64,000 bases of DNA from Listeria monocytogenes (GTDB lineage: Bacteria > Bacillota > Bacilli > Lactobacillales > Listeriaceae): assembly GCF_900187225.1 (NCBI RefSeq), contig NZ_LT906436.1, positions 682,001 through 746,000 of the forward strand, read 5' to 3'. A program made the position numbers and the translations under genes. Of the stretch, positions 1 to 64,000 are shown one piece after another. Each line of letters opens with the position of its first letter. The first letter of the stretch is position 1. Below the pieces are notes generated by a model that saw only the letters and a list, made by a program, of their open reading frames with translations, ran no database searches and was not told where the DNA came from.

Positions 1-52
1 AGATTCGTTTACATCTTTTTAGGATATTTAACTATAGAAAGAAGGAAGTTTT

Positions 53-337
53 ATGGCTAAAGCAAAATATGAGGAAAATTTCAAAAAAAGTTTAGTTGCT
101 TTATATCGCAGAGGAAAAACGAAGCATAGCATCTGCCAGGAATTTAACGTCCCTCACTCCACTTTTGGGAAATGGATTAAAAAGTTCAACAATGAGGAAA
201 ATATTGAGTCGAACGAGATTTTGAATATATTGCAAGCGCAAGAACTAAAAAAGCAACGTGTGTTATTAGAAGAAGAATTGTCTATTTTAACGGAAGCGAT
301 TGCTGTTTTTGAGAATCCGTTGCCTAAAAATAAATAA
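53..337 (+). CDS. IS3-type transposase OrfA-like protein, orphan
   Basis: A 94-residue protein with an N-terminal helix-turn-helix of the HTH_Tnp_1 (IS3/IS911 OrfA) type. The first half reads as short basic helices ending in a WIKKF segment, followed by a leucine- and glutamate-rich helix (about residues 55-90) of the kind that acts as the OrfA zipper. The length is normal for OrfA. A purine-rich GAAGGAAG lies just upstream of the ATG. No OrfB (DDE integrase) reading frame follows, and a strong terminator starts 18 bases after the stop. It is therefore either a remnant or a domesticated DNA-binding protein. Terminal inverted repeats are not visible, but the left side is cut by the window edge. 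Confidence 0.75.
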   Translation: MAKAKYEENFKKSLVALYRRGKTKHSICQEFNVPHSTFGKWIKKFNNEENIESNEILNILQAQELKKQRVLLEEELSILTEAIAVFENPLPKNK

Positions 338-354
338 TTTAGTGAGTAATAGAG

Positions 355-388
355 AAAAAACCTTAAGCACTAGCTTAAGGTTTTTTGC
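355..388. terminator. Bidirectional terminator between orfA and the CMD-like gene
   Basis: A 13-bp perfect stem (AAAAAACCTTAAG against CTTAAGGTTTTTT) with a 6-base loop. It has T runs on both strands and serves the convergent genes on either side. Confidence 0.85.
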
Positions 389-391
389 AAA

Positions 392-700
392 TTATTCTTC
401 ATCAAAGGCATCTAAGGCAATAGGTAAAGCGCTTATTACCGTGTTCCCAACAGCAGGTAAGCCGACGAGAATGGCGCTAATGATTTCATCGCGAGTTGCA
501 CCGTTTGATTTTGCCATTTTCACATGGAAAGGGAGTCCGCTTTCTAGGCGAGTGGCGGCCATGACAGCAATGTATGCTAGTTCTTCTGTTTTTTTATCGA
601 GTTTACTTGCGGCATCTAGTTTATGTACGGTTTCCATCCAGGCAGATTGTACTTCGGGAGCTTCTTTCGCGAATACTTCAAATGATTTGCTTACTTTCAT
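392..700 (-). CDS. Carboxymuconolactone decarboxylase/AhpD-like family protein
   Basis: A 102-residue, all-helical protein of the CMD (PF02627) family, recognisable from the central LDKKTEELAYIAVMAA and FHVKMAKSNGAT segments. AhpD-type members carry a CxxC redox pair before the conserved His. Here that position reads ESGLPFH with no cysteine, so a peroxidase-reductase role like AhpD is unlikely and the substrate is unknown. The start at 700 is preferred to the in-frame ATG at 709 because AGGAG sits directly against 709 but at normal distance from 700. It is single, with terminators on both sides. Confidence 0.8.
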   Translation of the reverse strand: MKVSKSFEVFAKEAPEVQSAWMETVHKLDAASKLDKKTEELAYIAVMAATRLESGLPFHVKMAKSNGATRDEIISAILVGLPAVGNTVISALPIALDAFDEE

Positions 701-730
701 TGAGGTCATCTCCTATTAGATTTTTATAAT

Positions 731-761
731 AAAAAACCACCCAAACACTGGGCGGTTTTCG
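731..761 (-). terminator. Terminator of the kinase gene
   Basis: Stem ACCGCCCA/TGGGTGGT read on the minus strand, followed by a T run. It lies 3 bases beyond the stop of the kinase gene at 764 and separates it from the CMD-like gene. Confidence 0.75.
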
Positions 762-763
762 TA

Positions 764-1579
764 TTATCTATTTTCTGCTTTATTATGAGCGCCATGCCAA
801 ACAGGACCGATGAATTCGTTTAGTGCAAATCCACCTTTGATAGCTGCTGTGACAAAGTCTTTTGCTTTTGCGACAGCTTCTTCAACAGTTAAACCTTTTG
901 CAAGTCCAGCTGTGATTGCTGCTGCGAAAGTACAACCAGCGCCGTGATTGTGGCTTGGAGAGATCTTTTCCACTTCATAGATAGTGAATTCTTTGCCATC
1001 ATAAAGTAGGTCGATTGCTTTATCGCTTTCTAGGGCTTTTCCGCCTTTGATAACAACGTATTTAGCGCCTAGTTCGATGATTTTTTTCGCTGCTGCTTTC
1101 ATATCATCTAAAGTAGTTAATTTGCCAAGGCCGGACAATTGGCCTGCTTCGAATAAGTTTGGTGTTGTGATTGTTGCTTTTGGTAATAGTAAGTCGCGGA
1201 TAGCTTCCGCGTTTTCTGGTTGGATTAATTCGTCTTCGCCTTTACAAACCATAACTGGGTCGATTACGACATTTTTTAAATCGTATTTGTCGATGGCTTC
1301 GCGTGTTGCTTTAATGATTTCAATTGAACCAAGCATACCTGTTTTCATTGCGTCAACTGGGCCGCCAGAAAGAATTGTTTTTAGTTGTTCACGAACAAGT
1401 TGCGCATCAATTGGAGTAACACCGTGCGCCCAGTTGTTGTCTGGGTCCATTGTTACAATTGTTGTGATCGCGCTAAAACCGTATGTGCCATATTCTTCAA
1501 ACGTTTTTAAGTCTGCTTGTAAACCAGCACCACCACTTGAATCAGAACCTGCAATAGTTAATGTTTTTTTGATTGTCAT
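764..1579 (-). CDS. pdxK: Pyridoxal/hydroxymethylpyrimidine kinase (PdxK/ThiD type)
   Basis: A 271-residue ribokinase-superfamily enzyme that phosphorylates pyridoxal/pyridoxine or hydroxymethylpyrimidine for vitamin B6 salvage or thiamine synthesis. Visible motifs are AGSDSSGGAG near the N-terminus, VIDPVMVCKG in the middle, and HGAGCTFAAA, the anion-hole and catalytic loop with a Cys. It resembles the Bacillus subtilis YwdB/PdxK branch more than classical ThiD, as judged by the MDPDNNW segment and the MVCKG loop. Listeria annotations usually call it thiD. It lies 25 bases downstream of the HAD gene on the same strand and is probably cotranscribed with it. A TAGGAGGA ribosome site precedes the ATG. 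The family is sure; the exact substrate is an inference. Confidence 0.88.
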   Translation of the reverse strand: MTIKKTLTIAGSDSSGGAGLQADLKTFEEYGTYGFSAITTIVTMDPDNNWAHGVTPIDAQLVREQLKTILSGGPVDAMKTGMLGSIEIIKATREAIDKYDLKNVVIDPVMVCKGEDELIQPENAEAIRDLLLPKATITTPNLFEAGQLSGLGKLTTLDDMKAAAKKIIELGAKYVVIKGGKALESDKAIDLLYDGKEFTIYEVEKISPSHNHGAGCTFAAAITAGLAKGLTVEEAVAKAKDFVTAAIKGGFALNEFIGPVWHGAHNKAENR

Positions 1580-1604
1580 TCGTGTTTCCTCCTATAAATA
1601 AACT

Positions 1605-2471
1605 TTAGTCATTTGTTTCTAACATTTTATAGATGGCTGCTGCAACGCCGTGCTCATCATTCGAAAGAGTTACGTGTTCTGCAAGGTCTTTGACTTCTTC
1701 TTCGCCGTTACCCATAGCTACACTATAACCAGCCATTTTTAACATCGAAATATCATTCATATTATCTCCAATTGCAAAAGTTTCATCAAGTGTTACGCCT
1801 AATTTTTCTACGTAATATTGTAAAGAAATACCTTTTTGTGCTTCGCGGTGGGTGATTTCAATATTATCGGAGAAAGAAGATGTTACGGATAGTTCCGAAT
1901 CTTTTTCTAGTTTTTGTTTGGCTTTTGCAAGAATGTCTTTATCAGAAGAGAAGGAAATGAATTTTAGAATGGTTAAATCTTTATTGCCTAAAATACGCTC
2001 TACATCAGGAATTTCGTGAACGTCCTTGGATTCAAAACGTTCTTCTACTTTATCCATAATGGTTTCTGCGGGAACGTCTGGGTGGATGCGTTTGTGCATT
2101 TCAATCATAAATTCTTTGCCACGAGCTTTATCTGTTGTGATTGGGCCCATATCAGTGAAAAATTCGGTATACATACCTAATTCAGTCAGCGTGTTGTAAG
2201 TGTTTCTTGCTAGGTTTCTATCGATCGGATGTTGCAAAATGATTTTGCCGTGTTCGTCACGAATTTCCGCACCATTCATACAAATTGCTGGTGCATATAA
2301 ATTAGCTTTATTAATTAACCCCATTGCATCGTCATACATACGTCCGGTGCAAAGAACGAAATGAATTCCTTTGGCGCGGGCTTTTTCGATTGCCTCGACG
2401 TTTTCTTGTGCAATCTCGATATCAGAGTTAAGTAGTGTGCCATCCATGTCTGAAGCAATAACTTTAATCAT
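1605..2471 (-). CDS. Cof-type HAD hydrolase (sugar/flavin phosphatase-like)
   Basis: A 288-residue haloacid dehalogenase-like phosphatase of the Cof/YidA subfamily. Motif I is DMDGTLLNSD at residues 8-17 with the two catalytic Asp residues; motif II is the CTGR region; motif IV is GDNMNDISML near the C-terminus. The large C2-type cap between them and the total length fit Cof enzymes, which act on sugar phosphates, FMN or PLP-like substrates. Being upstream of a vitamin-B6-type kinase makes a cofactor-phosphate substrate thinkable but not shown. First gene of a two-gene minus-strand unit. Confidence 0.88.
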   Translation of the reverse strand: MIKVIASDMDGTLLNSDIEIAQENVEAIEKARAKGIHFVLCTGRMYDDAMGLINKANLYAPAICMNGAEIRDEHGKIILQHPIDRNLARNTYNTLTELGMYTEFFTDMGPITTDKARGKEFMIEMHKRIHPDVPAETIMDKVEERFESKDVHEIPDVERILGNKDLTILKFISFSSDKDILAKAKQKLEKDSELSVTSSFSDNIEITHREAQKGISLQYYVEKLGVTLDETFAIGDNMNDISMLKMAGYSVAMGNGEEEVKDLAEHVTLSNDEHGVAAAIYKMLETND

Positions 2472-2644
2472 AATATTAAATTCCTCCCCAATTTTACCTA
2501 CTTCACTAGAATATCATTTTTTTAAGAAAAATGCACAAAAGGTAGCTGCGCGTAGTTTTTTAGGTGGAGCGATTACTTTACTATATTTCTGTGATTCATT
2601 TGGTTATAATGGATAAGAATAAAACGTGGATAGGATGTGTCAGG

Positions 2645-3208
2645 ATGAAAACAGAACTAGAAAAGATGATTGCAGGAGAAATGTATGATCCTAGCGACAG
2701 AGAGCTTGCACACGGAAGAAATCGTGCGCGTAAGTTCTGCAGAGAGATTAACGATGCGATGGATTCAGAGTCCCGTGCAAGCGTGCTGAAGCGTCTATTC
2801 GGCGGAACGAAAGAAAATGTTTATGTGGAACCTGATTTCCGTGTCGATTACGGTTCTAATATTTATGTAGGCGAAAATTTTTACGCTAATTTTGATTGTG
2901 TTATTTTAGATGTTTGCGAAGTACATATTGGCGACAATTGCATGATGGCGCCGGGTGTTCATATCTATACTGCGACACATCCGCTTGATCCAGTAGAACG
3001 TAATAGTGGATTAGAGCTTGGTAAACCAGTTGAAATTGGCGACAATGTTTGGATTGGTGGACGAGCAATTATTAATCCAGGCGTAAAACTTGGAAATAAT
3101 GTTGTCGTTGCTTCAGGTGCGGTTGTCACGAAAAGTTTCCCGGATAATGTCGTTGTTGCGGGTAACCCAGCGCGCGTTATTAAAACAATTGAGGTTGAGG
3201 AAAAATGA
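2645..3208 (+). CDS. Maltose/galactoside O-acetyltransferase family protein
   Basis: A 187-residue hexapeptide-repeat (left-handed beta-helix) acetyltransferase using acetyl-CoA. The N-terminal Mac domain (residues 1-55) is followed by imperfect hexapeptides and the loop with the catalytic His at residue 112 ([11 protein letters not shown]). The C-terminal part holds GDNVWIGG and the NPARVIK ending typical of Maa/LacA. The start at 2645 gives the normal family length; an in-frame ATG upstream at 2609 would add an unlikely tail. The natural acceptor sugar cannot be read from sequence. Its stop overlaps the next gene (ATGA). Confidence 0.87.
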
Positions 3209-3468
3209 TTATTTCAGATTCAAAAATTTTTGAACAAATGGAAAACGAATTAGCGAAAGCAAAAGCAGCAACCACAAAAGCGAGCCAAGATAAGCATTTG
3301 CATGGTTTGATGCTGCTTGTTCAACTTGCAAAAACAGGCGATGAGACAACTGCGGCTGTAGAACCGATTGCTATTCAGCCAACAGAACCGGCGCAAATCG
3401 CAAGTATGGACGGTAAGAAAATAGAGTTAGAAGACGGCGCGAATGGAGACTCGTTGCTTGATTTTTAG
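3205..3468 (+). CDS. YwdI-like small protein
   Basis: An 87-residue soluble acidic protein whose start overlaps the acetyltransferase stop by four bases, so it is translationally coupled. It has a charged helix (residues 8-45, rich in Lys/Ala) followed by a low-complexity acidic tail. It resembles Bacillus YwdI, and the neighbouring DUF423 gene resembles YwdK, so the gene pair is conserved. Function is unknown. Confidence 0.7.
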
Positions 3469-3477
3469 GGGGTAACT

Positions 3478-3855
3478 ATGAAAAAAACAATAATTACTGG
3501 AGCCATTTTTGCAGGGCTGGCAGTTTTACTGGGAGCTTTTGGGGCACATGCTTTAAAAGATGTGCTTGGCAGTTATGCGAGCACTTGGGAAACCGGCGTT
3601 CAGTACCAAATGTTTCACGCAGGAGGCATTTTAGTTATAGGGCTATTGATGGAAAAACAAGCTAGTCGGCTTTACACTTGGGCAGCCATTTTATTTGCAA
3701 CTGGAATTGTCTTTTTCTCGGGTAGTTTGTATGTTTTAAGTATTTCGAAAGTATCCATTTTAGGTGCGATTACGCCTATCGGTGGCGTTTGCTTTGTCGT
3801 TGGTTGGTTCTTGCTAATTTTAGGAGTATCAAGAAGAACGATGAGTAGATATTAA
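3478..3855 (+). CDS. DUF423 family membrane protein (YwdK-like)
   Basis: A 125-residue integral membrane protein with four hydrophobic segments. The N-terminal GAFGAHALKD motif is the signature of DUF423 proteins, and the total length is typical. A GGGGG ribosome site precedes the ATG. Last gene of the three-gene unit, closed by a strong terminator. Molecular function is unknown in the family. Confidence 0.85.
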   Translation: MKKTIITGAIFAGLAVLLGAFGAHALKDVLGSYASTWETGVQYQMFHAGGILVIGLLMEKQASRLYTWAAILFATGIVFFSGSLYVLSISKVSILGAITPIGGVCFVVGWFLLILGVSRRTMSRY

Positions 3856-3863
3856 ATCAAAAT

Positions 3864-3908
3864 AATCGTCTTTTCGCGTTCATTTAAGTGAAAAGACGAT
3901 TGTTTTTT
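3864..3908 (+). terminator. Terminator after the DUF423 gene
   Basis: 12-bp stem AATCGTCTTTTC/GAAAAGACGATT with a 14-base loop, followed by a T run. Confidence 0.9.
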
Positions 3909-3968
3909 CTTATTGGCGAATAAGTGATAAAATAAAGGAATCATAATTTATAAGGAGACAGCAATTAC

Positions 3969-4904
3969 ATGACTTATGCACTTGAAATAAAAGGGTTAAG
4001 AAAAATTTATTCCACTGGGGTCGAAGCGTTGCGCGGTGTGGATTTAACGGTAGAAGAAGGAGATTTTTATGCACTGCTTGGTCCTAATGGTGCCGGGAAA
4101 TCAACGACGATTGGTATTATTACTTCACTAGTTAATAAAACATCAGGTCAAGTAAGCGTATTTGGCTATGATCTCGATACAGATATTGTCCGGGCAAAAC
4201 AGCAAATCGGTCTTGTTCCACAAGAGTTTAACTTTAATCCGTTCGAAACGGTTCAGCAAATCGTTGTTAATCAAGCTGGGTATTACGGTGTTTCTCGTAA
4301 GGAAGCCATCAAGCGTAGCGAAAAATATTTAAAGCAATCGAATTTGTGGGAGAAGCGTAGTGAACGCGCGCGGATGCTCTCGGGCGGGATGAAACGCCGC
4401 TTGATGATTGCGCGTGCTCTGATGCATGAACCCAAGTTGCTTATTTTAGATGAACCAACTGCTGGGGTGGATATTGAACTTAGACGTGAGATGTGGACGT
4501 TTTTAAGAGAGTTGAACGAAAGTGGTACGACGATTATTTTGACAACGCATTATTTAGAAGAAGCAGAGATGCTCTGTCGTAATATCGGCATTATTCAGTC
4601 TGGGGAGTTGATTGAGAATACCAGCATGAAATCACTACTTTCTAAATTGCAATTTGAAACGTTTATTTTTGATTTAGAACCGTATGAAGAAGCTTTCGAA
4701 ATTACGGGTTATAATCATGTGTTTGAAGATAAGCAAACTTTGTCTGTAGAAGTGGAACGTAATCAGGGAGTGAACCATATCTTTGAGCAATTAAGCGAAC
4801 ACGGTATTAAAGTGCTTTCGATGCGTAATAAATCTAATCGACTCGAAGAACTATTTTTAAAAATTACCGAAGAAAAACATCAAGCGGGGGAGAAACATGT
4901 TTAA
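3969..4904 (+). CDS. ABC-2 type exporter, ATP-binding protein
   Basis: A 311-residue ATPase of the DrrA/YadG class. Walker A is GPNGAGKST at residues 38-46, the signature is LSGGM, Walker B is LLILDEPTAGVD, and the switch His lies in TTHYLEEAE. A regulatory C-terminal domain of about 80 residues follows the nucleotide-binding domain. It overlaps the permease gene by eight bases, so the two form one exporter. The exported substrate, perhaps a lipid, drug or polysaccharide precursor, cannot be told. AAGGAG precedes the ATG. Confidence 0.92.
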   Translation: MTYALEIKGLRKIYSTGVEALRGVDLTVEEGDFYALLGPNGAGKSTTIGIITSLVNKTSGQVSVFGYDLDTDIVRAKQQIGLVPQEFNFNPFETVQQIVVNQAGYYGVSRKEAIKRSEKYLKQSNLWEKRSERARMLSGGMKRRLMIARALMHEPKLLILDEPTAGVDIELRREMWTFLRELNESGTTIILTTHYLEEAEMLCRNIGIIQSGELIENTSMKSLLSKLQFETFIFDLEPYEEAFEITGYNHVFEDKQTLSVEVERNQGVNHIFEQLSEHGIKVLSMRNKSNRLEELFLKITEEKHQAGEKHV

Positions 4905-5667
4905 TCTATATTATACAGCTTTAAAAAGTTTAGCGGCGAAAGAAACCAACCGCTATATGCGAATTTGGGTGCAGACACTCGTGCCGCCAGTTATTACGAC
5001 TTCGCTATATTTTATTATTTTCGGAAAAATGATTGGTAGCCGCATTGGCGATATGAATGGCTTTTCTTACATGGAGTACATTGTGCCGGGGCTGATTATG
5101 ATGTCCGTTATTACTAGTTCTTACGCCAATGTATCTTCGTCCTTTTTCTCGCAAAAGTTTCAGAAAAACATTGAAGAAATACTTGTCGCGCCGGTGCCAA
5201 CGCATATTATTATTTGGGGCTTTTTGATTGGCGGAATTGGTAGAAGTGTTTTAGTCGGAGCACTTGTTACGCTTATTTCGATGGTGTTTGTGCCGATTCA
5301 CATTCATTCGTGGACGATTGGTATTATTACCTTCTTAATGACGGCGATTTTATTTTCACTTGCGGGACTTATTAACGGGATTTTCGCTAGATCATTTGAC
5401 GATGTATCCATTGTCCCAACTTTTGTCTTACAACCGTTAACGTATCTAGGTGGCGTATTTTACGCGATTTCGATGTTACCGCCAATCTGGCAAGCGATTT
5501 CTAAAGTGAACCCGATTGTCTATATGATTTCCGGATTCCGCTATGGTTTCCTAGGCGTTACAGATGTACCAGTAGTAATTTCTCTATCCATTCTTGTTGT
5601 ATTTAGTGTCGTTCTTTACTCGATTTGTTGGTATTTAATCAGTAAAGGACGAGGACTTCGAAGTTAA
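4897..5667 (+). CDS. ABC-2 type exporter, permease
   Basis: A 256-residue membrane protein with about six transmembrane segments and the ABC-2 signature region in its second half (GGVFYAISMLPPIWQ, then VNPIVYMISGFRYGF). It is the partner of the preceding ATPase, with which it overlaps. A terminator follows directly. Confidence 0.92.
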   Translation: MFNLYYTALKSLAAKETNRYMRIWVQTLVPPVITTSLYFIIFGKMIGSRIGDMNGFSYMEYIVPGLIMMSVITSSYANVSSSFFSQKFQKNIEEILVAPVPTHIIIWGFLIGGIGRSVLVGALVTLISMVFVPIHIHSWTIGIITFLMTAILFSLAGLINGIFARSFDDVSIVPTFVLQPLTYLGGVFYAISMLPPIWQAISKVNPIVYMISGFRYGFLGVTDVPVVISLSILVVFSVVLYSICWYLISKGRGLRS

Positions 5668-5680
5668 TAGCGATTTTTTC

Positions 5681-5713
5681 AAAAAGAGAGCGGATTTCCG
5701 TTCTCTTTTTTTC
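5681..5713 (+). terminator. Terminator of the ABC exporter unit
   Basis: AAAAAGAGAGCGG paired with CCGTTCTCTTTTTT (a few G-T pairs) and a terminal T run. Confidence 0.8.
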
Positions 5714-5750
5714 ATGTTTACTACAATTCTTTTTCAATTTGATGTTAAAC

Positions 5751-5775
5751 GTTTTAGCGTAAAACTGGAGGGAAG
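5751..5775 (+). promoter_or_regulatory. Candidate sigma-B promoter
   Basis: GTTT at 5751-5754 and GGGAA at 5770-5774 are separated by 15 bases, matching the Listeria sigma-B consensus GTTT-N13-17-GGGWA. It lies 26 bases before the small membrane gene at 5801 and would drive that gene, the dehydrogenase and the YdaT-like gene. The last two are known to me as general-stress genes in L. monocytogenes. Confidence 0.75.
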
Positions 5776-5800
5776 ACATAAAGTAATGGGGGGGATGAAA

Positions 5801-5917
5801 ATGGGAAATAAAAAAGTGAAGCGAAAACTTGGCGCTAATATTTGGTGGATACTTATATTGGCCATTTTGATTATTTTCGTAGCCTACTTAGTCATGGGTT
5901 ACGTCGCAAAAATATAG
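5801..5917 (+). CDS. Small single-span membrane protein (38 aa)
   Basis: A 38-residue protein with a basic N-terminus (MGNKKVKRKL) and one hydrophobic helix (about residues 14-34), predicted to sit in the membrane with the positive end inside. The start at 5801 is chosen because a run of seven G (5788-5794) lies six bases upstream; in-frame ATGs at 5786 and 5795 are too close to or inside that run. It is the first gene behind the sigma-B promoter, 11 bases before the dehydrogenase. Function unknown; a general-stress membrane peptide is the simplest reading. Confidence 0.7.
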   Translation: MGNKKVKRKLGANIWWILILAILIIFVAYLVMGYVAKI

Positions 5918-5928
5918 GAGGTTTTATA

Positions 5929-6810
5929 ATGAATAAAGAAAATCCATTAAACAAATACCATACAGGAAAATTTGAAAAGCAACGCCAGGATTATCCTGGT
6001 TTGCAAAGTAAAATGACGCCTGTTCCAGATGCGGGCGAATCAAGTTATCAAGGCGCTAATAAATTAACCGGGAAAAAAGCCTTTGTAACAGGGGGAGACT
6101 CCGGAATTGGTCGGGCTGCGGTTATTGCCTATGCTAGAGAAGGTGCTGATGTCGCGATAAATTATCATCCGGATGAAGAAGTAGATGCACAGGAAGTTAA
6201 AGCGATTGTTGAGGAGGCTGGACAGAAATGTGGCTTATTACCAGGTGATTTACGAAAAGAAGGTTTAGCGAAAGATTTAGTAAAAAAAGCATATAACGAG
6301 TTAGGTGGACTAGATATTCTAGTGCTAAATGCTGGACTACAACAATATCAATTAGATATTCAAAAACTTCCAGCTGAACAACTACGTGATACATTTGAAG
6401 TGAACGTTTTCTCCGTTGTGTTCGCCATTCAAGAAGCACTTAATTACTTAAAAGCAGGAGCAAGTATCATTTTAACGTCCTCCATTCAAGGCGTTAAGCC
6501 AAGCGCTCACCTTGTTGACTATGCAATGACAAAAAGTAGTTTAATTTCGCTTACTAAAAGTTTAACGGCACAACTAGGTGAAAAAGGTATTCGCATCAAC
6601 GCAGTTGCACCAGGTCCAATTTGGACGGCGCTACAAATTTCTGGGGGACAACCACAAGATAGTATTCCAGAATTTGGTCAAGATCAACCACTTGGACGAG
6701 CAGGTCAACCAGCGGAACTCGCGAGCGCTTATGTGCTACTAGCATCAGATGAAGCAAGTTATACAACGGGCCAAGTATACGGAATTACTGGTGGAGCTCC
6801 TATTAATTAA
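5929..6810 (+). CDS. Short-chain dehydrogenase/reductase, general-stress type (YdaD/YghA-like)
   Basis: A 293-residue SDR oxidoreductase. The Rossmann motif TGGDSGIGRA lies about 50 residues in, after an N-terminal extension typical of the YdaD/YhxC/YghA group. NAG appears in LVLNAG, and the catalytic Tyr198 and Lys202 in YAMTK. The C-terminal YGITGG ending is typical. A perfect TAGGAGGT ribosome site sets the start at 5929; the longer upstream reading frame overlaps the small membrane gene and is not used. Substrate unknown. Second gene of the sigma-B unit. Confidence 0.9.
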   Translation: MNKENPLNKYHTGKFEKQRQDYPGLQSKMTPVPDAGESSYQGANKLTGKKAFVTGGDSGIGRAAVIAYAREGADVAINYHPDEEVDAQEVKAIVEEAGQKCGLLPGDLRKEGLAKDLVKKAYNELGGLDILVLNAGLQQYQLDIQKLPAEQLRDTFEVNVFSVVFAIQEALNYLKAGASIILTSSIQGVKPSAHLVDYAMTKSSLISLTKSLTAQLGEKGIRINAVAPGPIWTALQISGGQPQDSIPEFGQDQPLGRAGQPAELASAYVLLASDEASYTTGQVYGITGGAPIN

Positions 6811-6827
6811 AAGCGAGGTGAAAGTTC

Positions 6828-7004
6828 GTGCCGTGGACAAAAAACGATTATCCGGATTCGTGGAAAAATCTAAAGAAAACAGAACGAGAAAAAGCTATTG
6901 AAATCGGCAATGCGCTATTGAAGGATGGCTATTCAGAAAGCCGCGCCATCCCAATTGCTACTTCGAAAGCGGAAGAATGGTATAAAAATCATAAGGAATC
7001 ATAA
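6828..7004 (+). CDS. YdaT-like small stress protein (58 aa)
   Basis: A GTG-started 58-residue protein preceded by GCGAGGTG and lying 17 bases after the dehydrogenase. The sequence begins MPWTKNDYPDSWKN and continues with a short helical segment and a WYKNH ending, as in Bacillus YdaT and related small stress proteins. It has no cysteine and no membrane segment. Last gene of the sigma-B unit; a terminator follows. Function is unknown. Confidence 0.8.
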   Translation: MPWTKNDYPDSWKNLKKTEREKAIEIGNALLKDGYSESRAIPIATSKAEEWYKNHKES

Positions 7005-7018
7005 CGGTAAGCTAAAAT

Positions 7019-7069
7019 AACACTTGGAACGCTAGGCTTTAAGTCTGCTGTTTCAAGTGTTTTAATTTT
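7019..7069 (+). terminator. Terminator of the sigma-B stress unit
   Basis: Stem AACACTTGGAA/TTTCAAGTGTT with a 21-base loop and the sequence TTTAATTTT after it. Confidence 0.7.
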
Positions 7070-7129
7070 GATAAAAAAAGTGTACTATTTAAATTAAGAG
7101 AGATGCTTGCCAACTAGGAGGAACTTTTT

Positions 7130-7738
7130 ATGAATAAAAGAAGATGGATTTTCAGCACTGTGGTTACAGCTTTCCTATTGATTATCGGAGGATTTTTAGT
7201 TTATCAACAGATGATACCAAAACCATTCACCGAAGTAGTGGCAGAAGCTAAAATCGACGGTTATGAGAGTGGGGATGAATTAGAAAACGCTAGTACTGTC
7301 ATCGTAACAGGTCAACTAGAAAAACGCGGAGATTCAATAATAGAGCGAGCTTCAGATGATGCTGTGGTAGGTGTATATAGAATGTCCACTTTTAAAATAG
7401 CCCAAGTTTTAAAAAACGAAACGGACGACAACTTAGCAAAAGAAATGACAATACCTATTTATGAAAATGAAGGTTACGATGCCAAAACGAATACGACATA
7501 CCATATCGCTGGCTATACAAAAATGGAAAAAGAAGAAAAATATCTGTTGTTGTTGCAAAAAGATTCAGAAGATGACTATTATATCCCGACAGCGGTTATT
7601 TTCGGAAAAATTAATCTCGATCCTAATAAAAGAAATGAATTATTTCCTAAAAACAGCGATACAGAAGTAGCAATAAATAAAGTACAAGCCGAAGTTTTAA
7701 AAAATCTTGAAAAGGAAATCGACCGAGAGGATAAATAA
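7130..7738 (+). CDS. Membrane-anchored hypothetical protein
   Basis: A 202-residue protein with an N-terminal signal anchor (basic MNKRR, then a hydrophobic stretch to about residue 25) and an extracytoplasmic domain rich in charged residues. There is no lipobox Cys and no sorting signal. I do not recognise the family. CTAGGAGGA precedes the ATG. It is a single gene; a 500-base gene-free stretch follows. Confidence 0.75.
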   Translation: MNKRRWIFSTVVTAFLLIIGGFLVYQQMIPKPFTEVVAEAKIDGYESGDELENASTVIVTGQLEKRGDSIIERASDDAVVGVYRMSTFKIAQVLKNETDDNLAKEMTIPIYENEGYDAKTNTTYHIAGYTKMEKEEKYLLLLQKDSEDDYYIPTAVIFGKINLDPNKRNELFPKNSDTEVAINKVQAEVLKNLEKEIDREDK

Positions 7739-8263
7739 TTATGTTCTGTTGCATTTTAGTTAAATTCGTCATCTAATTTTAATACTAAAAAAGGGTTTGG
7801 ATTGGGTGAGACGGGTATTATATAACCATAAGCAATGACAATGCCATTACTTTTTCTCCCTTTTTTGTAGTGGGTTGTCTTTACTTACCTTAAACTCCCT
7901 TTTATACTCTTTTGTGGTTGTGTAGCAACCCTTTGGAGTATTTTTTTTGGAAAAAATGCTAAATATAAGAAAACTCCTCAAACAAGGGAAAGTTCGAGGA
8001 GTTCGGCATTTACCAATATTTATAAATGCCACTGGGGATTTTCTAAGTGAACAAAGATATGGATGTTTGGGAAAGCATCCACTTTGAGAATTTACCATAG
8101 ATAGCTGGCGTTAAGTTGTAATGTAGTATAAATCATACAATTCTTGTAGTACATCATATATAGCACTGAATTACCAAATTCCTGATAAATAAGGAAAGGG
8201 TGGAATAAAAGTATCTCATCAGGTATATTTAAATTACACGGGAGTTAAGGAGGTAACGATAAG
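7739..8263. other. Gene-free stretch with inverted repeats
   Basis: No convincing gene. Two inverted repeats are visible. The first is 7972-8003 (AACTCCTC/GAGGAGTT), which on the minus strand extends to 12 pairs and is followed by TTTTCTTAT, like a minus-strand terminator. The second is 8005-8030 (GGCATTTA/TAAATGCC). An 83-codon minus-strand frame here lacks a ribosome site and family features. The stretch may be decayed DNA. Confidence 0.4.
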
Positions 8264-8362
8264 TTGAGTAATTTTAACATCATGGGATCTTTAATGCTTA
8301 TAGCTGTTTTAGTTTTAGCAGTGTATGTTATTACCAAAGTTATTAATAAATTTAAAAAATAA
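8264..8362 (+). CDS. Small hydrophobic membrane peptide (32 aa)
   Basis: A TTG-started frame encoding 32 residues: short polar MSNFNIM, a hydrophobic helix (GSLMLIAVLVLAVYVI), then a basic KVINKFKK tail. A textbook ribosome site, TAAGGAGG at 8246-8253, is placed 10 bases upstream, and a rho-independent terminator begins 13 bases after the stop. A good ribosome site, a plausible transmembrane topology and its own terminator make it a real gene despite its length. Function unknown; it could act in membrane stress, as a type I-toxin-like peptide, or as a subunit of a larger complex. Confidence 0.65.
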   Translation: MSNFNIMGSLMLIAVLVLAVYVITKVINKFKK

Positions 8363-8375
8363 GTAGAGTTTAACT

Positions 8376-8413
8376 AAAATACCTCAATAACATTTTGGGG
8401 TATTTTATATTTT
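8376..8413 (+). terminator. Terminator of the 32-aa peptide gene
   Basis: Stem AAAATACCTC/GGGGTATTTT with one G-T pair and an 11-base loop, followed by ATATTTT. Confidence 0.75.
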
Positions 8414-8652
8414 AGTGATTATTTCTCGCAATCATCAACGGATGGATTTTATGTAAAGTTTTATTGTTGATATGTATTCATAGGCTATCGTTTTGATGTC
8501 TAATAGGTTTAAAGGCCTGTGAAAATAGGCGCATTTTATTTTAAAAATAGAAATGTGTCTATTTTATGAATCTTTATTGTAATTGCTTGTGTAATGGGAT
8601 GGCTACATATATCCTTATAGATACGGTGAAATTTATTTACATAGGAGGAAAT

Positions 8653-9081
8653 ATGGGATTTTTAGAAGCTTACAAATCATTTTGGAGAAATTACGTTAAC
8701 TTTAGTGGCAGAGCCCCGAGATCGGCGTATTGGTATGTCGTACTTTGGAATGTGATTATTTTTGTAATACTTTATGCTTTAGCTTTTATTTTTGGTATTT
8801 CAGCTATTATGGAAGCAGCTATGGGTGGTACAGGAATGGCTGGCGGTGGCGGTGCAATCGTTCTGGTAATCATTTTATGGCTATACTTGCTAGCGGCTTT
8901 ACTTCCAACAATCAGCTTAATGGTTCGACGCTTACATGATTCTGGCAAAAGTGGATTTTTCGTGCTTTTAAGCCTTATTCCATTTGCTGGCGGAATTATT
9001 ATGTTAATTTTTATGTGTCTTGAAAGTGATGGACCAAACCAATATGGTGATGGGGATATAGATAGTAAATTTGATTTTTAA
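8653..9081 (+). CDS. DUF805 family membrane protein
   Basis: A 142-residue inner-membrane protein of the DUF805 (YhaH/YhaI-like) family. The N-terminal FLEAYKSFWRNYVNFSGRAPRSAYW motif region and the later RRLHDSGKSG motif are the family signatures, with about three or four hydrophobic segments between and after them. The start at 8653 has ATAGGAGGA in front; the longer frame from 8566 is not used. Function is unknown. Single gene with its own terminator. Confidence 0.88.
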   Translation: MGFLEAYKSFWRNYVNFSGRAPRSAYWYVVLWNVIIFVILYALAFIFGISAIMEAAMGGTGMAGGGGAIVLVIILWLYLLAALLPTISLMVRRLHDSGKSGFFVLLSLIPFAGGIIMLIFMCLESDGPNQYGDGDIDSKFDF

Positions 9082-9083
9082 AT

Positions 9084-9120
9084 AAAAAACGAGCTAGGAG
9101 ATAATCCTAGCTCGTTTTTT
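9084..9120 (+). terminator. Terminator between the DUF805 gene and the mogR unit
   Basis: Stem AAAACGAGCTAGGA/TCCTAGCTCGTTTT with a short loop and T runs on both strands. It probably serves the DUF805 gene on the plus strand and the gene at 9120-9329 on the minus strand. Confidence 0.9.
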
Positions 9121-9329
9121 TAATGGATTCCTTCGCTTACAAGGAACCAATTCACTTGGTTGGTATTAATAAAATACGTTAAGTCATATTTTGTTAACTC
9201 GATACATTTTTCGTTAAAAAGATTTTTCAAGTCTGCTTTTGATAATTCGTGGATGCTGATGTTGTTGATTTTTGCGTCGTCGTCAAGGCGAATAGATTCA
9301 CCATTTACGGTATAAATTTCGATATACAT
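9120..9329 (-). CDS. Small hypothetical protein downstream of mogR
   Basis: A 69-residue acidic protein (starts MYIEIYTVNGESIRLDDD), with no membrane segment and a predicted beta-hairpin followed by helices. AGAAGGGGTGG precedes the ATG. It starts 18 bases after the mogR stop and is cotranscribed with mogR, ending in the shared terminator. Function is unknown; the position suggests a link to motility control but nothing in the sequence shows it. Confidence 0.75.
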   Translation of the reverse strand: MYIEIYTVNGESIRLDDDAKINNISIHELSKADLKNLFNEKCIELTKYDLTYFINTNQVNWFLVSEGIH

Positions 9330-9347
9330 CGTGCCACCCCTTCTAAA

Positions 9348-10267
9348 TTACATTTGTTTATAATTTTCTTTGAATACACCAAGTTGGTTCAGTGTTACAA
9401 CGAGCTGCTGGCTAAAAAGTGGCAGTGCTTGAATTTGGTCTAAATCACTGGCATAAGCGAAATCAGCTACTTGTAACACAAGTGTATGGAACGAATCTGT
9501 CATGGTTTCGTTTTGTTGTTTTAAATAGGAATTTTCCTGTTCCAATTCTTGGCATTTTGTTTGTAAGTCTTGGTATTTTTGTCGAGTTCTTCTTTTTGAA
9601 CAGCAAGGGACGACAAGGAGTAAATGCTTTTTAGTAAGTCATATACGTTGTTTTCTTCACCTTGGTTTTCGCTTAAAAGTTGAACATTGCTTTTAACGCC
9701 GGAAAGTAAATCAACCAGGTTTTTTTCGCGTGATTTGTCGTAGCTGATTTGTTCTTTGATGGACGCTGGTGCTTTGAATTCAGCTGGCACAACTTTGCCG
9801 AAAATATTGGTTTTTTCTTTTTTTGTATTTTTTTGTGTTTTTCTTTTTCTCCCAGGCTTGTTTTTCGGAATATCTTCTACTTGGATAAGCTCTTTTTTTA
9901 GTTTGTAGTAAGTGTTTTGTAGTTGGCTTGGAGTCTTTGGAAAGATCCGCAAATCGTTTAGGCTGAGCATTTCAGAGATATCAAGGACTTTCATATCTTC
10001 TAAAATAGCAATTTGGTAACATGCGGAAAGTAGTTCTAATTCGATTTTTAACCAACTAATGTTGGAATGCATATATTTTTCGATTCCACCGTGTTCTTCA
10101 ACGGCTTGATAAAATTCAGTGAGTAAATGGTAGATTTCTTCGGCAGTTTGTTCGTCAATGCCAGCTTCTGAAGCCATTTTTTTAATTTCAGTTGTAGATG
10201 AATTCCCCGGATTATCTACTTGTTTTTTGATTTCTTGGAGTAATTTTCTTATTTCTGATTTAGGCAT
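9348..10267 (-). pseudogene. mogR: mogR, motility gene repressor, frameshifted
   Basis: MogR is the Listeria transcriptional repressor of flagellar genes; it binds TTTT-N5-AAAA boxes. The first frame starts at 10267 and gives 230 residues that match the MogR I know, then shifts to 18 foreign residues and stops at 9521. The remaining C-terminal 65 residues, through KENYKQM, are intact in another frame ending at 9348. The whole span is 920 bases, one less than the 921 needed for 306 residues plus stop. The shift falls at an A5 tract (coding strand GACAAAAATAC, about 9576-9586); A6 would restore the frame. The N-terminal DNA-binding half, including the basic KPGRKRKTQKN linker, is kept. The lost tail is helical and coiled-coil-like, likely involved in dimer or GmaR contacts. 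It may be a true mutation, a phase-variable tract or a sequencing error. Confidence 0.88.
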
Positions 10268-10319
10268 ACAATCACATACCTCTCTATCCTATAGTATTAT
10301 TGATTTTCTGTTTATTTTT

Positions 10320-10348
10320 ATAATAACAATATATGTTAGTTGTGTAAA
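10320..10348 (-). promoter_or_regulatory. Proximal mogR promoter (sigma-A type)
   Basis: Read on the minus strand, TTTACA and TATTAT are separated by exactly 17 bases, about 50 bases before the mogR ATG. No exact MogR box overlaps it, consistent with constitutive repressor expression. Confidence 0.7.
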
Positions 10349-10489
10349 GGGAACGCGAGTAGGTCAAAAGGATTGGGTATGAAGAACCTTTTTTTGAGTT
10401 AAATAGAAAAATATAAATCGAATAATGAGAAGTTTTCCTTTGATACAGCTGTTACACTGGCTGTTTTTTTATTTTTACACACAATTTCA

Positions 10490-10502
10490 TTTTTTAAAAA
10501 AA
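10490..10502 (+). promoter_or_regulatory. MogR box upstream of the flagellar export operon
   Basis: TTTT-TTAAA-AAAA, an exact match to the MogR recognition sequence. A second site with one mismatch is at 10392-10404 (TTTT-GAGTT-AAAT). A TAAAAT element at 10528-10533 could be the -10 of the operon promoter, but no good -35 is seen at the right distance. Confidence 0.7.
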
Positions 10503-10638
10503 GTATAGATTTTTTCTGGATTTGGTGTAAAATTTTATATTGCAGTTACAAAAAACACTTTATTGATATATATTTTGAAAAAATGATTTATTTTTGTAAT
10601 CTGATGAAGGGAGTGAAAGGTGAATTTACCTTACTTGA

Positions 10639-10953
10639 ATGGAATATTTTTTGTCACTTTTAAAAATTATTGTACTTTTGGCAGTACTTGCGGGAATTTC
10701 TTATTTTTTAGTTAAGAAAAACAAGCAAGCGAATCGCACGAGAAAAAGCGAAAATGATCTAATAAAGTTGAAAGACACTCTTTTAATCTCTCATCAGTTA
10801 CGTGCAGTTCTTCTGGAGGCAGACGGGGAAAAGGTGCTAGCGATTATTTCCAATAATGATATTCGAACGGTGTCATTAAAAGGAAAAAATGACCAAAATG
10901 AAGCACTTTTCCGAGAATTACTTTTGAAAGAGGAGACTAAGGAAAATGCGTAA
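10639..10953 (+). CDS. FliO-like flagellar export protein
   Basis: A 104-residue protein with one N-terminal transmembrane helix (residues 5-23), a basic KKNKQANRTRK stretch, and a small beta-rich cytoplasmic domain. That architecture and the position directly before fliP fit FliO, the accessory factor for assembly of the FliP ring. Sequence similarity to FliO is weak, so this is an inference. The ATG at 10639 has no ribosome site at normal distance; GAAGGGAG and AAAGG lie 18 or more bases upstream and fit two short overlapping frames instead. The 3' end overlaps fliP by eight bases. Confidence 0.7.
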   Translation: MEYFLSLLKIIVLLAVLAGISYFLVKKNKQANRTRKSENDLIKLKDTLLISHQLRAVLLEADGEKVLAIISNNDIRTVSLKGKNDQNEALFRELLLKEETKENA

Positions 10954-11713
10954 AATAGCCTCTAGACGAGTATTTCAAGTATCTTTTATTGTTATTTTTG
11001 CAATTTCGTTGGTTGTTTTTTGGCCGGGTGTGAATGTGCATGCCGAGAGTTGGATGGATTCGCTTGGTGTAAATGGAACGGACGGGGTTAATTCTAGTGT
11101 GGCGCTGTTTGTACTAGTTACGGTTCTTTCTTTGTCTGCATCGATTGTATTAATGTTCACACACTTTACCTACTGTATTATCGTCCTTGGATTAACGAGG
11201 CAAGGACTTGGCGCGACGAACTTACCGCCCAACCAAGTGCTTGTTGGACTGGCGTTGTTCTTATCTTTGTTTATGATGCAGCCGCTGATTACTGCTTGGT
11301 ATGACGATGTGTATAAACCTTCGCAAAAAGAAGAGTGGAGCGCGTCGAAAGTTTGGGACGAAACGCAGCCGCTTCTGACAAAATATGTTGCGGAAAATAC
11401 ATATAAGCATGATATTAACATGATGTTGAAAGCAGAAGGGGAAGATCCGGTTACAAACAAAGAAGATGCACCGCTTATGGCTTTGATGCCTGCTTTTATT
11501 TTGACACAGATTACCCAAGGATTTTTAACTGGGATGTTTATATACTTGGCGTTTATTTTTATAGATTTAATTGTTAGTACGTTACTTATGTATCTTGGAA
11601 TGATGATGGTGCCGCCGATGACCATTAGCTTACCGTTTAAGATTCTTGTTTTTATTTTCATTGGCGGGTACGGACTGATTACCAACATGATTTTTCAAAC
11701 AATTCACTTTTAA
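10946..11713 (+). CDS. fliP: Flagellar export gate protein FliP
   Basis: A 255-residue core subunit of the flagellar type III export gate. It has a signal peptide (residues 1-33, ending HAES), then four transmembrane segments. The LPPNQVLVGLALFLSLFMM segment region and the C-terminal MMMVPPMTISLPFKI region are the classic FliP signatures. The domain between TM2 and TM3 is periplasmic in the family. Translation is coupled to the preceding gene; fliQ follows at once. Confidence 0.96.
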   Translation: MRKIASRRVFQVSFIVIFAISLVVFWPGVNVHAESWMDSLGVNGTDGVNSSVALFVLVTVLSLSASIVLMFTHFTYCIIVLGLTRQGLGATNLPPNQVLVGLALFLSLFMMQPLITAWYDDVYKPSQKEEWSASKVWDETQPLLTKYVAENTYKHDINMMLKAEGEDPVTNKEDAPLMALMPAFILTQITQGFLTGMFIYLAFIFIDLIVSTLLMYLGMMMVPPMTISLPFKILVFIFIGGYGLITNMIFQTIHF

Positions 11714-11725
11714 GGGAGTAGCAAA

Positions 11726-11998
11726 ATGAATTTAACGCCGATTACGCAAATTTTTCAAGATTTTTTCTATAGTGGGCTGGCGCTAATTTTGCCGGTATCG
11801 CTCATTTGTATCGTGGTAGTAATTGTGGTTGCGATTTTGATGGCGATGATGCAGATTCAAGACCAATCGCTGACGTTTTTGCCGAAGATTATTGCTTTCG
11901 TAGTGGCGCTCTTTATTCTTGGACCGTGGATGTTTGAACACATGACGGATTTGTTTGTAGGAATCTTTTCCAAATTACCCCTGATGATTAGGGTGTAA
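11726..11998 (+). CDS. fliQ: Flagellar export gate protein FliQ
   Basis: A 90-residue protein with two transmembrane hairpin helices and the central MQIQDQSLTFLPKI loop diagnostic of FliQ/SctS. It packs around the FliP-FliR core of the export gate. The ribosome site AGGGAG is good. Two bases separate it from fliR. The antisense sigma-B promoter for the long mogR transcript lies over its 3' end. Confidence 0.96.
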   Translation: MNLTPITQIFQDFFYSGLALILPVSLICIVVVIVVAILMAMMQIQDQSLTFLPKIIAFVVALFILGPWMFEHMTDLFVGIFSKLPLMIRV

Positions 11999-12000
11999 AC
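11974..12000 (-). promoter_or_regulatory. Sigma-B promoter for the long mogR antisense transcript
   Basis: On the minus strand GTTT (complement of 11997-12000) and GGGTAAT (complement of 11974-11980) are 16 bases apart, matching the Listeria sigma-B consensus. A start about 10 bases downstream would be close to 1.7 kb from the mogR ATG. The RNA would be antisense to fliQ, fliP and the FliO-like gene and encode mogR. This agrees with the published L. monocytogenes mogR P1 arrangement, called an excludon. Confidence 0.8.
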
Positions 12001-12762
12001 ATGGAGTTTGAATTTTTTCTTGCTGTAGTGATTGTTTTCAGCCGAGTTGCCAGTTTTTTATTTTTCTTCCCACTTCTAAAAGGGCGGAACATTCCGAACA
12101 GTGTCAAGGTGGTGTTTGGGATGGCGATTTCCATTCCAGTGGCAACATGGGTGGATGTTTCTGGTATTACGACGCTACCTGATTTGCTGCTCCGAGTCAC
12201 GTCTGAGGTGGTATTTGGACTAGCACTAGCAAAATTAGTAGAGATTATCGCGGTAATCCCGAAAATGGCTGGTTTTATGATTGATTATGATTTAGGGTTT
12301 TCGCAGGTGAACTTGATTGATCCTTCGTACGGGACGCAAAATTCGATTACGGCTGCGATTTTAGATACTTTTTTTGTAGTGATATTCTTGTCGCTACAAG
12401 GAATGGATTACTTAATTTATTATTTAATGAAATCGTTTGAATTTACGGCTTCGGTTTCGATTTTATTCGAAAAAGGATTTATAGATTTATTGCTCGGGAC
12501 GCTTGGTTTTGCACTTGCTTCTGCGGTGTCGATTGCGCTCCCGATTATGGGTAGTATTTTTATCGTTAATATCATTCTTGCTTTTATCTCTAAGAGCGCT
12601 CCGCAAATTAACATTTTTATGAATGCGTTTATTATCAAAATTACGTTTGGGATTTTCATCCTTGCGTGCGCGGTTCCTATCTTGAGTACAGTTTTTAAAA
12701 ATTTGACAGATGAGATGATTCAACAATATGTGTCGTTTTTTGATTATTTACTGAAAAAATAG
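12001..12762 (+). CDS. fliR: Flagellar export gate protein FliR
   Basis: A 253-residue membrane protein with about six hydrophobic segments. FFPLLKGRNIPNSVK in the first cytoplasmic loop and the YDLGFSQVNLIDPSYGTQ region are hallmarks of FliR/SctT, which closes the FliP-FliQ-FliR export channel. It starts two bases after the fliQ stop. Length is normal. Confidence 0.96.
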   Translation: MEFEFFLAVVIVFSRVASFLFFFPLLKGRNIPNSVKVVFGMAISIPVATWVDVSGITTLPDLLLRVTSEVVFGLALAKLVEIIAVIPKMAGFMIDYDLGFSQVNLIDPSYGTQNSITAAILDTFFVVIFLSLQGMDYLIYYLMKSFEFTASVSILFEKGFIDLLLGTLGFALASAVSIALPIMGSIFIVNIILAFISKSAPQINIFMNAFIIKITFGIFILACAVPILSTVFKNLTDEMIQQYVSFFDYLLKK

Positions 12763-12777
12763 GGAGGAGAAAAAGGC

Positions 12778-13824
12778 TTGGCGAAGGATAATAAAACGGA
12801 AAAAGCAACGCCGCGCCGCATTAAGAAAGCTCGAAACGAAGGTAATGTGGCGAAAAGTAAAGAACTAAATAATGCTTTTTCACTGCTAATTGTAGCTGGG
12901 CTTCTTTATTTTTTTGGAGAAATGTTTATCAAAAATACCATCCAAGCTTTTGTTGCCCTTTTGAAACAGCCTCCGAAGCTAGCGAACATGGAAAGTTATA
13001 GTTTGTTTTACTTAATGGAGTTTGGCAAAGTGTTGATGCCGATTATGGTGATGGTTGTGATTTTTGGATTGATGAACTACGGCGTGCAAGTCGGGATTTT
13101 ATTTTCCGCGAAAGCAGTGAAGCCACAATTCAAACGGCTGAATCCAGCGAACTATTTTAAACGAGTGTTTAGTGTGAAGGGAATTGTCGAGGTCGTGAAA
13201 GCGTTATTGTTAATTACGCTACTTTCTTATGTGGCTTACATTGGCTTTCGTGACCACTTAGATACGCTCATTAGTTACACCGGGCAAAATTGGCTTTACT
13301 CACTCGGACAAATTTTTGCTTTATTCAAAAATGAATTTCTGGCGCTATTCCTAGTAATCGCAGTAATAGGGCTGCTCGACTTCTTTTACCAGCGCTACGA
13401 TTATAAAAAAGGGCTGCGGATGTCGAAGCAAGAAATTAAAGACGAGATGAAAGATTCAGAAGGTCGACCGGAAGTGAAACAGCGCCAAAGAAGCATTGCA
13501 CGAGGACTTCTCCAAGGTTCGATTACGAAGAAAATGGCGGATGCGACCTTTGTGGTGAACAACCCGACACATATTTCCGTCGTGATGCGCTATGACAAAA
13601 CAAAGGATCACGCACCAAAACTGCTCGTTAAAGGGGAAGATGAGCTGGCACTGTTTATTCGTCAGGTGGCGGATACGGACGGGGTGCCGATGATTACAAA
13701 TAGACAGCTGGCACGAAGTATTTACTATACGACGAATCCTGATGAATACATACAAGAAGATTTATATAAAGATGTTATTGAAGTGATGAAAGAATTGATG
13801 GACGCAGACAAAATCAAGTTCTAA
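12778..13824 (+). CDS. flhB: Flagellar export switch protein FlhB
   Basis: A 348-residue protein starting at TTG behind AGGGAGGAG. The N-terminal basic stretch KTEKATPRRIKKARNEGNVAKS is the FlhB signature, followed by four transmembrane segments. The cytoplasmic domain carries the self-cleaving NPTH motif at residues 262-265. FlhB switches export from rod/hook to filament substrates together with the hook-length protein, here the FliK-like protein at 28544. Confidence 0.96.
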   Translation: MAKDNKTEKATPRRIKKARNEGNVAKSKELNNAFSLLIVAGLLYFFGEMFIKNTIQAFVALLKQPPKLANMESYSLFYLMEFGKVLMPIMVMVVIFGLMNYGVQVGILFSAKAVKPQFKRLNPANYFKRVFSVKGIVEVVKALLLITLLSYVAYIGFRDHLDTLISYTGQNWLYSLGQIFALFKNEFLALFLVIAVIGLLDFFYQRYDYKKGLRMSKQEIKDEMKDSEGRPEVKQRQRSIARGLLQGSITKKMADATFVVNNPTHISVVMRYDKTKDHAPKLLVKGEDELALFIRQVADTDGVPMITNRQLARSIYYTTNPDEYIQEDLYKDVIEVMKELMDADKIKF

Positions 13825-13870
13825 CAACATATGAGCGACCTTTCTAATCTTAGAAAAGGCAGGTTTCAAA

Positions 13871-15946
13871 ATGGGGAATTTAGGTGCTATAAAAAAATAT
13901 TTTGCTATCTTGATTGCGGTCTCGTTTGTTATTGCACTTATTGTGCCATTACCTCCATTTGTGTTGGATTTAGTGCTTGTGACAATCTTGGCGTTCTCAG
14001 TGTTAGTTTACATGCGTGCCACATCAATTAAAGATTGGAATGAATTGAAGTCATTTCCTTCTTTGCTACTTTTGATGGGGATATTTCGGGTTTCGATAAA
14101 TATTTCGACGACGAGAGCGATTTTAACTACTGGAGATCCAGGGCAAGTAATTAAGCAATTTGGGAATTTTGTTATTGGTAGTAATTTTGTTGTTGGGATT
14201 GTTATTTTCATTATTTTAATTGTCTTTCAGTTTATTGTGGCAAATGGTTCTTCGCGGACAGCGGAGGTAGCAGCAAGATTTACGCTGGATGCTTTGCCGG
14301 GTAAACAAATGGCGATTGATGCGGATTTGAATCAACGGTTGATTACAGAGCCGGAAGCGAAAGAAAAACGTGCTTACTTGAATATGGAAACCGAATTCTA
14401 CGGAGCGATGGACGGAGCTGGGAAATTTGTAAAAGGGGACGTTCTTTTTACCGTTTTGCTTGCTGTTGTTAATATTGTATTCGGTTTAATTGTCGGTATG
14501 GTCCAAGGTGGGCTTTCGTTCGGGGAAGCTGCGGTGAAATATACGGAGTTAACAATTGGAGACGGCATTGTGAGCCAAATTGGTTCGCTTTTAATGGCGA
14601 TGTCTGCTGGGGTTATTGTTACTCGGGTATTTGACGGATCAGATGATAACGTTGCGGTCGGGATTTTCAAAGAATTAATGCAAAACTCGGTGGTTGTTTA
14701 TACGCTTGCTGCAATGTTTATCTTAATGGGCGTATTTAGCCCGCTGCCAACGATTCCGTTTGTCGGGATTGGCGTCGTGCTTGGTATCATCGGCTATCGT
14801 ACGCAATTTAATTTAAAGAAAAAAGAGCAGTTGGAACTGGAAAAAGAAATGGAATTGATTCAGTCGGAAACGAATTCGGCAGAGGCGGAGCACAACCAAG
14901 CATTTGGCGCAGCACGAGAAAAATTCCCAGTGGTTGTTGAACTCGGTTTAAACATCGCTGCGCTCGTGAAGCAAAAAATGAACGGGGAAACGGCGAAGGA
15001 TAAAGTCGTCTTAATGCGAAAATCGATTTTACAAGATTTAGGTATTGGGGTTCCGGGCATTAATTTTAAAGATAATACAAGTTTTCAGCCGCGCGGGAAA
15101 TACGAAATTAAAGTAAAAGGTGTTGCGGTTGCGAGCGGCGTTTTAAAAGCGGGACATTTGCTGGCTTTGAAAACACCGGGTGTGATGATGGATCTTGATG
15201 CCGAACCTACCAAGGATCCAATTTTCGGGGAAGATGGTTATTGGATTTTGCCGGGCGAGTTAGAAGATGCGCAAATGAAGAACTATCAAGTGCTTGAGCC
15301 GCTGAGTATTTTGATTACGCATTTGGATGTTGTGCTTAGGAAGAACTTGCATGAACTCCTGATGCGCCAACAAATTAAAGATTTAATTGATGGTCTTGCT
15401 GATGAAAACCAAATTTTGATTGATGAAATTAAGAAAAAAGAAATTGATTATTCGCTAATTCAAGGGGTGCTACGACAACTCTTGAAAGAAGGGATTTCGG
15501 TCCGCGATTTACCAACGATTGTCGAAGGAATTATTGACGGACAAACGATTTATCCAAATGACCTTGACGGGATTACGGCTTTTGTTAGGGAGCGGATTTC
15601 GAAAGTTATTTGTGAACAAGCGAAAAACCAAGATGGCAAAATTTACGCGCTGCTTTTACAGGATTCGATTGAAATGGATACGGAAATTGTCAACACGCCG
15701 TATTATGGCTACGCGCTTAACTGGGCGCTCGACAAGGAACTGCCAATCATTCAAAAAGTAAGGGATACCGTGAATAAAGCGCAACTCACTGGACGCGAAC
15801 CCGTCATTTTAACAAGGCGAAAAGATTTTCGTTTTGGCTTTGTACGAGTTTTAGAAAGATATCAATTGGATGTGCCGGTGCTATCCATTAGCGAATTGTC
15901 GCCGGAAACAGAAGTGGAGCAAATCGCACTGATTGAACCAACTTGA
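13871..15946 (+). CDS. flhA: Flagellar export gate protein FlhA
   Basis: A 691-residue export-gate protein. About eight transmembrane segments fill residues 15-320, with the conserved FHIPEP-type region around AARFTLDALPGKQMAIDADL. The large cytoplasmic domain (from about residue 340) binds chaperone-substrate complexes. It forms a nonameric ring under the FliPQR core. The start is at the ATG preceding GNLGAIKKY; GAAAAGGCAGG lies upstream. Confidence 0.96.
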   Translation: MGNLGAIKKYFAILIAVSFVIALIVPLPPFVLDLVLVTILAFSVLVYMRATSIKDWNELKSFPSLLLLMGIFRVSINISTTRAILTTGDPGQVIKQFGNFVIGSNFVVGIVIFIILIVFQFIVANGSSRTAEVAARFTLDALPGKQMAIDADLNQRLITEPEAKEKRAYLNMETEFYGAMDGAGKFVKGDVLFTVLLAVVNIVFGLIVGMVQGGLSFGEAAVKYTELTIGDGIVSQIGSLLMAMSAGVIVTRVFDGSDDNVAVGIFKELMQNSVVVYTLAAMFILMGVFSPLPTIPFVGIGVVLGIIGYRTQFNLKKKEQLELEKEMELIQSETNSAEAEHNQAFGAAREKFPVVVELGLNIAALVKQKMNGETAKDKVVLMRKSILQDLGIGVPGINFKDNTSFQPRGKYEIKVKGVAVASGVLKAGHLLALKTPGVMMDLDAEPTKDPIFGEDGYWILPGELEDAQMKNYQVLEPLSILITHLDVVLRKNLHELLMRQQIKDLIDGLADENQILIDEIKKKEIDYSLIQGVLRQLLKEGISVRDLPTIVEGIIDGQTIYPNDLDGITAFVRERISKVICEQAKNQDGKIYALLLQDSIEMDTEIVNTPYYGYALNWALDKELPIIQKVRDTVNKAQLTGREPVILTRRKDFRFGFVRVLERYQLDVPVLSISELSPETEVEQIALIEPT

Positions 15947-15967
15947 TGAGGGAGGGAATCCGTAGCA

Positions 15968-17191
15968 ATGGGAAAACATTTAGTAGAAAAGATGGAAATT
16001 TTTAAGGGGAACTCCAAGCGAGAAATACATAAAAAAATTCAATTAGTAACGAATGAGCCATATAAAATTACGGACGAACGTGTCACAAAGCTTGGGATTT
16101 TTAAGAAACAGTATGAAGTGACGGCGGTCATTATGAGTGAAGTGGCAATAGCTGATGGTCGAATGGACTTCCAGGAAACGTTTCAAAAATCGGTTGTGAA
16201 AACGAGACCGAAAACGGACGACTTATTAAAAAAGGAAAAATTACTAGAAATGCTTGCTGCGGGAGCGGAACTAGCGCAATCGACGCCGCTTTTAGAAGAA
16301 CGGAAAACACAAGAAGAAGAATTATCATCAATGCGTCTCGAACTAGCGGCATTAAATCGAGAGCTTGCAGTGAAAATGCGCGAGGAGCGTGAGCAAAACA
16401 GTGATTTCGTGAAATTTTTGAAGGGTCGCGGGATTAGTGACACTTATGTGGCGGACTTCATGCAGGCTGGGCGAAAACAGTTTAAGCAAGTAGAAACGGC
16501 GCATTTGGATGATATTACAGATTGGTTCGTCCCTTATTTATCTGGAAAATTAGCGGTGGAGGATTCGTTTGATTTAAGCGGCCACCGAATTATTTCCTTG
16601 ATTGGGCAAACGGGTGTTGGAAAAACGACCACGCTTGTGAAACTTGGATGGCAGCTGCTAAAACAAAATCGGACAGTGGGCTTTATCACAACAGATACTT
16701 TTCGATCAGGCGCAGTGGAGCAGTTCCAAGGCTATGCGGACAAACTTGATGTGGAACTCATCGTTGCGACGAGCCCGGCTGAACTAGAAGAAGCCGTGCA
16801 GTATATGACATATGTTAATTGCGTAGATCATATTTTGATTGATACGGTTGGGAGAAATTACTTAGCCGAGGAGTCAGTGAGTGAAATTTCTGCATATACT
16901 GATGTTGTTCATCCAGACTTAACGTGCTTTACATTTTCTTCTGGAATGAAAAGTGCAGATGTGATGACGATTTTACCAAAACTAGCAGAAATTCCAATCG
17001 ATGGTTTTATTATTACAAAAATGGATGAAACGACGCGCATTGGTGATTTATACACTGTGATGCAAGAAACAAATTTGCCGGTGTTATACATGACGGACGG
17101 GCAAAATATTACGGAAAATATTTTCAGACCAAAGAGTCGTTGGCTAGCGGAGCGGTTTGTTGGAACGGATAGGAGGCAGGTAGTGGAATGA
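15968..17191 (+). CDS. flhF: Signal-recognition-particle-type GTPase FlhF
   Basis: A 407-residue SRP-family GTPase. A charged, coiled N-terminal region (residues 1-200) is followed by the NG domain with Walker A GQTGVGKTT at residues 213-221, TTDTFRSGAVEQ, and DTVGRN in place of the usual DTAGR. FlhF directs flagellum placement and number in many bacteria. In Listeria, with peritrichous flagella, its precise role is less clear. The stop overlaps flgG (ATGA). Confidence 0.93.
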   Translation: MGKHLVEKMEIFKGNSKREIHKKIQLVTNEPYKITDERVTKLGIFKKQYEVTAVIMSEVAIADGRMDFQETFQKSVVKTRPKTDDLLKKEKLLEMLAAGAELAQSTPLLEERKTQEEELSSMRLELAALNRELAVKMREEREQNSDFVKFLKGRGISDTYVADFMQAGRKQFKQVETAHLDDITDWFVPYLSGKLAVEDSFDLSGHRIISLIGQTGVGKTTTLVKLGWQLLKQNRTVGFITTDTFRSGAVEQFQGYADKLDVELIVATSPAELEEAVQYMTYVNCVDHILIDTVGRNYLAEESVSEISAYTDVVHPDLTCFTFSSGMKSADVMTILPKLAEIPIDGFIITKMDETTRIGDLYTVMQETNLPVLYMTDGQNITENIFRPKSRWLAERFVGTDRRQVVE

Positions 17192-17967
17192 AGGGATTAT
17201 ACATTGGCGCAGCAGGAATGATGAACTATATGCAACACATTCAAGTGCATTCGAATAACGTGGCTAATGCGCAGACGCCGGGTTTCAAATTTGATCAGCT
17301 TACAAGTGAAGTGATTTCGAGAAACAAAGTGAACTATCAAAATGGGCCTGTCACTAGGCAAGTTGGGACAATTGATTACGGTGTTCGACCTGCTGCAACG
17401 CATATTAATTTGACGGCTGGATCAAGCTATATTACGAACCGCGACCGAGATTTCTTTATGCAGGACACGGATCCTACGCAAGGAAGTAATTTTTTCATTA
17501 CTGCTAAAAATGGCGAAATTTCACTTTCACGTGGTGGACAGTTTCATTCCGATCAGTTTGGTTTTCTGCGGACAGCGGATGGCGCCAATTTACTCAGTGC
17601 GACTGGAGAAGCGATTCAAGTGGGGCAAAAAACATCCATTCGCGCCGAAGCAAATGGTGATTTATACAATGCGGAAACAAGTCAATACTTGGGCCGCCTT
17701 GGAACTAAATTTGTTTCTGCTAATCAAGCAGATAGTTTGGTGAAAGATGGGGAAGGTAGACTTCATATAAATGGTGTAAACACAATGAATTTACCAGCTG
17801 GACAAGGGATTATCCAAAATGGAGTTATCGAAACGTCTAATGTTGATTTAGGCGTAGAAATGGTACAACTCATGGATAACCAGCGCATGGTACAAGCTTC
17901 AAAAAATGTCGTTAATATGTTCGATAAAGTGTACGACAAAGAAGCAACTGGATTAATTCGTCAGTAA
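17188..17967 (+). CDS. flgG: Flagellar basal-body rod/hook-type protein FlgG
   Basis: A 259-residue axial protein. The N-terminal IGAAGMMNYMQHIQVHSNNVANAQTPGFK region and C-terminal ETSNVDLGVEMVQLMDNQRM region form the coiled termini shared by rod and hook proteins. The central region has the LGR..GQFHSDQFG pattern of FlgF/FlgG. It is the only FlgF/FlgG-type gene in the window, so it may serve both rod positions. It overlaps flhF by four bases. Confidence 0.9.
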   Translation: MKGLYIGAAGMMNYMQHIQVHSNNVANAQTPGFKFDQLTSEVISRNKVNYQNGPVTRQVGTIDYGVRPAATHINLTAGSSYITNRDRDFFMQDTDPTQGSNFFITAKNGEISLSRGGQFHSDQFGFLRTADGANLLSATGEAIQVGQKTSIRAEANGDLYNAETSQYLGRLGTKFVSANQADSLVKDGEGRLHINGVNTMNLPAGQGIIQNGVIETSNVDLGVEMVQLMDNQRMVQASKNVVNMFDKVYDKEATGLIRQ

Positions 17968-17995
17968 CGGCCTGGCTAGGGGGAGGGGAAAAAGA

Positions 17996-18784
17996 ATGAT
18001 TCCAGATTTGGAAAAGGATTATCTTTACTTTACTCGTGTCGTCAAAAGGGACTTAGGTTTAGATTTAGCGCTTTATAAAGAAACGCAAATGAAACGTCGA
18101 ATTTTATCTTTTATCGTGAAGAAGAAATATATTACATTTGGAGAATTTTTCAAACATCTCAAAAAAGATGCCGTTCTTTTAGATGAGTTCATTAGTTTAA
18201 TTACGATTAATGTTTCGTCGTTTTTCCGTAATCGCAATCGCTGGGATGCACTGGAAAAACAAGTACTTCCGAGATTGCTGGAAGATAGTCGCGGGAAGCT
18301 ACGGGTATGGAGTGCGGCTTGTTCATCAGGGGAGGAACCATACTCGCTAGCGATGATGATGGAACGCTCAGTTGGCACAAGGCATTATGATATTTTAGCC
18401 ACGGACCTCGAACCAGCTATTTTAAAACGCGCGGTCATTGGAGAATATCAAAGCCGTCAAATGGAAGAGTTAAGCGAACAAGAACGTCATACAGCATTTG
18501 TTGAAAAAGGGGATACATATCAGATTTTACCTAAATATCGAAAATCGATTCGTTTTAGACGGCACGATTTGCTGACCGATTATTACGAAAAAGGGTTTGA
18601 TTTAATTGTTTGTCGCAATGTGTTGATTTATTTCACTGCGGAAGGAAAACACCAAGCATATCAGAAGTTTGCAGAGTCACTAAGACGTGGCGGTGTTCTT
18701 TTCATCGGAGGATCAGAACAAATCTTGAACCCAGCTGATTACGGGCTTGCCACATTAAATAATTTTTTCTACATAAAAACTTAG
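17996..18784 (+). CDS. cheR: Chemotaxis protein methyltransferase CheR
   Basis: A 262-residue enzyme that methylates glutamates of chemoreceptors using S-adenosylmethionine. An N-terminal helical domain (residues 1-75) precedes the Rossmann-like domain with VWSAACSSGEEPYSLAM (SAM site), DLEPAILKRA, and FDLIVCRNVLIYF. The ribosome site is strong. The opposing methylesterase CheB is not in the window. Confidence 0.95.
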   Translation: MIPDLEKDYLYFTRVVKRDLGLDLALYKETQMKRRILSFIVKKKYITFGEFFKHLKKDAVLLDEFISLITINVSSFFRNRNRWDALEKQVLPRLLEDSRGKLRVWSAACSSGEEPYSLAMMMERSVGTRHYDILATDLEPAILKRAVIGEYQSRQMEELSEQERHTAFVEKGDTYQILPKYRKSIRFRRHDLLTDYYEKGFDLIVCRNVLIYFTAEGKHQAYQKFAESLRRGGVLFIGGSEQILNPADYGLATLNNFFYIKT

Positions 18785-18808
18785 CAAAAAAGAAATGGAG
18801 TTGGTTAG

Positions 18809-19144
18809 ATGGGACGAATAGAAAACATTAAAAATTTAGCGTTTTTTGAGGACAAACCTGGACTCGCAGAACAAATTCTCATGCTTGAAAAGAAAACACA
18901 ACTTTTCTTACCAAATGAATTTGAAATTAGACAAACAGTTGGCTATGAAATCGGGGATAAAGAAGTTATTCTAGGCCGACTCGAGTCGTTTTATTTTCTC
19001 GCTTTAAAAGGTGTGGGAGAAAATAATTACCGCTCGCAAGCATTTGCCAGTGAAGCGGATGCTAAAGCGTTTTTCGTTCATTTACCAGAAATGGAAAACG
19101 AGTTAGTTGCCTTTTGGTTAAATGAAGTGGAATTAGTTCGCTGA
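18809..19144 (+). CDS. Hypothetical protein between cheR and motA
   Basis: A 111-residue soluble acidic protein without membrane segments or cysteines. It looks like a compact alpha/beta fold with several aromatic residues (YFLALKGVGENNYRSQ). I do not recognise a family. It is flanked by 24 and 26 bases from cheR and motA in the same transcript, so a role in motility or chemotaxis is likely but unproven. Confidence 0.7.
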   Translation: MGRIENIKNLAFFEDKPGLAEQILMLEKKTQLFLPNEFEIRQTVGYEIGDKEVILGRLESFYFLALKGVGENNYRSQAFASEADAKAFFVHLPEMENELVAFWLNEVELVR

Positions 19145-19170
19145 AATAAGTAGGTGGGAGATGAAGTAAC

Positions 19171-20022
19171 GTGGAAATAACAACGATAATAGGACTTGTG
19201 TTGGCAGTGATAGTCATTGCAGGTTCGTTCATGATTCAAAATATATCACTGGCGATGTTATTTAGCGCTGAAGCTTTAATTGTCATCATTCTTGGGACAA
19301 TTACGGCTGTTATGATGGCGCACCCATGGAGTGATGTAAAAGTAGTACCGAAACTATTCAAAATTCTTTTCACAAAAGAGAAGATGCCGGACAAAGTAGA
19401 TGTACTCGTGCAATACAAAGAATATGCAGATGAAATTAGGCGTAGCGGGGTACTTGCGCTGGAAGATTCTGTCGATGAAATTGAAGATCCATTTATGAAA
19501 CGAGGCATGCGCTTAGTTGTAGATGGACAATCTTCCCCAGAATTTTTACGGGATGTTTTGGAAGAAGAAGTAGCGAGCATGGAAGAACGTCATGCTGCTT
19601 ATGCCAAGATTTTTGCATCAGCCGGAGCATATGCGCCGACGCTCGGTGTACTTGGAGCAGCGATGGGACTCATTCATGCGATGGGCGAAATGTCGAACCC
19701 AGACAAACTTAGCGAAGCAATAGCCGCGGCGTTTGTTTGTACCATTTTCGGTATTTTTACCGGTTACGTGCTTTGGACACCATTTGCCAATAAATTAAAA
19801 GTGAAATCACAAAAAGAAGTGCATTTGAGATATATGATGATTGAGGGAGTCGTCGCGCTTCAAGAACGAAATGCACCACGTGTTGTGGAAGAACGTTTAT
19901 TATCTTTTTTAAGTCCAAAAGAGAAAGATGTGCTGCGAAATGGAAAAGGGAAGAAAACGAGAGAAGTGGAGGAAATTGAGCGTGGCCAAGCGTCGCAAGA
20001 AACCGCAGGAGGAACACGTTGA
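19171..20022 (+). CDS. motA: Flagellar motor stator protein MotA
   Basis: A 283-residue proton-channel subunit with four transmembrane segments: two at the N-terminus (residues 5-55) and two between about 150 and 210. The cytoplasmic loop has charged residues for contact with FliG. The GTG start follows GGTGGGAGATG. The GAYAPTLGVLGAAMGLIHAM region is the MotA signature. It overlaps motB by 41 bases. Confidence 0.95.
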   Translation: MEITTIIGLVLAVIVIAGSFMIQNISLAMLFSAEALIVIILGTITAVMMAHPWSDVKVVPKLFKILFTKEKMPDKVDVLVQYKEYADEIRRSGVLALEDSVDEIEDPFMKRGMRLVVDGQSSPEFLRDVLEEEVASMEERHAAYAKIFASAGAYAPTLGVLGAAMGLIHAMGEMSNPDKLSEAIAAAFVCTIFGIFTGYVLWTPFANKLKVKSQKEVHLRYMMIEGVVALQERNAPRVVEERLLSFLSPKEKDVLRNGKGKKTREVEEIERGQASQETAGGTR

Positions 20023-20809
20023 TGAAACGTGGTTAATTCCATATAGTGATTTGCTGACACTTTTACTTGCTCTATTTATCGTTCTGTTTGCCTCCAGTTC
20101 AGTTGATGCAAAAAAATTCGAACAAATGGGAAATGCGTTTAAGAAAATTGTGGAGGAAGGCGCGGCAGGCAACCAAGCATATGTATCAAAAGAAAAAGGA
20201 CCAGATGATCCAAATGTGAATGCAGTCTTGAAGGCGATGGAAGAGCAAGATAAAAAGAAAGAAGCAAACGAACAAGAGAAAGCCAAGAAAGCAGCAGCAG
20301 CCTTACTTAAAAAGCAAAATGAAGAAAAGATTGAAGCCTTTAAAAAACAAATTGATAGTTATATTGCAGCAGAGAATTTAGGAACGAAAATGACGACGAA
20401 GTACTCGGATGAAGGGCTTCTGATTACTATCCGCGATGATATTTTATTCCAGTCGGGTAGTGCAGAATTATCAGCTGGGAAACGCGAAATCGCCAAAGAA
20501 ATCGGCGAACTTTTTGCGCAAGGTAAGGGAACGATGGAAGGGATTGTTTCTGGACATACGGATAACGTGCCAATAAGTACCTCGATTTATTCTTCCAACT
20601 GGGAACTAAGTGTCGCCCGTGCCGTTAATTTCATGGAAGCGATCATTCAAGAAAATAGTGAAGTAAACCCCGGCGAGTTTAGTGCTCGTGGCTACGGCGA
20701 ATTCAGACCCGTTGCCAAAAATGATATCGCAGCAAATCGCGAAAAAAATCGGCGTGTAGAAATCATGGTGCGCCCAATTAATCGCGATACGCTTGATGAA
20801 GATGAGTAG
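19982..20809 (+). CDS. motB: Flagellar motor stator protein MotB
   Basis: A 275-residue stator subunit. One N-terminal transmembrane helix follows WLIPYSD, with the proton-binding Asp at residue 23. A long Lys/Glu-rich linker (about 60-130) comes next, then a C-terminal OmpA-like peptidoglycan-binding domain (SGHTDNVPIS, NWELSVARAV, RRVEIMV). The GTG start at 19982 lies inside motA and has GGAGG nine bases upstream; the earlier ATG at 19928 is an artefact of the overlap. Confidence 0.94.
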   Translation: MAKRRKKPQEEHVDETWLIPYSDLLTLLLALFIVLFASSSVDAKKFEQMGNAFKKIVEEGAAGNQAYVSKEKGPDDPNVNAVLKAMEEQDKKKEANEQEKAKKAAAALLKKQNEEKIEAFKKQIDSYIAAENLGTKMTTKYSDEGLLITIRDDILFQSGSAELSAGKREIAKEIGELFAQGKGTMEGIVSGHTDNVPISTSIYSSNWELSVARAVNFMEAIIQENSEVNPGEFSARGYGEFRPVAKNDIAANREKNRRVEIMVRPINRDTLDEDE

Positions 20810-20818
20810 GTGAGTTGA

Positions 20819-21319
20819 TTGCAACTTTTTTTAAGCGGTTCGCATACGTTAACCGACTATGACAAACAAGAAATACAAGCATACCTCGAAAAATTTGCAC
20901 CAGTGAACCACATTCACTTGCTTTGTTATAAGTCGATTGAAAATGAAGTGTTACAATTTTTCTTGAAAAAAGAGCATTTAGCTCCGCGCTTGTCGATTTA
21001 CACTTTTGCACCGAAAGAATGTTTGCCAGAGCCGTTTTTATCCGCGATAGATTACTTGGAACGCTTAGGAAGTAGCTATCAATCATTTGGGTATTTCGAT
21101 ACGGTAATTGCCAAGCCGACTTATGAGAAATTCTTAGCACAAATTGTTAGTAAAATGGATTTGGTTTGTTGTTTTTATAACGGGGATAAGCCGACTGATG
21201 TGATACCAGTCGATGTTGCGAAAGCGTTCGATGTGCAAAGTATGATTTATGATTTGCCAAAAGCGAAGAAACATCTACTGCACCGTGCGAGTAGCGATAA
21301 AATAAAATTAGTGAATTAA
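20819..21319 (+). CDS. Hypothetical protein between motB and gmaR
   Basis: A TTG-started 166-residue soluble protein (begins MQLFLSGSHTL). It has alternating beta/alpha character and an internal LVCCFYNGDKPTDV segment reminiscent of nucleotide- or sugar-binding Rossmann-like folds, which is only an impression. No known family. It sits directly upstream of gmaR in the operon, a position that could influence temperature-controlled gmaR translation. Confidence 0.7.
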   Translation: MQLFLSGSHTLTDYDKQEIQAYLEKFAPVNHIHLLCYKSIENEVLQFFLKKEHLAPRLSIYTFAPKECLPEPFLSAIDYLERLGSSYQSFGYFDTVIAKPTYEKFLAQIVSKMDLVCCFYNGDKPTDVIPVDVAKAFDVQSMIYDLPKAKKHLLHRASSDKIKLVN

Positions 21320-21341
21320 TTGATAGAAAGAGGGAAGATTC

Positions 21342-23255
21342 ATGCGGCCGTTAATTTCGATTTGTATGATAGTCAAAAATGAAGCACATATTTTAAGACA
21401 AAGTTTAGCGTCTTTTAGAAAATTTACGGAAGAAATCATTATTGTAGATACAGGTTCCACTGACGAAACCAAGGAAATCGCACAAGAATTCACTGATTTT
21501 GTCTATGACTTTGAATGGACTGGCAACTTTTCTGATGCAAGAAACTTTGCGGCCAAACATGCAACGGGAAAATGGATTTTAGCGATTGATGCAGATGAAT
21601 GTTTGGAAGAGGAAAGTTACCGCAAATTAGAAAAACAGTTGAAATCACCAACGGAACCCATTCAAATGGCGCAAATCATTAGCTTTACAGGGGAAAAAGG
21701 ACGAGTGACAACAACAAACCAAATGGCGCGGGTTTATAAAAATGACGGCACAATTTGCTTCCGCGGCGTGATCCATGAACAACTAGAAGCAATCGACAAA
21801 CGCCCGATTGCAGCTGGTGTTGCTGAAGTAAAAATTTACCATTATGGCTATATGTCGGAAATTGTCGAAAAACAAGATAAATCAGACCGTAATTTACGTT
21901 TATTAGAAAAAGAAGTTAAAAATAATAAAAATAGCGGATTTGTTCATTTTAATATCGGGCAAGAAATGAATCGACTTGGTAATAAAAAAGAAGCGCTGAA
22001 AGAATTTTCTGAAGCATTCCGATTGCGCGATCACAATCACTATATTTGGGCAAAACTAAGTGCTTATCATATTGCGGAGCTACTTGAGCAAGAAAAACGT
22101 TATGACGAAAGTTTGGCAATTATCGAAGAAGCAAGAGTTATTTGGCCAAATGTACCTGAATTCCCGCTAAAAAAAGCCAACATTTTATATGTAAATCACC
22201 AACTTGAAGATGCGAAAGAAATTTACCAAAGTTTGCTAGAAAATGCCGCAATTGACTACCAACCAATCGTGTTGTACGAAGCAACCAATTTTATGCCGCA
22301 CAAAATGCTAGGAACAATTTACTTAGAAGAAAAAGATTATACGCGCGCGATGACTCATTTTTCTAAAGCCTATGCGGAAAACAGTTCCGATTACGGTGTG
22401 ATGTTCCAAATGATTATGCTGCTTAGCAAATTCCATCAACCAAAAGAAATCTTTGCGTTTATGGAACGTCACCATTTCATCTCTAGCACGGAAACAGGCT
22501 TGCGCTTACTTTCGATGACAACTCAACAAGGCTACGCAGAATTATCTGAACTAATTGTTCAGTCACTAACCGATGTGTATCCACCTGTCGCAGAAGCAAC
22601 AGAGGTGAAGATTGCAACGATCCGCAATGTCTTCCCGGTAATTAGCGAGTCGGCTATTTTATTCGGTATTAAGGAAGAACTAATTGATGCTGCGGATTTG
22701 TGTTTGTGGCACTATGAAAATCCGCAATTACCAATCGAAAACGTCATGAAAAATAGCGATGTTGGCGACATTTACGATTTTATCTTTGAAAATGGACCGC
22801 GTATTAGTAAGAAACGTTATTTATTTGTATTAGAACGGGCGATTGCACTTGGAAAAGGCGAGTTTGCTGATTACTTATTGGCACTTCGTAACGTTTACCA
22901 TGACAGCATTAATAGCCACATTGCAGATTTGTTTTTCCAATATGATTTTGCGGATATCGCGCTCGATTTCTACAATATCGTTGATGCAGACGAAGTGACC
23001 AAACAAGGCTATATCAACCTAATTAATTATTTAGTAGATGCTGATGTACTGGATGAGGCGCTTGCGATTGCAGAACGAGGCATCGATAATTTTAGTACTG
23101 ATTTCCGCTTTTACCTTTGGGCAATCAAAATTGATACAGAAAACCGCGCGAACCGAATCAGCGAGGCAATGGATGAATTTCCGAATAACCGTTATTTAGC
23201 AAAACTGTTGGATGAAGTTACCATGCTTCAAGACACTGTTACAAACAATCGATAG
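21342..23255 (+). CDS. gmaR: GmaR, MogR anti-repressor and flagellin O-GlcNAc transferase
   Basis: A 637-residue bifunctional protein. The N-terminal GT2 glycosyltransferase domain (about residues 1-230) has SICMIVKNEAHILRQSL, VDTGSTDET and the metal-binding DAD at residues 83-85. The rest is TPR-like helical repeats. In L. monocytogenes GmaR transfers GlcNAc to FlaA and, at temperatures permissive for motility, binds MogR and removes it from DNA; the complex is heat-labile. The ribosome site AGAGGGAAG is good. In this window its MogR partner is frameshifted. Confidence 0.95.
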   Translation: MRPLISICMIVKNEAHILRQSLASFRKFTEEIIIVDTGSTDETKEIAQEFTDFVYDFEWTGNFSDARNFAAKHATGKWILAIDADECLEEESYRKLEKQLKSPTEPIQMAQIISFTGEKGRVTTTNQMARVYKNDGTICFRGVIHEQLEAIDKRPIAAGVAEVKIYHYGYMSEIVEKQDKSDRNLRLLEKEVKNNKNSGFVHFNIGQEMNRLGNKKEALKEFSEAFRLRDHNHYIWAKLSAYHIAELLEQEKRYDESLAIIEEARVIWPNVPEFPLKKANILYVNHQLEDAKEIYQSLLENAAIDYQPIVLYEATNFMPHKMLGTIYLEEKDYTRAMTHFSKAYAENSSDYGVMFQMIMLLSKFHQPKEIFAFMERHHFISSTETGLRLLSMTTQQGYAELSELIVQSLTDVYPPVAEATEVKIATIRNVFPVISESAILFGIKEELIDAADLCLWHYENPQLPIENVMKNSDVGDIYDFIFENGPRISKKRYLFVLERAIALGKGEFADYLLALRNVYHDSINSHIADLFFQYDFADIALDFYNIVDADEVTKQGYINLINYLVDADVLDEALAIAERGIDNFSTDFRFYLWAIKIDTENRANRISEAMDEFPNNRYLAKLLDEVTMLQDTVTNNR

Positions 23256-23267
23256 GAGGCCAGTAAT

Positions 23268-24176
23268 ATGACAGAAGAAAAAGGAATTTTACTACAAAGT
23301 GGAACAAATGAACTTGAAATTGTTACATTTACTGTTGGCGAAAACTTATTTTGTATTAACGTTTTAAAAGTGAAAGAAATTATTCATCCGCTTGAAGTGA
23401 CGCCTGTACCAGATTCGAATCCGGCAATTGAAGGCGTTTCCCAAGTTCGTGGCGAGATTATGCCAGTCGTGAACCTTGCTCGTGTGATGAAATTACCCGA
23501 AATCGAACCAGAAAACACGAAATTTATTATCACAGAACTAAACCAAATGAAAATCGTTTTCCGTGTAGATGAGGTTCATCGTATCCAACGTATTTCGTGG
23601 GAACAAATTGAAGAACCAGAAAAACTATCGATTGGTTTAGAAGAATTAGCAGTTGGTATCGTGAAACTAGACGGCAATCTAGTGCTATTGCTTGATTATG
23701 AAAAAATCATTTATGAAATCAGCGGAAATGCCGATTTCGCTGTGACTGGCGAAGATCGTATAGCACGAAAAGTAAACCGTGAAGAGAAGACGATTTTTAT
23801 TGCCGAAGACTCGCAAATGCTGCGTCAACTGCTTGAAGATACGCTTCATGAGGCCGGTTATACAAATCTGCAGTTCTTTGCAAATGGTCGCGAAGCCCAA
23901 GAACATATTTTCAAATTGCTCAAAGAACAAAAAGAGCAAACGTTTGAAAATGTCAACTTGTTAATCACGGATATCGAAATGCCGCAAATGGACGGACACC
24001 ATTTAACAAAAGTAATCAAAGAAGATGAAATTGGTCGTGAATTGCCAGTGGTTATTTTCTCTTCGTTAATTACAGAAGATCTGGAACATAAAGGTGCTGG
24101 TGTCGGAGCCGACGCACAAGTAAGTAAGCCGAATATTCATCAACTCATTAATATTTTAGATGAGCTAGTTTTATAA
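23268..24176 (+). CDS. cheV: Chemotaxis coupling protein CheV
   Basis: A 302-residue fusion of a CheW domain (residues 1-150, with VKEIIHPLEVTPVPDSNPAIEG and VRGEIMPVVNL) and a receiver domain (about 170-302). The phospho-acceptor is Asp235 in LITDIEMPQMDG. It couples chemoreceptors to CheA and allows adaptation by phosphorylation. As no stand-alone CheW is seen here, CheV is likely the main coupler. A terminator follows, ending the long upstream operon. Confidence 0.95.
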   Translation: MTEEKGILLQSGTNELEIVTFTVGENLFCINVLKVKEIIHPLEVTPVPDSNPAIEGVSQVRGEIMPVVNLARVMKLPEIEPENTKFIITELNQMKIVFRVDEVHRIQRISWEQIEEPEKLSIGLEELAVGIVKLDGNLVLLLDYEKIIYEISGNADFAVTGEDRIARKVNREEKTIFIAEDSQMLRQLLEDTLHEAGYTNLQFFANGREAQEHIFKLLKEQKEQTFENVNLLITDIEMPQMDGHHLTKVIKEDEIGRELPVVIFSSLITEDLEHKGAGVGADAQVSKPNIHQLINILDELVL

Positions 24177-24177
24177 A

Positions 24178-24222
24178 AAGAAGTGTTTGGACAACTTTTC
24201 TGTTCAAACACTTCTTTATTTT
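24178..24222 (+). terminator. Terminator after cheV
   Basis: 15-bp stem AAGAAGTGTTTGGAC/GTTCAAACACTTCTT with one G-T pair, then a T-rich stretch. The first MogR box of the flaA region overlaps its end. Confidence 0.9.
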
Positions 24223-24358
24223 ATTTTAAAAAATAAATTTATAAAAACATAAAAACGTTGATATAAAGCCGATATTTCGTTTTTTTATAAATAAAAACAA
24301 CTTATTTTTACATTTTTAATAAAAAACATTTGATTTTTTAAAAAAATGAAGATATAAT
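24219..24358 (+). promoter_or_regulatory. flaA promoter with three MogR boxes
   Basis: Exact TTTT-N5-AAAA boxes lie at 24219-24231, 24313-24325 and 24334-24346. A sigma-A-type promoter reads TTGATT at 24330-24335 and TATAAT at 24353-24358 with 17 bases between. The last box lies within the spacer, so bound MogR would block RNA polymerase. No sigma-D (SigD/FliA) type element is needed. Confidence 0.88.
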
Positions 24359-24413
24359 AAAGCATATAGAGAAGAGAAGTCTTTTCTAAACCGAATGTAT
24401 GAGGGAAACACAA

Positions 24414-25277
24414 ATGAAAGTAAATACTAATATCATTAGCTTGAAAACACAAGAATATCTTCGTAAAAATAACGAAGGCATGACTCAAGCGCAAGAACGT
24501 TTAGCATCTGGTAAACGTATTAACAGTTCTCTTGATGACGCTGCTGGTCTTGCAGTTGTTACTCGTATGAATGTTAAATCTACAGGCTTAGATGCAGCAA
24601 GCAAAAACTCATCCATGGGTATTGACTTGTTACAAACAGCGGATTCAGCTCTTAGCTCCATGAGTTCAATCTTGCAACGTATGCGTCAATTAGCAGTACA
24701 ATCTTCTAACGGTTCATTCAGTGATGAAGATCGTAAACAATATACTGCTGAATTCGGTAGCTTGATCAAAGAACTTGATCACGTTGCAGACACTACTAAC
24801 TACAACAACATCAAATTACTAGATCAAACTGCTACAGGTGCTGCTACTCAAGTAAGCATCCAAGCGTCTGATAAAGCTAATGACTTAATCAATATCGATC
24901 TTTTCAACGCTAAAGGTCTTTCTGCTGGAACAATCACTTTAGGTAGTGGTTCTACAGTTGCTGGTTATAGTGCATTATCCGTTGCTGATGCTGATTCTTC
25001 TCAACAAGCAACTGAAGCTATTGATGAATTAATCAATAACATTTCTAACGGTCGTGCGCTTCTAGGTGCTGGTATGAGTCGCCTTAGCTACAATGTATCT
25101 AACGTGAACAATCAATCCATCGCAACTAAAGCATCTGCTTCATCCATTGAAGATGCAGATATGGCTGCTGAAATGTCCGAAATGACTAAATACAAAATTC
25201 TTACACAAACTTCTATCAGCATGCTTTCTCAAGCAAACCAAACACCGCAAATGTTAACTCAATTAATTAACAGCTAA
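24414..25277 (+). CDS. flaA: Flagellin FlaA
   Basis: A 287-residue flagellin, the filament subunit. The N-terminal D0/D1 region (MKVNTNIISLKTQEYLRKNN, LASGKRINSS, DDAAGLAV) and C-terminal NGRALLGAGMSRLSYN to LINS region are conserved; the central variable domain is short (about residues 130-200) and holds the Ser/Thr residues likely glycosylated by GmaR. The start is 24414, with GAGGG eight bases upstream; an in-frame ATG at 24399 adds five residues and is not used. It is a monocistronic gene with its own promoter and terminator. Codon use is strongly biased, as expected for an abundant protein. Confidence 0.98.
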   Translation: MKVNTNIISLKTQEYLRKNNEGMTQAQERLASGKRINSSLDDAAGLAVVTRMNVKSTGLDAASKNSSMGIDLLQTADSALSSMSSILQRMRQLAVQSSNGSFSDEDRKQYTAEFGSLIKELDHVADTTNYNNIKLLDQTATGAATQVSIQASDKANDLINIDLFNAKGLSAGTITLGSGSTVAGYSALSVADADSSQQATEAIDELINNISNGRALLGAGMSRLSYNVSNVNNQSIATKASASSIEDADMAAEMSEMTKYKILTQTSISMLSQANQTPQMLTQLINS

Positions 25278-25317
25278 TAACATATCAAATTCATTTATCG
25301 AACATTGTTTACCCTTA

Positions 25318-25352
25318 GCCTCTCGTCACCCCGGACGAGGGGCTTTTCTTTT
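25318..25352 (+). terminator. flaA terminator
   Basis: 10-bp stem GCCTCTCGTC/GACGAGGGGC with a 6-base loop, followed by TTTTCTTTT. Confidence 0.9.
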
Positions 25353-25427
25353 GATTTATAAAAATATTTTTCAATTGTAAATGGGGCACAGAGCCAATGT
25401 TAAGTTGGTTAACTATTTTTTGAATAA

Positions 25428-25518
25428 TTTTATTATAAAAAACGGATATTTTTTAAGAAAAAGGTAGAAATTGTCCTGTTTTTATTATAAAATGATATTA
25501 TGCGATTTTTTTAAAAAA
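25428..25518 (+). promoter_or_regulatory. cheY promoter region with four MogR boxes
   Basis: Exact TTTT-N5-AAAA sites lie at 25428-25440, 25449-25461, 25480-25492 and 25506-25518. An extended -10 TGATATTAT (25493-25501) lies between the last two, and TTGTCC at 25471-25476 is a possible weak -35 (19-base spacing). This is the densest cluster of boxes in the window. Confidence 0.85.
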
Positions 25519-25551
25519 TATTTATAGGTATAGGAATGGGAGTTGTATTTT

Positions 25552-25911
25552 ATGTTGAAGTTGTTGATTGTCGACGATGCGATGTTCATGCGTACGATGA
25601 TTAAGAATATCGTGAAAGATAGCGATTTTGAAGTAGTTGCAGAAGCGGAAAATGGACTGGAAGCAGTGAAAAAGTATGATGAAGTAAAACCAGATATCGT
25701 GACACTGGATATTACGATGCCGGAAATGGATGGCTTAGAAGCACTTGCGCAAATTATGGCAAAAGATCCATCGGCAAAAGTAATTATGTGTTCGGCGATG
25801 GGTCAACAAGGTATGGTTGTAGACGCCATTAAAAAAGGTGCGAAAGATTTTATCGTAAAACCTTTCCAAGCGGACCGAGTTTTAGAGGCGTTAGAAAAAG
25901 CAGCTAAGTAG
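25552..25911 (+). CDS. cheY: Chemotaxis response regulator CheY
   Basis: A 119-residue single receiver domain. The acidic pair is Asp8/Asp9, the phospho-acceptor Asp53 in TLDITMPEMDG, and the Lys lies in IVKPF. Phosphorylated CheY binds the motor switch (FliM/FliY). The start at 25552 has GGGAG nine bases upstream; the TTG at 25543 is not used. First gene of a long operon continuing with cheA. Confidence 0.97.
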   Translation: MLKLLIVDDAMFMRTMIKNIVKDSDFEVVAEAENGLEAVKKYDEVKPDIVTLDITMPEMDGLEALAQIMAKDPSAKVIMCSAMGQQGMVVDAIKKGAKDFIVKPFQADRVLEALEKAAK

Positions 25912-25930
25912 AGAAATGGAGGTGGATAGC

Positions 25931-27787
25931 ATGACTACAAATATGTTAGACCTGTTTATAGAAGAAGCTTCAGAACATTTACAGGCGCTAAATGATAATC
26001 TGTTACAGCTTGAGAAAGACCCGACGAACGGTCAGTTAGTAAGTGAAATTTTCCGTTCAGCACATACGTTTAAAGGGATGTCCGCAACGATGGGCTTCCA
26101 GCAGGTGGCTGATTTAACGCATGCAATGGAAAATGTACTAGATGAGGTACGCAATAATCGATTGGCTGTAACAGAACATTTGGTAGACATTATTTTTACA
26201 TGTACATCTCATTTAGAAACAATGGTTTCGGATATCCAGCACGGCGGACAAGGCGCTGCGGATATTACGAAAACCGTAGCTGACTTAGAAGCACTTTTAC
26301 ACCCAGAGCAAGAAACTGATTTAACGGTAGAAAAAACTTACCGTATTGCCATTCAAATTGAAGAAGCAGCCATTTTGAAAGCAGTGCGGGCGGTAATGTG
26401 TTTAGAGCGACTTGCGGAAATGGGGATTATTTCAGAAACGACGCCAGACAGAGAAGCGATTGAGCTAGAAGAGTTTGAGCAGTCATTTGAAGTAGTCCTA
26501 GAGTCGGCGCAAACGAAAGACGAAATCAAAGCGGTTATTCTGGATATTTCTGAAATCGAAAAAGTGACTGTGACAGAAGAAGTGGAAGAAGTTCAGGTTA
26601 TTGAACCAATCAAAAAAGCCGCAAAACAAACAACCAAACGATTAGAAAATAAAACCATTCGTGTACAACTTGAAAAAATCGAAAAGCTAATGAACGTTTT
26701 TGAAGAAAGCGTCATTGAACGGGCGAGAATTGATGAAATCGCAGAAAAAACCAATAACAAAGAATTGATGGAACACTTAGGACGATTCAGTTCCATCTCC
26801 AAAGAAATTCAAAACGGCTTACTAAATATGCGTATGGTGCCAGTGGACAGTGTGTTCAATCGCTTTCCAAAAATGGTGCGCACGCTAGCCAAAGAATTAG
26901 GCAAGAAAATCGATTTAGTGATTGAAGGCGCAGATACGGAAGTCGATAAAATCGTCATTGATGAAATTGGTGACCCACTTGTTCACTTAATCCGTAATTC
27001 GGTAGATCACGGCGCTGAAACAGTCGAAGTGAGACGTAAAAACGGGAAAAATGAAACCGCCACAATTAATCTAAAAGCTTTCCATAGCGGGAACAATGTC
27101 GTTATCGAAATTGCGGATGACGGTGCGGGAATCAATAAACGCAAAGTGTTAGAAAAAGCGATTGCGAAAAATGTCGTTACAAGAGCAGAATCAACGAAAA
27201 TGACTGACGCGGAAATTTTTGATTTATTATTTGATTCCGGTTTCAGTACCGCAGATCAAGTATCAGATCTTTCCGGTCGCGGCGTTGGCTTAGACGTAGT
27301 CCGTAACACCATTCTTAAAATCGGCGGGAAAATCAGCGTAGAATCAAGTGAAAACGCTGGTTCGACGTTCCGAATTGAGATTCCGCTGACATTATCAATC
27401 ATCCAGTCGATGCTCGTTGCAACATCTGAACGCCGCTATGCTGTACCGCTGGCAAACGTGGCCGAAGCTATCACAATTAATCCAGCGGACATTCAACACG
27501 TTCACGGCAAAGACTTAATCAACTACCGTGAAACGATTATTGAAGTACTCGATTTAGGCGAATGCTTCCATGAAACACCTTTGAATGACACGGATGAATT
27601 ACTATTGCTCGTCGTGAAAAATGCCAAGCGTACTTTTGGACTTATTATTAAAGATATTATCGGTCAACGGGAAATTGTTTTAAAAACACTTGGCGGCTTT
27701 TTCAGCGAAAGTCAAATTGCCTTTTCTGGGGCAACGATTTTAGGCGATGGCCGTGTCGTATTAATTTTAAATTTAGAAACATTTTAA
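25931..27787 (+). CDS. cheA: Chemotaxis histidine kinase CheA
   Basis: A 618-residue kinase. The domain order is HPt P1 with phosphorylated His45 (RSAHTFKGM), P2 region (about 140-215), dimerisation P3 (from about 240), HATPase P4 with HLIRNSVDHGAE and ADDGAGIN and the GRGVGLDVV box, and a C-terminal CheW-like P5. It phosphorylates CheY and CheV in response to receptors. GGAGGTGG lies five bases before the chosen ATG. Confidence 0.97.
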   Translation: MTTNMLDLFIEEASEHLQALNDNLLQLEKDPTNGQLVSEIFRSAHTFKGMSATMGFQQVADLTHAMENVLDEVRNNRLAVTEHLVDIIFTCTSHLETMVSDIQHGGQGAADITKTVADLEALLHPEQETDLTVEKTYRIAIQIEEAAILKAVRAVMCLERLAEMGIISETTPDREAIELEEFEQSFEVVLESAQTKDEIKAVILDISEIEKVTVTEEVEEVQVIEPIKKAAKQTTKRLENKTIRVQLEKIEKLMNVFEESVIERARIDEIAEKTNNKELMEHLGRFSSISKEIQNGLLNMRMVPVDSVFNRFPKMVRTLAKELGKKIDLVIEGADTEVDKIVIDEIGDPLVHLIRNSVDHGAETVEVRRKNGKNETATINLKAFHSGNNVVIEIADDGAGINKRKVLEKAIAKNVVTRAESTKMTDAEIFDLLFDSGFSTADQVSDLSGRGVGLDVVRNTILKIGGKISVESSENAGSTFRIEIPLTLSIIQSMLVATSERRYAVPLANVAEAITINPADIQHVHGKDLINYRETIIEVLDLGECFHETPLNDTDELLLLVVKNAKRTFGLIIKDIIGQREIVLKTLGGFFSESQIAFSGATILGDGRVVLILNLETF

Positions 27788-27799
27788 GGAGGGACCATG

Positions 27800-28099
27800 A
27801 TGGAACAAGTATTTCAAGTAGAACTTCCTGAATGGGAACCGAAAGAAACACCTCAAGAAGGACGCGAAAAAGGCTCTATTCGCCAAGTTGACAATATTGG
27901 CGTTAATTTAATCGTCCGTCTTGGAAAAAAAGAAATGCCAGTAGGGGACATTGCCGAGTTAAGCATTGGCGATGTCCTCGAAGTGGAAAAGAAACCTGGC
28001 CACAAAGTCGAAATTTTCCTCGATGAAAAGAAAGTCGGCATCGGTGAAGCAATTTTGATGGACGAGAACTTCGGAATCGTTATTTCAGAAATCGACTAA
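27800..28099 (+). CDS. FliN/SpoA-domain switch-like protein, first copy
   Basis: A 99-residue protein consisting of a short N-terminus and a SpoA (FliN C-terminal) domain: VNLIVRLGKKEMPVGDIAELSIGDVLEVEKKPG and IGEAILMDENFGIVISEI-type pattern. It lacks the CheC-like domains of FliY. It is probably a component of the switch C-ring or export apparatus. The second of two adjacent ATGs is chosen because AAGGAGGG then has six bases of spacing. Two further SpoA proteins are encoded at 31284 and 32536. Confidence 0.85.
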   Translation: MEQVFQVELPEWEPKETPQEGREKGSIRQVDNIGVNLIVRLGKKEMPVGDIAELSIGDVLEVEKKPGHKVEIFLDEKKVGIGEAILMDENFGIVISEID

Positions 28100-28117
28100 A
28101 GAAAGAAGGCAAGTGAT

Positions 28118-28528
28118 TTGAAGCAAGAGGCTTATAACGCAGTGAAGATGAAAGTGGACCAAGAGAAAACGGCCATTTTGAAGGAATTGCAATTATTACT
28201 ATCCAAACGGGAAAAAGTCACAGAAAAATTAGCGCACGAAAAAGAAGTCTATTACTCAAGAACAAAAAAAGAAAGACTCCAAGTGGCGGTATTAGCCGGA
28301 AGTATGCAACTCGATGCCTTTTCACCAAGCCGCATTCAACAAATGGAGCGCGAAATCACTCAAATTAGCCAGTACATTAAAAGCAATGAACAAATCTTAG
28401 AAAAGCTCGAGGAAAAAGGGAAACAGGCGAAAAAAATGTACGATGACACACGAAAAAAATGGCAACAGCTTGAAAATAAAAGAGAAGAACAAACATTACG
28501 CGATTTAAAAATGGTGCTATTAAAGTAA
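28118..28528 (+). CDS. Coiled-coil flagellar protein, FliJ-like
   Basis: A TTG-started 136-residue protein that is almost entirely charged helix with two long coiled-coil segments (about 15-60 and 75-130), the layout and length of FliJ, the export chaperone and ATPase stalk. Sequence resemblance is weak and FliJ usually follows fliI, so the name is an inference. It is placed between a SpoA protein and the FliK-like gene. Not secreted, no membrane segment. Confidence 0.65.
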   Translation: MKQEAYNAVKMKVDQEKTAILKELQLLLSKREKVTEKLAHEKEVYYSRTKKERLQVAVLAGSMQLDAFSPSRIQQMEREITQISQYIKSNEQILEKLEEKGKQAKKMYDDTRKKWQQLENKREEQTLRDLKMVLLK

Positions 28529-28543
28529 AAGGGAGGAAAACGC

Positions 28544-29590
28544 ATGCTAATCCCAGATAATTTGCTACAACCAGTCGTCGGAAAAAAACAGGTCGAACCA
28601 AAAGAATCGTTAGCAGAAGAATTAGTAGAACTACCTTTTATTTCACTTTTAATGGAAAATAGCCCTGCGCCGCTCATAAAGGGAGAAGCGGATAACGAAG
28701 AACAAGCTACAATTCCGCTAAAAGAAATCGCACCATCACTCGTTTCAGCCAAACTGCTCGACAGCGAACCAGAAACGAAACTACCAAGCGCACCGCTTGA
28801 GTTGAAAGAAGTTAAAGAAACACTTGCGGCAATCGCCAAACAAGCTATCGACCAACCAAAAATAGACAGCGCCCCGCAAGTAGCACAACCTCCAGAAATG
28901 AATACACCGAAAGAACCTACAAAAAATACCACCCGAGAGCAACAACCGCCACCAGAACTCATTATGCCTACAAAAGACTCACCTAAACTAGCCGAAAACG
29001 TAGCTAAAAACCAACCAGCCCTTGCCAAATTACCTCAAGAAAAAGAAGCCGTGCAACTTTTCAAAGCGAGCATTAAAGAACCAGTAACAGCGAAAGAAGA
29101 AGTCGCCGTCAAAAAGCCCGCGGAATCAAGCAACATTTGGCATGACACAACGAAACAGCTCACACCGGCTGCCAAAGTCGAAGTCCCAGTCACACTAAAA
29201 CAACTCGATAAAACCATCACGGACCAAATCGAACAGCTGCAAAAATTCCAAGTGAAACAAAATAAAGCCTTTTTCGCCATCCAACCGGAATCACTCGGAA
29301 AAGTGGAAGTTTTACTTAAAAAAATGCCCGATAAAATTTTTGTACATATCGAATATCAGGAACAAACGGCGAAACAAAAACTCGAACAGATGGCGCAAGA
29401 TTTACATAATCGCTTCCGAGATCGCGGCGTAGAAGTTGCCGTGACAATGACCGAAAAACAAGCACCGAAAGAGAATGGTCAAGGCTCAGAAGGTCGACAC
29501 CACGGCGAATCTAAAAAAGAAAAAGAACGAGAAAATCCACACCAGGAAAAAGCTAAACAACAAGTATTTGATTTAGAGGAGGAGACATAA
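28544..29590 (+). CDS. fliK: Flagellar hook-length control protein FliK-like
   Basis: A 348-residue protein. A long Pro/Glu/Lys-rich low-complexity N-terminal part (residues 1-215) precedes a C-terminal Flg_hook domain (about 220-310) with FFAIQPESLGKVEVLLKK and the RDRGVEVAVTM segment. FliK measures hook length and triggers the FlhB switch. Immediate neighbours flgD and flgE support this. The 3' end is again low-complexity and charged. Confidence 0.85.
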   Translation: MLIPDNLLQPVVGKKQVEPKESLAEELVELPFISLLMENSPAPLIKGEADNEEQATIPLKEIAPSLVSAKLLDSEPETKLPSAPLELKEVKETLAAIAKQAIDQPKIDSAPQVAQPPEMNTPKEPTKNTTREQQPPPELIMPTKDSPKLAENVAKNQPALAKLPQEKEAVQLFKASIKEPVTAKEEVAVKKPAESSNIWHDTTKQLTPAAKVEVPVTLKQLDKTITDQIEQLQKFQVKQNKAFFAIQPESLGKVEVLLKKMPDKIFVHIEYQEQTAKQKLEQMAQDLHNRFRDRGVEVAVTMTEKQAPKENGQGSEGRHHGESKKEKERENPHQEKAKQQVFDLEEET

Positions 29591-29591
29591 T

Positions 29592-30014
29592 TTGGACGGA
29601 ATTAGTAGTTTATCAGGAGCGAGTCAGGATACAAACAATGCAGTGACATCAAGCGTATCGAAAACCCTTGGCAAAGATGACTTTATGAAACTATTTTTAA
29701 CGAGTTTACAATATCAAGATCCATCGAGTCCACTTGATACGAATGAAATGATGTCGCAAATGGCGCAACTTTCCTTAATGGAGCAAGTTGCCAATATGAC
29801 CACTGCCGTAGATAAGCTTTCTGAACAAGCGCAAAACTCCGCCTTGCAATCCGCGGTTAATTTCATCGGTAAGGATATAAAAGGTGTTTCACTAAACGGC
29901 GAAGTAATTAGCGGAAAAGTCGAAAGCGTTCAACAAACAACAAATGGTGTCATGCTGAAATTAAAAGATAACGATAGCCTTGTGCCAATGACATATGTAA
30001 CAGAAATTAATTAA
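29592..30014 (+). CDS. flgD: Hook capping/scaffold protein FlgD
   Basis: A 140-residue protein started at TTG behind GAGGAGG. The N-terminal GKDDFMKLFLTSLQYQDPSSP motif region and the LMEQVANM segment are FlgD signatures. The protein is short, lacking the FlgD Ig-like and tudor domains found in enteric bacteria. It is needed for hook assembly. It begins one base after the fliK stop. Confidence 0.93.
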   Translation: MDGISSLSGASQDTNNAVTSSVSKTLGKDDFMKLFLTSLQYQDPSSPLDTNEMMSQMAQLSLMEQVANMTTAVDKLSEQAQNSALQSAVNFIGKDIKGVSLNGEVISGKVESVQQTTNGVMLKLKDNDSLVPMTYVTEIN

Positions 30015-30034
30015 AAAATTTGGGAGTGTGAATT

Positions 30035-31270
30035 ATGAATCAAACTATGTATACAGCTATTTCTGGGATGAATGCGTTCCAACAAGCATTATCAGTAACA
30101 TCAAATAATATTGCCAATGCCAACACGACAGGATATAAAAAACAAAGCGTCGTTTTCAATGATTTACTTTACCAAAACACAATGGGATCTGTTGCAGGCG
30201 GACTTTATGCTGGAACAAACCCAATGAGTTTCGGTTCCGGTTCGAAAATTGGGGCGATTTTAACTGACTATACAGCAGGTTCCCCGACTTCAACTGGCAG
30301 AAATAAAGATGCAGCACTACAAGGCCGCGGCTTTTTCATTGCTGGTGATAACGCTGGTGGGAATATCGTTTACACACGTGATGGTAGCTTTGCTGTTTCC
30401 GACAACAATTATTTAACTACCCAACAAGGGAAATACGTAATGGGTTACGCAACGGACAAAAATGGTAACGTTTTAAACGGTAATTTACAACCCATCCAAA
30501 TTCCGCTAAATAGCGCAATTCCAGGGGAAGCAACAAAAAATGGTAGCCTAAGCGGTAACATCCCACTTGATTGGGGCGAAAAAGATACGATTTCTTCCGA
30601 GCTGTCTGTATACGATAATGCTGGCGGAAAACATAAACTTCAAGTCAATATGAAAGCAGCTACACCAGATGCGAGCGGTAATGTTTCCTACGAATATGAA
30701 ATTCAAATGGACGGCAAAGCATTAACTCCTCCAGTGACAGGGACACTTAATTACAATGCGCAGGGTGAACTAACGAACCCAGACGCACTTAAAAATATTC
30801 AAATCAATTCAACAGTAAACGGCAAACAAGTCAATATGGGCTTAAACCTAAGTGGCTTAACAAACTACGGAACGAACCAAGTATTCTCACCAACTTCTGA
30901 CGGAAAAGGCGCTGCAACAGTAAAAGACTACGCAGTAACTGATGCTGGCTACATCGCAGTGAGCTACTCAGACGGTACGGTTATCCCGGTTGCCCAACTC
31001 GCGGTTGCTACGTTCTCCAATGAAGACGGTTTAGTAAAAATGGGGAACGGCGAATATGTTCCAGGATTATCTTCTGGTGATGCAGTATACGGCGTTGCTG
31101 GCCAAAATGGCGCTGGCGGAATTAGTGGTTCTTCCCTAGAAGGATCAAACGTAGACTTGTCCCGTGAATTCGTTAACTTAATGACATATCAAAGTGGTTT
31201 CCAAGGGAATACAAAGGTTATTCGTGTGGCGGATGACGTGATGAAACAAATTGTGAACTTGATTCAGTAG
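30035..31270 (+). CDS. flgE: Flagellar hook protein FlgE
   Basis: A 411-residue hook subunit. The N-terminal MYTAISGMNAFQQALSVTSNNIANANTTGYKK-type region, the central FlgE D1/D2 domains, and the C-terminal SSLEGSNVDLSREFVNLMTYQSGFQ region are conserved. Length is typical of Gram-positive hook proteins. Exported by the flagellar type III system without a cleaved signal. Confidence 0.96.
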   Translation: MNQTMYTAISGMNAFQQALSVTSNNIANANTTGYKKQSVVFNDLLYQNTMGSVAGGLYAGTNPMSFGSGSKIGAILTDYTAGSPTSTGRNKDAALQGRGFFIAGDNAGGNIVYTRDGSFAVSDNNYLTTQQGKYVMGYATDKNGNVLNGNLQPIQIPLNSAIPGEATKNGSLSGNIPLDWGEKDTISSELSVYDNAGGKHKLQVNMKAATPDASGNVSYEYEIQMDGKALTPPVTGTLNYNAQGELTNPDALKNIQINSTVNGKQVNMGLNLSGLTNYGTNQVFSPTSDGKGAATVKDYAVTDAGYIAVSYSDGTVIPVAQLAVATFSNEDGLVKMGNGEYVPGLSSGDAVYGVAGQNGAGGISGSSLEGSNVDLSREFVNLMTYQSGFQGNTKVIRVADDVMKQIVNLIQ

Positions 31271-31283
31271 GGAGTTTAGCTAA

Positions 31284-31520
31284 ATGAAAATTAATCATAC
31301 TATTCCGCTCAGAATCGACTTCGAGTTAGGACGCACGAAACAGCCAGTCGGTAGTTTGCTAGATGTAAAAAAAGGGACTGTTTTCCGGTTAGAAGATTCT
31401 ACAGCCAATGTGGTCAAAATTACTATTTCCGGCAAATGCATCGGTTACGGCGAGATTTTGACAAAAGACGGCAAGATGTTTGTCAAAATAACGAAATTAG
31501 GAGAGGGAAGTTCTTCATGA
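31284..31520 (+). CDS. FliN/SpoA-domain switch-like protein, second copy
   Basis: A 78-residue protein that is a bare SpoA domain: IPLRIDFELGRTKQPVGSLLDVKKGTVFRLED followed by GYGEILTKDGKMFVKITKLG-like pattern. It is shorter than normal FliN and placed just before fliM. It may pair with FliM or with the other SpoA proteins to make the C-ring. Confidence 0.85.
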   Translation: MKINHTIPLRIDFELGRTKQPVGSLLDVKKGTVFRLEDSTANVVKITISGKCIGYGEILTKDGKMFVKITKLGEGSSS

Positions 31521-31540
31521 GAGCTAGGGAGTGACAAAAA

Positions 31541-32533
31541 ATGAGCGATAAATTAAGTCAAGAACAAATTGACGCCCTGCTTTCCCAAATGAGTGAAGGT
31601 AAGGTAGTCGATGAAAGTACGGAAATTGGCGACTTTGGGCGCTTTCATCCCTATGACTTTCATAAACCAGAGAAATTTGGTGCGGAACACCTCGAAAGCT
31701 TAAAGACGATTGCATCCGCTTTTACGAAAAAAAGTATGGAGTTTGTTTCCCAGCGTATTCGGATTCCAATTCATACCGAAGCAACTCTTGCAGATCAAGT
31801 GTCTTTTGCGAGTGGCTACATTGAAACAATGCCGAACGATAGTTATATTTTCTGCATTATCGACCTTGGTAATCCGGAGCTCGGTCAAATTATTATCGAA
31901 CTCGATTTAGCTTATATCATTTATATTCATGAATGTTTATCTGGCGGAAATCCAAAACGAAAATTGAGCGAGCGCAGACTGTTATCCGTTTTTGAAGAGT
32001 TGACGTTGAAATCTATTTTGGAAAAATTTTGCGAAGCACTCAAAGACAGTTTTAAATCGGTGCATCCAATCTCACCAGAAATCGTTAATATCGAAACCAA
32101 CCCAGCGCTTCTACGTGTGACATCACCGAACGACATGATGGCACTTGTCAGTGTTGATATTAAATCAGAGTTCTGGATTAGTACAATGCGTATTGGTGTG
32201 CCATTTTTCTCGGTGGAAGAGATTATGAATAAGCTAGAAAATGTTGTGGAATATACGTTTGATAAACGACGGAACTTTGATGCGGAAGTCGAGCAAGAAT
32301 TGCATCAAGTCGAAAAAGAAGCGCGCATTCGTGTGGGTGAAATTAAAACAACGTGGAAAGAGCTCAACAAGCTTGAAGTAGGCGACGTCCTTCTAACAGA
32401 AACACACATACGCGATACACTCAAAGGCTATGTCACCGAAAAATGGAAATTTGAATGTTATATGGGAAAAAGTGGTAACCAAAAAGCCGTTAAATTTATG
32501 CGTCATACAGGGCGGACAGAGCAGGAGAGGTAG
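31541..32533 (+). CDS. fliM: Flagellar motor switch protein FliM
   Basis: A 330-residue switch protein. It starts with SDKLSQEQIDALLSQM, the CheY-binding EIDALL-type peptide. A CheC-like middle domain (about 45-230) and a C-terminal SpoA domain follow. It binds phosphorylated CheY and FliG. The next gene, fliY, begins two bases after the stop. Confidence 0.95.
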   Translation: MSDKLSQEQIDALLSQMSEGKVVDESTEIGDFGRFHPYDFHKPEKFGAEHLESLKTIASAFTKKSMEFVSQRIRIPIHTEATLADQVSFASGYIETMPNDSYIFCIIDLGNPELGQIIIELDLAYIIYIHECLSGGNPKRKLSERRLLSVFEELTLKSILEKFCEALKDSFKSVHPISPEIVNIETNPALLRVTSPNDMMALVSVDIKSEFWISTMRIGVPFFSVEEIMNKLENVVEYTFDKRRNFDAEVEQELHQVEKEARIRVGEIKTTWKELNKLEVGDVLLTETHIRDTLKGYVTEKWKFECYMGKSGNQKAVKFMRHTGRTEQER

Positions 32534-32535
32534 AA

Positions 32536-34083
32536 GTGGAGCAATTACTAGAGAAAAATATCACGCAAATGGAACTAGATGTGATAGGAGAAATCGCCAA
32601 TATTTCGTTTGGCTCAGCTTCTACGGTCTTATCTGATTTACTACACCAACAAGTCACAATTTCGACGCCAAAAGTAGAGATTGTTGATTTATATAATACG
32701 AAAGACATTGATATTCCACATGTCGTGTTAGAAGTGAATTTCCATAAAGGAATCGAAATGCGGAATTTATTTGTTTTGCAATCAGAAGTGGCGGCGGCTA
32801 TCGCGGACTTAATGATGATGGGCGATGGTAACATTGATCCAAACGAAGAACTTTCGGAACTTCATCTCAGCGCCGTGCAAGAAGCGATGAACCAAATGAT
32901 GGGACATTCCGCCACTGCGATGAGCAATATGTTTGGCGAAATGATTGATATTACGACACCAGACATTAAAGTAATCGCGCTAAAAGAGCAATTAGAAGAT
33001 ACGAACGACCAAACGATGATAAAAGTAGGCTTTGATTTAATTATTGGGGACTTAATCACATCCAATTTAATGCAACTCATTCCTGTTGATAAAGGACGTG
33101 AACTAGCGAAAAGATTGCTTGGTGATGCAGTTCCAGAAGCAGATCCTGTAAAAGAAGAAATCAGCTTAACGGCCGAAGAATTAGATGTATTTTTAGAAGT
33201 ATGTAATATTGGCATAGGTTCAGCCTCGACCGTTCTATCTAAATTGCTTAACCGCAAAGTCTCTTTACAAATCCCAACAGCACGCGTAATTGATAGCAAA
33301 GAGTTTGAGTTTAATGAACGCCCTTGCTTAGTAACAAGCGTGGAATTTGTCGAAGGACTGCGCTCAAGCAACACCTTTATCATTAGCAAAAATGCCGCGC
33401 TAATTATGGCAGATTTAATGATGATGGGAGACGGCATGGTTCAAAACGATGCTGAGCTGACAGAACTGGAAGTCAGTGCAGTGCAAGAATTAATGAACCA
33501 AATGATGGGCTTCTCGGCTACAGCAATGTCAGAAATGCTTGGAACAAAAATTGATATTAGCCCGCCAACAATGGAATTCTGCAATTTCGGCGATACGATG
33601 ATTCAAAAAAATATCGAAGAAGGGAAAACAGTCGAAGTTATTTTCCCGCTTGAAGTAGAAGGCCTACTAAAAACGCCAATGTATCAAATTTTTAATCCAG
33701 CAGCTGCAAAAGAAATGGCGCAATTAATGCTTGGGATTCAAGCGAAAGAAGTTGCAGAGAAAGAAGCAACGACTCCGGCAGAAATAATCGAACCGGAAAA
33801 ACCAGCTGAACCAATAAAACACACGGTAATTGAAGAAAAAGAAACACTTTCCGAAATGGAACAAATTTTGGAGGATATTCCCGTAACGCTTGAAGTGGTA
33901 TTCGGAACAGCAAAAGTAAAACTCGAGAAATTTATCTCTTGGTGTGAAAAAGACGTGATTATCCTGAAAGAAAGCATGAACGAACCTCTTGTCTTAGCGC
34001 TAAACGGCGTGACGATTGGCAAAGGAATTTTAGTTCGCGTGGATGATCATTTTGGCATACAAATGACTGAGTTAGTAAGGTGA
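32536..34083 (+). CDS. fliY: Flagellar motor switch phosphatase FliY
   Basis: A 515-residue GTG-started protein. Two CheC-type phosphatase domains are visible, each with ELDVIGEIANISFGSAST-like and EVSAVQELMNQMMGFSATAMSEM-like active-site helices with Glu and Asn. A Glu/Pro linker and a C-terminal SpoA domain follow (VVFGTAKVKLEKFI to GIQMTELV). It removes phosphate from CheY at the switch, replacing CheZ. It overlaps the next gene by four bases. Confidence 0.95.
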   Translation: MEQLLEKNITQMELDVIGEIANISFGSASTVLSDLLHQQVTISTPKVEIVDLYNTKDIDIPHVVLEVNFHKGIEMRNLFVLQSEVAAAIADLMMMGDGNIDPNEELSELHLSAVQEAMNQMMGHSATAMSNMFGEMIDITTPDIKVIALKEQLEDTNDQTMIKVGFDLIIGDLITSNLMQLIPVDKGRELAKRLLGDAVPEADPVKEEISLTAEELDVFLEVCNIGIGSASTVLSKLLNRKVSLQIPTARVIDSKEFEFNERPCLVTSVEFVEGLRSSNTFIISKNAALIMADLMMMGDGMVQNDAELTELEVSAVQELMNQMMGFSATAMSEMLGTKIDISPPTMEFCNFGDTMIQKNIEEGKTVEVIFPLEVEGLLKTPMYQIFNPAAAKEMAQLMLGIQAKEVAEKEATTPAEIIEPEKPAEPIKHTVIEEKETLSEMEQILEDIPVTLEVVFGTAKVKLEKFISWCEKDVIILKESMNEPLVLALNGVTIGKGILVRVDDHFGIQMTELVR

Positions 34084-35492
34084 AAAATGTGCGAAAACTT
34101 GGACTGATGACAATTTTATTTTGGATGTTTCTTTCGGTTCAAGCTTTTGCAGCAGACCTGGAACCTCCGATGATATCGCTTGAAAAGGAACAGCGTGTTT
34201 TTACATCTGGTGAAGTGATTTCGTTTCATGTCAAAAATCCGGAAGAGCTAAAAATTGTCTTGGTGAATGAACATGGACAAAGGAAACTTCTGGACGGGGA
34301 AACGTATACGGTGACGGATTGGGATTTGGACGGGAATTACCAGGCTGAATTTTATCAAGCAGATATTTCGAAACCGGTTGTTACTGTGGAAGACTTATTT
34401 GAAGTGAAACAGCTTGAGGAAGTTGCAAAAGATGAAACGGCGCCGAGTTTGAAAATGATAGAAATCACGCACGATGAAGATGTCTTACCGACGAGCGTGC
34501 TATATGCATCAGCCGATTTGGATGACGCAGAATCAGGCGTGAAACAGGCGATTTTGCTTGTTCATAGCAAATCTAATGAATCGGAAATGGAACTCATTCG
34601 CAACAACTATACAGGGGAGTTTGATGCAGAAATCCCTTTAGAAAAATTCCAATTGGGTGAAGAACTAACTTTTCAACTGCAATTAGTTGATTTTGCCGAG
34701 AATGAAATCACATTGGACTTAGAAAACACCATTCAACTATATGAACCAAAAGCACCTGTTTTAAGTTATGACGGTAGTGACATCACGAACGTCCAGAAAA
34801 AAATCGGACAAGTTGGTAATAGAATCGAGCTAACTCTCGACAAATATACAACAGAATTTCCGGAATTAGAAACAGAGAACGGCAAGACTATCCCATTATT
34901 ATGGCAAAAAACAGCAACTGAATGGAAGGGAAGCCTGGCTTTAACGACAGAGCTATCCGGCGAAATTATTCATATTCAAGAAATGAATCAATACATGCTT
35001 GTCCGCGCTACTAGTGAACCATTTGGCGATATTCAGCTAATCAATAATTCCATTTTAACCGGCACCATTCATCCGGATTTCACATTCATATCGAATCTTT
35101 ACGTCGAAGTGAATGGCCAAAATTTCCCAATCAAACGAACAGACAACAGTTTTACAAGCGCGGAAATAACAACTACTGGAAAAATTACTCTTCACTGGAC
35201 AGACTGGGACGGTCAAGTTTTTTCCAAGCAAATGAATCAAGAAATCAAACCAGTGATTGAAATGCCAGATAAAGAAACAATTGCACCACCATCAGTAATA
35301 CCGAAAGAAAAAGAATCATTACTGACATCACCTGATCCTAAACCATCTGTTGAGTCACATGAAAATACGCCCAAAAAGCAGGAAAAGAAGGAAACCTCAA
35401 CTAAAAACAAATCAAGTAGTATCCCGTTTTGGATTCCAGCGCTCATGATTATTGGCGTTATTATTTTTTCGGGTAATAGAGCAATGAAATAA
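34080..35492 (+). CDS. Secreted, membrane-anchored hypothetical protein in the flagellar cluster
   Basis: A 470-residue protein with a signal peptide (residues 1-25, ending AFA-AD), a large extracytoplasmic beta-rich domain (Ig-like or fibronectin-like, about 30-395), a Pro/Lys/Ser-rich stalk, and one C-terminal transmembrane helix (about 447-466) followed by RAMK. There is no LPXTG. It is translationally coupled to fliY. A surface protein within the motility transcript; no family recognised. Confidence 0.75.
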   Translation: MKNVRKLGLMTILFWMFLSVQAFAADLEPPMISLEKEQRVFTSGEVISFHVKNPEELKIVLVNEHGQRKLLDGETYTVTDWDLDGNYQAEFYQADISKPVVTVEDLFEVKQLEEVAKDETAPSLKMIEITHDEDVLPTSVLYASADLDDAESGVKQAILLVHSKSNESEMELIRNNYTGEFDAEIPLEKFQLGEELTFQLQLVDFAENEITLDLENTIQLYEPKAPVLSYDGSDITNVQKKIGQVGNRIELTLDKYTTEFPELETENGKTIPLLWQKTATEWKGSLALTTELSGEIIHIQEMNQYMLVRATSEPFGDIQLINNSILTGTIHPDFTFISNLYVEVNGQNFPIKRTDNSFTSAEITTTGKITLHWTDWDGQVFSKQMNQEIKPVIEMPDKETIAPPSVIPKEKESLLTSPDPKPSVESHENTPKKQEKKETSTKNKSSSIPFWIPALMIIGVIIFSGNRAMK

Positions 35493-35514
35493 AAGCAGAA
35501 GCGAGGTGGACGGA

Positions 35515-36681
35515 ATGAAAATAGATGGCATTCAAGAATCTGCAGAAAATCGTAATCAACTAGAACGGGAACTAATTAAACAAAATCCAGTTGTAAAAGA
35601 AGGTACGATAAAAGCACAAATGAATACAGAAGTTGCAGTACCGAAAACGCCGCCAGTGTCATTCTCTTTTAAAGAACTAAGCAGTTTACAACTGAATGGG
35701 ACGAGTGCTGCAAGTTTAGAGTTGTACATGAAATTAATGATGAATAATGCTAAAAAAGCGAATGATTTAATCTTTTACGTCATGCGCGCGGGCATAAAAA
35801 ACCCCACTGATTCTACCAAATGGCAAACAGTCAGAAGTGAAATCAGTAGCCAATTAAGTACGATTCTAATGAAACAACATAATTTTGAAGCGTATTTTTC
35901 CGAAAATCCAGCGAATCAAAAATTATTTTTAGCAAATCAAAAAATTATGAATGAAATCTCCTTTTTACTGAAAATGTTACCAACTTTAACTTTTGAAACA
36001 ACTGGGAAATACGATTTCTTACGTATGATGCAAATAGCTTCTGGCAATATGGAGACGGGTATCCAAATGATGCGCGAATTCCAGGGACATATCGAACATG
36101 CGACAAGATTAGACTCAATCGTTGATGCAAGACAAGAAACGAACTGGATGATTAAAGTGTTACGCGAATTTGGCAATATGTTCCAATCGCGCCACTTATT
36201 ACCATATGAATTGCAGGCAGAAAACATCAATATTTGGAAGTTGGGTAGCGAATACTTAAAACTAATGAACCAACTTTTACCTCAAATTGGCGCATTTCCA
36301 AATGGGAATATCAAAATTTTTCACCAACAAGCGACCAAGCCATTAACGGAACTTTTCCAAGAACTGCAACGATTAGCGGACGGACAAATGACGCAAGGTG
36401 GGATCGCTGTTATTTTAGACCGGATGCAAGGCCAACTTACACGACTAGCACAACTGTTTCAAAAAATGGAAATTGAAGCAGGTTTTACAGATACCGAACG
36501 AATTTTAGGTAGTGTGGACGCCGAATTCGCGAGCGATATGACGAAAATGATGCTACTCGCACAACAAGAAATGTCATTTTTTGATTTATTAGTAAAAGAT
36601 TTCCGCAGTGTCTCCAAACAACCAATATTTTTCATGATAGTTGCTATATTTATTATTTTATTATTAATTATTTTATTTTAA
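35515..36681 (+). CDS. C-terminal membrane-anchored helical protein of unknown function
   Basis: A 388-residue helical protein ending in one very hydrophobic helix (about 366-387), i.e. tail-anchored with the bulk in the cytoplasm. The N-terminal part is polar. No family recognised. The ATG at 35515 fits the GAGGTGG ribosome site better than the GTG at 35506. Its 3' end holds a MogR box of the following promoter. Confidence 0.7.
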   Translation: MKIDGIQESAENRNQLERELIKQNPVVKEGTIKAQMNTEVAVPKTPPVSFSFKELSSLQLNGTSAASLELYMKLMMNNAKKANDLIFYVMRAGIKNPTDSTKWQTVRSEISSQLSTILMKQHNFEAYFSENPANQKLFLANQKIMNEISFLLKMLPTLTFETTGKYDFLRMMQIASGNMETGIQMMREFQGHIEHATRLDSIVDARQETNWMIKVLREFGNMFQSRHLLPYELQAENINIWKLGSEYLKLMNQLLPQIGAFPNGNIKIFHQQATKPLTELFQELQRLADGQMTQGGIAVILDRMQGQLTRLAQLFQKMEIEAGFTDTERILGSVDAEFASDMTKMMLLAQQEMSFFDLLVKDFRSVSKQPIFFMIVAIFIILLLIILF

Positions 36682-36733
36682 AAAAGATATTTTTTGAAAA
36701 AATATATACTTTTTCAGGTTGTTTCAGTATAAT
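36671..36733 (+). promoter_or_regulatory. Internal promoter with two MogR boxes
   Basis: Exact boxes lie at 36671-36683 (overlapping the previous stop codon) and 36690-36702. A TATAAT lies at 36728-36733; the -35 is weak (TATACT at 36705-36710). It would start the second half of the cluster at the YaaR-like gene. Confidence 0.75.
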
Positions 36734-36787
36734 TAAATAGAAAAATAAGGTTTAGAAAGCGAAAATGAGTTTTTCGGGGGAAAAAGG

Positions 36788-37252
36788 ATGAATAATGTTT
36801 CAATTGGCCAAATTTCGCAGTCCAAACAGACGAATGTAGTTAGGGGAATACAAGAATTAAATCAAACACAACAACTTTATTTTGAACAAATGAAGGCGAA
36901 TGGCAAGAAACAAACTCCTTCTCTGACTGAAATTAACGAACTAATTACGAATGTCACAGATAAAAAGTCACTCGTTGAAATGGATATGACGGTAGATAAT
37001 GTTTTGAGCTATAAAAAAGCAGTCCAAACATTTTTAAATTTTTATGTGAATAATGTGATGGATTACGATAATATCGAAAGCCGCCACCCAAAATACGGTT
37101 TTTCACAAAAAATGACGATTTTAAAGCAAGTAGAAAAACAAACGAATGAATTAGATGATGTAATGAATTTAATCGACACAAAAACTGGACATTTAGATAT
37201 GCTAAACCGTATTGGTGAGATTACTGGCATGATTCTCGATGTCGTATTGTAG
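36788..37252 (+). CDS. DUF327 (YaaR-like) protein
   Basis: A 154-residue soluble helical protein. The middle and C-terminal pattern (KAVQTFLNFYVNNVMD, then FSQKMTILKQVEKQTNELDDVMNLI and LDMLNRIGEITGMILD) matches DUF327/YaaR proteins, which in several bacteria occur beside flagellar genes. Function is unknown. First gene after the internal MogR-controlled promoter; the stop touches the next gene. Confidence 0.75.
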   Translation: MNNVSIGQISQSKQTNVVRGIQELNQTQQLYFEQMKANGKKQTPSLTEINELITNVTDKKSLVEMDMTVDNVLSYKKAVQTFLNFYVNNVMDYDNIESRHPKYGFSQKMTILKQVEKQTNELDDVMNLIDTKTGHLDMLNRIGEITGMILDVVL

Positions 37253-37261
37253 GTGATGGGT

Positions 37262-37690
37262 ATGCAAAACGAATTAATCAATCAATTAGAAATCTTAATC
37301 GAAAAAAATGTCAAAGCTACCGATGAAGCAATTTTACTAGGTAAATTAGTGCAAGAAGAGAACTGGATTGAAGCAGAAGAGCGCCAATTAGGGCTACAAC
37401 GTGAACTTGCCGCTTTACAAAACGAATATCAAGCTTTAAAAACAATCATTGGCGAAGATAATACGCTTAGAACTCTCCAAAATACTTGGACACCTGAGGA
37501 AAATGCCATTATAGATGAACGGAAAAAAATGCTACTTGAAAAAGAAAACCTTTTACGAGTAAGTGTTACGGAAAACCAAATTAGAACAGAAATGCAATTG
37601 GCTTTTTCGGAACATATGGTGGATGTTATTACGGGGCACCACGCGGAAACACAAGCAGAAAATAATATGATGATAAACGAGACTTTTTAA
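37262..37690 (+). CDS. FlgN-like export chaperone
   Basis: A 142-residue helical coiled-coil protein directly upstream of flgK, as expected for FlgN, the cytoplasmic chaperone of FlgK and FlgL. Sequence identity is low and the name rests on fold and context. The start at 37262 is chosen since AGGTG precedes it by six bases; GTG at 37253 and ATG at 37256 are alternatives. Confidence 0.75.
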   Translation: MQNELINQLEILIEKNVKATDEAILLGKLVQEENWIEAEERQLGLQRELAALQNEYQALKTIIGEDNTLRTLQNTWTPEENAIIDERKKMLLEKENLLRVSVTENQIRTEMQLAFSEHMVDVITGHHAETQAENNMMINETF

Positions 37691-37709
37691 GTAAACGGAG
37701 GGATTTTTT

Positions 37710-39230
37710 GTGCGTTTAAGTGATTTTAATACGTCATTATCGGGCATGTCAGCGGCGCAAATCGCTAATATGGTCGCTCAGCAAAATATTAGTAATATGA
37801 ATACGCCGGGGTACATTAGGCAAGCTGTGGATCAGACAGCAGTTTACGGTGACGGTGGTCTACTTGGTGGGAAACAAACGGGCTACGGAGTCAAGGTGAC
37901 AGACATTAAGCGTCTAACTAACACAGCGCTTACGACACAATACAATAATCAAATCGCCAAACAATCCGCTTCGTTATATCAAAGTGGGGCGCTGAATCAA
38001 GCACTTAATTTATTTGGTACTCCCGGAAAAAATACGCCAAGTGATAATTTGGATAACTTCTTCACCGCTTGGGCAGCATTAGCGAAAAATCCTGACCAAG
38101 CAACGAATACAACGGCACTTTTATCCAGTATGTCGATTTTTACGGATCAATTAAACCAACTTCATTCTGGCTTAAAAGAATTAGAAACAACCATTGCAGC
38201 AGATACAGATGCCGCGATCCAAGACTTAAATTCATTAATTAAAAAATTAGGCAGTATCAATAAAGCAATCGGAAATGCAGGCTCCAACCCACCGAACGAT
38301 TTACTGAATCAACGTGATCAACTACTTAGCACGATGGCTGGTTATGCTGGAATTTCTGTGAGTGCCCATCCGAATAATCCAGATGTGTACGATGTGACAA
38401 TCGGCGGACGTCTTGTTGTCCAAGGTGACGAAACTACCGAAATTACCTCGACGCGGACAGCGACAGGCTTCGAATTCTCCGTGGACGGTCAAAAACTCAA
38501 CATGCCTGAAGGTTCGATTATCGCTTCCGTTCGCGTGAACCAAAATGAAATTAAATCTTACCAAGAAAAAATCGAAACTTTTTCGAACGGTCTAGCAAAA
38601 GCATTAGATGATATTCAAGTCAAAAACGTCAATAAAACAATGGATGATTTGCAAAAAATCAATGATGCGCTTCAAGCGAATCCGAACGACGAAAAATTAC
38701 TGAGCAATCGCGATGAACTTTTACGTCAATTAGAAAAATTTCCAGGCGTGACTCGTTCTGGTGATACGCTGACAATTGGAGGCGTGGATCATCCCGTCGA
38801 TACACTTGGCACGAGTACATATGTAACTGATGTGAACGATTTTTCCATTCCGATTTTCACCCAAAGCTCTGGCAAATGGATCCTGAATCCAGCAATTACG
38901 AGTAATGCTGATAATAAGCCATTTCTAGGTGTTATCGCGGCGGATATCGCTTCCTTAAAAACCGATAAAAACATTCAAGGCACGACTTTCCCAAGTTTTA
39001 TGGACGGAATCATTACCGAGGTTGCCACCGATGCGAGTAAAAGTAGCGCAACCGCGACAGCAGATACCCAAGCATTAAGCTCACTTACGGAATCGAAATC
39101 ATCGCTAGAAGGCGTCAACATTGATGAAGAAATGACAAATATTATGCAATATCAAAGTTACTATGTGGCCAATACGAAGGCGATGAACACAGTGAACGAC
39201 ATGATGAAAGCACTCTTAGCCATGTTATAA
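37710..39230 (+). CDS. flgK: Hook-filament junction protein FlgK
   Basis: A 506-residue GTG-started axial protein. The N-terminal SDFNTSLSGMSAAQIANMVAQQNISNMNTPGYIRQ region and the C-terminal SSLEGVNIDEEMTNIMQYQSYY region are FlgK signatures. It forms the first junction zone between hook and filament. GGAGGG precedes the start. Confidence 0.95.
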   Translation: MRLSDFNTSLSGMSAAQIANMVAQQNISNMNTPGYIRQAVDQTAVYGDGGLLGGKQTGYGVKVTDIKRLTNTALTTQYNNQIAKQSASLYQSGALNQALNLFGTPGKNTPSDNLDNFFTAWAALAKNPDQATNTTALLSSMSIFTDQLNQLHSGLKELETTIAADTDAAIQDLNSLIKKLGSINKAIGNAGSNPPNDLLNQRDQLLSTMAGYAGISVSAHPNNPDVYDVTIGGRLVVQGDETTEITSTRTATGFEFSVDGQKLNMPEGSIIASVRVNQNEIKSYQEKIETFSNGLAKALDDIQVKNVNKTMDDLQKINDALQANPNDEKLLSNRDELLRQLEKFPGVTRSGDTLTIGGVDHPVDTLGTSTYVTDVNDFSIPIFTQSSGKWILNPAITSNADNKPFLGVIAADIASLKTDKNIQGTTFPSFMDGIITEVATDASKSSATATADTQALSSLTESKSSLEGVNIDEEMTNIMQYQSYYVANTKAMNTVNDMMKALLAML

Positions 39231-39241
39231 GGAGGAAAATG

Positions 39242-40117
39242 ATGCGAATTTCAACCAATCAACAAGCAAGTTCAATAATTAATCAATTGAACAATGTCTC
39301 GGGAAATCTTGCTAAATATCAACTACAAGTATCTTCTGGGAAAAAGTACGAATCCATGAGTGAAAACCCTGGTGCGACAGCGCAAATTTTATCCTATAAT
39401 CATGTGCTTAGTCAGCTAAATCGAGAAAAAACAGACGTAACGGAAGCGAAATCACTGCTAAATACGGCCGAAACATCTCTTTCTTCTATGTCTACATCCA
39501 TGAACCGAGTAAACGCTTTAGTCTTGCAAGCAATTAACGGCACGAGCGATAAAGACAATATGTCTCAATCAGCCGAAGAAATCAAAGGACTACTCGATGT
39601 TCTTATTTCTGTCGCTAACTCAGAAGACGATGGCAGATATGTCTTTAGTGGCTCAAGTACAAGCGTGAAGCCATTTACAACAGATAAAACCACTGGAGAA
39701 ATCATCTATAACGGGACAACCGAAAACAAAAAATTCCGCGTAACGGACACGTTAGAAGTAGAAGTTTTCCATGATGGTAGCGCGATGACAGACGTGTTTA
39801 ATAACATTCAAAAAATTGTCGACGCAATGAAAACTGGCGATAAAGATGCTTTGTCTGCCTTGCAAGAAACAAACAGCAAGAATATTGAAATCATCACCAA
39901 TTCCATGACAAATATCGGTGGACAGAAAAACGGCGTAACAGCCTATGATAACGTACTTTCTAGCAAAATTGTCGATTTTTCCGAACGTAAATCCAATGTC
40001 GAAGAAGTCAATATGCCAGAAGCCGTAAGTAATTTAAATAAAACATCAATCGCATACCAAGCCGCACTACAATCCAGTGTGATGGTACAAAAATTAAGCA
40101 TCCTAAATTATATGTGA
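39242..40117 (+). CDS. flgL: Hook-filament junction protein FlgL
   Basis: A 291-residue flagellin-like junction protein. The N-terminal MRISTNQQASSIINQLN and KYQLQVSSGKKYESMSENP region resembles flagellin D0/D1; the C-terminal part ends in the coiled D0 helix. The ATG at 39242 fits GGAGG (six-base spacing) better than the adjacent ATG at 39239. Confidence 0.94.
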   Translation: MRISTNQQASSIINQLNNVSGNLAKYQLQVSSGKKYESMSENPGATAQILSYNHVLSQLNREKTDVTEAKSLLNTAETSLSSMSTSMNRVNALVLQAINGTSDKDNMSQSAEEIKGLLDVLISVANSEDDGRYVFSGSSTSVKPFTTDKTTGEIIYNGTTENKKFRVTDTLEVEVFHDGSAMTDVFNNIQKIVDAMKTGDKDALSALQETNSKNIEIITNSMTNIGGQKNGVTAYDNVLSSKIVDFSERKSNVEEVNMPEAVSNLNKTSIAYQAALQSSVMVQKLSILNYM

Positions 40118-40128
40118 GGTGAAACCAA

Positions 40129-41418
40129 GTGGGAAGTTCGATTGCAAGCAGTTTAATGGACCCAACGCAATATTATTCGCAGTTTATTAGTCTTCAAAAA
40201 GCTAGTTTGGAAAAAGCGAAAACGCCTTATCAAAACCAAATTTCTAGCTACCAATCACGGATTGACCTTTATGCTAGTTTGAAAAACGCTTTATCCGAGT
40301 CGCTGAAAACGATGAGCTCTTTCACGACTTATGAAAGTAAAACCAAACTCGCGACTTCATCCAACGAAACGAGTTTTACTGTTTCATCGACGAGCAGTTC
40401 CGTCAACGGCAGTTATTCTATCGAAGTCCAAAACTTGGCGACTGCAGACACATACAACAAAGCAGTACCTGATATTGAGGCGAAAATCGGTGTAAGCGGG
40501 ACAATTAAAATCAATGGCAAAGAAATTAAAGTTGATGCAGATAGCTCAATGAAAAATGTGATGAACTCCATCAATAGCGCTGGAGCAAAGGTGAATATCT
40601 ACACGCTAGGCGAAAATATGGTTGTAACTTCTTCAACAACTGGTGTCGAAAATAGCATTAAATTCGAAGGTGATTCGGCTGTTCTCGATGCACTTGGATT
40701 AGTTCAAAACTCACCAGACCATTTAGCTGCAGAAGATGCTAAACTCAGAATCAACGGCGCGACCGTCACAAGTGCAACAAACAAAGTAACCAACTATATT
40801 CCAGGCGTTACAATCAACCTCAAAAAAGAAACAACTGGCGCTGAAAAATTAACCATCCAAGACCAAAGCGATGAAAAAGCAGCCAGCATGATCACCAGTT
40901 TTGTAAATACATACAATGCACTAACAAGCACAATGAAAACCTACACGGGAAAAGGAACGATTTTACAAGCATCTGCTGCCGACCTTGAAGCAAATCGTGC
41001 ACTAAACAACGTATTCCAACATAAAAAAGATGGGAATACATTATTCGATTTTGGAATAAGCGTTGATAAAGAAGGCGTGTTAAAAGTAGATGAAACCGCC
41101 ATGAAAAAAATGGTAGCTGAAGATCCGACCGCCGTCGAAAGATTTTTCTTTGGCATTGGTGGAATCGGCGACGAACTATATCAATCTTTGAACAAAACAT
41201 TTGGCTCGACTGGCTTTATCAGTGATGAGACGACCTCGATGACGAATGAAATCAATAAATTAAATTTAAAGTTAACCGATATTACTAGCCGAAATGACAC
41301 GTTATTAACGAATATTACGGATCAATACAACAAATGGCTTGAAATGATGCAAGCGATGCAAAGCGACGCCATGACACTTGATGCACTAATTGACGGTATG
41401 AATAGTTCTAATAAATAA
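40129..41418 (+). CDS. fliD: Flagellar filament cap protein FliD
   Basis: A 429-residue GTG-started protein with the FliD N-terminal coil and the central cap domain, and the C-terminal domain starting near DQSDEKAASMITSFVNTYNAL. It caps the growing filament and folds incoming flagellin. The next gene is its usual neighbour fliS. Confidence 0.95.
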   Translation: MGSSIASSLMDPTQYYSQFISLQKASLEKAKTPYQNQISSYQSRIDLYASLKNALSESLKTMSSFTTYESKTKLATSSNETSFTVSSTSSSVNGSYSIEVQNLATADTYNKAVPDIEAKIGVSGTIKINGKEIKVDADSSMKNVMNSINSAGAKVNIYTLGENMVVTSSTTGVENSIKFEGDSAVLDALGLVQNSPDHLAAEDAKLRINGATVTSATNKVTNYIPGVTINLKKETTGAEKLTIQDQSDEKAASMITSFVNTYNALTSTMKTYTGKGTILQASAADLEANRALNNVFQHKKDGNTLFDFGISVDKEGVLKVDETAMKKMVAEDPTAVERFFFGIGGIGDELYQSLNKTFGSTGFISDETTSMTNEINKLNLKLTDITSRNDTLLTNITDQYNKWLEMMQAMQSDAMTLDALIDGMNSSNK

Positions 41419-41436
41419 AAATGGTAGGTGAAAAAA

Positions 41437-41823
41437 ATGCAAGCTTGGAAACGATACACACAAAATGAATTAAACACGAGCAACCCCATTAAAAACACCA
41501 TTTATATATACGAACGCTGTATTATTGAATTTAAAAAATTAGACAAAGCACTCGCACAACTACATTTTTCAGAAGCAGACCTTATTCTCGATAAAATGGA
41601 AAAAATCTTTGAAGAACTAAAATTACAACTAAATCCAGAAGCCGGACAAGAATTATACGACAATATTTTTGGCTTATACGAATGGATTTCCGAACAAATT
41701 CGTCAAATGCAATTACTAAAACAACCAGTAAATATTGATACCATCATTCACGTCATCACGCAGCTCAAAGAAGGCTACGAGGGAGTGATGAAACATGAAT
41801 CAAGCAAAGACACATTTGGCTGA
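41437..41823 (+). CDS. fliS: Flagellin export chaperone FliS
   Basis: A 128-residue helical chaperone that binds the flagellin C-terminus. It begins MQAWKRYTQNELNTSNPIKN, with IYIYERCIIEFKKLD matching the FliS signature. The start at 41437 is preferred to the GTG at 41428, which lies in the ribosome site GTAGGTG. The 3' end overlaps the following gene by 29 bases. Confidence 0.92.
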   Translation: MQAWKRYTQNELNTSNPIKNTIYIYERCIIEFKKLDKALAQLHFSEADLILDKMEKIFEELKLQLNPEAGQELYDNIFGLYEWISEQIRQMQLLKQPVNIDTIIHVITQLKEGYEGVMKHESSKDTFG

Positions 41824-42076
41824 ACTAAAAGCACTGTTTCACTCGACAGGACAATTAAACGTTACTCTCGAAGAATACCAAGCGAAACTAAATGAACTAC
41901 TAAAAAGCACTGAACATTTACCGAAAGAGACAAAAGAAGCCATTTTAAAAGAAACAAGGGATTTAATTAATAAAGGTATTCTTTTCACCCAAAAACAATT
42001 AGAATCCACTGAAAATGCCTTTTCTGAAAATAAAAGTCGCAATGCTGCTAACTTGAATTATGCGAAATTTTTCTAA
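41795..42076 (+). CDS. FliT-like small helical protein
   Basis: A 93-residue charged helical protein overlapping fliS. FliT, the chaperone of FliD, often follows fliS, and the size and helical character agree, but no clear motif is seen. It has a GAGGGAG ribosome site in fliS. Function by context only. Confidence 0.65.
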   Translation: MNQAKTHLAELKALFHSTGQLNVTLEEYQAKLNELLKSTEHLPKETKEAILKETRDLINKGILFTQKQLESTENAFSENKSRNAANLNYAKFF

Positions 42077-42096
42077 AAGAAAGAAGGAAATGAGAA

Positions 42097-42498
42097 GTGG
42101 AAAATTACACCACGCATATTGGCAACTACTTGAATTATCTTCAAACAGCCAACCAAGTAGTTTCAAATAATATCGCCAATGCCAATACGCCCAATTTTAA
42201 AGCAAGTGAAGCTAGTTTCGAGGAATCACTTGGCTCGAGTTTGCGAGCATCCGGTCAGAATAGCGCTGAGTCGGCAGGAAACCTAACGAAAACAAACACA
42301 AAACATTTAGCTGGAACCGACATAGACGAAACAAATGCAAAAGTGACCACTAAAAGCGGATCCATCAACGAAGATGGCAACAATGTCAACGTCACTTCTG
42401 AAATGATCAGCTTAACTAAAAATAATCAAATGTACGCGCTCGCTATCAGTGCACTCAACTATAATTCATCCATCAACACAGCAGCCCGTGGAAAGTAA
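42097..42498 (+). CDS. flgB: Flagellar basal-body rod protein FlgB
   Basis: A 133-residue GTG-started proximal rod protein. It has the VVSNNIANANTPNFKASEASFEESL region and the C-terminal VTSEMISLTKNNQMYALAISALN helix. GAAGGAAATGAG precedes it. First gene of the basal-body set flgB-flgC-fliE. Confidence 0.95.
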   Translation: MENYTTHIGNYLNYLQTANQVVSNNIANANTPNFKASEASFEESLGSSLRASGQNSAESAGNLTKTNTKHLAGTDIDETNAKVTTKSGSINEDGNNVNVTSEMISLTKNNQMYALAISALNYNSSINTAARGK

Positions 42499-42509
42499 GG
42501 TGAACAACC

Positions 42510-42920
42510 ATGTTTGAAGGAATAAACACAAGCGGCTCTGCGTTAAATGCTGCGAAACAATGGATGGAAGTAAGCTCCAATAATATCGCGAATGCTGATT
42601 CAAGCGCCGCGCCTGGCGAAACACCTTTCCTCAGAAAACGCGTCGTCCTATCCGAAATCACGCCGTTCGAAACAGCTTTAACAGGAACAAAAGGTGTTAA
42701 AGTAAGCGAAATATCGAGCGATACAGGAAGCGTCAAACGGGTATATGATCCAACCCATCCAAATGCTAATGAAGCGGGTTACGTCAATTACGCGAATGTA
42801 GATATGACAGCAGAAATGACCAATCTGATGGTTGGGCAAAAAATGTACGCTGCAAACACTTCTGCCTTACAAGCAAATGAAAAAATGATGGAAAAAGATT
42901 TAGAAATCGGCAAAGTATAA
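42510..42920 (+). CDS. flgC: Flagellar basal-body rod protein FlgC
   Basis: A 136-residue rod protein. INTSGSALNAAKQWMEVSSNNIANADS and the GYVNYANVDMTAEMTNLMVGQKMY region are FlgC signatures. It lies 11 bases after flgB. Confidence 0.95.
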   Translation: MFEGINTSGSALNAAKQWMEVSSNNIANADSSAAPGETPFLRKRVVLSEITPFETALTGTKGVKVSEISSDTGSVKRVYDPTHPNANEAGYVNYANVDMTAEMTNLMVGQKMYAANTSALQANEKMMEKDLEIGKV

Positions 42921-42936
42921 AGGAGTGTTTTAAGAA

Positions 42937-43233
42937 ATGGCAATTGAAAGTATTAATGCAGCCAGCGTCTTACCTAAAGTAACACTTGGTGAAACCGCGA
43001 AAACAGACAATGCGGCAGGTGCCGGAAATACCTTCACGCAAATGCTGGATAGTATGAGTGATACACAATCAAACGCGCAAACTTCCGTATCAAACCTTTT
43101 AACAACTGGCGAAGGAAATGCGAGTGATGTACTCATTCAAATGAAAAAAGCAGAATCAGAAATGAAAACTGCTGCGGTCATTCGTGATAATGTAATCGAA
43201 AGCTACAAACAGCTTTTAAATATGCAAGTGTAG
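42937..43233 (+). CDS. fliE: Hook-basal body complex protein FliE
   Basis: A 98-residue small helical protein that joins the MS ring to the rod. The C-terminal part (DVLIQMKKAESEMKTAAVIRDNVIESYKQLLNMQ pattern) is the conserved FliE segment. It follows flgC by 16 bases. Confidence 0.92.
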   Translation: MAIESINAASVLPKVTLGETAKTDNAAGAGNTFTQMLDSMSDTQSNAQTSVSNLLTTGEGNASDVLIQMKKAESEMKTAAVIRDNVIESYKQLLNMQV

Positions 43234-43300
43234 CGGTTAGACTAGTCGGGGGAGTTTTAGTCAATCGTCCACACGAGAAAAATGGAGCGAAGTTTTTAAG

Positions 43301-44953
43301 ATGGCAAAAATAAAAACAATGTATTCGAAATTGAAGAATTGGCACAAAGGCGCGATTTTAGTCGGCCTTTTTGTCGTAGTCACGGTGTTATTACTCTACA
43401 TGAACACGCCCAAAACAGAAGTTACACTTTATAAAAATTTATCCGAAACGAGCCAGCAACAAGTCACCGATCAATTAGCCAAAATGGGCGTTGATTATAC
43501 TGTCGACAAAAGCGGCAACATTTTAGTCGATGAAAAAGTGGAGACACTCGTTCGCGACAAATTCGCAGACCTAGGTATCCCATACACAGGCCAAGATGGC
43601 AATGATATTCTACTAAACAGCTCGCTAGGAGCTAGTGAAGAAGATAAAAAAATGCAAGAAAAAGTTGGCACAAAAGTCAATTTAGAAAAAGAAATCGTTC
43701 AAAGTTATGGAACAACTATAGACAGCGCCTCCGTTCAGCTAACATTACCAGAATCGAGTTCGATTTTTGAAGAAGCGAGCCAAAAAGGAACCGCTGCAGT
43801 AACACTCAAAACCAAAAATAATCAAACACTAACAAGTGAACAAGTTCTCGGCATTCAGCGCACCGTCAGCGCAGCCGTACCAAACGTTGCTAGCGATGAC
43901 GTAGCGATTATCGATACGAAAAATGGCGTTATCTCAGAAGCAGACACATCCAAAGAAGAAGGAAGCTCGGCCTATAAAAATGAAGTCGACATCCAAAACG
44001 CCATCGGAAAAAATGTAAAAACAGACATCGAAGGTACACTTTCCAGCATTTTTGCCCTAGATAATTTCCGTGTGAATACAAATGTCGCAGTTAATTTTGA
44101 CGAAATCAAACAAAATACGGAACATTATCCAAACGACGGAAAAGTACGTAGTAACCAAAAAGATACATCAACAGACACATCAAAAGGTTCCGCAAACACA
44201 ACCGAATCTGGAACCGCATCAAATGCTGACGTACCAAATTACACGGAACAAAATGGTGACGATACGAACACCTATACAAGCGAAAAATCAAGTGAAACAA
44301 CGAATTATGAACTAGACTCCACTATCCAAGAAATCAAAAAACACCCAGCCCTTGCAAAAACAAATGTCGTTGTCTGGGTTGATCAAAATGCTTTAAATAA
44401 AAACGGTGTGGACATGGCAGAATTTACAAAAGCAATTGGTGTTTCAGCTGGATTAACGCCCAATATGACTACCGAAGAAGCGGGCGCGGACGGAGAAGCC
44501 GCAGCCGCACCAACATTCGAAGGTACTTTCCAAAATGGCGATGTCACCATCATGCCTATCCAGTTCTTAGATAACGCGACCCCAGCAGAAAAAGACACGA
44601 CAGAAAAAGCTGAACCAGCAAGCAAAGCATGGATTTGGTGGCTTGCAGGCGGTTTACTTTTCGCCGTCATCGCAGCAGGAATTATCACCTATATCATCCT
44701 TCTTAAACGTAAAGAACAACTAGAAGAAGCATTGGAACCAGAAGAAAAAGATTACATTCCAGCCGAAGAAGCAATCATCAATCCAGAAGAACATCCAGAT
44801 TTCAACTTCCAAACAGACGCATTCGATTTATCAGAACCAGAATTAAAAGCTCGCAAAGAAAGCTTGAAAAATAAACTCGGTGAAATGGCCAAAGAAGACC
44901 CAGGGCGCGCCGCAGCAGTCATCCAAAAATGGCTCAATGAAAGGCAGGAATGA
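43301..44953 (+). CDS. fliF: Flagellar MS-ring protein FliF
   Basis: A 550-residue MS-ring subunit. The N-terminal transmembrane helix is at about residues 18-37, followed by the YscJ-type ring-building domain with SASVQLTLPESSSIF; the second transmembrane helix is at about 448-469. The short C-terminal cytoplasmic tail binds FliG. It overlaps fliG by the ATGA pattern, though fliG more likely starts six bases later. Confidence 0.95.
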   Translation: MAKIKTMYSKLKNWHKGAILVGLFVVVTVLLLYMNTPKTEVTLYKNLSETSQQQVTDQLAKMGVDYTVDKSGNILVDEKVETLVRDKFADLGIPYTGQDGNDILLNSSLGASEEDKKMQEKVGTKVNLEKEIVQSYGTTIDSASVQLTLPESSSIFEEASQKGTAAVTLKTKNNQTLTSEQVLGIQRTVSAAVPNVASDDVAIIDTKNGVISEADTSKEEGSSAYKNEVDIQNAIGKNVKTDIEGTLSSIFALDNFRVNTNVAVNFDEIKQNTEHYPNDGKVRSNQKDTSTDTSKGSANTTESGTASNADVPNYTEQNGDDTNTYTSEKSSETTNYELDSTIQEIKKHPALAKTNVVVWVDQNALNKNGVDMAEFTKAIGVSAGLTPNMTTEEAGADGEAAAAPTFEGTFQNGDVTIMPIQFLDNATPAEKDTTEKAEPASKAWIWWLAGGLLFAVIAAGIITYIILLKRKEQLEEALEPEEKDYIPAEEAIINPEEHPDFNFQTDAFDLSEPELKARKESLKNKLGEMAKEDPGRAAAVIQKWLNERQE

Positions 44954-44955
44954 CA

Positions 44956-46062
44956 ATGGCAGAAACACTCAAAGAAACCTTAGAAGAAACAAATGCTGAA
45001 TTAGAAACTGTCGAAGTAGTAGAAACGGAAGAAAAAACTACAACTTCAGCAGATTCAGGTATTTCAAGACGTGAAAAAGCCGCGCTTATTATTTGGAGCC
45101 TTGATGAACAAATCGCGACCGAAGTGGTTGATTTGCTCCCTGATGCATCCAAACAACGCCTTGCACGAGAAATGGCCAAAATGAAAGAAATGGACGGCGG
45201 CGCAGTGGAAGAAGCGACTAGAGAATTTTTAGGAGAACTAGAACTTCTTTCTGGAGGAATTGCTAAACTCGACCGCGAACATTTACAACGCTTGTTCCCA
45301 GACATGACGACGGAAGAACTAAATCAACTCATTTACGGGGTAGAAGCAGAATCACGTATCGGCGAAACCGCGCTAGATATTCTACGCGAAATTGATGATG
45401 TTGACTCCTTGTTTACAATTATTAGCGACGAATCGCCACAAACCATCGCGATGATAGCCTCTTACATGAAACCAGAAGAAGCATCGAAACTACTAGCATT
45501 ACTACCGGAAGAAAAAATGATTAACACCGTCATTGGTATCGCGAGCCTAGAACAATTCGATAGCGAAGTCATGCAAAACGTTTCTAACTTACTAAGAATT
45601 AAGCTCGACACAATGTCGAATAGCTCACTGAACAAAACAGACGGCATTAAAAATGTCGCAAATATCTTAAACAACGTTACCCGCGGTTTAGAACGAACAA
45701 TTTTCGAACATCTCGACGCCGAACAAGCAGAACTTTCCGAACGCATCAAAGAGAAAATGTTTATGTTTGAAGATATTATTCTGCTTGATAACATGACCTT
45801 GCAACAAGTTCTGGCCGAAATTCAAGACAACAATAAAATCGCTCGAGCACTTAAAAATGAAAAAGAAGAACTCAAAGAAAAAATCCTATCTTGCGTATCG
45901 AAAAACCGTCGCGATATGATTACCGAAGAACTAGAAGTCCTTGGCCCAATCAGACTTTCCGATGTTGAGCAAGCCCAACAAGATATCGCCAATGTCGTTA
46001 AAAATCTAGAAAAAGACGGCAAAATAGTTATCCAACGGGGGGAACAGGATGTCCTTATCTAA
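44956..46062 (+). CDS. fliG: Flagellar motor switch protein FliG
   Basis: A 368-residue rotor protein. N-terminal acidic extension, then FliG-N, FliG-M (with the EHPQT-like DESPQTIAMIASYMKPEEAS) and FliG-C with charged torque helix residues near the C-terminus. It contacts FliF, FliM and the stator MotA. The start at 44956 has AGGA six bases upstream; ATG at 44950 lies too close to it. It overlaps fliH. Confidence 0.95.
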   Translation: MAETLKETLEETNAELETVEVVETEEKTTTSADSGISRREKAALIIWSLDEQIATEVVDLLPDASKQRLAREMAKMKEMDGGAVEEATREFLGELELLSGGIAKLDREHLQRLFPDMTTEELNQLIYGVEAESRIGETALDILREIDDVDSLFTIISDESPQTIAMIASYMKPEEASKLLALLPEEKMINTVIGIASLEQFDSEVMQNVSNLLRIKLDTMSNSSLNKTDGIKNVANILNNVTRGLERTIFEHLDAEQAELSERIKEKMFMFEDIILLDNMTLQQVLAEIQDNNKIARALKNEKEELKEKILSCVSKNRRDMITEELEVLGPIRLSDVEQAQQDIANVVKNLEKDGKIVIQRGEQDVLI

Positions 46063-46741
46063 TCCGCGAATCCCAAAAGGTAAAGTCACTTTATCCGACG
46101 TGAAAATGGAACTGTTTTATTTAGATGATATAGAAGAAACAGAAGAAATCGAGTCACCATATTCGAAAGAACTTGAACAACTAGAAAGTCATCAAAAAGA
46201 ACTCGAAAAACATCTATCTGCCATTGAAATAGAACAACAAAAATTAGCTAATGAAAAAGCGGCACTTCAAGCAGAACGCCAAGCCATTGAGGAGTTAAGA
46301 CGAGACGCTGAAGCTGAAATCGAAGCAAACAAACAAGCTTTTGAAAAAGAAAAAACACAAATTTACCTAACTATCACCGATTTCCTTTGGGATGAAAGTA
46401 TTGATCTCGCAGAAAGAATCGTCCACCAAGCAATCGATACCCGCCAAATTGAAGTCTTACCTATGCTAACAGAAGTCATCCAAAAACTCCCAGTTGCTTT
46501 CGACAAACTAAACGTCACCACCCACCCAGAAACATTAAAAGCCCTAAAAGAAGAAAACACAGGCACAAAATACGACTGGCTTTTAGAAAACATCCATTGG
46601 AACTTCGATATGCGACTCGATTACGGCGAATTTACTGTAGAAGAAGAAAAGGAATACTTCGACTACCGCATCACCGAAATTTTCCAAACACTTCATAAAC
46701 AAAATGCCGAACGGAAAATTCTAGGAGGCGATAAACCGTGA
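46049..46741 (+). CDS. fliH: Flagellar assembly protein FliH
   Basis: A 230-residue protein with a long coiled coil (about 45-110, Glu/Gln-rich) and a C-terminal globular domain. FliH binds and regulates the export ATPase FliI. It overlaps fliG by 14 bases and fliI by four, so translation is tightly coupled. Confidence 0.88.
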   Translation: MSLSNPRIPKGKVTLSDVKMELFYLDDIEETEEIESPYSKELEQLESHQKELEKHLSAIEIEQQKLANEKAALQAERQAIEELRRDAEAEIEANKQAFEKEKTQIYLTITDFLWDESIDLAERIVHQAIDTRQIEVLPMLTEVIQKLPVAFDKLNVTTHPETLKALKEENTGTKYDWLLENIHWNFDMRLDYGEFTVEEEKEYFDYRITEIFQTLHKQNAERKILGGDKP

Positions 46742-48039
46742 ACTGGTCGCCAAAAACCGAAGCTTGGCAAGAACTAAAAAATACCGTCCCATACATCCAA
46801 AAAGGGAAAATCCACACAGTCCAAGAACAAGTCTATATTTCTAAAGGCCCTCAAGTGAAAATTGGCGATACCGTCATGGTCGGTGAAAACAAAGTGCTCT
46901 GCGAAGTAATTTCTATTGAAAAAGAAAACAACATGCTACTCCCGTTTAATCAAAGCGACAAAGTGGCATACGGTGATTGGGTGTACGTAACGGATACGAA
47001 AATCACGATTCCGGCCGACGAATTCCTCCTCGGAAAAGTACTCAACGCATCCGGCGACATTTTAAACGAAGAAGCTGGTATGGCTAAATTTAAACAAAAA
47101 ATGCCGCTTGAAGCTCCACCAATTCATGCTTTTAGCAGAGCAGAAATCACTGATACGCTCGAAACAGGCATCAAAGCAATTGACGGGATGTTAACGATTG
47201 GAATCGGTCAAAAAATTGGTATTTTCGCCGGATCGGGTGTTGGGAAATCTACTTTACTTGGAATGATTGCTCGTAACGCCAAAGCAGACATTAATGTGAT
47301 TGGTTTAGTCGGCGAGCGTGGCCGTGAAGTAAAAGATTTCTTGCGTAAGGATCTTGGAGAAGACGGACTGCGCAAAAGCGTGATTGTTGCTGCTACCTCG
47401 GACGAAAGCCATCTTATGCAACTACGCGCCGCCAAACTAGCCACTTCTATTGCCGAGCATTTCCGCGACCAAGGAAAAACCGTCCTTCTAATGATGGATT
47501 CTGTCACTCGTTTTGCTGATGCAAGAAGAAGCGTCGATATCGCCGTCAAAGACTTACCAATCGGTGGAAAAACTTTGCTAATGGAATCTTATATGAAGAA
47601 ATTGCTAGAACGTTCAGGTAAAACACAAAACGGCTCGATCACTGGTATTTATACTGTGCTTGTTGATGGAGATGATATGAATGGTCCAGTCCCCGATTTA
47701 GCGCGGGGGATTTTAGATGGACATATCGTTCTCACCCGTGAACTCGCCACCAAAAACCACTATCCTGCCATTGATGTCCTTGGCTCCGTTAGTCGGGTAA
47801 TGGAAGAAATCGTTCCAGAAAACCAGTGGAAAACTGCTTCGAAAATTCGCGAATGGATGAGTATTTATCAAGAAAATGAACTATATTTCAAACTTGGTAC
47901 AATCGAACAGACGAGCGACAACGCGGCGATTTTTACAAGTAAAGAAAAGTCCTATTTTATCCATCAATTTTTAAAGCAATTGCGGGATGAAAGTGTTACG
48001 CTCGAAGAAACGAGTAAGTTGATGGAAACGTTAGTATAA
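46738..48039 (+). CDS. fliI: Flagellum-specific export ATPase FliI
   Basis: A 433-residue F1-beta-like ATPase started at GTG. Walker A is GSGVGKST at residues 165-172, with VIGLVGERGREV, the Walker B strand VLLMMDSVTRFADA and the signature DARRSVDIAVKDLPIGG. It powers or primes flagellar protein export with FliH. Confidence 0.96.
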   Translation: MNWSPKTEAWQELKNTVPYIQKGKIHTVQEQVYISKGPQVKIGDTVMVGENKVLCEVISIEKENNMLLPFNQSDKVAYGDWVYVTDTKITIPADEFLLGKVLNASGDILNEEAGMAKFKQKMPLEAPPIHAFSRAEITDTLETGIKAIDGMLTIGIGQKIGIFAGSGVGKSTLLGMIARNAKADINVIGLVGERGREVKDFLRKDLGEDGLRKSVIVAATSDESHLMQLRAAKLATSIAEHFRDQGKTVLLMMDSVTRFADARRSVDIAVKDLPIGGKTLLMESYMKKLLERSGKTQNGSITGIYTVLVDGDDMNGPVPDLARGILDGHIVLTRELATKNHYPAIDVLGSVSRVMEEIVPENQWKTASKIREWMSIYQENELYFKLGTIEQTSDNAAIFTSKEKSYFIHQFLKQLRDESVTLEETSKLMETLV

Positions 48040-48055
48040 CAAAGGAGTGCCGTGG

Positions 48056-48724
48056 ATGAATCCAGTAGAACAAGTAATAAGTGCTAGACAAGCCGAGTTT
48101 CAAAGCGTGTTCGAAGCAGCGAAACAATCGGCTACCGCTTTTGAAACAAAATTAAACGAACGCTTAAATGAAACCACAAATGCCAAAACAACTAGTGTAC
48201 AAACTGTCACAGATGCCGAACTTGCACGAGCTCGAGAAGCATATGAAGCATTAATCAATCAATCTGAAACCAATTCTGCCGCGCCTACTTCAAGCACAAC
48301 TACTGAGACTCCCACCGCATCAACAGGCGAATTAACAAACTGGAACAACTACCAAATCAAACCAATCAGTGCGGAAAATGAAGGGAAATATAGTGATTTA
48401 ATCAAAACTGCTGCCACTAAATATGGCGTTCCAGAAGCGCTCATCAAACGAGTCATCCAAGTAGAATCCAATTTTAACCCGAATGTTGTATCAAGTGCTG
48501 GTGCGACAGGCTTAATGCAACTGATGTACGGCTCGAACCGCACGGACCCAGCAACCAATATCGACGCTGGAACAAAACAACTGGCTAGTTACATCAAAAA
48601 ATACGATGGCGATCTAAAACTAGCTTTAGCAGCTTATAATGCCGGACCAGGTAATGTCCACAAATACGGCGGTGTTCCACCATTCAAAGAAACACAAAAC
48701 TATTTAACGAAAATTATTGGGTAA
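48056..48724 (+). CDS. Soluble lytic transglycosylase, flagellar
   Basis: A 222-residue protein. The N-terminal half is helical and Ser/Thr/Ala-rich; the C-terminal half is an SLT domain (about 110-222) with the catalytic Glu137 in VIQVESNFNP, GATGLMQLM and AYNAGPGNV. No signal peptide or membrane helix is present. It follows fliI in the flagellar operon, so it may be exported by the flagellar system to open peptidoglycan for the rod, as FlgJ-like muramidases do elsewhere. The start at 48056 is set by AAGGAG. Confidence 0.88.
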   Translation: MNPVEQVISARQAEFQSVFEAAKQSATAFETKLNERLNETTNAKTTSVQTVTDAELARAREAYEALINQSETNSAAPTSSTTTETPTASTGELTNWNNYQIKPISAENEGKYSDLIKTAATKYGVPEALIKRVIQVESNFNPNVVSSAGATGLMQLMYGSNRTDPATNIDAGTKQLASYIKKYDGDLKLALAAYNAGPGNVHKYGGVPPFKETQNYLTKIIG

Positions 48725-48737
48725 GGGAGAATAAACC

Positions 48738-49382
48738 ATGGGAAACTGGCAACAAAAGTGGGAATCATGGCGCGATATGACTGCAGCAATGCAACAAGAA
48801 ATCAAAATTGAAGCAGCCGAAAAAGTGACTTCCTACATAAAAAATGACCAATTTGAAGAAGCAATTAACGTCATCAGACAAACCGAAAATCTCCTAAATG
48901 AACTTGACTTTGAAACAAAAATGAATCGCGTCGAAGAACAGCTCCAAGCCTTCACATCTGACCAAGAAGCAGCTAAATCATTTGAAGCAAGCCAACTTCA
49001 AAACATAGAAAAACCAAGCACAAAAGTAAGCTTCGACCTATCACATGTAAAATCAGAAGCGATCAATCAGTTCACCAAACGCGATTTCAACCTAGTAGAC
49101 TCAAATGATACCCACATGCAATTCCTCAAAGGCAATCGAAATTTTTATATGGACATTTTCAATCCCGAAGAAAGCGAAGAATACCACTACGCTAATCTTG
49201 ATGAGAAATGCCAATACAAAAACATCGGCTTCATTTGCCAAAACGATGCAGCAGCTGAAATCGCAACAAAATTAACAAACGAATGGCTCGAAACTTTAGA
49301 AGCTCCGAAAAAGAAATTTTTAACGGTTAACATTGCTAATTTAAACGCGATGAAACAAAATCCAGAAGTACTTTTTCAATAG
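48738..49382 (+). CDS. Hypothetical protein, last gene of the flagellar cluster
   Basis: A 214-residue soluble acidic protein beginning MGNWQQKWESWRDM, mainly helical in the first 100 residues, with alpha/beta character afterwards. No known family. It is 13 bases after the transglycosylase and is closed by a strong terminator, so it belongs to the motility transcript. Confidence 0.72.
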   Translation: MGNWQQKWESWRDMTAAMQQEIKIEAAEKVTSYIKNDQFEEAINVIRQTENLLNELDFETKMNRVEEQLQAFTSDQEAAKSFEASQLQNIEKPSTKVSFDLSHVKSEAINQFTKRDFNLVDSNDTHMQFLKGNRNFYMDIFNPEESEEYHYANLDEKCQYKNIGFICQNDAAAEIATKLTNEWLETLEAPKKKFLTVNIANLNAMKQNPEVLFQ

Positions 49383-49385
49383 AAA

Positions 49386-49422
49386 AAATCCTGTTCTCGC
49401 CAAAAAGAGAACAGGATTTTTT
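49386..49422 (+). terminator. Terminator of the flagellar cluster
   Basis: 13-bp perfect stem AAATCCTGTTCTC/GAGAACAGGATTT, loop of 8, followed by T residues. Confidence 0.92.
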
Positions 49423-49433
49423 ATGCAAACAGG

Positions 49434-49486
49434 TTGACATCAAATCTACTTTGTATTACTATATACTTGTACCTAGTAACAACTAG
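49434..49486 (+). promoter_or_regulatory. PadR-gene promoter with a palindromic operator
   Basis: TTGACA at 49434-49439 and TACTAT at 49457-49462 with 17-base spacing. Eleven bases after the -10 lies CTAGT-N4-ACTAG (49473-49486), over the expected start site. It is likely an autoregulatory operator for the PadR protein encoded next, though PadR sites often read ATGT-N8-ACAT. Confidence 0.65.
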
Positions 49487-49503
49487 TAGAGGAGTGAATT
49501 CAA

Positions 49504-49830
49504 ATGAAAGGACTTACCGAGTTACTCAAAGGTAGTTTAGAAGGAATGATTTTGGAGCGAATTTCTAGAGGAGAAACATACGGCTACGAAATCACCAAAT
49601 ACCTCAATGACCTAGGTTTTGATGAAATCGTTGAAGGGACGGTCTACACCATTCTCGTTCGTCTGGAGAAAAAAGGATTAGTCGAGATAGAAAAGAAAAA
49701 ATCAGAATTAGGTCCACCACGAAAATTTTACACATTGAGCCCAGCTGGTGAAGAAGAATTAGCTATTTTTTGGAAGCGCTGGGATTTTATTCAAGGAAAA
49801 ATCATGCAAGTTAAAGGAGGGCAAGCGTAA
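49504..49830 (+). CDS. PadR family transcriptional regulator
   Basis: A 108-residue winged-helix regulator. LKGSLEGMILERISRGETYGYEITKYLNDLGF followed by EGTVYTILVRLEKKGLVE and GPPRKFYTLSPAG patterns are PadR signatures. It starts behind a GAGGAG ribosome site and overlaps the next gene by one base. It probably represses its own operon and responds to an unknown ligand. Confidence 0.93.
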   Translation: MKGLTELLKGSLEGMILERISRGETYGYEITKYLNDLGFDEIVEGTVYTILVRLEKKGLVEIEKKKSELGPPRKFYTLSPAGEEELAIFWKRWDFIQGKIMQVKGGQA

Positions 49831-50153
49831 TGTTTAATTGGTACAAAAAATACCGCGAAGAAAAACGAGATTATAAACAGTACAAAAAACGAATAGCCGC
49901 TTTGCCAGAAGATTATAAAACCGCAATGAAAGCTATCGAAACCTATTTATGGAACTTTGCAAAAGGTGCTGGGATGTTTGAAATCCTAAAGAATGTACTC
50001 GAGATGTTCGAAAACGCCGCCGCCGACAACCTAGAATTAAAAGCCGTTGTAGGAGATGACCTAGCGGAATTCGCCGACAACTTACTAAGTGAATTTCCGG
50101 AAGAAACATGGATGGATAAACAACGTCAGAAATTGCGAGATTCGATTAAATAA
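49830..50153 (+). CDS. DUF1048 family protein paired with PadR
   Basis: A 107-residue helical soluble protein of the DUF1048 type, beginning MFNWYKKYREEKRDYKQYKKRI, with the FAKGAGMFEILKNVLEMFE region. Such genes almost always follow PadR regulators. Function unknown. Preceded by AAAGGAGG. Terminator after it is shared with the convergent gene. Confidence 0.85.
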   Translation: MFNWYKKYREEKRDYKQYKKRIAALPEDYKTAMKAIETYLWNFAKGAGMFEILKNVLEMFENAAADNLELKAVVGDDLAEFADNLLSEFPEETWMDKQRQKLRDSIK

Positions 50154-50156
50154 AAA

Positions 50157-50200
50157 AACAGAAAGCCTCTCAAAAAAAATGAGAGACTTTCTGTTTTTTT
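50157..50200. terminator. Bidirectional terminator
   Basis: Long stem AAAACAGAAAG-CCTCTCA/TGAGAGA-CTTTCTGTTTT with T runs on both strands, between the DUF1048 gene and the convergent FusB-like gene. Confidence 0.9.
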
Positions 50201-50846
50201 ATTTACGTTTCTTAACAACCTCTATAAATTCATCTAAGGTTTCATGGGCTTTTATTTGCTCATTACAAACATCGCTATCGTAGCAAATGTAATTACCATT
50301 TGTCGTATAAACGCCATCACTCGAAGATTTTGTTTTTGCCATAAAGAGCGATACTTTCGAATGCGAATGGCAAATCGAGCAAACCCCCTTTTGAATCTCT
50401 GTAGAAATAGTTCCTTGTACGCCGACCAAATTTCCATCCTCGTAAGTCACGATATACTTACGTTGCTGAGCGATATCATTCCAGCCGTAAAATGTATAAT
50501 CGCGCAAATCCAGTTTAGACCAGGCGGGAATTTTTAATTTTTTCGTTTTCGCAAAAAGTTTTTTAAGTTTCACATCACTAGGCGGCGCGAAAGGAATCAC
50601 ATAGGCTTTTAACCCCTCTAAAAACGGCTCTGCTTCTTTGGTTGAAGTAATCACATGGAGCTTGCTAAACAGTTCCTTATGCTCCTCTAGTACACTGTCC
50701 GGAAATAGTTCATTGATTTTCTCCTCCGTTAACGATTTTAACGCCTTCAAAGTCGAAGTATCATTGGCAGAACGGTATGCGCGTGAAACATTGGCTAATT
50801 GATTTTTGATAAAATTATATTGGTATGGCTCGATAAACTCTTTCAT
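50199..50846 (-). CDS. FusB/FusC-type EF-G-binding protein
   Basis: A 215-residue protein of the FusB/FBP family. The N-terminal four-helix part (residues 1-80) is followed by an alpha/beta domain with a four-cysteine zinc finger: Cys156 and Cys159 in CSIC, Cys188 and Cys194. Family members bind elongation factor G and free ribosomes stalled by fusidic acid; older annotation calls the Listeria protein fibronectin-binding. AAAGGAG precedes the ATG. Whether this copy confers resistance cannot be told from sequence. Confidence 0.85.
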   Translation of the reverse strand: MKEFIEPYQYNFIKNQLANVSRAYRSANDTSTLKALKSLTEEKINELFPDSVLEEHKELFSKLHVITSTKEAEPFLEGLKAYVIPFAPPSDVKLKKLFAKTKKLKIPAWSKLDLRDYTFYGWNDIAQQRKYIVTYEDGNLVGVQGTISTEIQKGVCSICHSHSKVSLFMAKTKSSSDGVYTTNGNYICYDSDVCNEQIKAHETLDEFIEVVKKRK

Positions 50847-50896
50847 TATAATTCTCCTTTAATAGTTTAATGTTGGTTAAACTAGCTGAAGGATTG

Positions 50897-50951
50897 AAGA
50901 GTTTATTTCACTCTTACTTTCTAAACAATCCTAAAGCCATTGTTAGAAAGT
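50897..50951. other. Two adjacent hairpins between divergent genes
   Basis: AAGAGT-N7-ACTCTT (50897-50915) abuts a longer hairpin of ACTTTCTAAACAAT with ATTGTTAGAAAGT (50916-50951, one bulged base). Neither has a T run. They lie in the leader region of the FusB-like gene (minus strand) and upstream of the pyruvate oxidase gene. Confidence 0.45.
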
Positions 50952-51116
50952 CGAGAGCAGTGCAATTTTGTTTGCATCTCTTTGATCACCACCTTGCCTT
51001 CATTATAAGCACTTCTGAATTGTTCGTCAATTCTCTTTTATGAATACTCTTCTAAAAACAGGGTAAACGAAAACTATTGGACATTAGAGAAAACATCCAT
51101 GGGAGGAGAAAGTAAA

Positions 51117-52847
51117 ATGAAAAAAGTAAAAGCAAGTGAAACACTCGTACAAACATTAAAAAATTGGGGTATCGACCACGTATATGGCTTGCCCGGCGAT
51201 TCGATTGACACCGTAGTTGACGCTTTACGAAAAGAACAAGAAGCAATCGAATTTATTCACGTTCGGCACGAAGAAGTGGCGACACTAGCCGCAGCAGCAT
51301 ATACCAAATTAACAGGCAAAATTGGTGTCGCATTATCTATCGGTGGTCCTGGAGCAATCCATCTTCTAAACGGAATGTATGACGCGAAAATGGACCACGT
51401 GCCAATGCTCGTGCTCGCTGGACAAGTGACAACCGACGTCTTAAACACCGGCTTTTTCCAAGAAGTCAATTTACCAGCGATTTTCGAAGATGTTGCCGTG
51501 TATAATAAACAAATTGATAATGCCGAAACACTCGCGGATGTGGTTGATGAAGCAATTCGCACCGCTTATAAAGAAAAAGGCGTCGCCGTCTTAACGATTC
51601 CAAACGATATTCCGTCGCAAGTAATTAAAGCGAGCCTCGAAGCAAAACCAGTGAAATTTGAACAAGAAAATCCAAAACTAGATGAAGCGGCAATACAGGA
51701 AGCCGTAACACTGATTGAGAAAGCGGAAAAACCAGTTATCTTAGCAGGGTTAGGGACTAAACACGCTGGACCAGAATTAATCGCCTTCTCGGAAAAATTG
51801 AAAATCCCGATTATTCATTCCTTACCAGCAAAAACCATTGTTCCAGATGACCATCCAAATGCACTCGGAAACCTTGGTAAAATCGGAACCAAACCTGCAT
51901 ATGAAGCCATGCAAGAAACCGACTTACTATTAATGTTTGGGAATGATTACCCTTATAGCGACTATTTACCAAAAAAAGCAGACTGTATCCAAATCGATAT
52001 TGACCCAGCCAAAATCAGCAAACGTTTCCCCGCAACAGTTGGTTTAGTAGGCGATGCCGCAGAAATAATTAGCGATTTAACAGCCAAAATAGCACCTGTA
52101 GAAGAACGTAAATTCCTTCAAGCATGCCAAGAAAACATGCAAGAATGGTGGAAATGGTTAGAAGAAGACATCGCACAAACAAGCGATCCAATCGCTCCAG
52201 AAGTCGTGATGGCGAATATCCAAAAAATCGCGGACAAAGATGCCGTTTTCTCTATCGACGTAGGAACTGCGACTGTTTGGAGCACTCGTTATTTACATTT
52301 AACGCCAGAAAATGACTTTATCGTTTCCGCATGGCTTGGTACTATGGGCTGCGGTTTGCCAGGAGCTATCGCTGCCAAAAAAGCATTCCCAGACCGCCAA
52401 GCAATCGCCATCGTTGGTGATGGAGGATTTTCCATGGTCATGCAAGATTTCGTCACAGCAGTAGGCCTAAACATGCCAATGATTGTCGTTGTGCTAAACA
52501 ACCAACAACTTTCATTCATTAAATACGAACAACAATCAGCTGGTGAACTAAACTACGCCATCGACCTACCAGATATTAATTACGCAAAATTTGCCGAAAG
52601 TTGCGGAGGAATTGGTTTCCGGGTAGAAAAAATGGCAGACCTAGAAGCTGCTTTCGAAAACGCCAAACTAGCAACTAAACCAGTAATCATCGACGTTTCC
52701 GTAGATAGCGCAGCCGCTCCACTACCTGGTAAAATCGTGATGGACGAAGCACTCGGTTATACTAAATTTGAAATCCAATCAGTCTTAGAAGACCATCGTT
52801 TCGCAAAAATGCCACCACTTAAAACCATTTTGCGCAGATTTTTATAA
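51117..52847 (+). CDS. Thiamine-diphosphate-dependent pyruvate oxidase
   Basis: A 576-residue enzyme of the POX/POX-like ThDP family converting pyruvate to acetyl phosphate or acetate with FAD. The catalytic Glu52 in VRHEEVA, the central FAD-binding domain (about 190-340), and the ThDP/Mg motif starting with GDG at 434-436 and ending in NN about 30 residues later are present. The length and the PPLKTILRRFL tail resemble bacterial pyruvate oxidases. GGGAGGAG sets the start at 51117. The region upstream has a sigma-B-like GGGTAA (51061-51066) but no GTTT. Confidence 0.9.
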   Translation: MKKVKASETLVQTLKNWGIDHVYGLPGDSIDTVVDALRKEQEAIEFIHVRHEEVATLAAAAYTKLTGKIGVALSIGGPGAIHLLNGMYDAKMDHVPMLVLAGQVTTDVLNTGFFQEVNLPAIFEDVAVYNKQIDNAETLADVVDEAIRTAYKEKGVAVLTIPNDIPSQVIKASLEAKPVKFEQENPKLDEAAIQEAVTLIEKAEKPVILAGLGTKHAGPELIAFSEKLKIPIIHSLPAKTIVPDDHPNALGNLGKIGTKPAYEAMQETDLLLMFGNDYPYSDYLPKKADCIQIDIDPAKISKRFPATVGLVGDAAEIISDLTAKIAPVEERKFLQACQENMQEWWKWLEEDIAQTSDPIAPEVVMANIQKIADKDAVFSIDVGTATVWSTRYLHLTPENDFIVSAWLGTMGCGLPGAIAAKKAFPDRQAIAIVGDGGFSMVMQDFVTAVGLNMPMIVVVLNNQQLSFIKYEQQSAGELNYAIDLPDINYAKFAESCGGIGFRVEKMADLEAAFENAKLATKPVIIDVSVDSAAAPLPGKIVMDEALGYTKFEIQSVLEDHRFAKMPPLKTILRRFL

Positions 52848-52911
52848 AAAATAAATAAAAAAATAACAACATCACCCGTTTTATGCCGATATTCACTAAT
52901 TATTATAACGT

Positions 52912-52975
52912 TTTTTTATTAAAACTAATTATTTTACAATAAAATATGGAGTTTTTTTAAAAAATATGAGATAAT
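52912..52975 (+). promoter_or_regulatory. Chemoreceptor promoter with three MogR boxes
   Basis: Exact TTTT-N5-AAAA boxes lie at 52912-52924, 52932-52944 and 52952-52964. An extended -10 TGAGATAAT lies at 52967-52975. This puts the chemoreceptor and following peptidase under MogR control although they are outside the main cluster. Confidence 0.82.
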
Positions 52976-53008
52976 GAACTAGAATTAGAGAATAGGAGTG
53001 TGGAATGG

Positions 53009-54814
53009 GTGAATTTAATTAAAAATCGTAAATTGAAAACAAAATTAAGCATCAATATTGTTATAACGACCATCATGTTAATCGGACTTGGCGCGACTAG
53101 TTTCCTAGGTTTTCGTCATGTAGCAACACTTTCAGATAATATGGTTGATAATAATGTCGCACCAATGAAAGAAATCGCAAAAATCCAAACAAACATGGCG
53201 CAAATCAATATCGACATCCTGACCATGTTCGACACTATCAACGGAAAATCAACCCTTATCAAAGATATCGATAATCTGTACGCCGAAAATGACCAAGCAA
53301 TCCATAATTTCAAAAAAGCCAATTTAACAGCAGAAGATAAGAAACAATTAGCTTACTTTGAAGAAAAACTAGCAGATATGAAAGCATCCGCATCCTCTGT
53401 AATCAGTGACACATCAAGTGCGCTAGACGATGCAGAACTACTTGGAGCACAAAACAGATACTACCAAAACGTCAAAACAAAATTTGACGATGCAACGAAA
53501 CAATTAAACGTTTTAAATGACATGAACTATAAAGAAGTCGAAAATTCCTCACAAGCAATTTCTGACTTTGGCGTAAAAATCAGCTTAATTTTCACAGCAG
53601 TTATTATCGCCGTGCTAATTTCCTTATTCATTTTCAACGCCTATATTACGAGAGTTATTCTAAAAGGAATTCGTCATCTGCAAACAGCCGTACATAAAGT
53701 AGCGAGTGGCGACCTATCATACCGCAGCACTTACAATGGTAGAGATGAACTGGGCGATATTACTAACGACTTGAACGAAATGAGCGAAAACCTACGCCTG
53801 ATGATTGAAGACGTTAAAAAAGCGTCCACAGATGTGAAATCTTCGAGCGACAACGTGATTATTAGCTCTGAAATTATTTCCGCGATGACAACCGAAATGG
53901 ACATCGAAATGAAAATGATGGGCGAACAAATCCAAACGCAAATCGGTAGCATGAAAGAAAGCACGGATGCGATGGATCAAATGACAGGCGGCGTTCAAAA
54001 CGTAGCTGAATATGCCCTTAAAGTATCTGACTTAACAAAAGACTCCGCAGAAAAAACCAACGACGGAATTGCCGTTATTAATAACTTAGTGTCACAAATG
54101 GACCGCATCAGCGGCGTTATGCGTTCAAGCACAGACGTTGTTTCCCAACTAGTTAACCGTGTTGGCGAAGTTGAAAAAGCGCTAGATACCGTTACGAATA
54201 TCGCTGACCAAACTAATTTACTGGCCCTAAACGCAGCCATCGAATCTGCGCGCGCCGGCGAACATGGCCGTGGTTTCGCAGTCGTAGCCGAAGAAGTCCG
54301 GAAGCTTGCGGAACAATCACGTCTTGCTGTTGTTGACATTAATACTGTTCTGAAAAAAATCCAAACAGAATCAAAAACAACTATCGAAGTAATGAACACA
54401 GGTCTTTCCGAATCCGAAGCAGGCCAAAAAATCATTTCCGAAACAGAAGCAACTTTCACAGACTTACTCAACCGTGTCAATGATATATCCGCCCAAATGC
54501 AAAATGTATCTCAAGAAACGGAAGAAATGGCTGCGGGAATTGAAGAAGTCAACACATCAATTAGCGATGTAACAGAAATATCCAACCAAATCGGTGAAAA
54601 ATCCACTGCCGCACTTGAATTCGCAGAAGTAAACAAAATGAAAGTAGACGAGCTAGTCGTTATCTCCGAAGAAATGCAAAAAATCTCCGGTTCATTAGAA
54701 GGGTATATCGCCAACTTCAATACCGAAGTGAGCGAAGAAGCGGTCGAAGCAACAGAAGAGCCAGAATCAGAAACAAAAGACCCGGGAGAACCAGTCCTAG
54801 CTGAAAATGTCTAG
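53009..54814 (+). CDS. Methyl-accepting chemotaxis protein
   Basis: A 601-residue chemoreceptor. A transmembrane helix at about 13-35, an extracytoplasmic four-helix sensor domain, a second transmembrane helix at about 190-212, a HAMP domain ([20 protein letters not shown]), and a C-terminal signalling domain with [21 protein letters not shown] and [19 protein letters not shown]. The Glu-rich tail lacks a recognisable CheR-docking pentapeptide. AGGAG lies 10 bases before the GTG at 53009; the GTG at 53000 is too close to it. The ligand is unknown. Confidence 0.93.
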
Positions 54815-54826
54815 GAAGCATGTATA

Positions 54827-55555
54827 ATGCGAATTTGGATAAAATCACTGCTTGTCATTACAGCATGTATATTTAGTTTGACCCTTCTAAATACGAAATA
54901 TACCTTTTATTCACCAACCGTCAAACTCGAAAGCGCCAAAGTCGTTTATAAATTAAACAATGAACCTTTTAATGTAAGATTAGATGTACCGCTAGTGAAT
55001 CAAATGGATGCTCCGACGCTTTTTAACGGCTGTGAAGTAACAAGCCTAGCAATGCTCTTACAGTTCAATGGAAAGCGCGTAACGAAAAATGAGTTAGCAA
55101 ATAATCTCTCGACAACGCCAATCGAACAAAATGGTTTACATGGTAATCCAGATAAGGCGTTCGTCGGTAGTATTAGCGGCGATAGCCCTGGTCTTGGCGT
55201 GAATCATGCTCCAATTGCTAAACTAGCTGCTAAATACGTTAACGAGGCACACGTCCACGATATTAGCGGGAATAGCATTCAAGACATCATTACCGTACTA
55301 AGCACAGGTGCGCCGGTTTGGATTATCACTACTACCGACTATCATGCACCGAAAAATTGGCAAACCGTGCAAACAAAAGAAGGCAAAAAGAAAATTACGT
55401 ATTCGATGCATAGTGTCATTATCACTGGGTTTGATAAAAATAATTTTTATATTAATGATCCATATGGACATAAAAATCGTGCCGTAAAAAGAAGTGTCCT
55501 AGAAGAAGGCTGGTCTGCTATGGGAAAGCAAGCCATTTACCTAAGTCGTCCATAA
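54827..55555 (+). CDS. C39-like cysteine peptidase, membrane-anchored
   Basis: A 242-residue papain-like peptidase of the Peptidase_C39_2 type. An N-terminal signal anchor (residues 5-22) is followed by the catalytic domain: Cys69 in LFNGCEVTSLAML, His195 in SMHSVIITGF and Asp211 in INDPYG. It starts 12 bases after the chemoreceptor stop and shares its MogR-controlled promoter. The substrate, a peptide or cell-wall bond outside the membrane, is unknown. Confidence 0.85.
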   Translation: MRIWIKSLLVITACIFSLTLLNTKYTFYSPTVKLESAKVVYKLNNEPFNVRLDVPLVNQMDAPTLFNGCEVTSLAMLLQFNGKRVTKNELANNLSTTPIEQNGLHGNPDKAFVGSISGDSPGLGVNHAPIAKLAAKYVNEAHVHDISGNSIQDIITVLSTGAPVWIITTTDYHAPKNWQTVQTKEGKKKITYSMHSVIITGFDKNNFYINDPYGHKNRAVKRSVLEEGWSAMGKQAIYLSRP

Positions 55556-55606
55556 AAAAATCGTTTGAAAGCATATCTCAATCTCATGCTCTCAAACGAT
55601 TTTTTA
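55555..55606. terminator. Bidirectional terminator between the peptidase and the LPSTG gene
   Basis: Stem AAAAAATCGTTTGA...AGCAT/ATGCT...TCAAACGATTTTTT with T runs on both strands. Confidence 0.9.
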
Positions 55607-55816
55607 TATTTTCTTCTTAATAAATAGTATAACAGCAAGCGCGACAAGTACCACTCCAATAACAATCGGCCAAACCGAAAACGCATCTCCGGTAGAAGGT
55701 AGAAGGGAAGCGCTACTTGTATTTTCAAATGCGACAGCCGTGCTTACTCGGAAATAAATGAATCCAAGTGAAATGAAAACAGCAATACTAGCAACTAATT
55801 TTTTGGGAAAAACCAT
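55604..55816 (-). CDS. Very short LPXTG surface protein (70 aa)
   Basis: A 70-residue protein with a signal peptide (MVFPKKLVASIAVFISLGFI, cleavage probably after AVA near residue 29), then only about ten residues before the sorting motif LPSTG at 39-43, a hydrophobic helix (48-65) and IKKKI. All parts of a sortase A substrate are present but the predicted mature peptide is only a dozen residues long. GGAGCGAG precedes the ATG. Function unknown. Confidence 0.8.
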   Translation of the reverse strand: MVFPKKLVASIAVFISLGFIYFRVSTAVAFENTSSASLLPSTGDAFSVWPIVIGVVLVALAVILFIKKKI

Positions 55817-55846
55817 TCAGCTCGCTCCTTTTTATATCATAGCTAT

Positions 55847-55875
55847 ATTATTAGGCATTTGATATTTTTTGTCAA
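55847..55875 (-). promoter_or_regulatory. Promoter of the short LPXTG gene
   Basis: On the minus strand TTGACA (complement of 55870-55875) and AATAAT (complement of 55847-55852), 17 bases apart and about 30 bases before the start codon. Confidence 0.6.
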
Positions 55876-55914
55876 TGTATAGACCAATTTTAATCAAATG
55901 GCTATATATAATGC

Positions 55915-55943
55915 TTGACCTAGTATACATATTATTGTAAAAT
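55915..55943 (+). promoter_or_regulatory. glmS promoter
   Basis: TTGACC at 55915-55920 and TAAAAT at 55938-55943, 17 bases apart. It is placed about 50 bases before the ribozyme cleavage site, giving a short leader. Confidence 0.75.
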
Positions 55944-55989
55944 GAATTTGTTTCCTTGAAAAGTAGTGAAGGAGGATCGTACAATTGAA

Positions 55990-56180
55990 TAGAAGCGCCA
56001 GAACTGATTGGGACGAAAATGCTTGAAGGTGAAATCCCTGAAAAGTATCGATCAGTTGACGAGGAGGAGATTAATCGAAGTTTCGGCGGGAGTCTCCCGG
56101 CTGTGCATGCAGTCGTTAAGTCTTACTTACAAATCATTTGGGTGACCAAGTGGACAGAGTAGTAATGAAACATGCTTTTT
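55990..56180 (+). ncRNA. glmS ribozyme/riboswitch
   Basis: The glucosamine-6-phosphate-activated self-cleaving element. Recognised by the cleavage-site region AGCGCCAGAACT (cleavage expected between 55994 and 55995), GACGAGGAGGAG, ATCGAAGTTTCGGCGGGAG, GTGCATGCAGTCGTTAAG, and the 3' GACAGAGTAGTAATGAAACATGC. These correspond to the conserved core pseudoknots. Cleavage exposes a 5' hydroxyl and leads to mRNA decay, so glmS is repressed when its product is abundant. Confidence 0.96.
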
Positions 56181-56262
56181 ACCCTCCAAGGAAACCAAAA
56201 AATGTAGAGGGCTTGAAATTGGATAAGTCTGCCCTCAAGTTAATTATTGGAGGAATTTTATT

Positions 56263-58068
56263 ATGTGTGGAATCGTTGGATATATAGGAACAAATAATGC
56301 AAAAGGCATTTTATTAGAAGGACTTGAAAAATTAGAATACCGCGGCTATGATTCTGCAGGAATCGCTTTGCAAAACAAAGAACTTGTAACAGTTGTCAAA
56401 GAAAAAGGACGGATTGCAGACCTTGCAAGCCTTGTACCAAGTGATGCATTCGGTACAACGGGAATCGGGCATACACGCTGGGCAACACACGGTAAACCGA
56501 ATCACGAAAACGCCCACCCGCACCAAAGTAAATCAGGTCGTTTTACAATTGTTCATAACGGCGTAATCGAAAACTACACCCTTTTAAAAGAAGAATACTT
56601 AAAAAACCATTCTTTTGTCAGTGACACAGATACAGAAGTAATCGTTCAGCTTATCGAACTCTTTGCAGCAGAACTTTCTACTAAAGAAGCATTCAAAAAG
56701 GCGTTATCGTTACTGCACGGTTCTTACGCAATCTGCTTAATCGACCAAACCAATACAGAAAAGCTTTACGCAGCAAAAAATAAAAGTCCATTACTAATCG
56801 GAAAAGGCGAAAACTTCAATGTTATCGCAAGTGATGCTATGGCTGTCATTAAAGAGACAGACGAATTCGTGGAAATTATGGATAAAGAAATCGTCATCGT
56901 AACAAAAGATGGCTTCACTTTAGAAACACTAGAAGGTGAAGAAATCACTCGTGCAAGCTACAAAGCGGAACTAGATGCATCAGACATCGAAAAAGGCACA
57001 TACCCGCACTATATGTTAAAAGAAATCGACGAACAACCAGCTGTAACACGTAAAATCATTCAAGCCTATCAAGATGAAGCTGGCGAAATCAATGTCGACA
57101 AAACTATCATTGACGAAATTTTATCATCTGACCGCATTCATATCGTTGCTTGTGGGACAAGTTATCATGCTGGTTTAGTCGGAAAAAATTTAATCGAAAA
57201 AATGGCGAAAATTCCTGTAGAAGTACACGTATCCAGTGAATTTGCTTACAATTTGCCATTAATGTCTAAAAAACCGCTATTTATTTTTATTACGCAAAGT
57301 GGCGAAACTGCCGACAGTCGTCAATGTCTTGTTAAAGTGAAAGAACTTGGCTACCGCACATTAACCTTAACAAACGTACCAGGCTCGACGCTAGACCGTG
57401 AAGCAGATCATTCGATGTATTTATACGCAGGCCCAGAAATCGCTGTAGCTTCAACAAAAGCCTATACAGCTCAAATTTCCGTATTGGCAGTACTTGCAGT
57501 TTCCCTTGGTCGCGAAATTGGTGACGAAGAAGCACTTAACATTAATTTAGCTGCTGAACTAGGAATTGTCGCAACAGCAATGGAAGCCATGGTCTCTAGC
57601 AAAGAAGTGATTGAGCACATCGCTGGCGAATACTTAGCAACTTCTCGTAACGCTTTCTTCCTAGGTAGAAATATCGATTATTTCGTAGCAATGGAAGCTG
57701 CTCTTAAACTAAAAGAAATCTCTTATATTCAAGCTGAAGGTTTTGCAAGTGGCGAATTAAAACATGGTACAATCGCGCTTATCGAAGACGGGACACCAGT
57801 TTTAGCGCTTATAACGCAAGAATCTATCAACTGGAATATTCGCGGAAATGTCAACGAAGTATTAGCGCGTGGAGCAAAAACTTGTATATTCGCAATGGAA
57901 AACGTCGCACAACCAGGTGACCGCTTTGTCATTCCACAAGTGCATCCGCTATTAACACCACTGGCTAGCGTCATCCCATGCCAACTACTAGCTTATTACG
58001 CCGCACTTCACCGTGATTGCGACGTCGACAAACCAAGAAACTTAGCTAAAAGTGTCACAGTAGAATAA
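56263..58068 (+). CDS. glmS: Glutamine-fructose-6-phosphate aminotransferase GlmS
   Basis: A 601-residue enzyme that makes glucosamine-6-phosphate for peptidoglycan. The N-terminal glutaminase uses Cys2 (MCGIVGYIG) as nucleophile; two SIS isomerase domains follow ([12 protein letters not shown] and [12 protein letters not shown]). The C-terminus [13 protein letters not shown] is characteristic. The start has TTGGAGG, which lies about 80 bases after the ribozyme. Terminator directly after. Confidence 0.98.
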
Positions 58069-58075
58069 ATTTTTC

Positions 58076-58110
58076 AAGGCCTTTTCGAACTAGAAAAGGT
58101 CTTTTTTTTA
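58076..58110 (+). terminator. glmS terminator
   Basis: Stem AAGGCCTTTTC/GAAAAGGTCTT with one G-T pair, loop of six, and a T run. Confidence 0.92.
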
Positions 58111-58180
58111 CACAATCAATAAATTTGCACGAGCCCCTTGTTATGCTTTAAACTTAAAGAGGAATGGGGGAAATCAGCCA

Positions 58181-58921
58181 ATGGAAGTATCGCATGTAAC
58201 GCTCGCACCAAATAAAGATAGTCGTGCCGCAGTTTTAACAATCGGCAAATTCGATGGGGTACATATCGGCCATCAGACCATTTTAAATACAGCCTTATCC
58301 ATAAAAAAAGAAAATGAAATATTAACCGCTATCAGTTTCAGCCCACACCCACTTTGGGCTTTAAAACAAATCGAAATATATCGTGAAATGCTCACACCAA
58401 GAATGGAAAAAGAACGCTGGCTCGCGTATTACGGTGTCAATCATTTAATCGAGACAGAATTTACATCTAGGTACGCAGAAACGACACCGGAAGAATTTGT
58501 CACAGATCATTTGACCAACTTGAATTTATCGCATATTGTTGTTGGTTCCGAATTTAATTTTGGGAAAGGGCGCGACTCTGACGTAGATTTACTCCGGGAC
58601 CTATGCAAGCCCTATGATATTGGTGTCACATCTGTCCCGGTTATTGAAACAAATCAAACCAAAATAAGTTCCACCAACATTCGAGCGTTTATTCGGCGCG
58701 GTCATTTTCAAGAAGCGGAAGAGCTCTTAGGCCATCCGTGGTATATTACTGGAATTGTAGAAAATGGTGAGATGACTGGCTTAGATGATTACGTTCTCCC
58801 GGCAACAGGTACGTATCAAACAGACTCAGGAATAGTGAACGTAACGAACAATCGCACCATCGAAGTCGGATTGTCAGATGGACTTCAACAATTACATATG
58901 AAAAACGAACTTTCCGAGTAA
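58181..58921 (+). CDS. FMN adenylyltransferase (FAD synthetase) without kinase domain
   Basis: A 246-residue protein with the nucleotidyltransferase domain of RibF/RibC: GKFDGVHIGH at residues 22-31, SFSPHPLWAL, VVGSEFNFGKGRDSD, and KISSTNIR. After that comes only a short tail of about 80 residues that lacks the riboflavin-kinase PTAN motif. It should make FAD from FMN and ATP but not phosphorylate riboflavin. A monofunctional enzyme of this kind is what I recall for this Listeria gene, next to a separate bifunctional RibCF elsewhere. The tail is degenerate. Confidence 0.87.
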   Translation: MEVSHVTLAPNKDSRAAVLTIGKFDGVHIGHQTILNTALSIKKENEILTAISFSPHPLWALKQIEIYREMLTPRMEKERWLAYYGVNHLIETEFTSRYAETTPEEFVTDHLTNLNLSHIVVGSEFNFGKGRDSDVDLLRDLCKPYDIGVTSVPVIETNQTKISSTNIRAFIRRGHFQEAEELLGHPWYITGIVENGEMTGLDDYVLPATGTYQTDSGIVNVTNNRTIEVGLSDGLQQLHMKNELSE

Positions 58922-58936
58922 TTGGGAAAGTTTTTC

Positions 58937-58984
58937 TTTACATTTTATAAAATTAGTAATATACTAATTTAGTAAATTACTAAA
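58937..58984 (+). promoter_or_regulatory. Promoter overlapped by two tandem palindromes
   Basis: TTTACA at 58937-58942 and TATACT at 58960-58965 with exactly 17 bases between. TTAGTA-AT-AT-ACTAA (58953-58967) covers the -10, and TTTAGTAA-A-TTACTAAA (58968-58984), a near-perfect palindrome, covers the start site. Together they form an operator for an unidentified repressor of the gene at 59004. Confidence 0.7.
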
Positions 58985-59003
58985 ATTTAAAAGGAGAAAT
59001 CTC

Positions 59004-59483
59004 ATGAAGATTCCAACTACCTTAAAACATAAACCAGTAATCGTTGTTGAAAATTATGAAGAAGTAGATGGCAAGAACGCTTACCATTCTGATGCGAAAG
59101 GTCTTTCGCTCGGACTTGCGCAGTGGAATGATCGTGGCAAAGTAGATATTTCCGCTAAAGTTTGGCGTCACACGGGTGATAAATGGTCGCGCCAATCTGA
59201 AGAACTTCCGCTACATCGTGTGCTCGACTTGGCCATTTTAATCGCTAGAACCAAAGTTCATTTTAAAGATGCTTACCGTTTACCTCATTTGTATGACAAA
59301 GAGAATCCCACGCTTGATCGTATTGGTTTGCAAGGAGATGCGCTGACTATTGCCGTTTGTGAAGATAACGAATATATCGATGAAGACATGCAATTATTCG
59401 AACAAGCTTTAAAAAACGATGATGAACTTCTCAGTGAACGCCTCAAAACATTAAGCAAACTATTACAAGAAGCAGGTTATTAA
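59004..59483 (+). CDS. Hypothetical protein (DUF6530-like)
   Basis: A 159-residue soluble protein beginning MKIPTTLKHKPVIVVENYEEVDGK, with GLSLGLAQWNDRGKVDISAKVWRHTGDKWSRQSEELPLHRVLDLAIL-type central region. This resembles a small family of uncharacterised Firmicute proteins (DUF6530, tentative). No catalytic motif is evident. AAAGGAGA precedes the ATG. It is controlled by the palindrome-flanked promoter and cotranscribed with the next gene. Confidence 0.75.
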   Translation: MKIPTTLKHKPVIVVENYEEVDGKNAYHSDAKGLSLGLAQWNDRGKVDISAKVWRHTGDKWSRQSEELPLHRVLDLAILIARTKVHFKDAYRLPHLYDKENPTLDRIGLQGDALTIAVCEDNEYIDEDMQLFEQALKNDDELLSERLKTLSKLLQEAGY

Positions 59484-59496
59484 GGACGTGAAATAA

Positions 59497-59835
59497 ATGA
59501 ATAAAGACAATCGTAAAGAACTAATTCGTGCATACAAAGAAAAATCTCCCGATGCCGGCGTTTACCGTTTTATCAGTACAAAAAGTGGTAAATCCTTAAT
59601 TGATAACACAATGGATTTAAAAGGAATCGCCAATAAACTTGCTTTCGGAGTGAAAATTGGAGCGGGAAATATGCTACCACCAGAAATGGCAAAAGAAGCA
59701 AAGGAACATGGTATTGACACCATTCAATTTGAAATTCTTGAAAAAGTAGATATTAAGCCCGAAATGACAAAAGAAGATATTAAAGAAGAAAATGATGTAC
59801 TCCTTAGTTTATGGCTAGAACGTGAAGATATCTGA
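59497..59835 (+). CDS. Hypothetical protein, GIY-YIG-like beginning
   Basis: A 112-residue protein. The segment DAGVYRFISTKSGKSLIDNTMDLKGIANKLAFG recalls the start of a GIY-YIG domain (GVYR and later region), but the second tyrosine motif and catalytic Arg/Glu are not clearly present, so nuclease activity is doubtful. It starts 13 bases after the previous stop and ends just before a terminator. Confidence 0.65.
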   Translation: MNKDNRKELIRAYKEKSPDAGVYRFISTKSGKSLIDNTMDLKGIANKLAFGVKIGAGNMLPPEMAKEAKEHGIDTIQFEILEKVDIKPEMTKEDIKEENDVLLSLWLEREDI

Positions 59836-59863
59836 GACCTTTCACTTGAAAGGTCTTTTTTTA
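59835..59863 (+). terminator. Terminator of the 59004-59835 unit
   Basis: Perfect 9-bp stem AGACCTTTC/GAAAGGTCT with a 4-base loop and T run. Confidence 0.92.
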
Positions 59864-59979
59864 TTAAAATTGTACAATAAAAAGATAATTGCAATAAAAT
59901 ACACGAAATGTCTACATTTTCTAGCAAAATTAATGTTATACTAATAAATGACTATTTTAAAAGGGAGGTTTATATCATA

Positions 59980-60384
59980 ATGAATCCAAGAAAATCAGAA
60001 TTTGTTCTAACATTAATTGCGGGAATTACAGGTATTATTGCTGGTATTACTGGAATCGCGGGCGGAGGTCTACTTGCTGCTCTTTCTGGCAGTGAAGAAT
60101 TATCTAACGCAACTGCGATGACTGCTGCTGACTCTGAAGCACTTGCTGCTGCAGGTGGTTTAACAGTAATTTTCTCTATAATTGCTTTAGTGCTTGGTAT
60201 TGCTTTGATTGTTTTTGCTGTATTAATTAAACGCAATGCTAAAGTATTTGGTATCTTGACGCTAGTAGCTGGTGTTGTAGGTTTCTTCTTAGTAGGATTA
60301 CTATGGATCGTTCCAGGTGTACTTGCTGTTATTGCAGGTATTATGTGCCTAGCGAGAAAAGTACCAACTGACACATTTAGCTAA
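59980..60384 (+). CDS. DUF4064-like four-helix membrane protein
   Basis: A 134-residue membrane protein with about three or four hydrophobic segments, many Gly and Ala, beginning MNPRKSEFVLTLIAGITGI. It resembles DUF4064 proteins. AAGGGAGGT sets the start at 59980. Upstream, an extended -10 TGTTATACT at 59934-59942 may be its promoter. Function unknown. Confidence 0.8.
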   Translation: MNPRKSEFVLTLIAGITGIIAGITGIAGGGLLAALSGSEELSNATAMTAADSEALAAAGGLTVIFSIIALVLGIALIVFAVLIKRNAKVFGILTLVAGVVGFFLVGLLWIVPGVLAVIAGIMCLARKVPTDTFS

Positions 60385-60396
60385 TCTTAATGCTAG

Positions 60397-60437
60397 ACTG
60401 TAATAGGATGAGCCATCATTCTGTTGCAGTTTTTTTG
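60397..60437 (+). terminator. Terminator of the DUF4064-like gene
   Basis: 15-base stem ACTGTAATAGGATGA/TCATTCTGTTGCAGT held by several G-T pairs, then seven T. Confidence 0.85.
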
Positions 60438-60478
60438 ATTTAAATAGTTCACAAAAGATAATAAATTTATTTTAAAGT

Positions 60479-60511
60479 AAAACCGACAATTTATTTTGTC
60501 GGTTTTTTTGT
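60479..60511. terminator. Second hairpin terminator, both orientations possible
   Basis: Perfect 11-bp stem AAAACCGACAA/TTGTCGGTTTT with a 7-base loop and T run on the plus strand; A-rich sequence before it would serve as T run on the minus strand. It stands alone 50 bases after the first terminator. Confidence 0.75.
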
Positions 60512-61076
60512 GGTTATTATATAACTCTATTTCTTCAAACAAATAGAGCAGATGTGAAAAGTACTATTTCTACTATTTTCAATATTCATCAGTCAATAAT
60601 AGTATGATTTCACATTATTCGAGTGCTAAAATTAGACTTCATTAGCTGTGTCCGGCTGTTATATTGTGACGTTTTTTTGACAAAATTGTAAAAATGGATA
60701 AAAGTGCAACTTTATCTAAAAACGAGGTTGAATTCAGGTGGATTTCGATGATTTGGGATGTTTTGAAAATGTTGGAATTATCTTTTGAAACGCTTTTTTT
60801 TGAGTTGTATTTTAATTGGAAATAAGTAATATCAATTACTTTCGTGTTTTTGAATCTTTGCTAATTAGATTTTTTATAGTAAATTATTTTCGTTTTTATT
60901 CGTGAAAATGTGTCAAAAATAATTACTTGAAAATGGAATGAAATACTGTTTTTGTGATATAAAACGTTCAAAAAATGTTCATAAATAGGAAATTTCGCTA
61001 CTTAGGAAGGCATTTTTGAGTGGCTGTTTAGCGTATAATTTTAGGAGTAATAAATATTACTGGAGGTTATACACGA
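60512..61076. other. Long AT-rich gene-free stretch before the LRR surface protein
   Basis: About 565 bases with no coding frame of note. A TATAAT at 61034-61039 lies 38 bases before the next start codon and is the only evident promoter element; no good -35 accompanies it. The rest is AT-rich and may hold regulatory sites for the surface protein. Confidence 0.5.
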
Positions 61077-62993
61077 ATGAAAAAAGCATTTCTATGCCTA
61101 TCTGCAATTGTTCTATCATTAAATTTTGTATGGATTAATCCAATTACTGGGTCAGCATCCAAAATCGAAACAACAAAGGAAACAAACCAACAAGTTAATT
61201 TGAAAAATAATGTAACGGATATAGTTACTTCGGAAGATTTAGGAGGACAAACGTGGTTAATTAATGAGGTAAACAGACAATTAGCGCCAAAAACGGTCGA
61301 CGTAAATTTAACATTTGAAGATTTGGCTAAAATTACGACCATTTCATTGAATAATAGATCGCTTACTGGGGAAGTACCACCAGAGATTAAAAATTTAGTA
61401 TCGCTTCAAAGACTGTATTTATTTTCTAATAAGTTATCAGGAGAAATCCCTGCTGAATTAGGAGAATTAACGAAATTAACGGAGCTTCGTTTAGATTATA
61501 ATGAACTATCAGGAAAAATTCCCGACGGTCTAGGTAATATTTCCGAAATCGCACTGCAAAATAATCGTTTGGTTGGGCAAATACCTTTAAGTCTCTATGA
61601 AAATAGAACTGGCAAAAATGAAGTGAATGTTTCGGGAAATCAAGTGACGATTAACAGTCAACAATCAGAGCCAAGTGTTTATTCAGCCTATACGTTTGTC
61701 TATCCAAGTTCTACACCTGAGTATAGCGGACATATTAAAGCAAATAATTCTTTTATTTCTAATCTAACTAATGATATGAATCTTACACCGTTTTTAAAAA
61801 ACAGCCCTACATTTATTAATCTACAAGTAGTATATATGTTTAACTCGGAATTGTTTGATGGGCATGATGTGACGATTACCGATACGAATGATGGCAGGGT
61901 GCTTTATGACGGGACGCTGACGTCGGATATTAGCATACCGTTAACAAATTTTAAATCGGGCGTACATGTGATTAATGTGATGCTTGATAATGCGCCCAAT
62001 AATCCTCAAAATCAAACTACTTTCTTAATCGATATTTTACCTGTCCCGGCTCATGATTTGACGGTGAATTATGTGGACGAAGCAGGAGCAGAAATCCATG
62101 AACCACAAACGGTAAGTGGAAATGTGGGTGATGATTATGATGTAACAACACCAGAATTTGAACTAGCAATTGACAAATATGAATTAGATACGGAGCAAAT
62201 GCCAACAAATGGACTTGGTACACTTAGTTCAGAGGCTCAAACAGTCACTTATGTATACAAAAAAGTGAACGGCGCGCCTGTCACCGTGAAATACGAGGAC
62301 CAAAATGGGGTAGAGATAACTACTTCCGATGTGCTAACAGGTAAGCTAGATGCTACGTATCAATCAAAAGCGAAAGAAATTGCTGGATTTACATTAGATA
62401 ACAGTAAACTACCAGCCAATGCAAGCGGCATTTTCGAAACAAATCCACAAACAGTCACTTATGTGTATCAAGCCGTTCCAGCCACAATTAAAGCGCATGA
62501 TTCCACGATTTATGTAGAGGATAAATGGAGCGCAGAGGATAATTTTGATAGCGCAGTAAATTCTGTTGGAGCTGCAGTTTCCTTTGATGATTTAGAAGTA
62601 GAAGGGACAGTGGATACGACGAAAGCAGGTGTTTATCCAGTTACTTATAGTTTTGCCGGAGAATCTGTGACTATTAACGTAACCGTAAAAGCAAAAGACC
62701 TTCCAGCACCACCAGTGACACCGACAAAACCAGTGGTTCCTATCCAACCAACTAATCCAGACCAACCAGACATTCAAACGGCACCAGGTGAACATCAAGC
62801 TTCCACTGATAAATCAGAAGCATTAAAAGTAACCGTGGCACAAAAGGAACAACCTACAGTAGCAGGGAATTTAAAACTGCCAACTACTGGGGATAATCTT
62901 TGGGACAGTGTGCTGTATAGTGTATTTGGTTTAATAGCGGTATGTGTCGCATTTAGTTTATTCTTCTGGCGTAAAAAGCAAAAGCATAGCTGA
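61077..62993 (+). CDS. LRR-MucBP LPXTG surface protein
   Basis: A 638-residue wall-anchored protein. Signal peptide at residues 1-27. A short run of leucine-rich repeats follows (about 75-180) in the LxGxIPxxLGxLxxLxxLxLxxNxL style. After a beta domain (about 200-325) come two MucBP repeats (about 325-400 and 400-470), an Ig-like domain (about 470-545), a Pro/Thr-rich spacer, and LPTTG at 601-605 with a hydrophobic helix and RKKQKHS. It is probably anchored by sortase A. The ligand is not known; MucBP domains bind mucin-like glycans in other Listeria proteins. Confidence 0.92.
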   Translation: MKKAFLCLSAIVLSLNFVWINPITGSASKIETTKETNQQVNLKNNVTDIVTSEDLGGQTWLINEVNRQLAPKTVDVNLTFEDLAKITTISLNNRSLTGEVPPEIKNLVSLQRLYLFSNKLSGEIPAELGELTKLTELRLDYNELSGKIPDGLGNISEIALQNNRLVGQIPLSLYENRTGKNEVNVSGNQVTINSQQSEPSVYSAYTFVYPSSTPEYSGHIKANNSFISNLTNDMNLTPFLKNSPTFINLQVVYMFNSELFDGHDVTITDTNDGRVLYDGTLTSDISIPLTNFKSGVHVINVMLDNAPNNPQNQTTFLIDILPVPAHDLTVNYVDEAGAEIHEPQTVSGNVGDDYDVTTPEFELAIDKYELDTEQMPTNGLGTLSSEAQTVTYVYKKVNGAPVTVKYEDQNGVEITTSDVLTGKLDATYQSKAKEIAGFTLDNSKLPANASGIFETNPQTVTYVYQAVPATIKAHDSTIYVEDKWSAEDNFDSAVNSVGAAVSFDDLEVEGTVDTTKAGVYPVTYSFAGESVTINVTVKAKDLPAPPVTPTKPVVPIQPTNPDQPDIQTAPGEHQASTDKSEALKVTVAQKEQPTVAGNLKLPTTGDNLWDSVLYSVFGLIAVCVAFSLFFWRKKQKHS

Positions 62994-63322
62994 AATATAT
63001 TAGAACTAGGCTGCCTATTTTAGAAGGGTAATGTGCAAAAGAGATACCAACTAAAAACGGCATAATAGCAAAAAATAACTTTACGTCATATTCTGAATTA
63101 AAGAAAGCAAAATAATATTGTTATTATTGAATGGTACTCTGGATGTGATAGTAAATAAAAAAAATTTCCAAGAACAATTGTTTATTCTTGGAAATTTCTT
63201 CGGTAATATACCAAACAGCATATCGTGGCTATAAAGTTTGAATGTTAATATGCGTTGCTTGTAGCAATGGACGGGTTCTCATACAATAGTGATAACAACT
63301 GAAAGAAAGGCGGTTATCTCTA
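62994..63322. other. Gene-free stretch with a strong hairpin
   Basis: No coding frame of note. At 63162-63197 a perfect 13-bp stem (AAATTTCCAAGAA/TTCTTGGAAATTT, 10-base loop) is flanked on the left by an A run, so it is a good minus-strand terminator and a poor plus-strand one. No minus-strand gene is visible beside it. Confidence 0.5.
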
Positions 63323-63832
63323 ATGTTAAACGAAAATATTAAAGCAATCAGAAAATCAAAAGGACTTTCGCAAGAAGAAATTGCCATCAAACTGAATGTG
63401 GTGCGACAAACAATCTCTAAATGGGAGCAAGGACTGTCAGTTCCTGATTCCGATATGTTAATCTCCATATCGGAAGTGCTTGAAACACCAGTAAGCACTT
63501 TGCTTGGAGAAACTGTTATGGTTTCAAAGGTTGATGATGTAAAAGCAATTTCCGAAAAACTGGAGATTATAAACTTACAGTTTGCTCAAAGAAAGACCGC
63601 CAGACGAAAAATGCTTTATTGGCTATTTGTCTCGTTGTGTGCCGTTATAGCAATAATTTCTGCGGTCTTTATAATACTAAATAGTCCTTACTTAGGTTGG
63701 GATTATAGTGATCCTGAAACTAGCGTTATCGGAGTAGCTTTTCATACATTTGAATGGTTGTTTGTCAGATTAGCACCGATTATCCTTATAGGAGGAGTCG
63801 TTGGAATTTTTCTAACGCGGAAGAACGTATAA
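63323..63832 (+). CDS. XRE-family regulator with two transmembrane helices
   Basis: A 169-residue protein with an N-terminal Cro/CI helix-turn-helix (residues 5-60: IRKSKGLSQEEIAIKLNVVRQTISKWEQGLSVPD) and two C-terminal membrane helices (about 94-115 and 145-163), i.e. a membrane-tethered transcription factor. Such proteins often sense envelope or peptide signals. Targets unknown. GAAAGGCGG precedes the ATG. Confidence 0.85.
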   Translation: MLNENIKAIRKSKGLSQEEIAIKLNVVRQTISKWEQGLSVPDSDMLISISEVLETPVSTLLGETVMVSKVDDVKAISEKLEIINLQFAQRKTARRKMLYWLFVSLCAVIAIISAVFIILNSPYLGWDYSDPETSVIGVAFHTFEWLFVRLAPIILIGGVVGIFLTRKNV

Positions 63833-63865
63833 AATCGTACTATGTTTGATGCTTTTGGGGATGAG

Positions 63866-63917
63866 TCAGGCTTCAAAATTACTGTTTGCAAAAAGGAACT
63901 GTAATTTTGAAGTCTGA
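63866..63917. repeat. 17-bp inverted repeat after the XRE gene
   Basis: TCAGGCTTCAAAATTAC pairs with GTAATTTTGAAGTCTGA (one G-T pair) around an 18-base loop. It has no T run, so it is not a typical terminator. It might be a processed RNA structure or remnant of a mobile element. Nothing else is seen to the window end. Confidence 0.55.
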
Positions 63918-64000
63918 TGTGATTAAAAATAATTAGTATCGAGTATAACTTAATCAAGCTTTAGCAAAAAATGGACAGCCTATTTTTATTTAAATTGAGT

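What the first reader, a model, noticed from the sequence alone, without database searches (positions are those of the whole stretch)
9348..10267. mogR is frameshifted by one base in an A tract
The reading frame from 10267 matches MogR for 230 residues (to EELDK) and then breaks. The native C-terminal sequence (from MEQENSYLKQ to KENYKQM) is intact in the next frame and ends at 9348. The span is 920 bases, exactly one short of 306 codons plus stop. The break sits at A5 (coding strand GACAAAAATAC); A6 restores the frame. The product would keep the DNA-binding half but lose 76 residues of its helical tail. If real, flagellar gene repression above 30 C, and response to GmaR, may be altered. The homopolymer could also permit slippage.
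Basis: partly seen in the sequence, partly recalled or inferred. Interest (0 to 1): 0.88.

Follow-up and report, generated by a model that had tools for sequence, protein, structure and literature searches.

The report
Frameshifted flagellar repressor gene mogR
In this Listeria monocytogenes genome the gene for the flagellar repressor MogR is broken by one missing base, and the same genome also carries a damaged flagellin ribosome-binding site and a stop codon in sigB, so it looks like a strain that has lost control of its flagella; a sequencing error at the mogR site itself cannot yet be excluded.

Summary
mogR (window 9348-10267, minus strand) is 920 bases; 16 of 16 near comparators have one more base in the same A/T run. 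The product is native MogR 1-230 plus 18 foreign residues: DNA- and GmaR-binding parts kept, most of the leucine-zipper/oligomerisation part lost. The genome is nearly identical to NCTC 7974: 8 mismatches and 7 one-base indels in 393,938 bases. Five changes are private: three one-base frameshifts (mogR, a mannose-type PTS IIA gene, a MucBP surface protein), a sigB nonsense codon, and a substitution that damages the flaA Shine-Dalgarno site and creates an upstream in-frame ATG. Three of five lie in one published circuit (SigB, MogR, FlaA). I favour a real loss-of-function allele in a laboratory-adapted or relaxed strain (0.58), with flagellin perhaps secondarily throttled. A consensus error at the mogR run is the main rival (0.35): indels outnumber substitutions among the private changes. 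Slippage or phase variation is unlikely. It is a new member of a known kind; the linked flaA and sigB lesions are the interesting part.

The parts
9521..10267 (-). broken mogR frame as it would be read: 248 residues, native 1-230 plus 18 foreign
9576..9580 (-). A run (coding strand) where the frame breaks; one base shorter than in 16 of 16 near comparators
9348..9545 (-). detached native C-terminal frame of MogR (part of the leucine-zipper/oligomerisation region)
   Evidence: no solved structure matched at E 0.1
24400..24400 (+). private substitution in the flaA Shine-Dalgarno site
24399..24401 (+). upstream ATG created by that substitution, in frame with flaA (five extra codons)
24414..25277 (+). 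flaA, flagellin, coding sequence without a difference from NCTC 7974
24313..24346 (+). MogR-operator-like TTTTNNNNNAAAA sites in front of flaA (24313-24326, 24334-24346); the motif is recalled
   Evidence: 49 matches in the window against 18 expected, 0 of 100 shuffles reach 49; single sites are unproven
21342..23255 (+). gmaR (name from its 637-residue length and position), no difference from NCTC 7974
11975..12000 (-). SigB-type promoter-like match (motif recalled) pointing toward mogR, about 1.7 kb upstream of its start; a candidate for the SigB-dependent antisense promoter
   Evidence: not above chance (3 found, 4.1 expected)

Best explanation
mogR carries a genuine one-base deletion in an A/T run. 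The cell makes at most a 248-residue MogR that keeps the whole DNA-binding and GmaR-binding domain but lacks 33 of the 46 residues of the predicted leucine zipper and the rest of the C-terminal domain. Repression of flagellar genes is most likely weakened rather than simply absent, most visibly at 37 C. The sigB nonsense codon (region 4 lost) removes the other repressor input, the SigB-dependent antisense RNA. The flaA Shine-Dalgarno substitution should lower flagellin translation, most simply as a suppressor of derepressed flagellin. Shown: the DNA differences, their private status against three comparators, the predicted protein ends, the calculated loss of ribosome pairing. Inferred: that the mogR base is truly missing in the cell, the partial loss of repression, the order of events, and selection in laboratory culture. 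The confidence given is for the allele being real; the full chain with the suppressor is the novel case below.
For: Break and intact comparators. Near-identical comparison: 8 mismatches and 7 indels in 393,938 bases. NCTC 7974 has 1,266 A/T runs of six or more in that region and this genome departs privately from two, mogR and one A8 run. Both private substitutions are disruptive (sigB nonsense, flaA ribosome site); 4.7% of possible substitutions would be nonsense or in a six-base ribosome site, so two of two has a chance of about 0.002. AGGAGG is kept in 15 of 15 flaA leaders read, 3 more not read; calculated pairing with the 16S tail falls from -11.8 to -6.7 kcal/mol (tail found at six places in this genome). 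DBD 1-162 holds both GmaR sites, and oligomerisation is suggested to be needed for complete repression (PMC9638930 passages); leucine zipper 218-263 (PMC3150276 passages). SigB drives the antisense RNA (PMC13101537); SigB-attenuating mutations arise readily in laboratory strains and wild isolates (PMC13068326 passage). The lost region is 97-100% identical to the NCTC 7974 copy in 10 of 15 other intact copies, 91-93% in three.
Against: Three of five private changes are one-base deletions, a higher share than ordinary mutation usually gives (general knowledge), and NCTC 7974 has four one-base indels of its own in the same stretch, as residual consensus errors would give. No reads, expression data or phenotype are at hand. 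Two of five changes in the flagellar cluster (about 12% of the region by my boundaries) is not striking by position alone. MogR 1-162 alone binds operator DNA in vitro, so the truncated protein may repress well. In the two distant copies the lost region is less conserved (62-63%) than the rest (about 72%).
Confidence: 0.58

Rival explanations
1. The mogR break is a residual consensus error of the assembly; the strain has an intact mogR. The flaA and sigB substitutions may still be real.
For: A one-base deletion in a run is the commonest consensus error of several platforms (general knowledge). Among private changes indels (3) outnumber substitutions (2). The NCTC 7974 record has four one-base indels of its own in the same 394 kb; all four lie in frames that this genome reads differently.
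Against: Two private run-length changes against 1,266 A/T runs of six or more. In a further 800 kb, 623 frames of FDAARGOS_57 gave 13 flagged frames, of which one is a clear frame break, one is unresolved and 11 broke only within the first 25 residues, one of those inspected; three private breaks per 394 kb would predict about six (my arithmetic; private status cannot be told there). Private substitutions, not typical errors, hit the same circuit.
Confidence: 0.35
2. Sub-case of a real allele: the truncation is nearly neutral. Residues 1-230 repress well enough and GmaR still controls them, so thermoregulation persists.
For: MogR 1-162 binds operator DNA and GmaR in published assays; the retained piece is longer.
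Against: The paper's discussion suggests oligomerisation is needed for complete repression. The lost region is conserved among near copies.
Confidence: 0.2
3. The run is a phase-variable or slippage site, so that full-length MogR is made by a fraction of ribosomes, polymerases or cells.
For: It is a homopolymer inside a regulator whose loss could be useful outside the host (inference).
Against: Run of five here and six in NCTC 7974; 1,266 A/T runs of six or more exist in 394 kb. 0 of 16 near comparators show the short state. GAC AAA AAT does not form an X XXY YYZ heptamer (read by eye).
Confidence: 0.03

Closest known systems
MogR of Listeria monocytogenes (PF12181; PDB 3FDQ, 7X9S)
   Same: residues 1-162 match the two solved MogR chains; DNA-binding and GmaR-binding parts complete
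   Different: one-base deletion ends the native frame at 230; most of the leucine zipper and the C-terminal tail are lost
Spontaneous SigB-pathway mutants of L. monocytogenes (EGD-e isolates with an rsbU frameshift, PMC7167478; clinical isolate MQ140025, PMC13068326)
   Same: loss of function in the SigB pathway; a motility change is tied to it in MQ140025
   Different: here sigB itself has a nonsense codon, together with mogR and flaA leader lesions
Engineered mogR deletion in EGD-e
   Same: loss of MogR restores FlaA in an rsbX-deletion background, though not motility (PMC13101537)
   Different: here a C-terminal truncation that keeps the DNA-binding domain, in a genome whose flaA leader is also altered

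Membership tests
MogR repressor family | PF12181 DNA-binding domain | tested here: met
   259 bits, residues 9-151, cut-off 25
MogR repressor family | C-terminal leucine zipper/oligomerisation domain in the same frame | tested here: not met
   the native frame ends at residue 230; the predicted zipper is 218-263
MogR repressor family | position next to the flagellar cluster, divergent from it | tested here: met
   same neighbours as in NCTC 7974 and L. innocua
Homopolymer phase-variable (contingency) gene | both run lengths found among relatives | tested here: not met
   short state in 0 of 16 near comparators; only NCTC 7974 is near-identical, so variation inside the clone was hardly sampled
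Homopolymer phase-variable (contingency) gene | unusually long repeat run | tested here: not met
   1,266 A/T runs of six or more in 394 kb
Programmed -1 ribosomal frameshift | X XXY YYZ slippery heptamer at the break | tested here: not met
   read by eye
Laboratory-adapted loss-of-function strain | excess of disruptive over silent private changes | tested here: inconclusive
   five of five private changes disruptive, two of two substitutions; small numbers, and the indels could be errors
Laboratory-adapted loss-of-function strain | phenotype and passage history | not testable with these tools
   strain unnamed

The most novel reading that the evidence does not exclude
The strain has lost temperature control of motility in a stepwise way: MogR reduced to a DNA-binding, GmaR-responsive but non-oligomerising form, the SigB antisense input removed by a nonsense codon, and flagellin output brought down again by a leader mutation that both breaks the Shine-Dalgarno site and plants an upstream in-frame start. 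That would be a natural suppressor of flagellin overproduction and a ready test of whether MogR oligomerisation is needed for full repression.
Probability: 0.25. Interest if true: 0.55.

Novelty: new member of a known kind. Interest (0 to 1): 0.36.

Why it matters
If real, the allele separates MogR's DNA-binding and GmaR-binding part from its oligomerisation part in a natural strain, and the linked flaA and sigB lesions would make this genome a poor reference for flagellar thermoregulation and stress physiology. If it is an error, it warns against reading mogR status from this assembly. Either way the comparison with a near-identical strain shows how to weigh a lone homopolymer frameshift.

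Tried and rejected
Programmed frameshift and phase variation: rejected on run length, comparators and lack of a slippery heptamer. A second broken mogR in genome G016 (three pieces): rejected; the stretch holds masked 100-base N runs. SigB promoter match near mogR: kept only as a candidate, three matches being no more than chance. Naming the strain: the one collection scan returned Listeria farberi, L. cossartiae and two unrelated records; the tool says the window's own genome may be left out. The best named neighbour is NCTC 7974, listed as serovar 1/2a (PMC11925748, figure legend and table passage). Published mogR frameshifts: of ten paper searches, looked for mogR lesions or phenotypes (20 of 36 papers listed). 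The listings, and the passages opened in ten papers, showed no natural mogR frameshift in L. monocytogenes; most listed papers were not opened, most subscription papers are not held, and the 2006 MogR paper is not held. One paper (PMC7793685) marks nonsense or frameshift mutations in a B. anthracis motility locus; which genes was not seen. Census caveats: the filter dropped breaks in the first 35 residues (14 of 22 frames); of these I inspected two, and one, near G000:1225312 in a 458-residue frame, is a true one-base break. Of the eight kept, mogR, the IIA gene, the surface gene, sigB and 659476 are clear; at 830864 the gap seems to lie upstream of a native start (my reading); 863216 and 1328694 were not resolved.

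Full report
What is there. On the minus strand of the window a frame starts at 10267 and ends at 9521 after 248 codons. Its first 230 residues are MogR; the next 18 come from another frame. The missing C-terminal part lies intact in the next frame and ends at 9348. The whole span is 920 bases. The break sits in an A run at 9580-9576 on the coding strand. Pfam's MogR DNA-binding family matches residues 9-151 at 259 bits; NCBIfam gave nothing at E 0.001. The two solved MogR chains cover residues 1-162.

Comparators. I aligned the gene with 20 others: three named records and copies from 17 other Listeria genomes, out of 24 others searched. Sixteen are near enough to read the run and all 16 have one base more there. 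Fifteen of these are unmasked and open for 306 residues; one (G016) is partly masked with N. Of four distant ones two are open 304-residue frames and two were only partly aligned. The lost region is 97-100% identical to the NCTC 7974 copy in 10 of 15 other intact copies and 91-93% in three, about as conserved as the rest; in the two distant ones it is lower, 62-63% against about 72% elsewhere.

A near-identical strain. The window belongs to a 2,864,663-base, one-contig genome. A 393,943-base record of strain NCTC 7974, deposited as a plasmid but collinear with this chromosome, matches it over 393,938 bases with 8 mismatches and 7 one-base indels. FDAARGOS_57 and genome G017 (about 5.5% mismatch) serve to polarise these 15 differences (for 676414). 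Ten are changes in NCTC 7974 (six substitutions, four indels). Five are private to this genome: the mogR deletion; a substitution at window 24400; one-base deletions at 789111 and 846471; and a substitution at 911459 (genome coordinates).

What the private changes do. The substitution at 24400 lies 14 bases before the flaA start codon, within its Shine-Dalgarno site, and also creates an ATG in frame with flaA, five codons upstream. AGGAGG is kept in 15 of 15 leaders that I could read (13 genus genomes, NCTC 7974, FDAARGOS_57); in three distant ones my pattern did not match, so they are unread. Calculated pairing with the 16S tail drops from -11.8 to -6.7 kcal/mol; that tail occurs at six places in this genome. 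The change at 911459 is a nonsense codon in sigB: the remaining frame matches SigB (307.6 bits, just under the family cut-off of 315) with sigma regions 2 and 3 but no region 4. The deletion at 789111 breaks a mannose-family PTS IIA gene, and that at 846471 a MucBP-domain surface protein. So five of five private changes are disruptive. Of all possible substitutions in the region 4.2% would be nonsense and 0.6% would fall in a six-base ribosome site, so two of two disruptive substitutions has a chance near 0.002. Three frameshifts out of three indels is no surprise in DNA that is 89% in frames (0.70).

Real or error. Against a general homopolymer problem: NCTC 7974 has 1,266 A/T runs of six or more in this region, and this genome departs privately from two. 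A frame census against FDAARGOS_57 over 1.2 Mb took 939 frames of 150 residues or more: 887 intact, 28 absent, 22 flagged, 2 other; 316 frames and 9 flags fall in the first 400 kb, 623 and 13 in the other 800 kb. Fourteen flagged ones broke only near the start, as mechanical upstream extensions do, and eight were kept. Of the fourteen I inspected two: one is an extension, one a true one-base break near G000:1225312. The reverse census took 952 frames, flagged 14 and kept 2. In favour of error: three of the five private changes are one-base deletions, and NCTC 7974 carries four one-base indels of its own in the same stretch. Without reads the mogR base stays open; the two substitutions are less open to this doubt.

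How it would work. [quoted passage not shown] A leucine zipper is predicted at 218-263, and MogR 1-162 still binds GmaR (PMC3150276, passages). The broken protein should therefore bind DNA and GmaR but oligomerise poorly, giving incomplete repression; the 2022 paper suggests that oligomerisation is required for complete repression. [quoted passage not shown] The flaA leader change acts the other way and should lower flagellin. The simplest story is derepression followed by a translational suppressor; the order is inference. SigB-attenuating mutations are reported to arise readily, and loss-of-function ones to give a fitness advantage under mild stress (PMC13068326, passages).

The response to GmaR should be kept, not lost. 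Slippage is not supported. The wider setting (flaA leader, sigB) matters more than the homopolymer.

Noticed in passing
window 24399-24414: flaA Shine-Dalgarno site carries a private substitution that also creates an upstream in-frame ATG.
   Followed up: yes
G000:C1:910874-911671 (L047), outside the window: sigB has a private nonsense codon that removes sigma region 4.
   Followed up: yes
G000:C1:788822-789285 (L041): Mannose-family PTS IIA gene broken by a private one-base deletion.
   Followed up: partly
G000:C1:845741-846750 (L044): MucBP-domain surface protein broken by a private one-base deletion in an A8 run; the C-terminal part is in another frame.
   Followed up: partly
G000:C1 near 1225312 (L140): One-base frame break near the start of a 458-residue frame compared with FDAARGOS_57; not known whether it is private or shared by the clone.
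   Followed up: partly
G000:C1 near 659476 (L035): In-frame stop in a 304-residue frame that is open in FDAARGOS_57; NCTC 7974 shows no difference here, so it is shared by the clone.
   Followed up: no
L002 / NZ_LR134399.1, L003 / NZ_CP030101.1, L004 / NZ_CP095725.1: Records deposited as Listeria plasmids look chromosomal: a 394-kb chromosome piece, a 2.9-Mb record, and a 476-kb record with the mogR-flagellar region.
   Followed up: partly
NZ_LR134399.1 near 281217, 332845, 138252, 109070: NCTC 7974 has four one-base indels of its own in 394 kb, one of which fuses the flagellar frame homologous to window 44950-46062 to the next frame; possible consensus errors of that record.
   Followed up: partly
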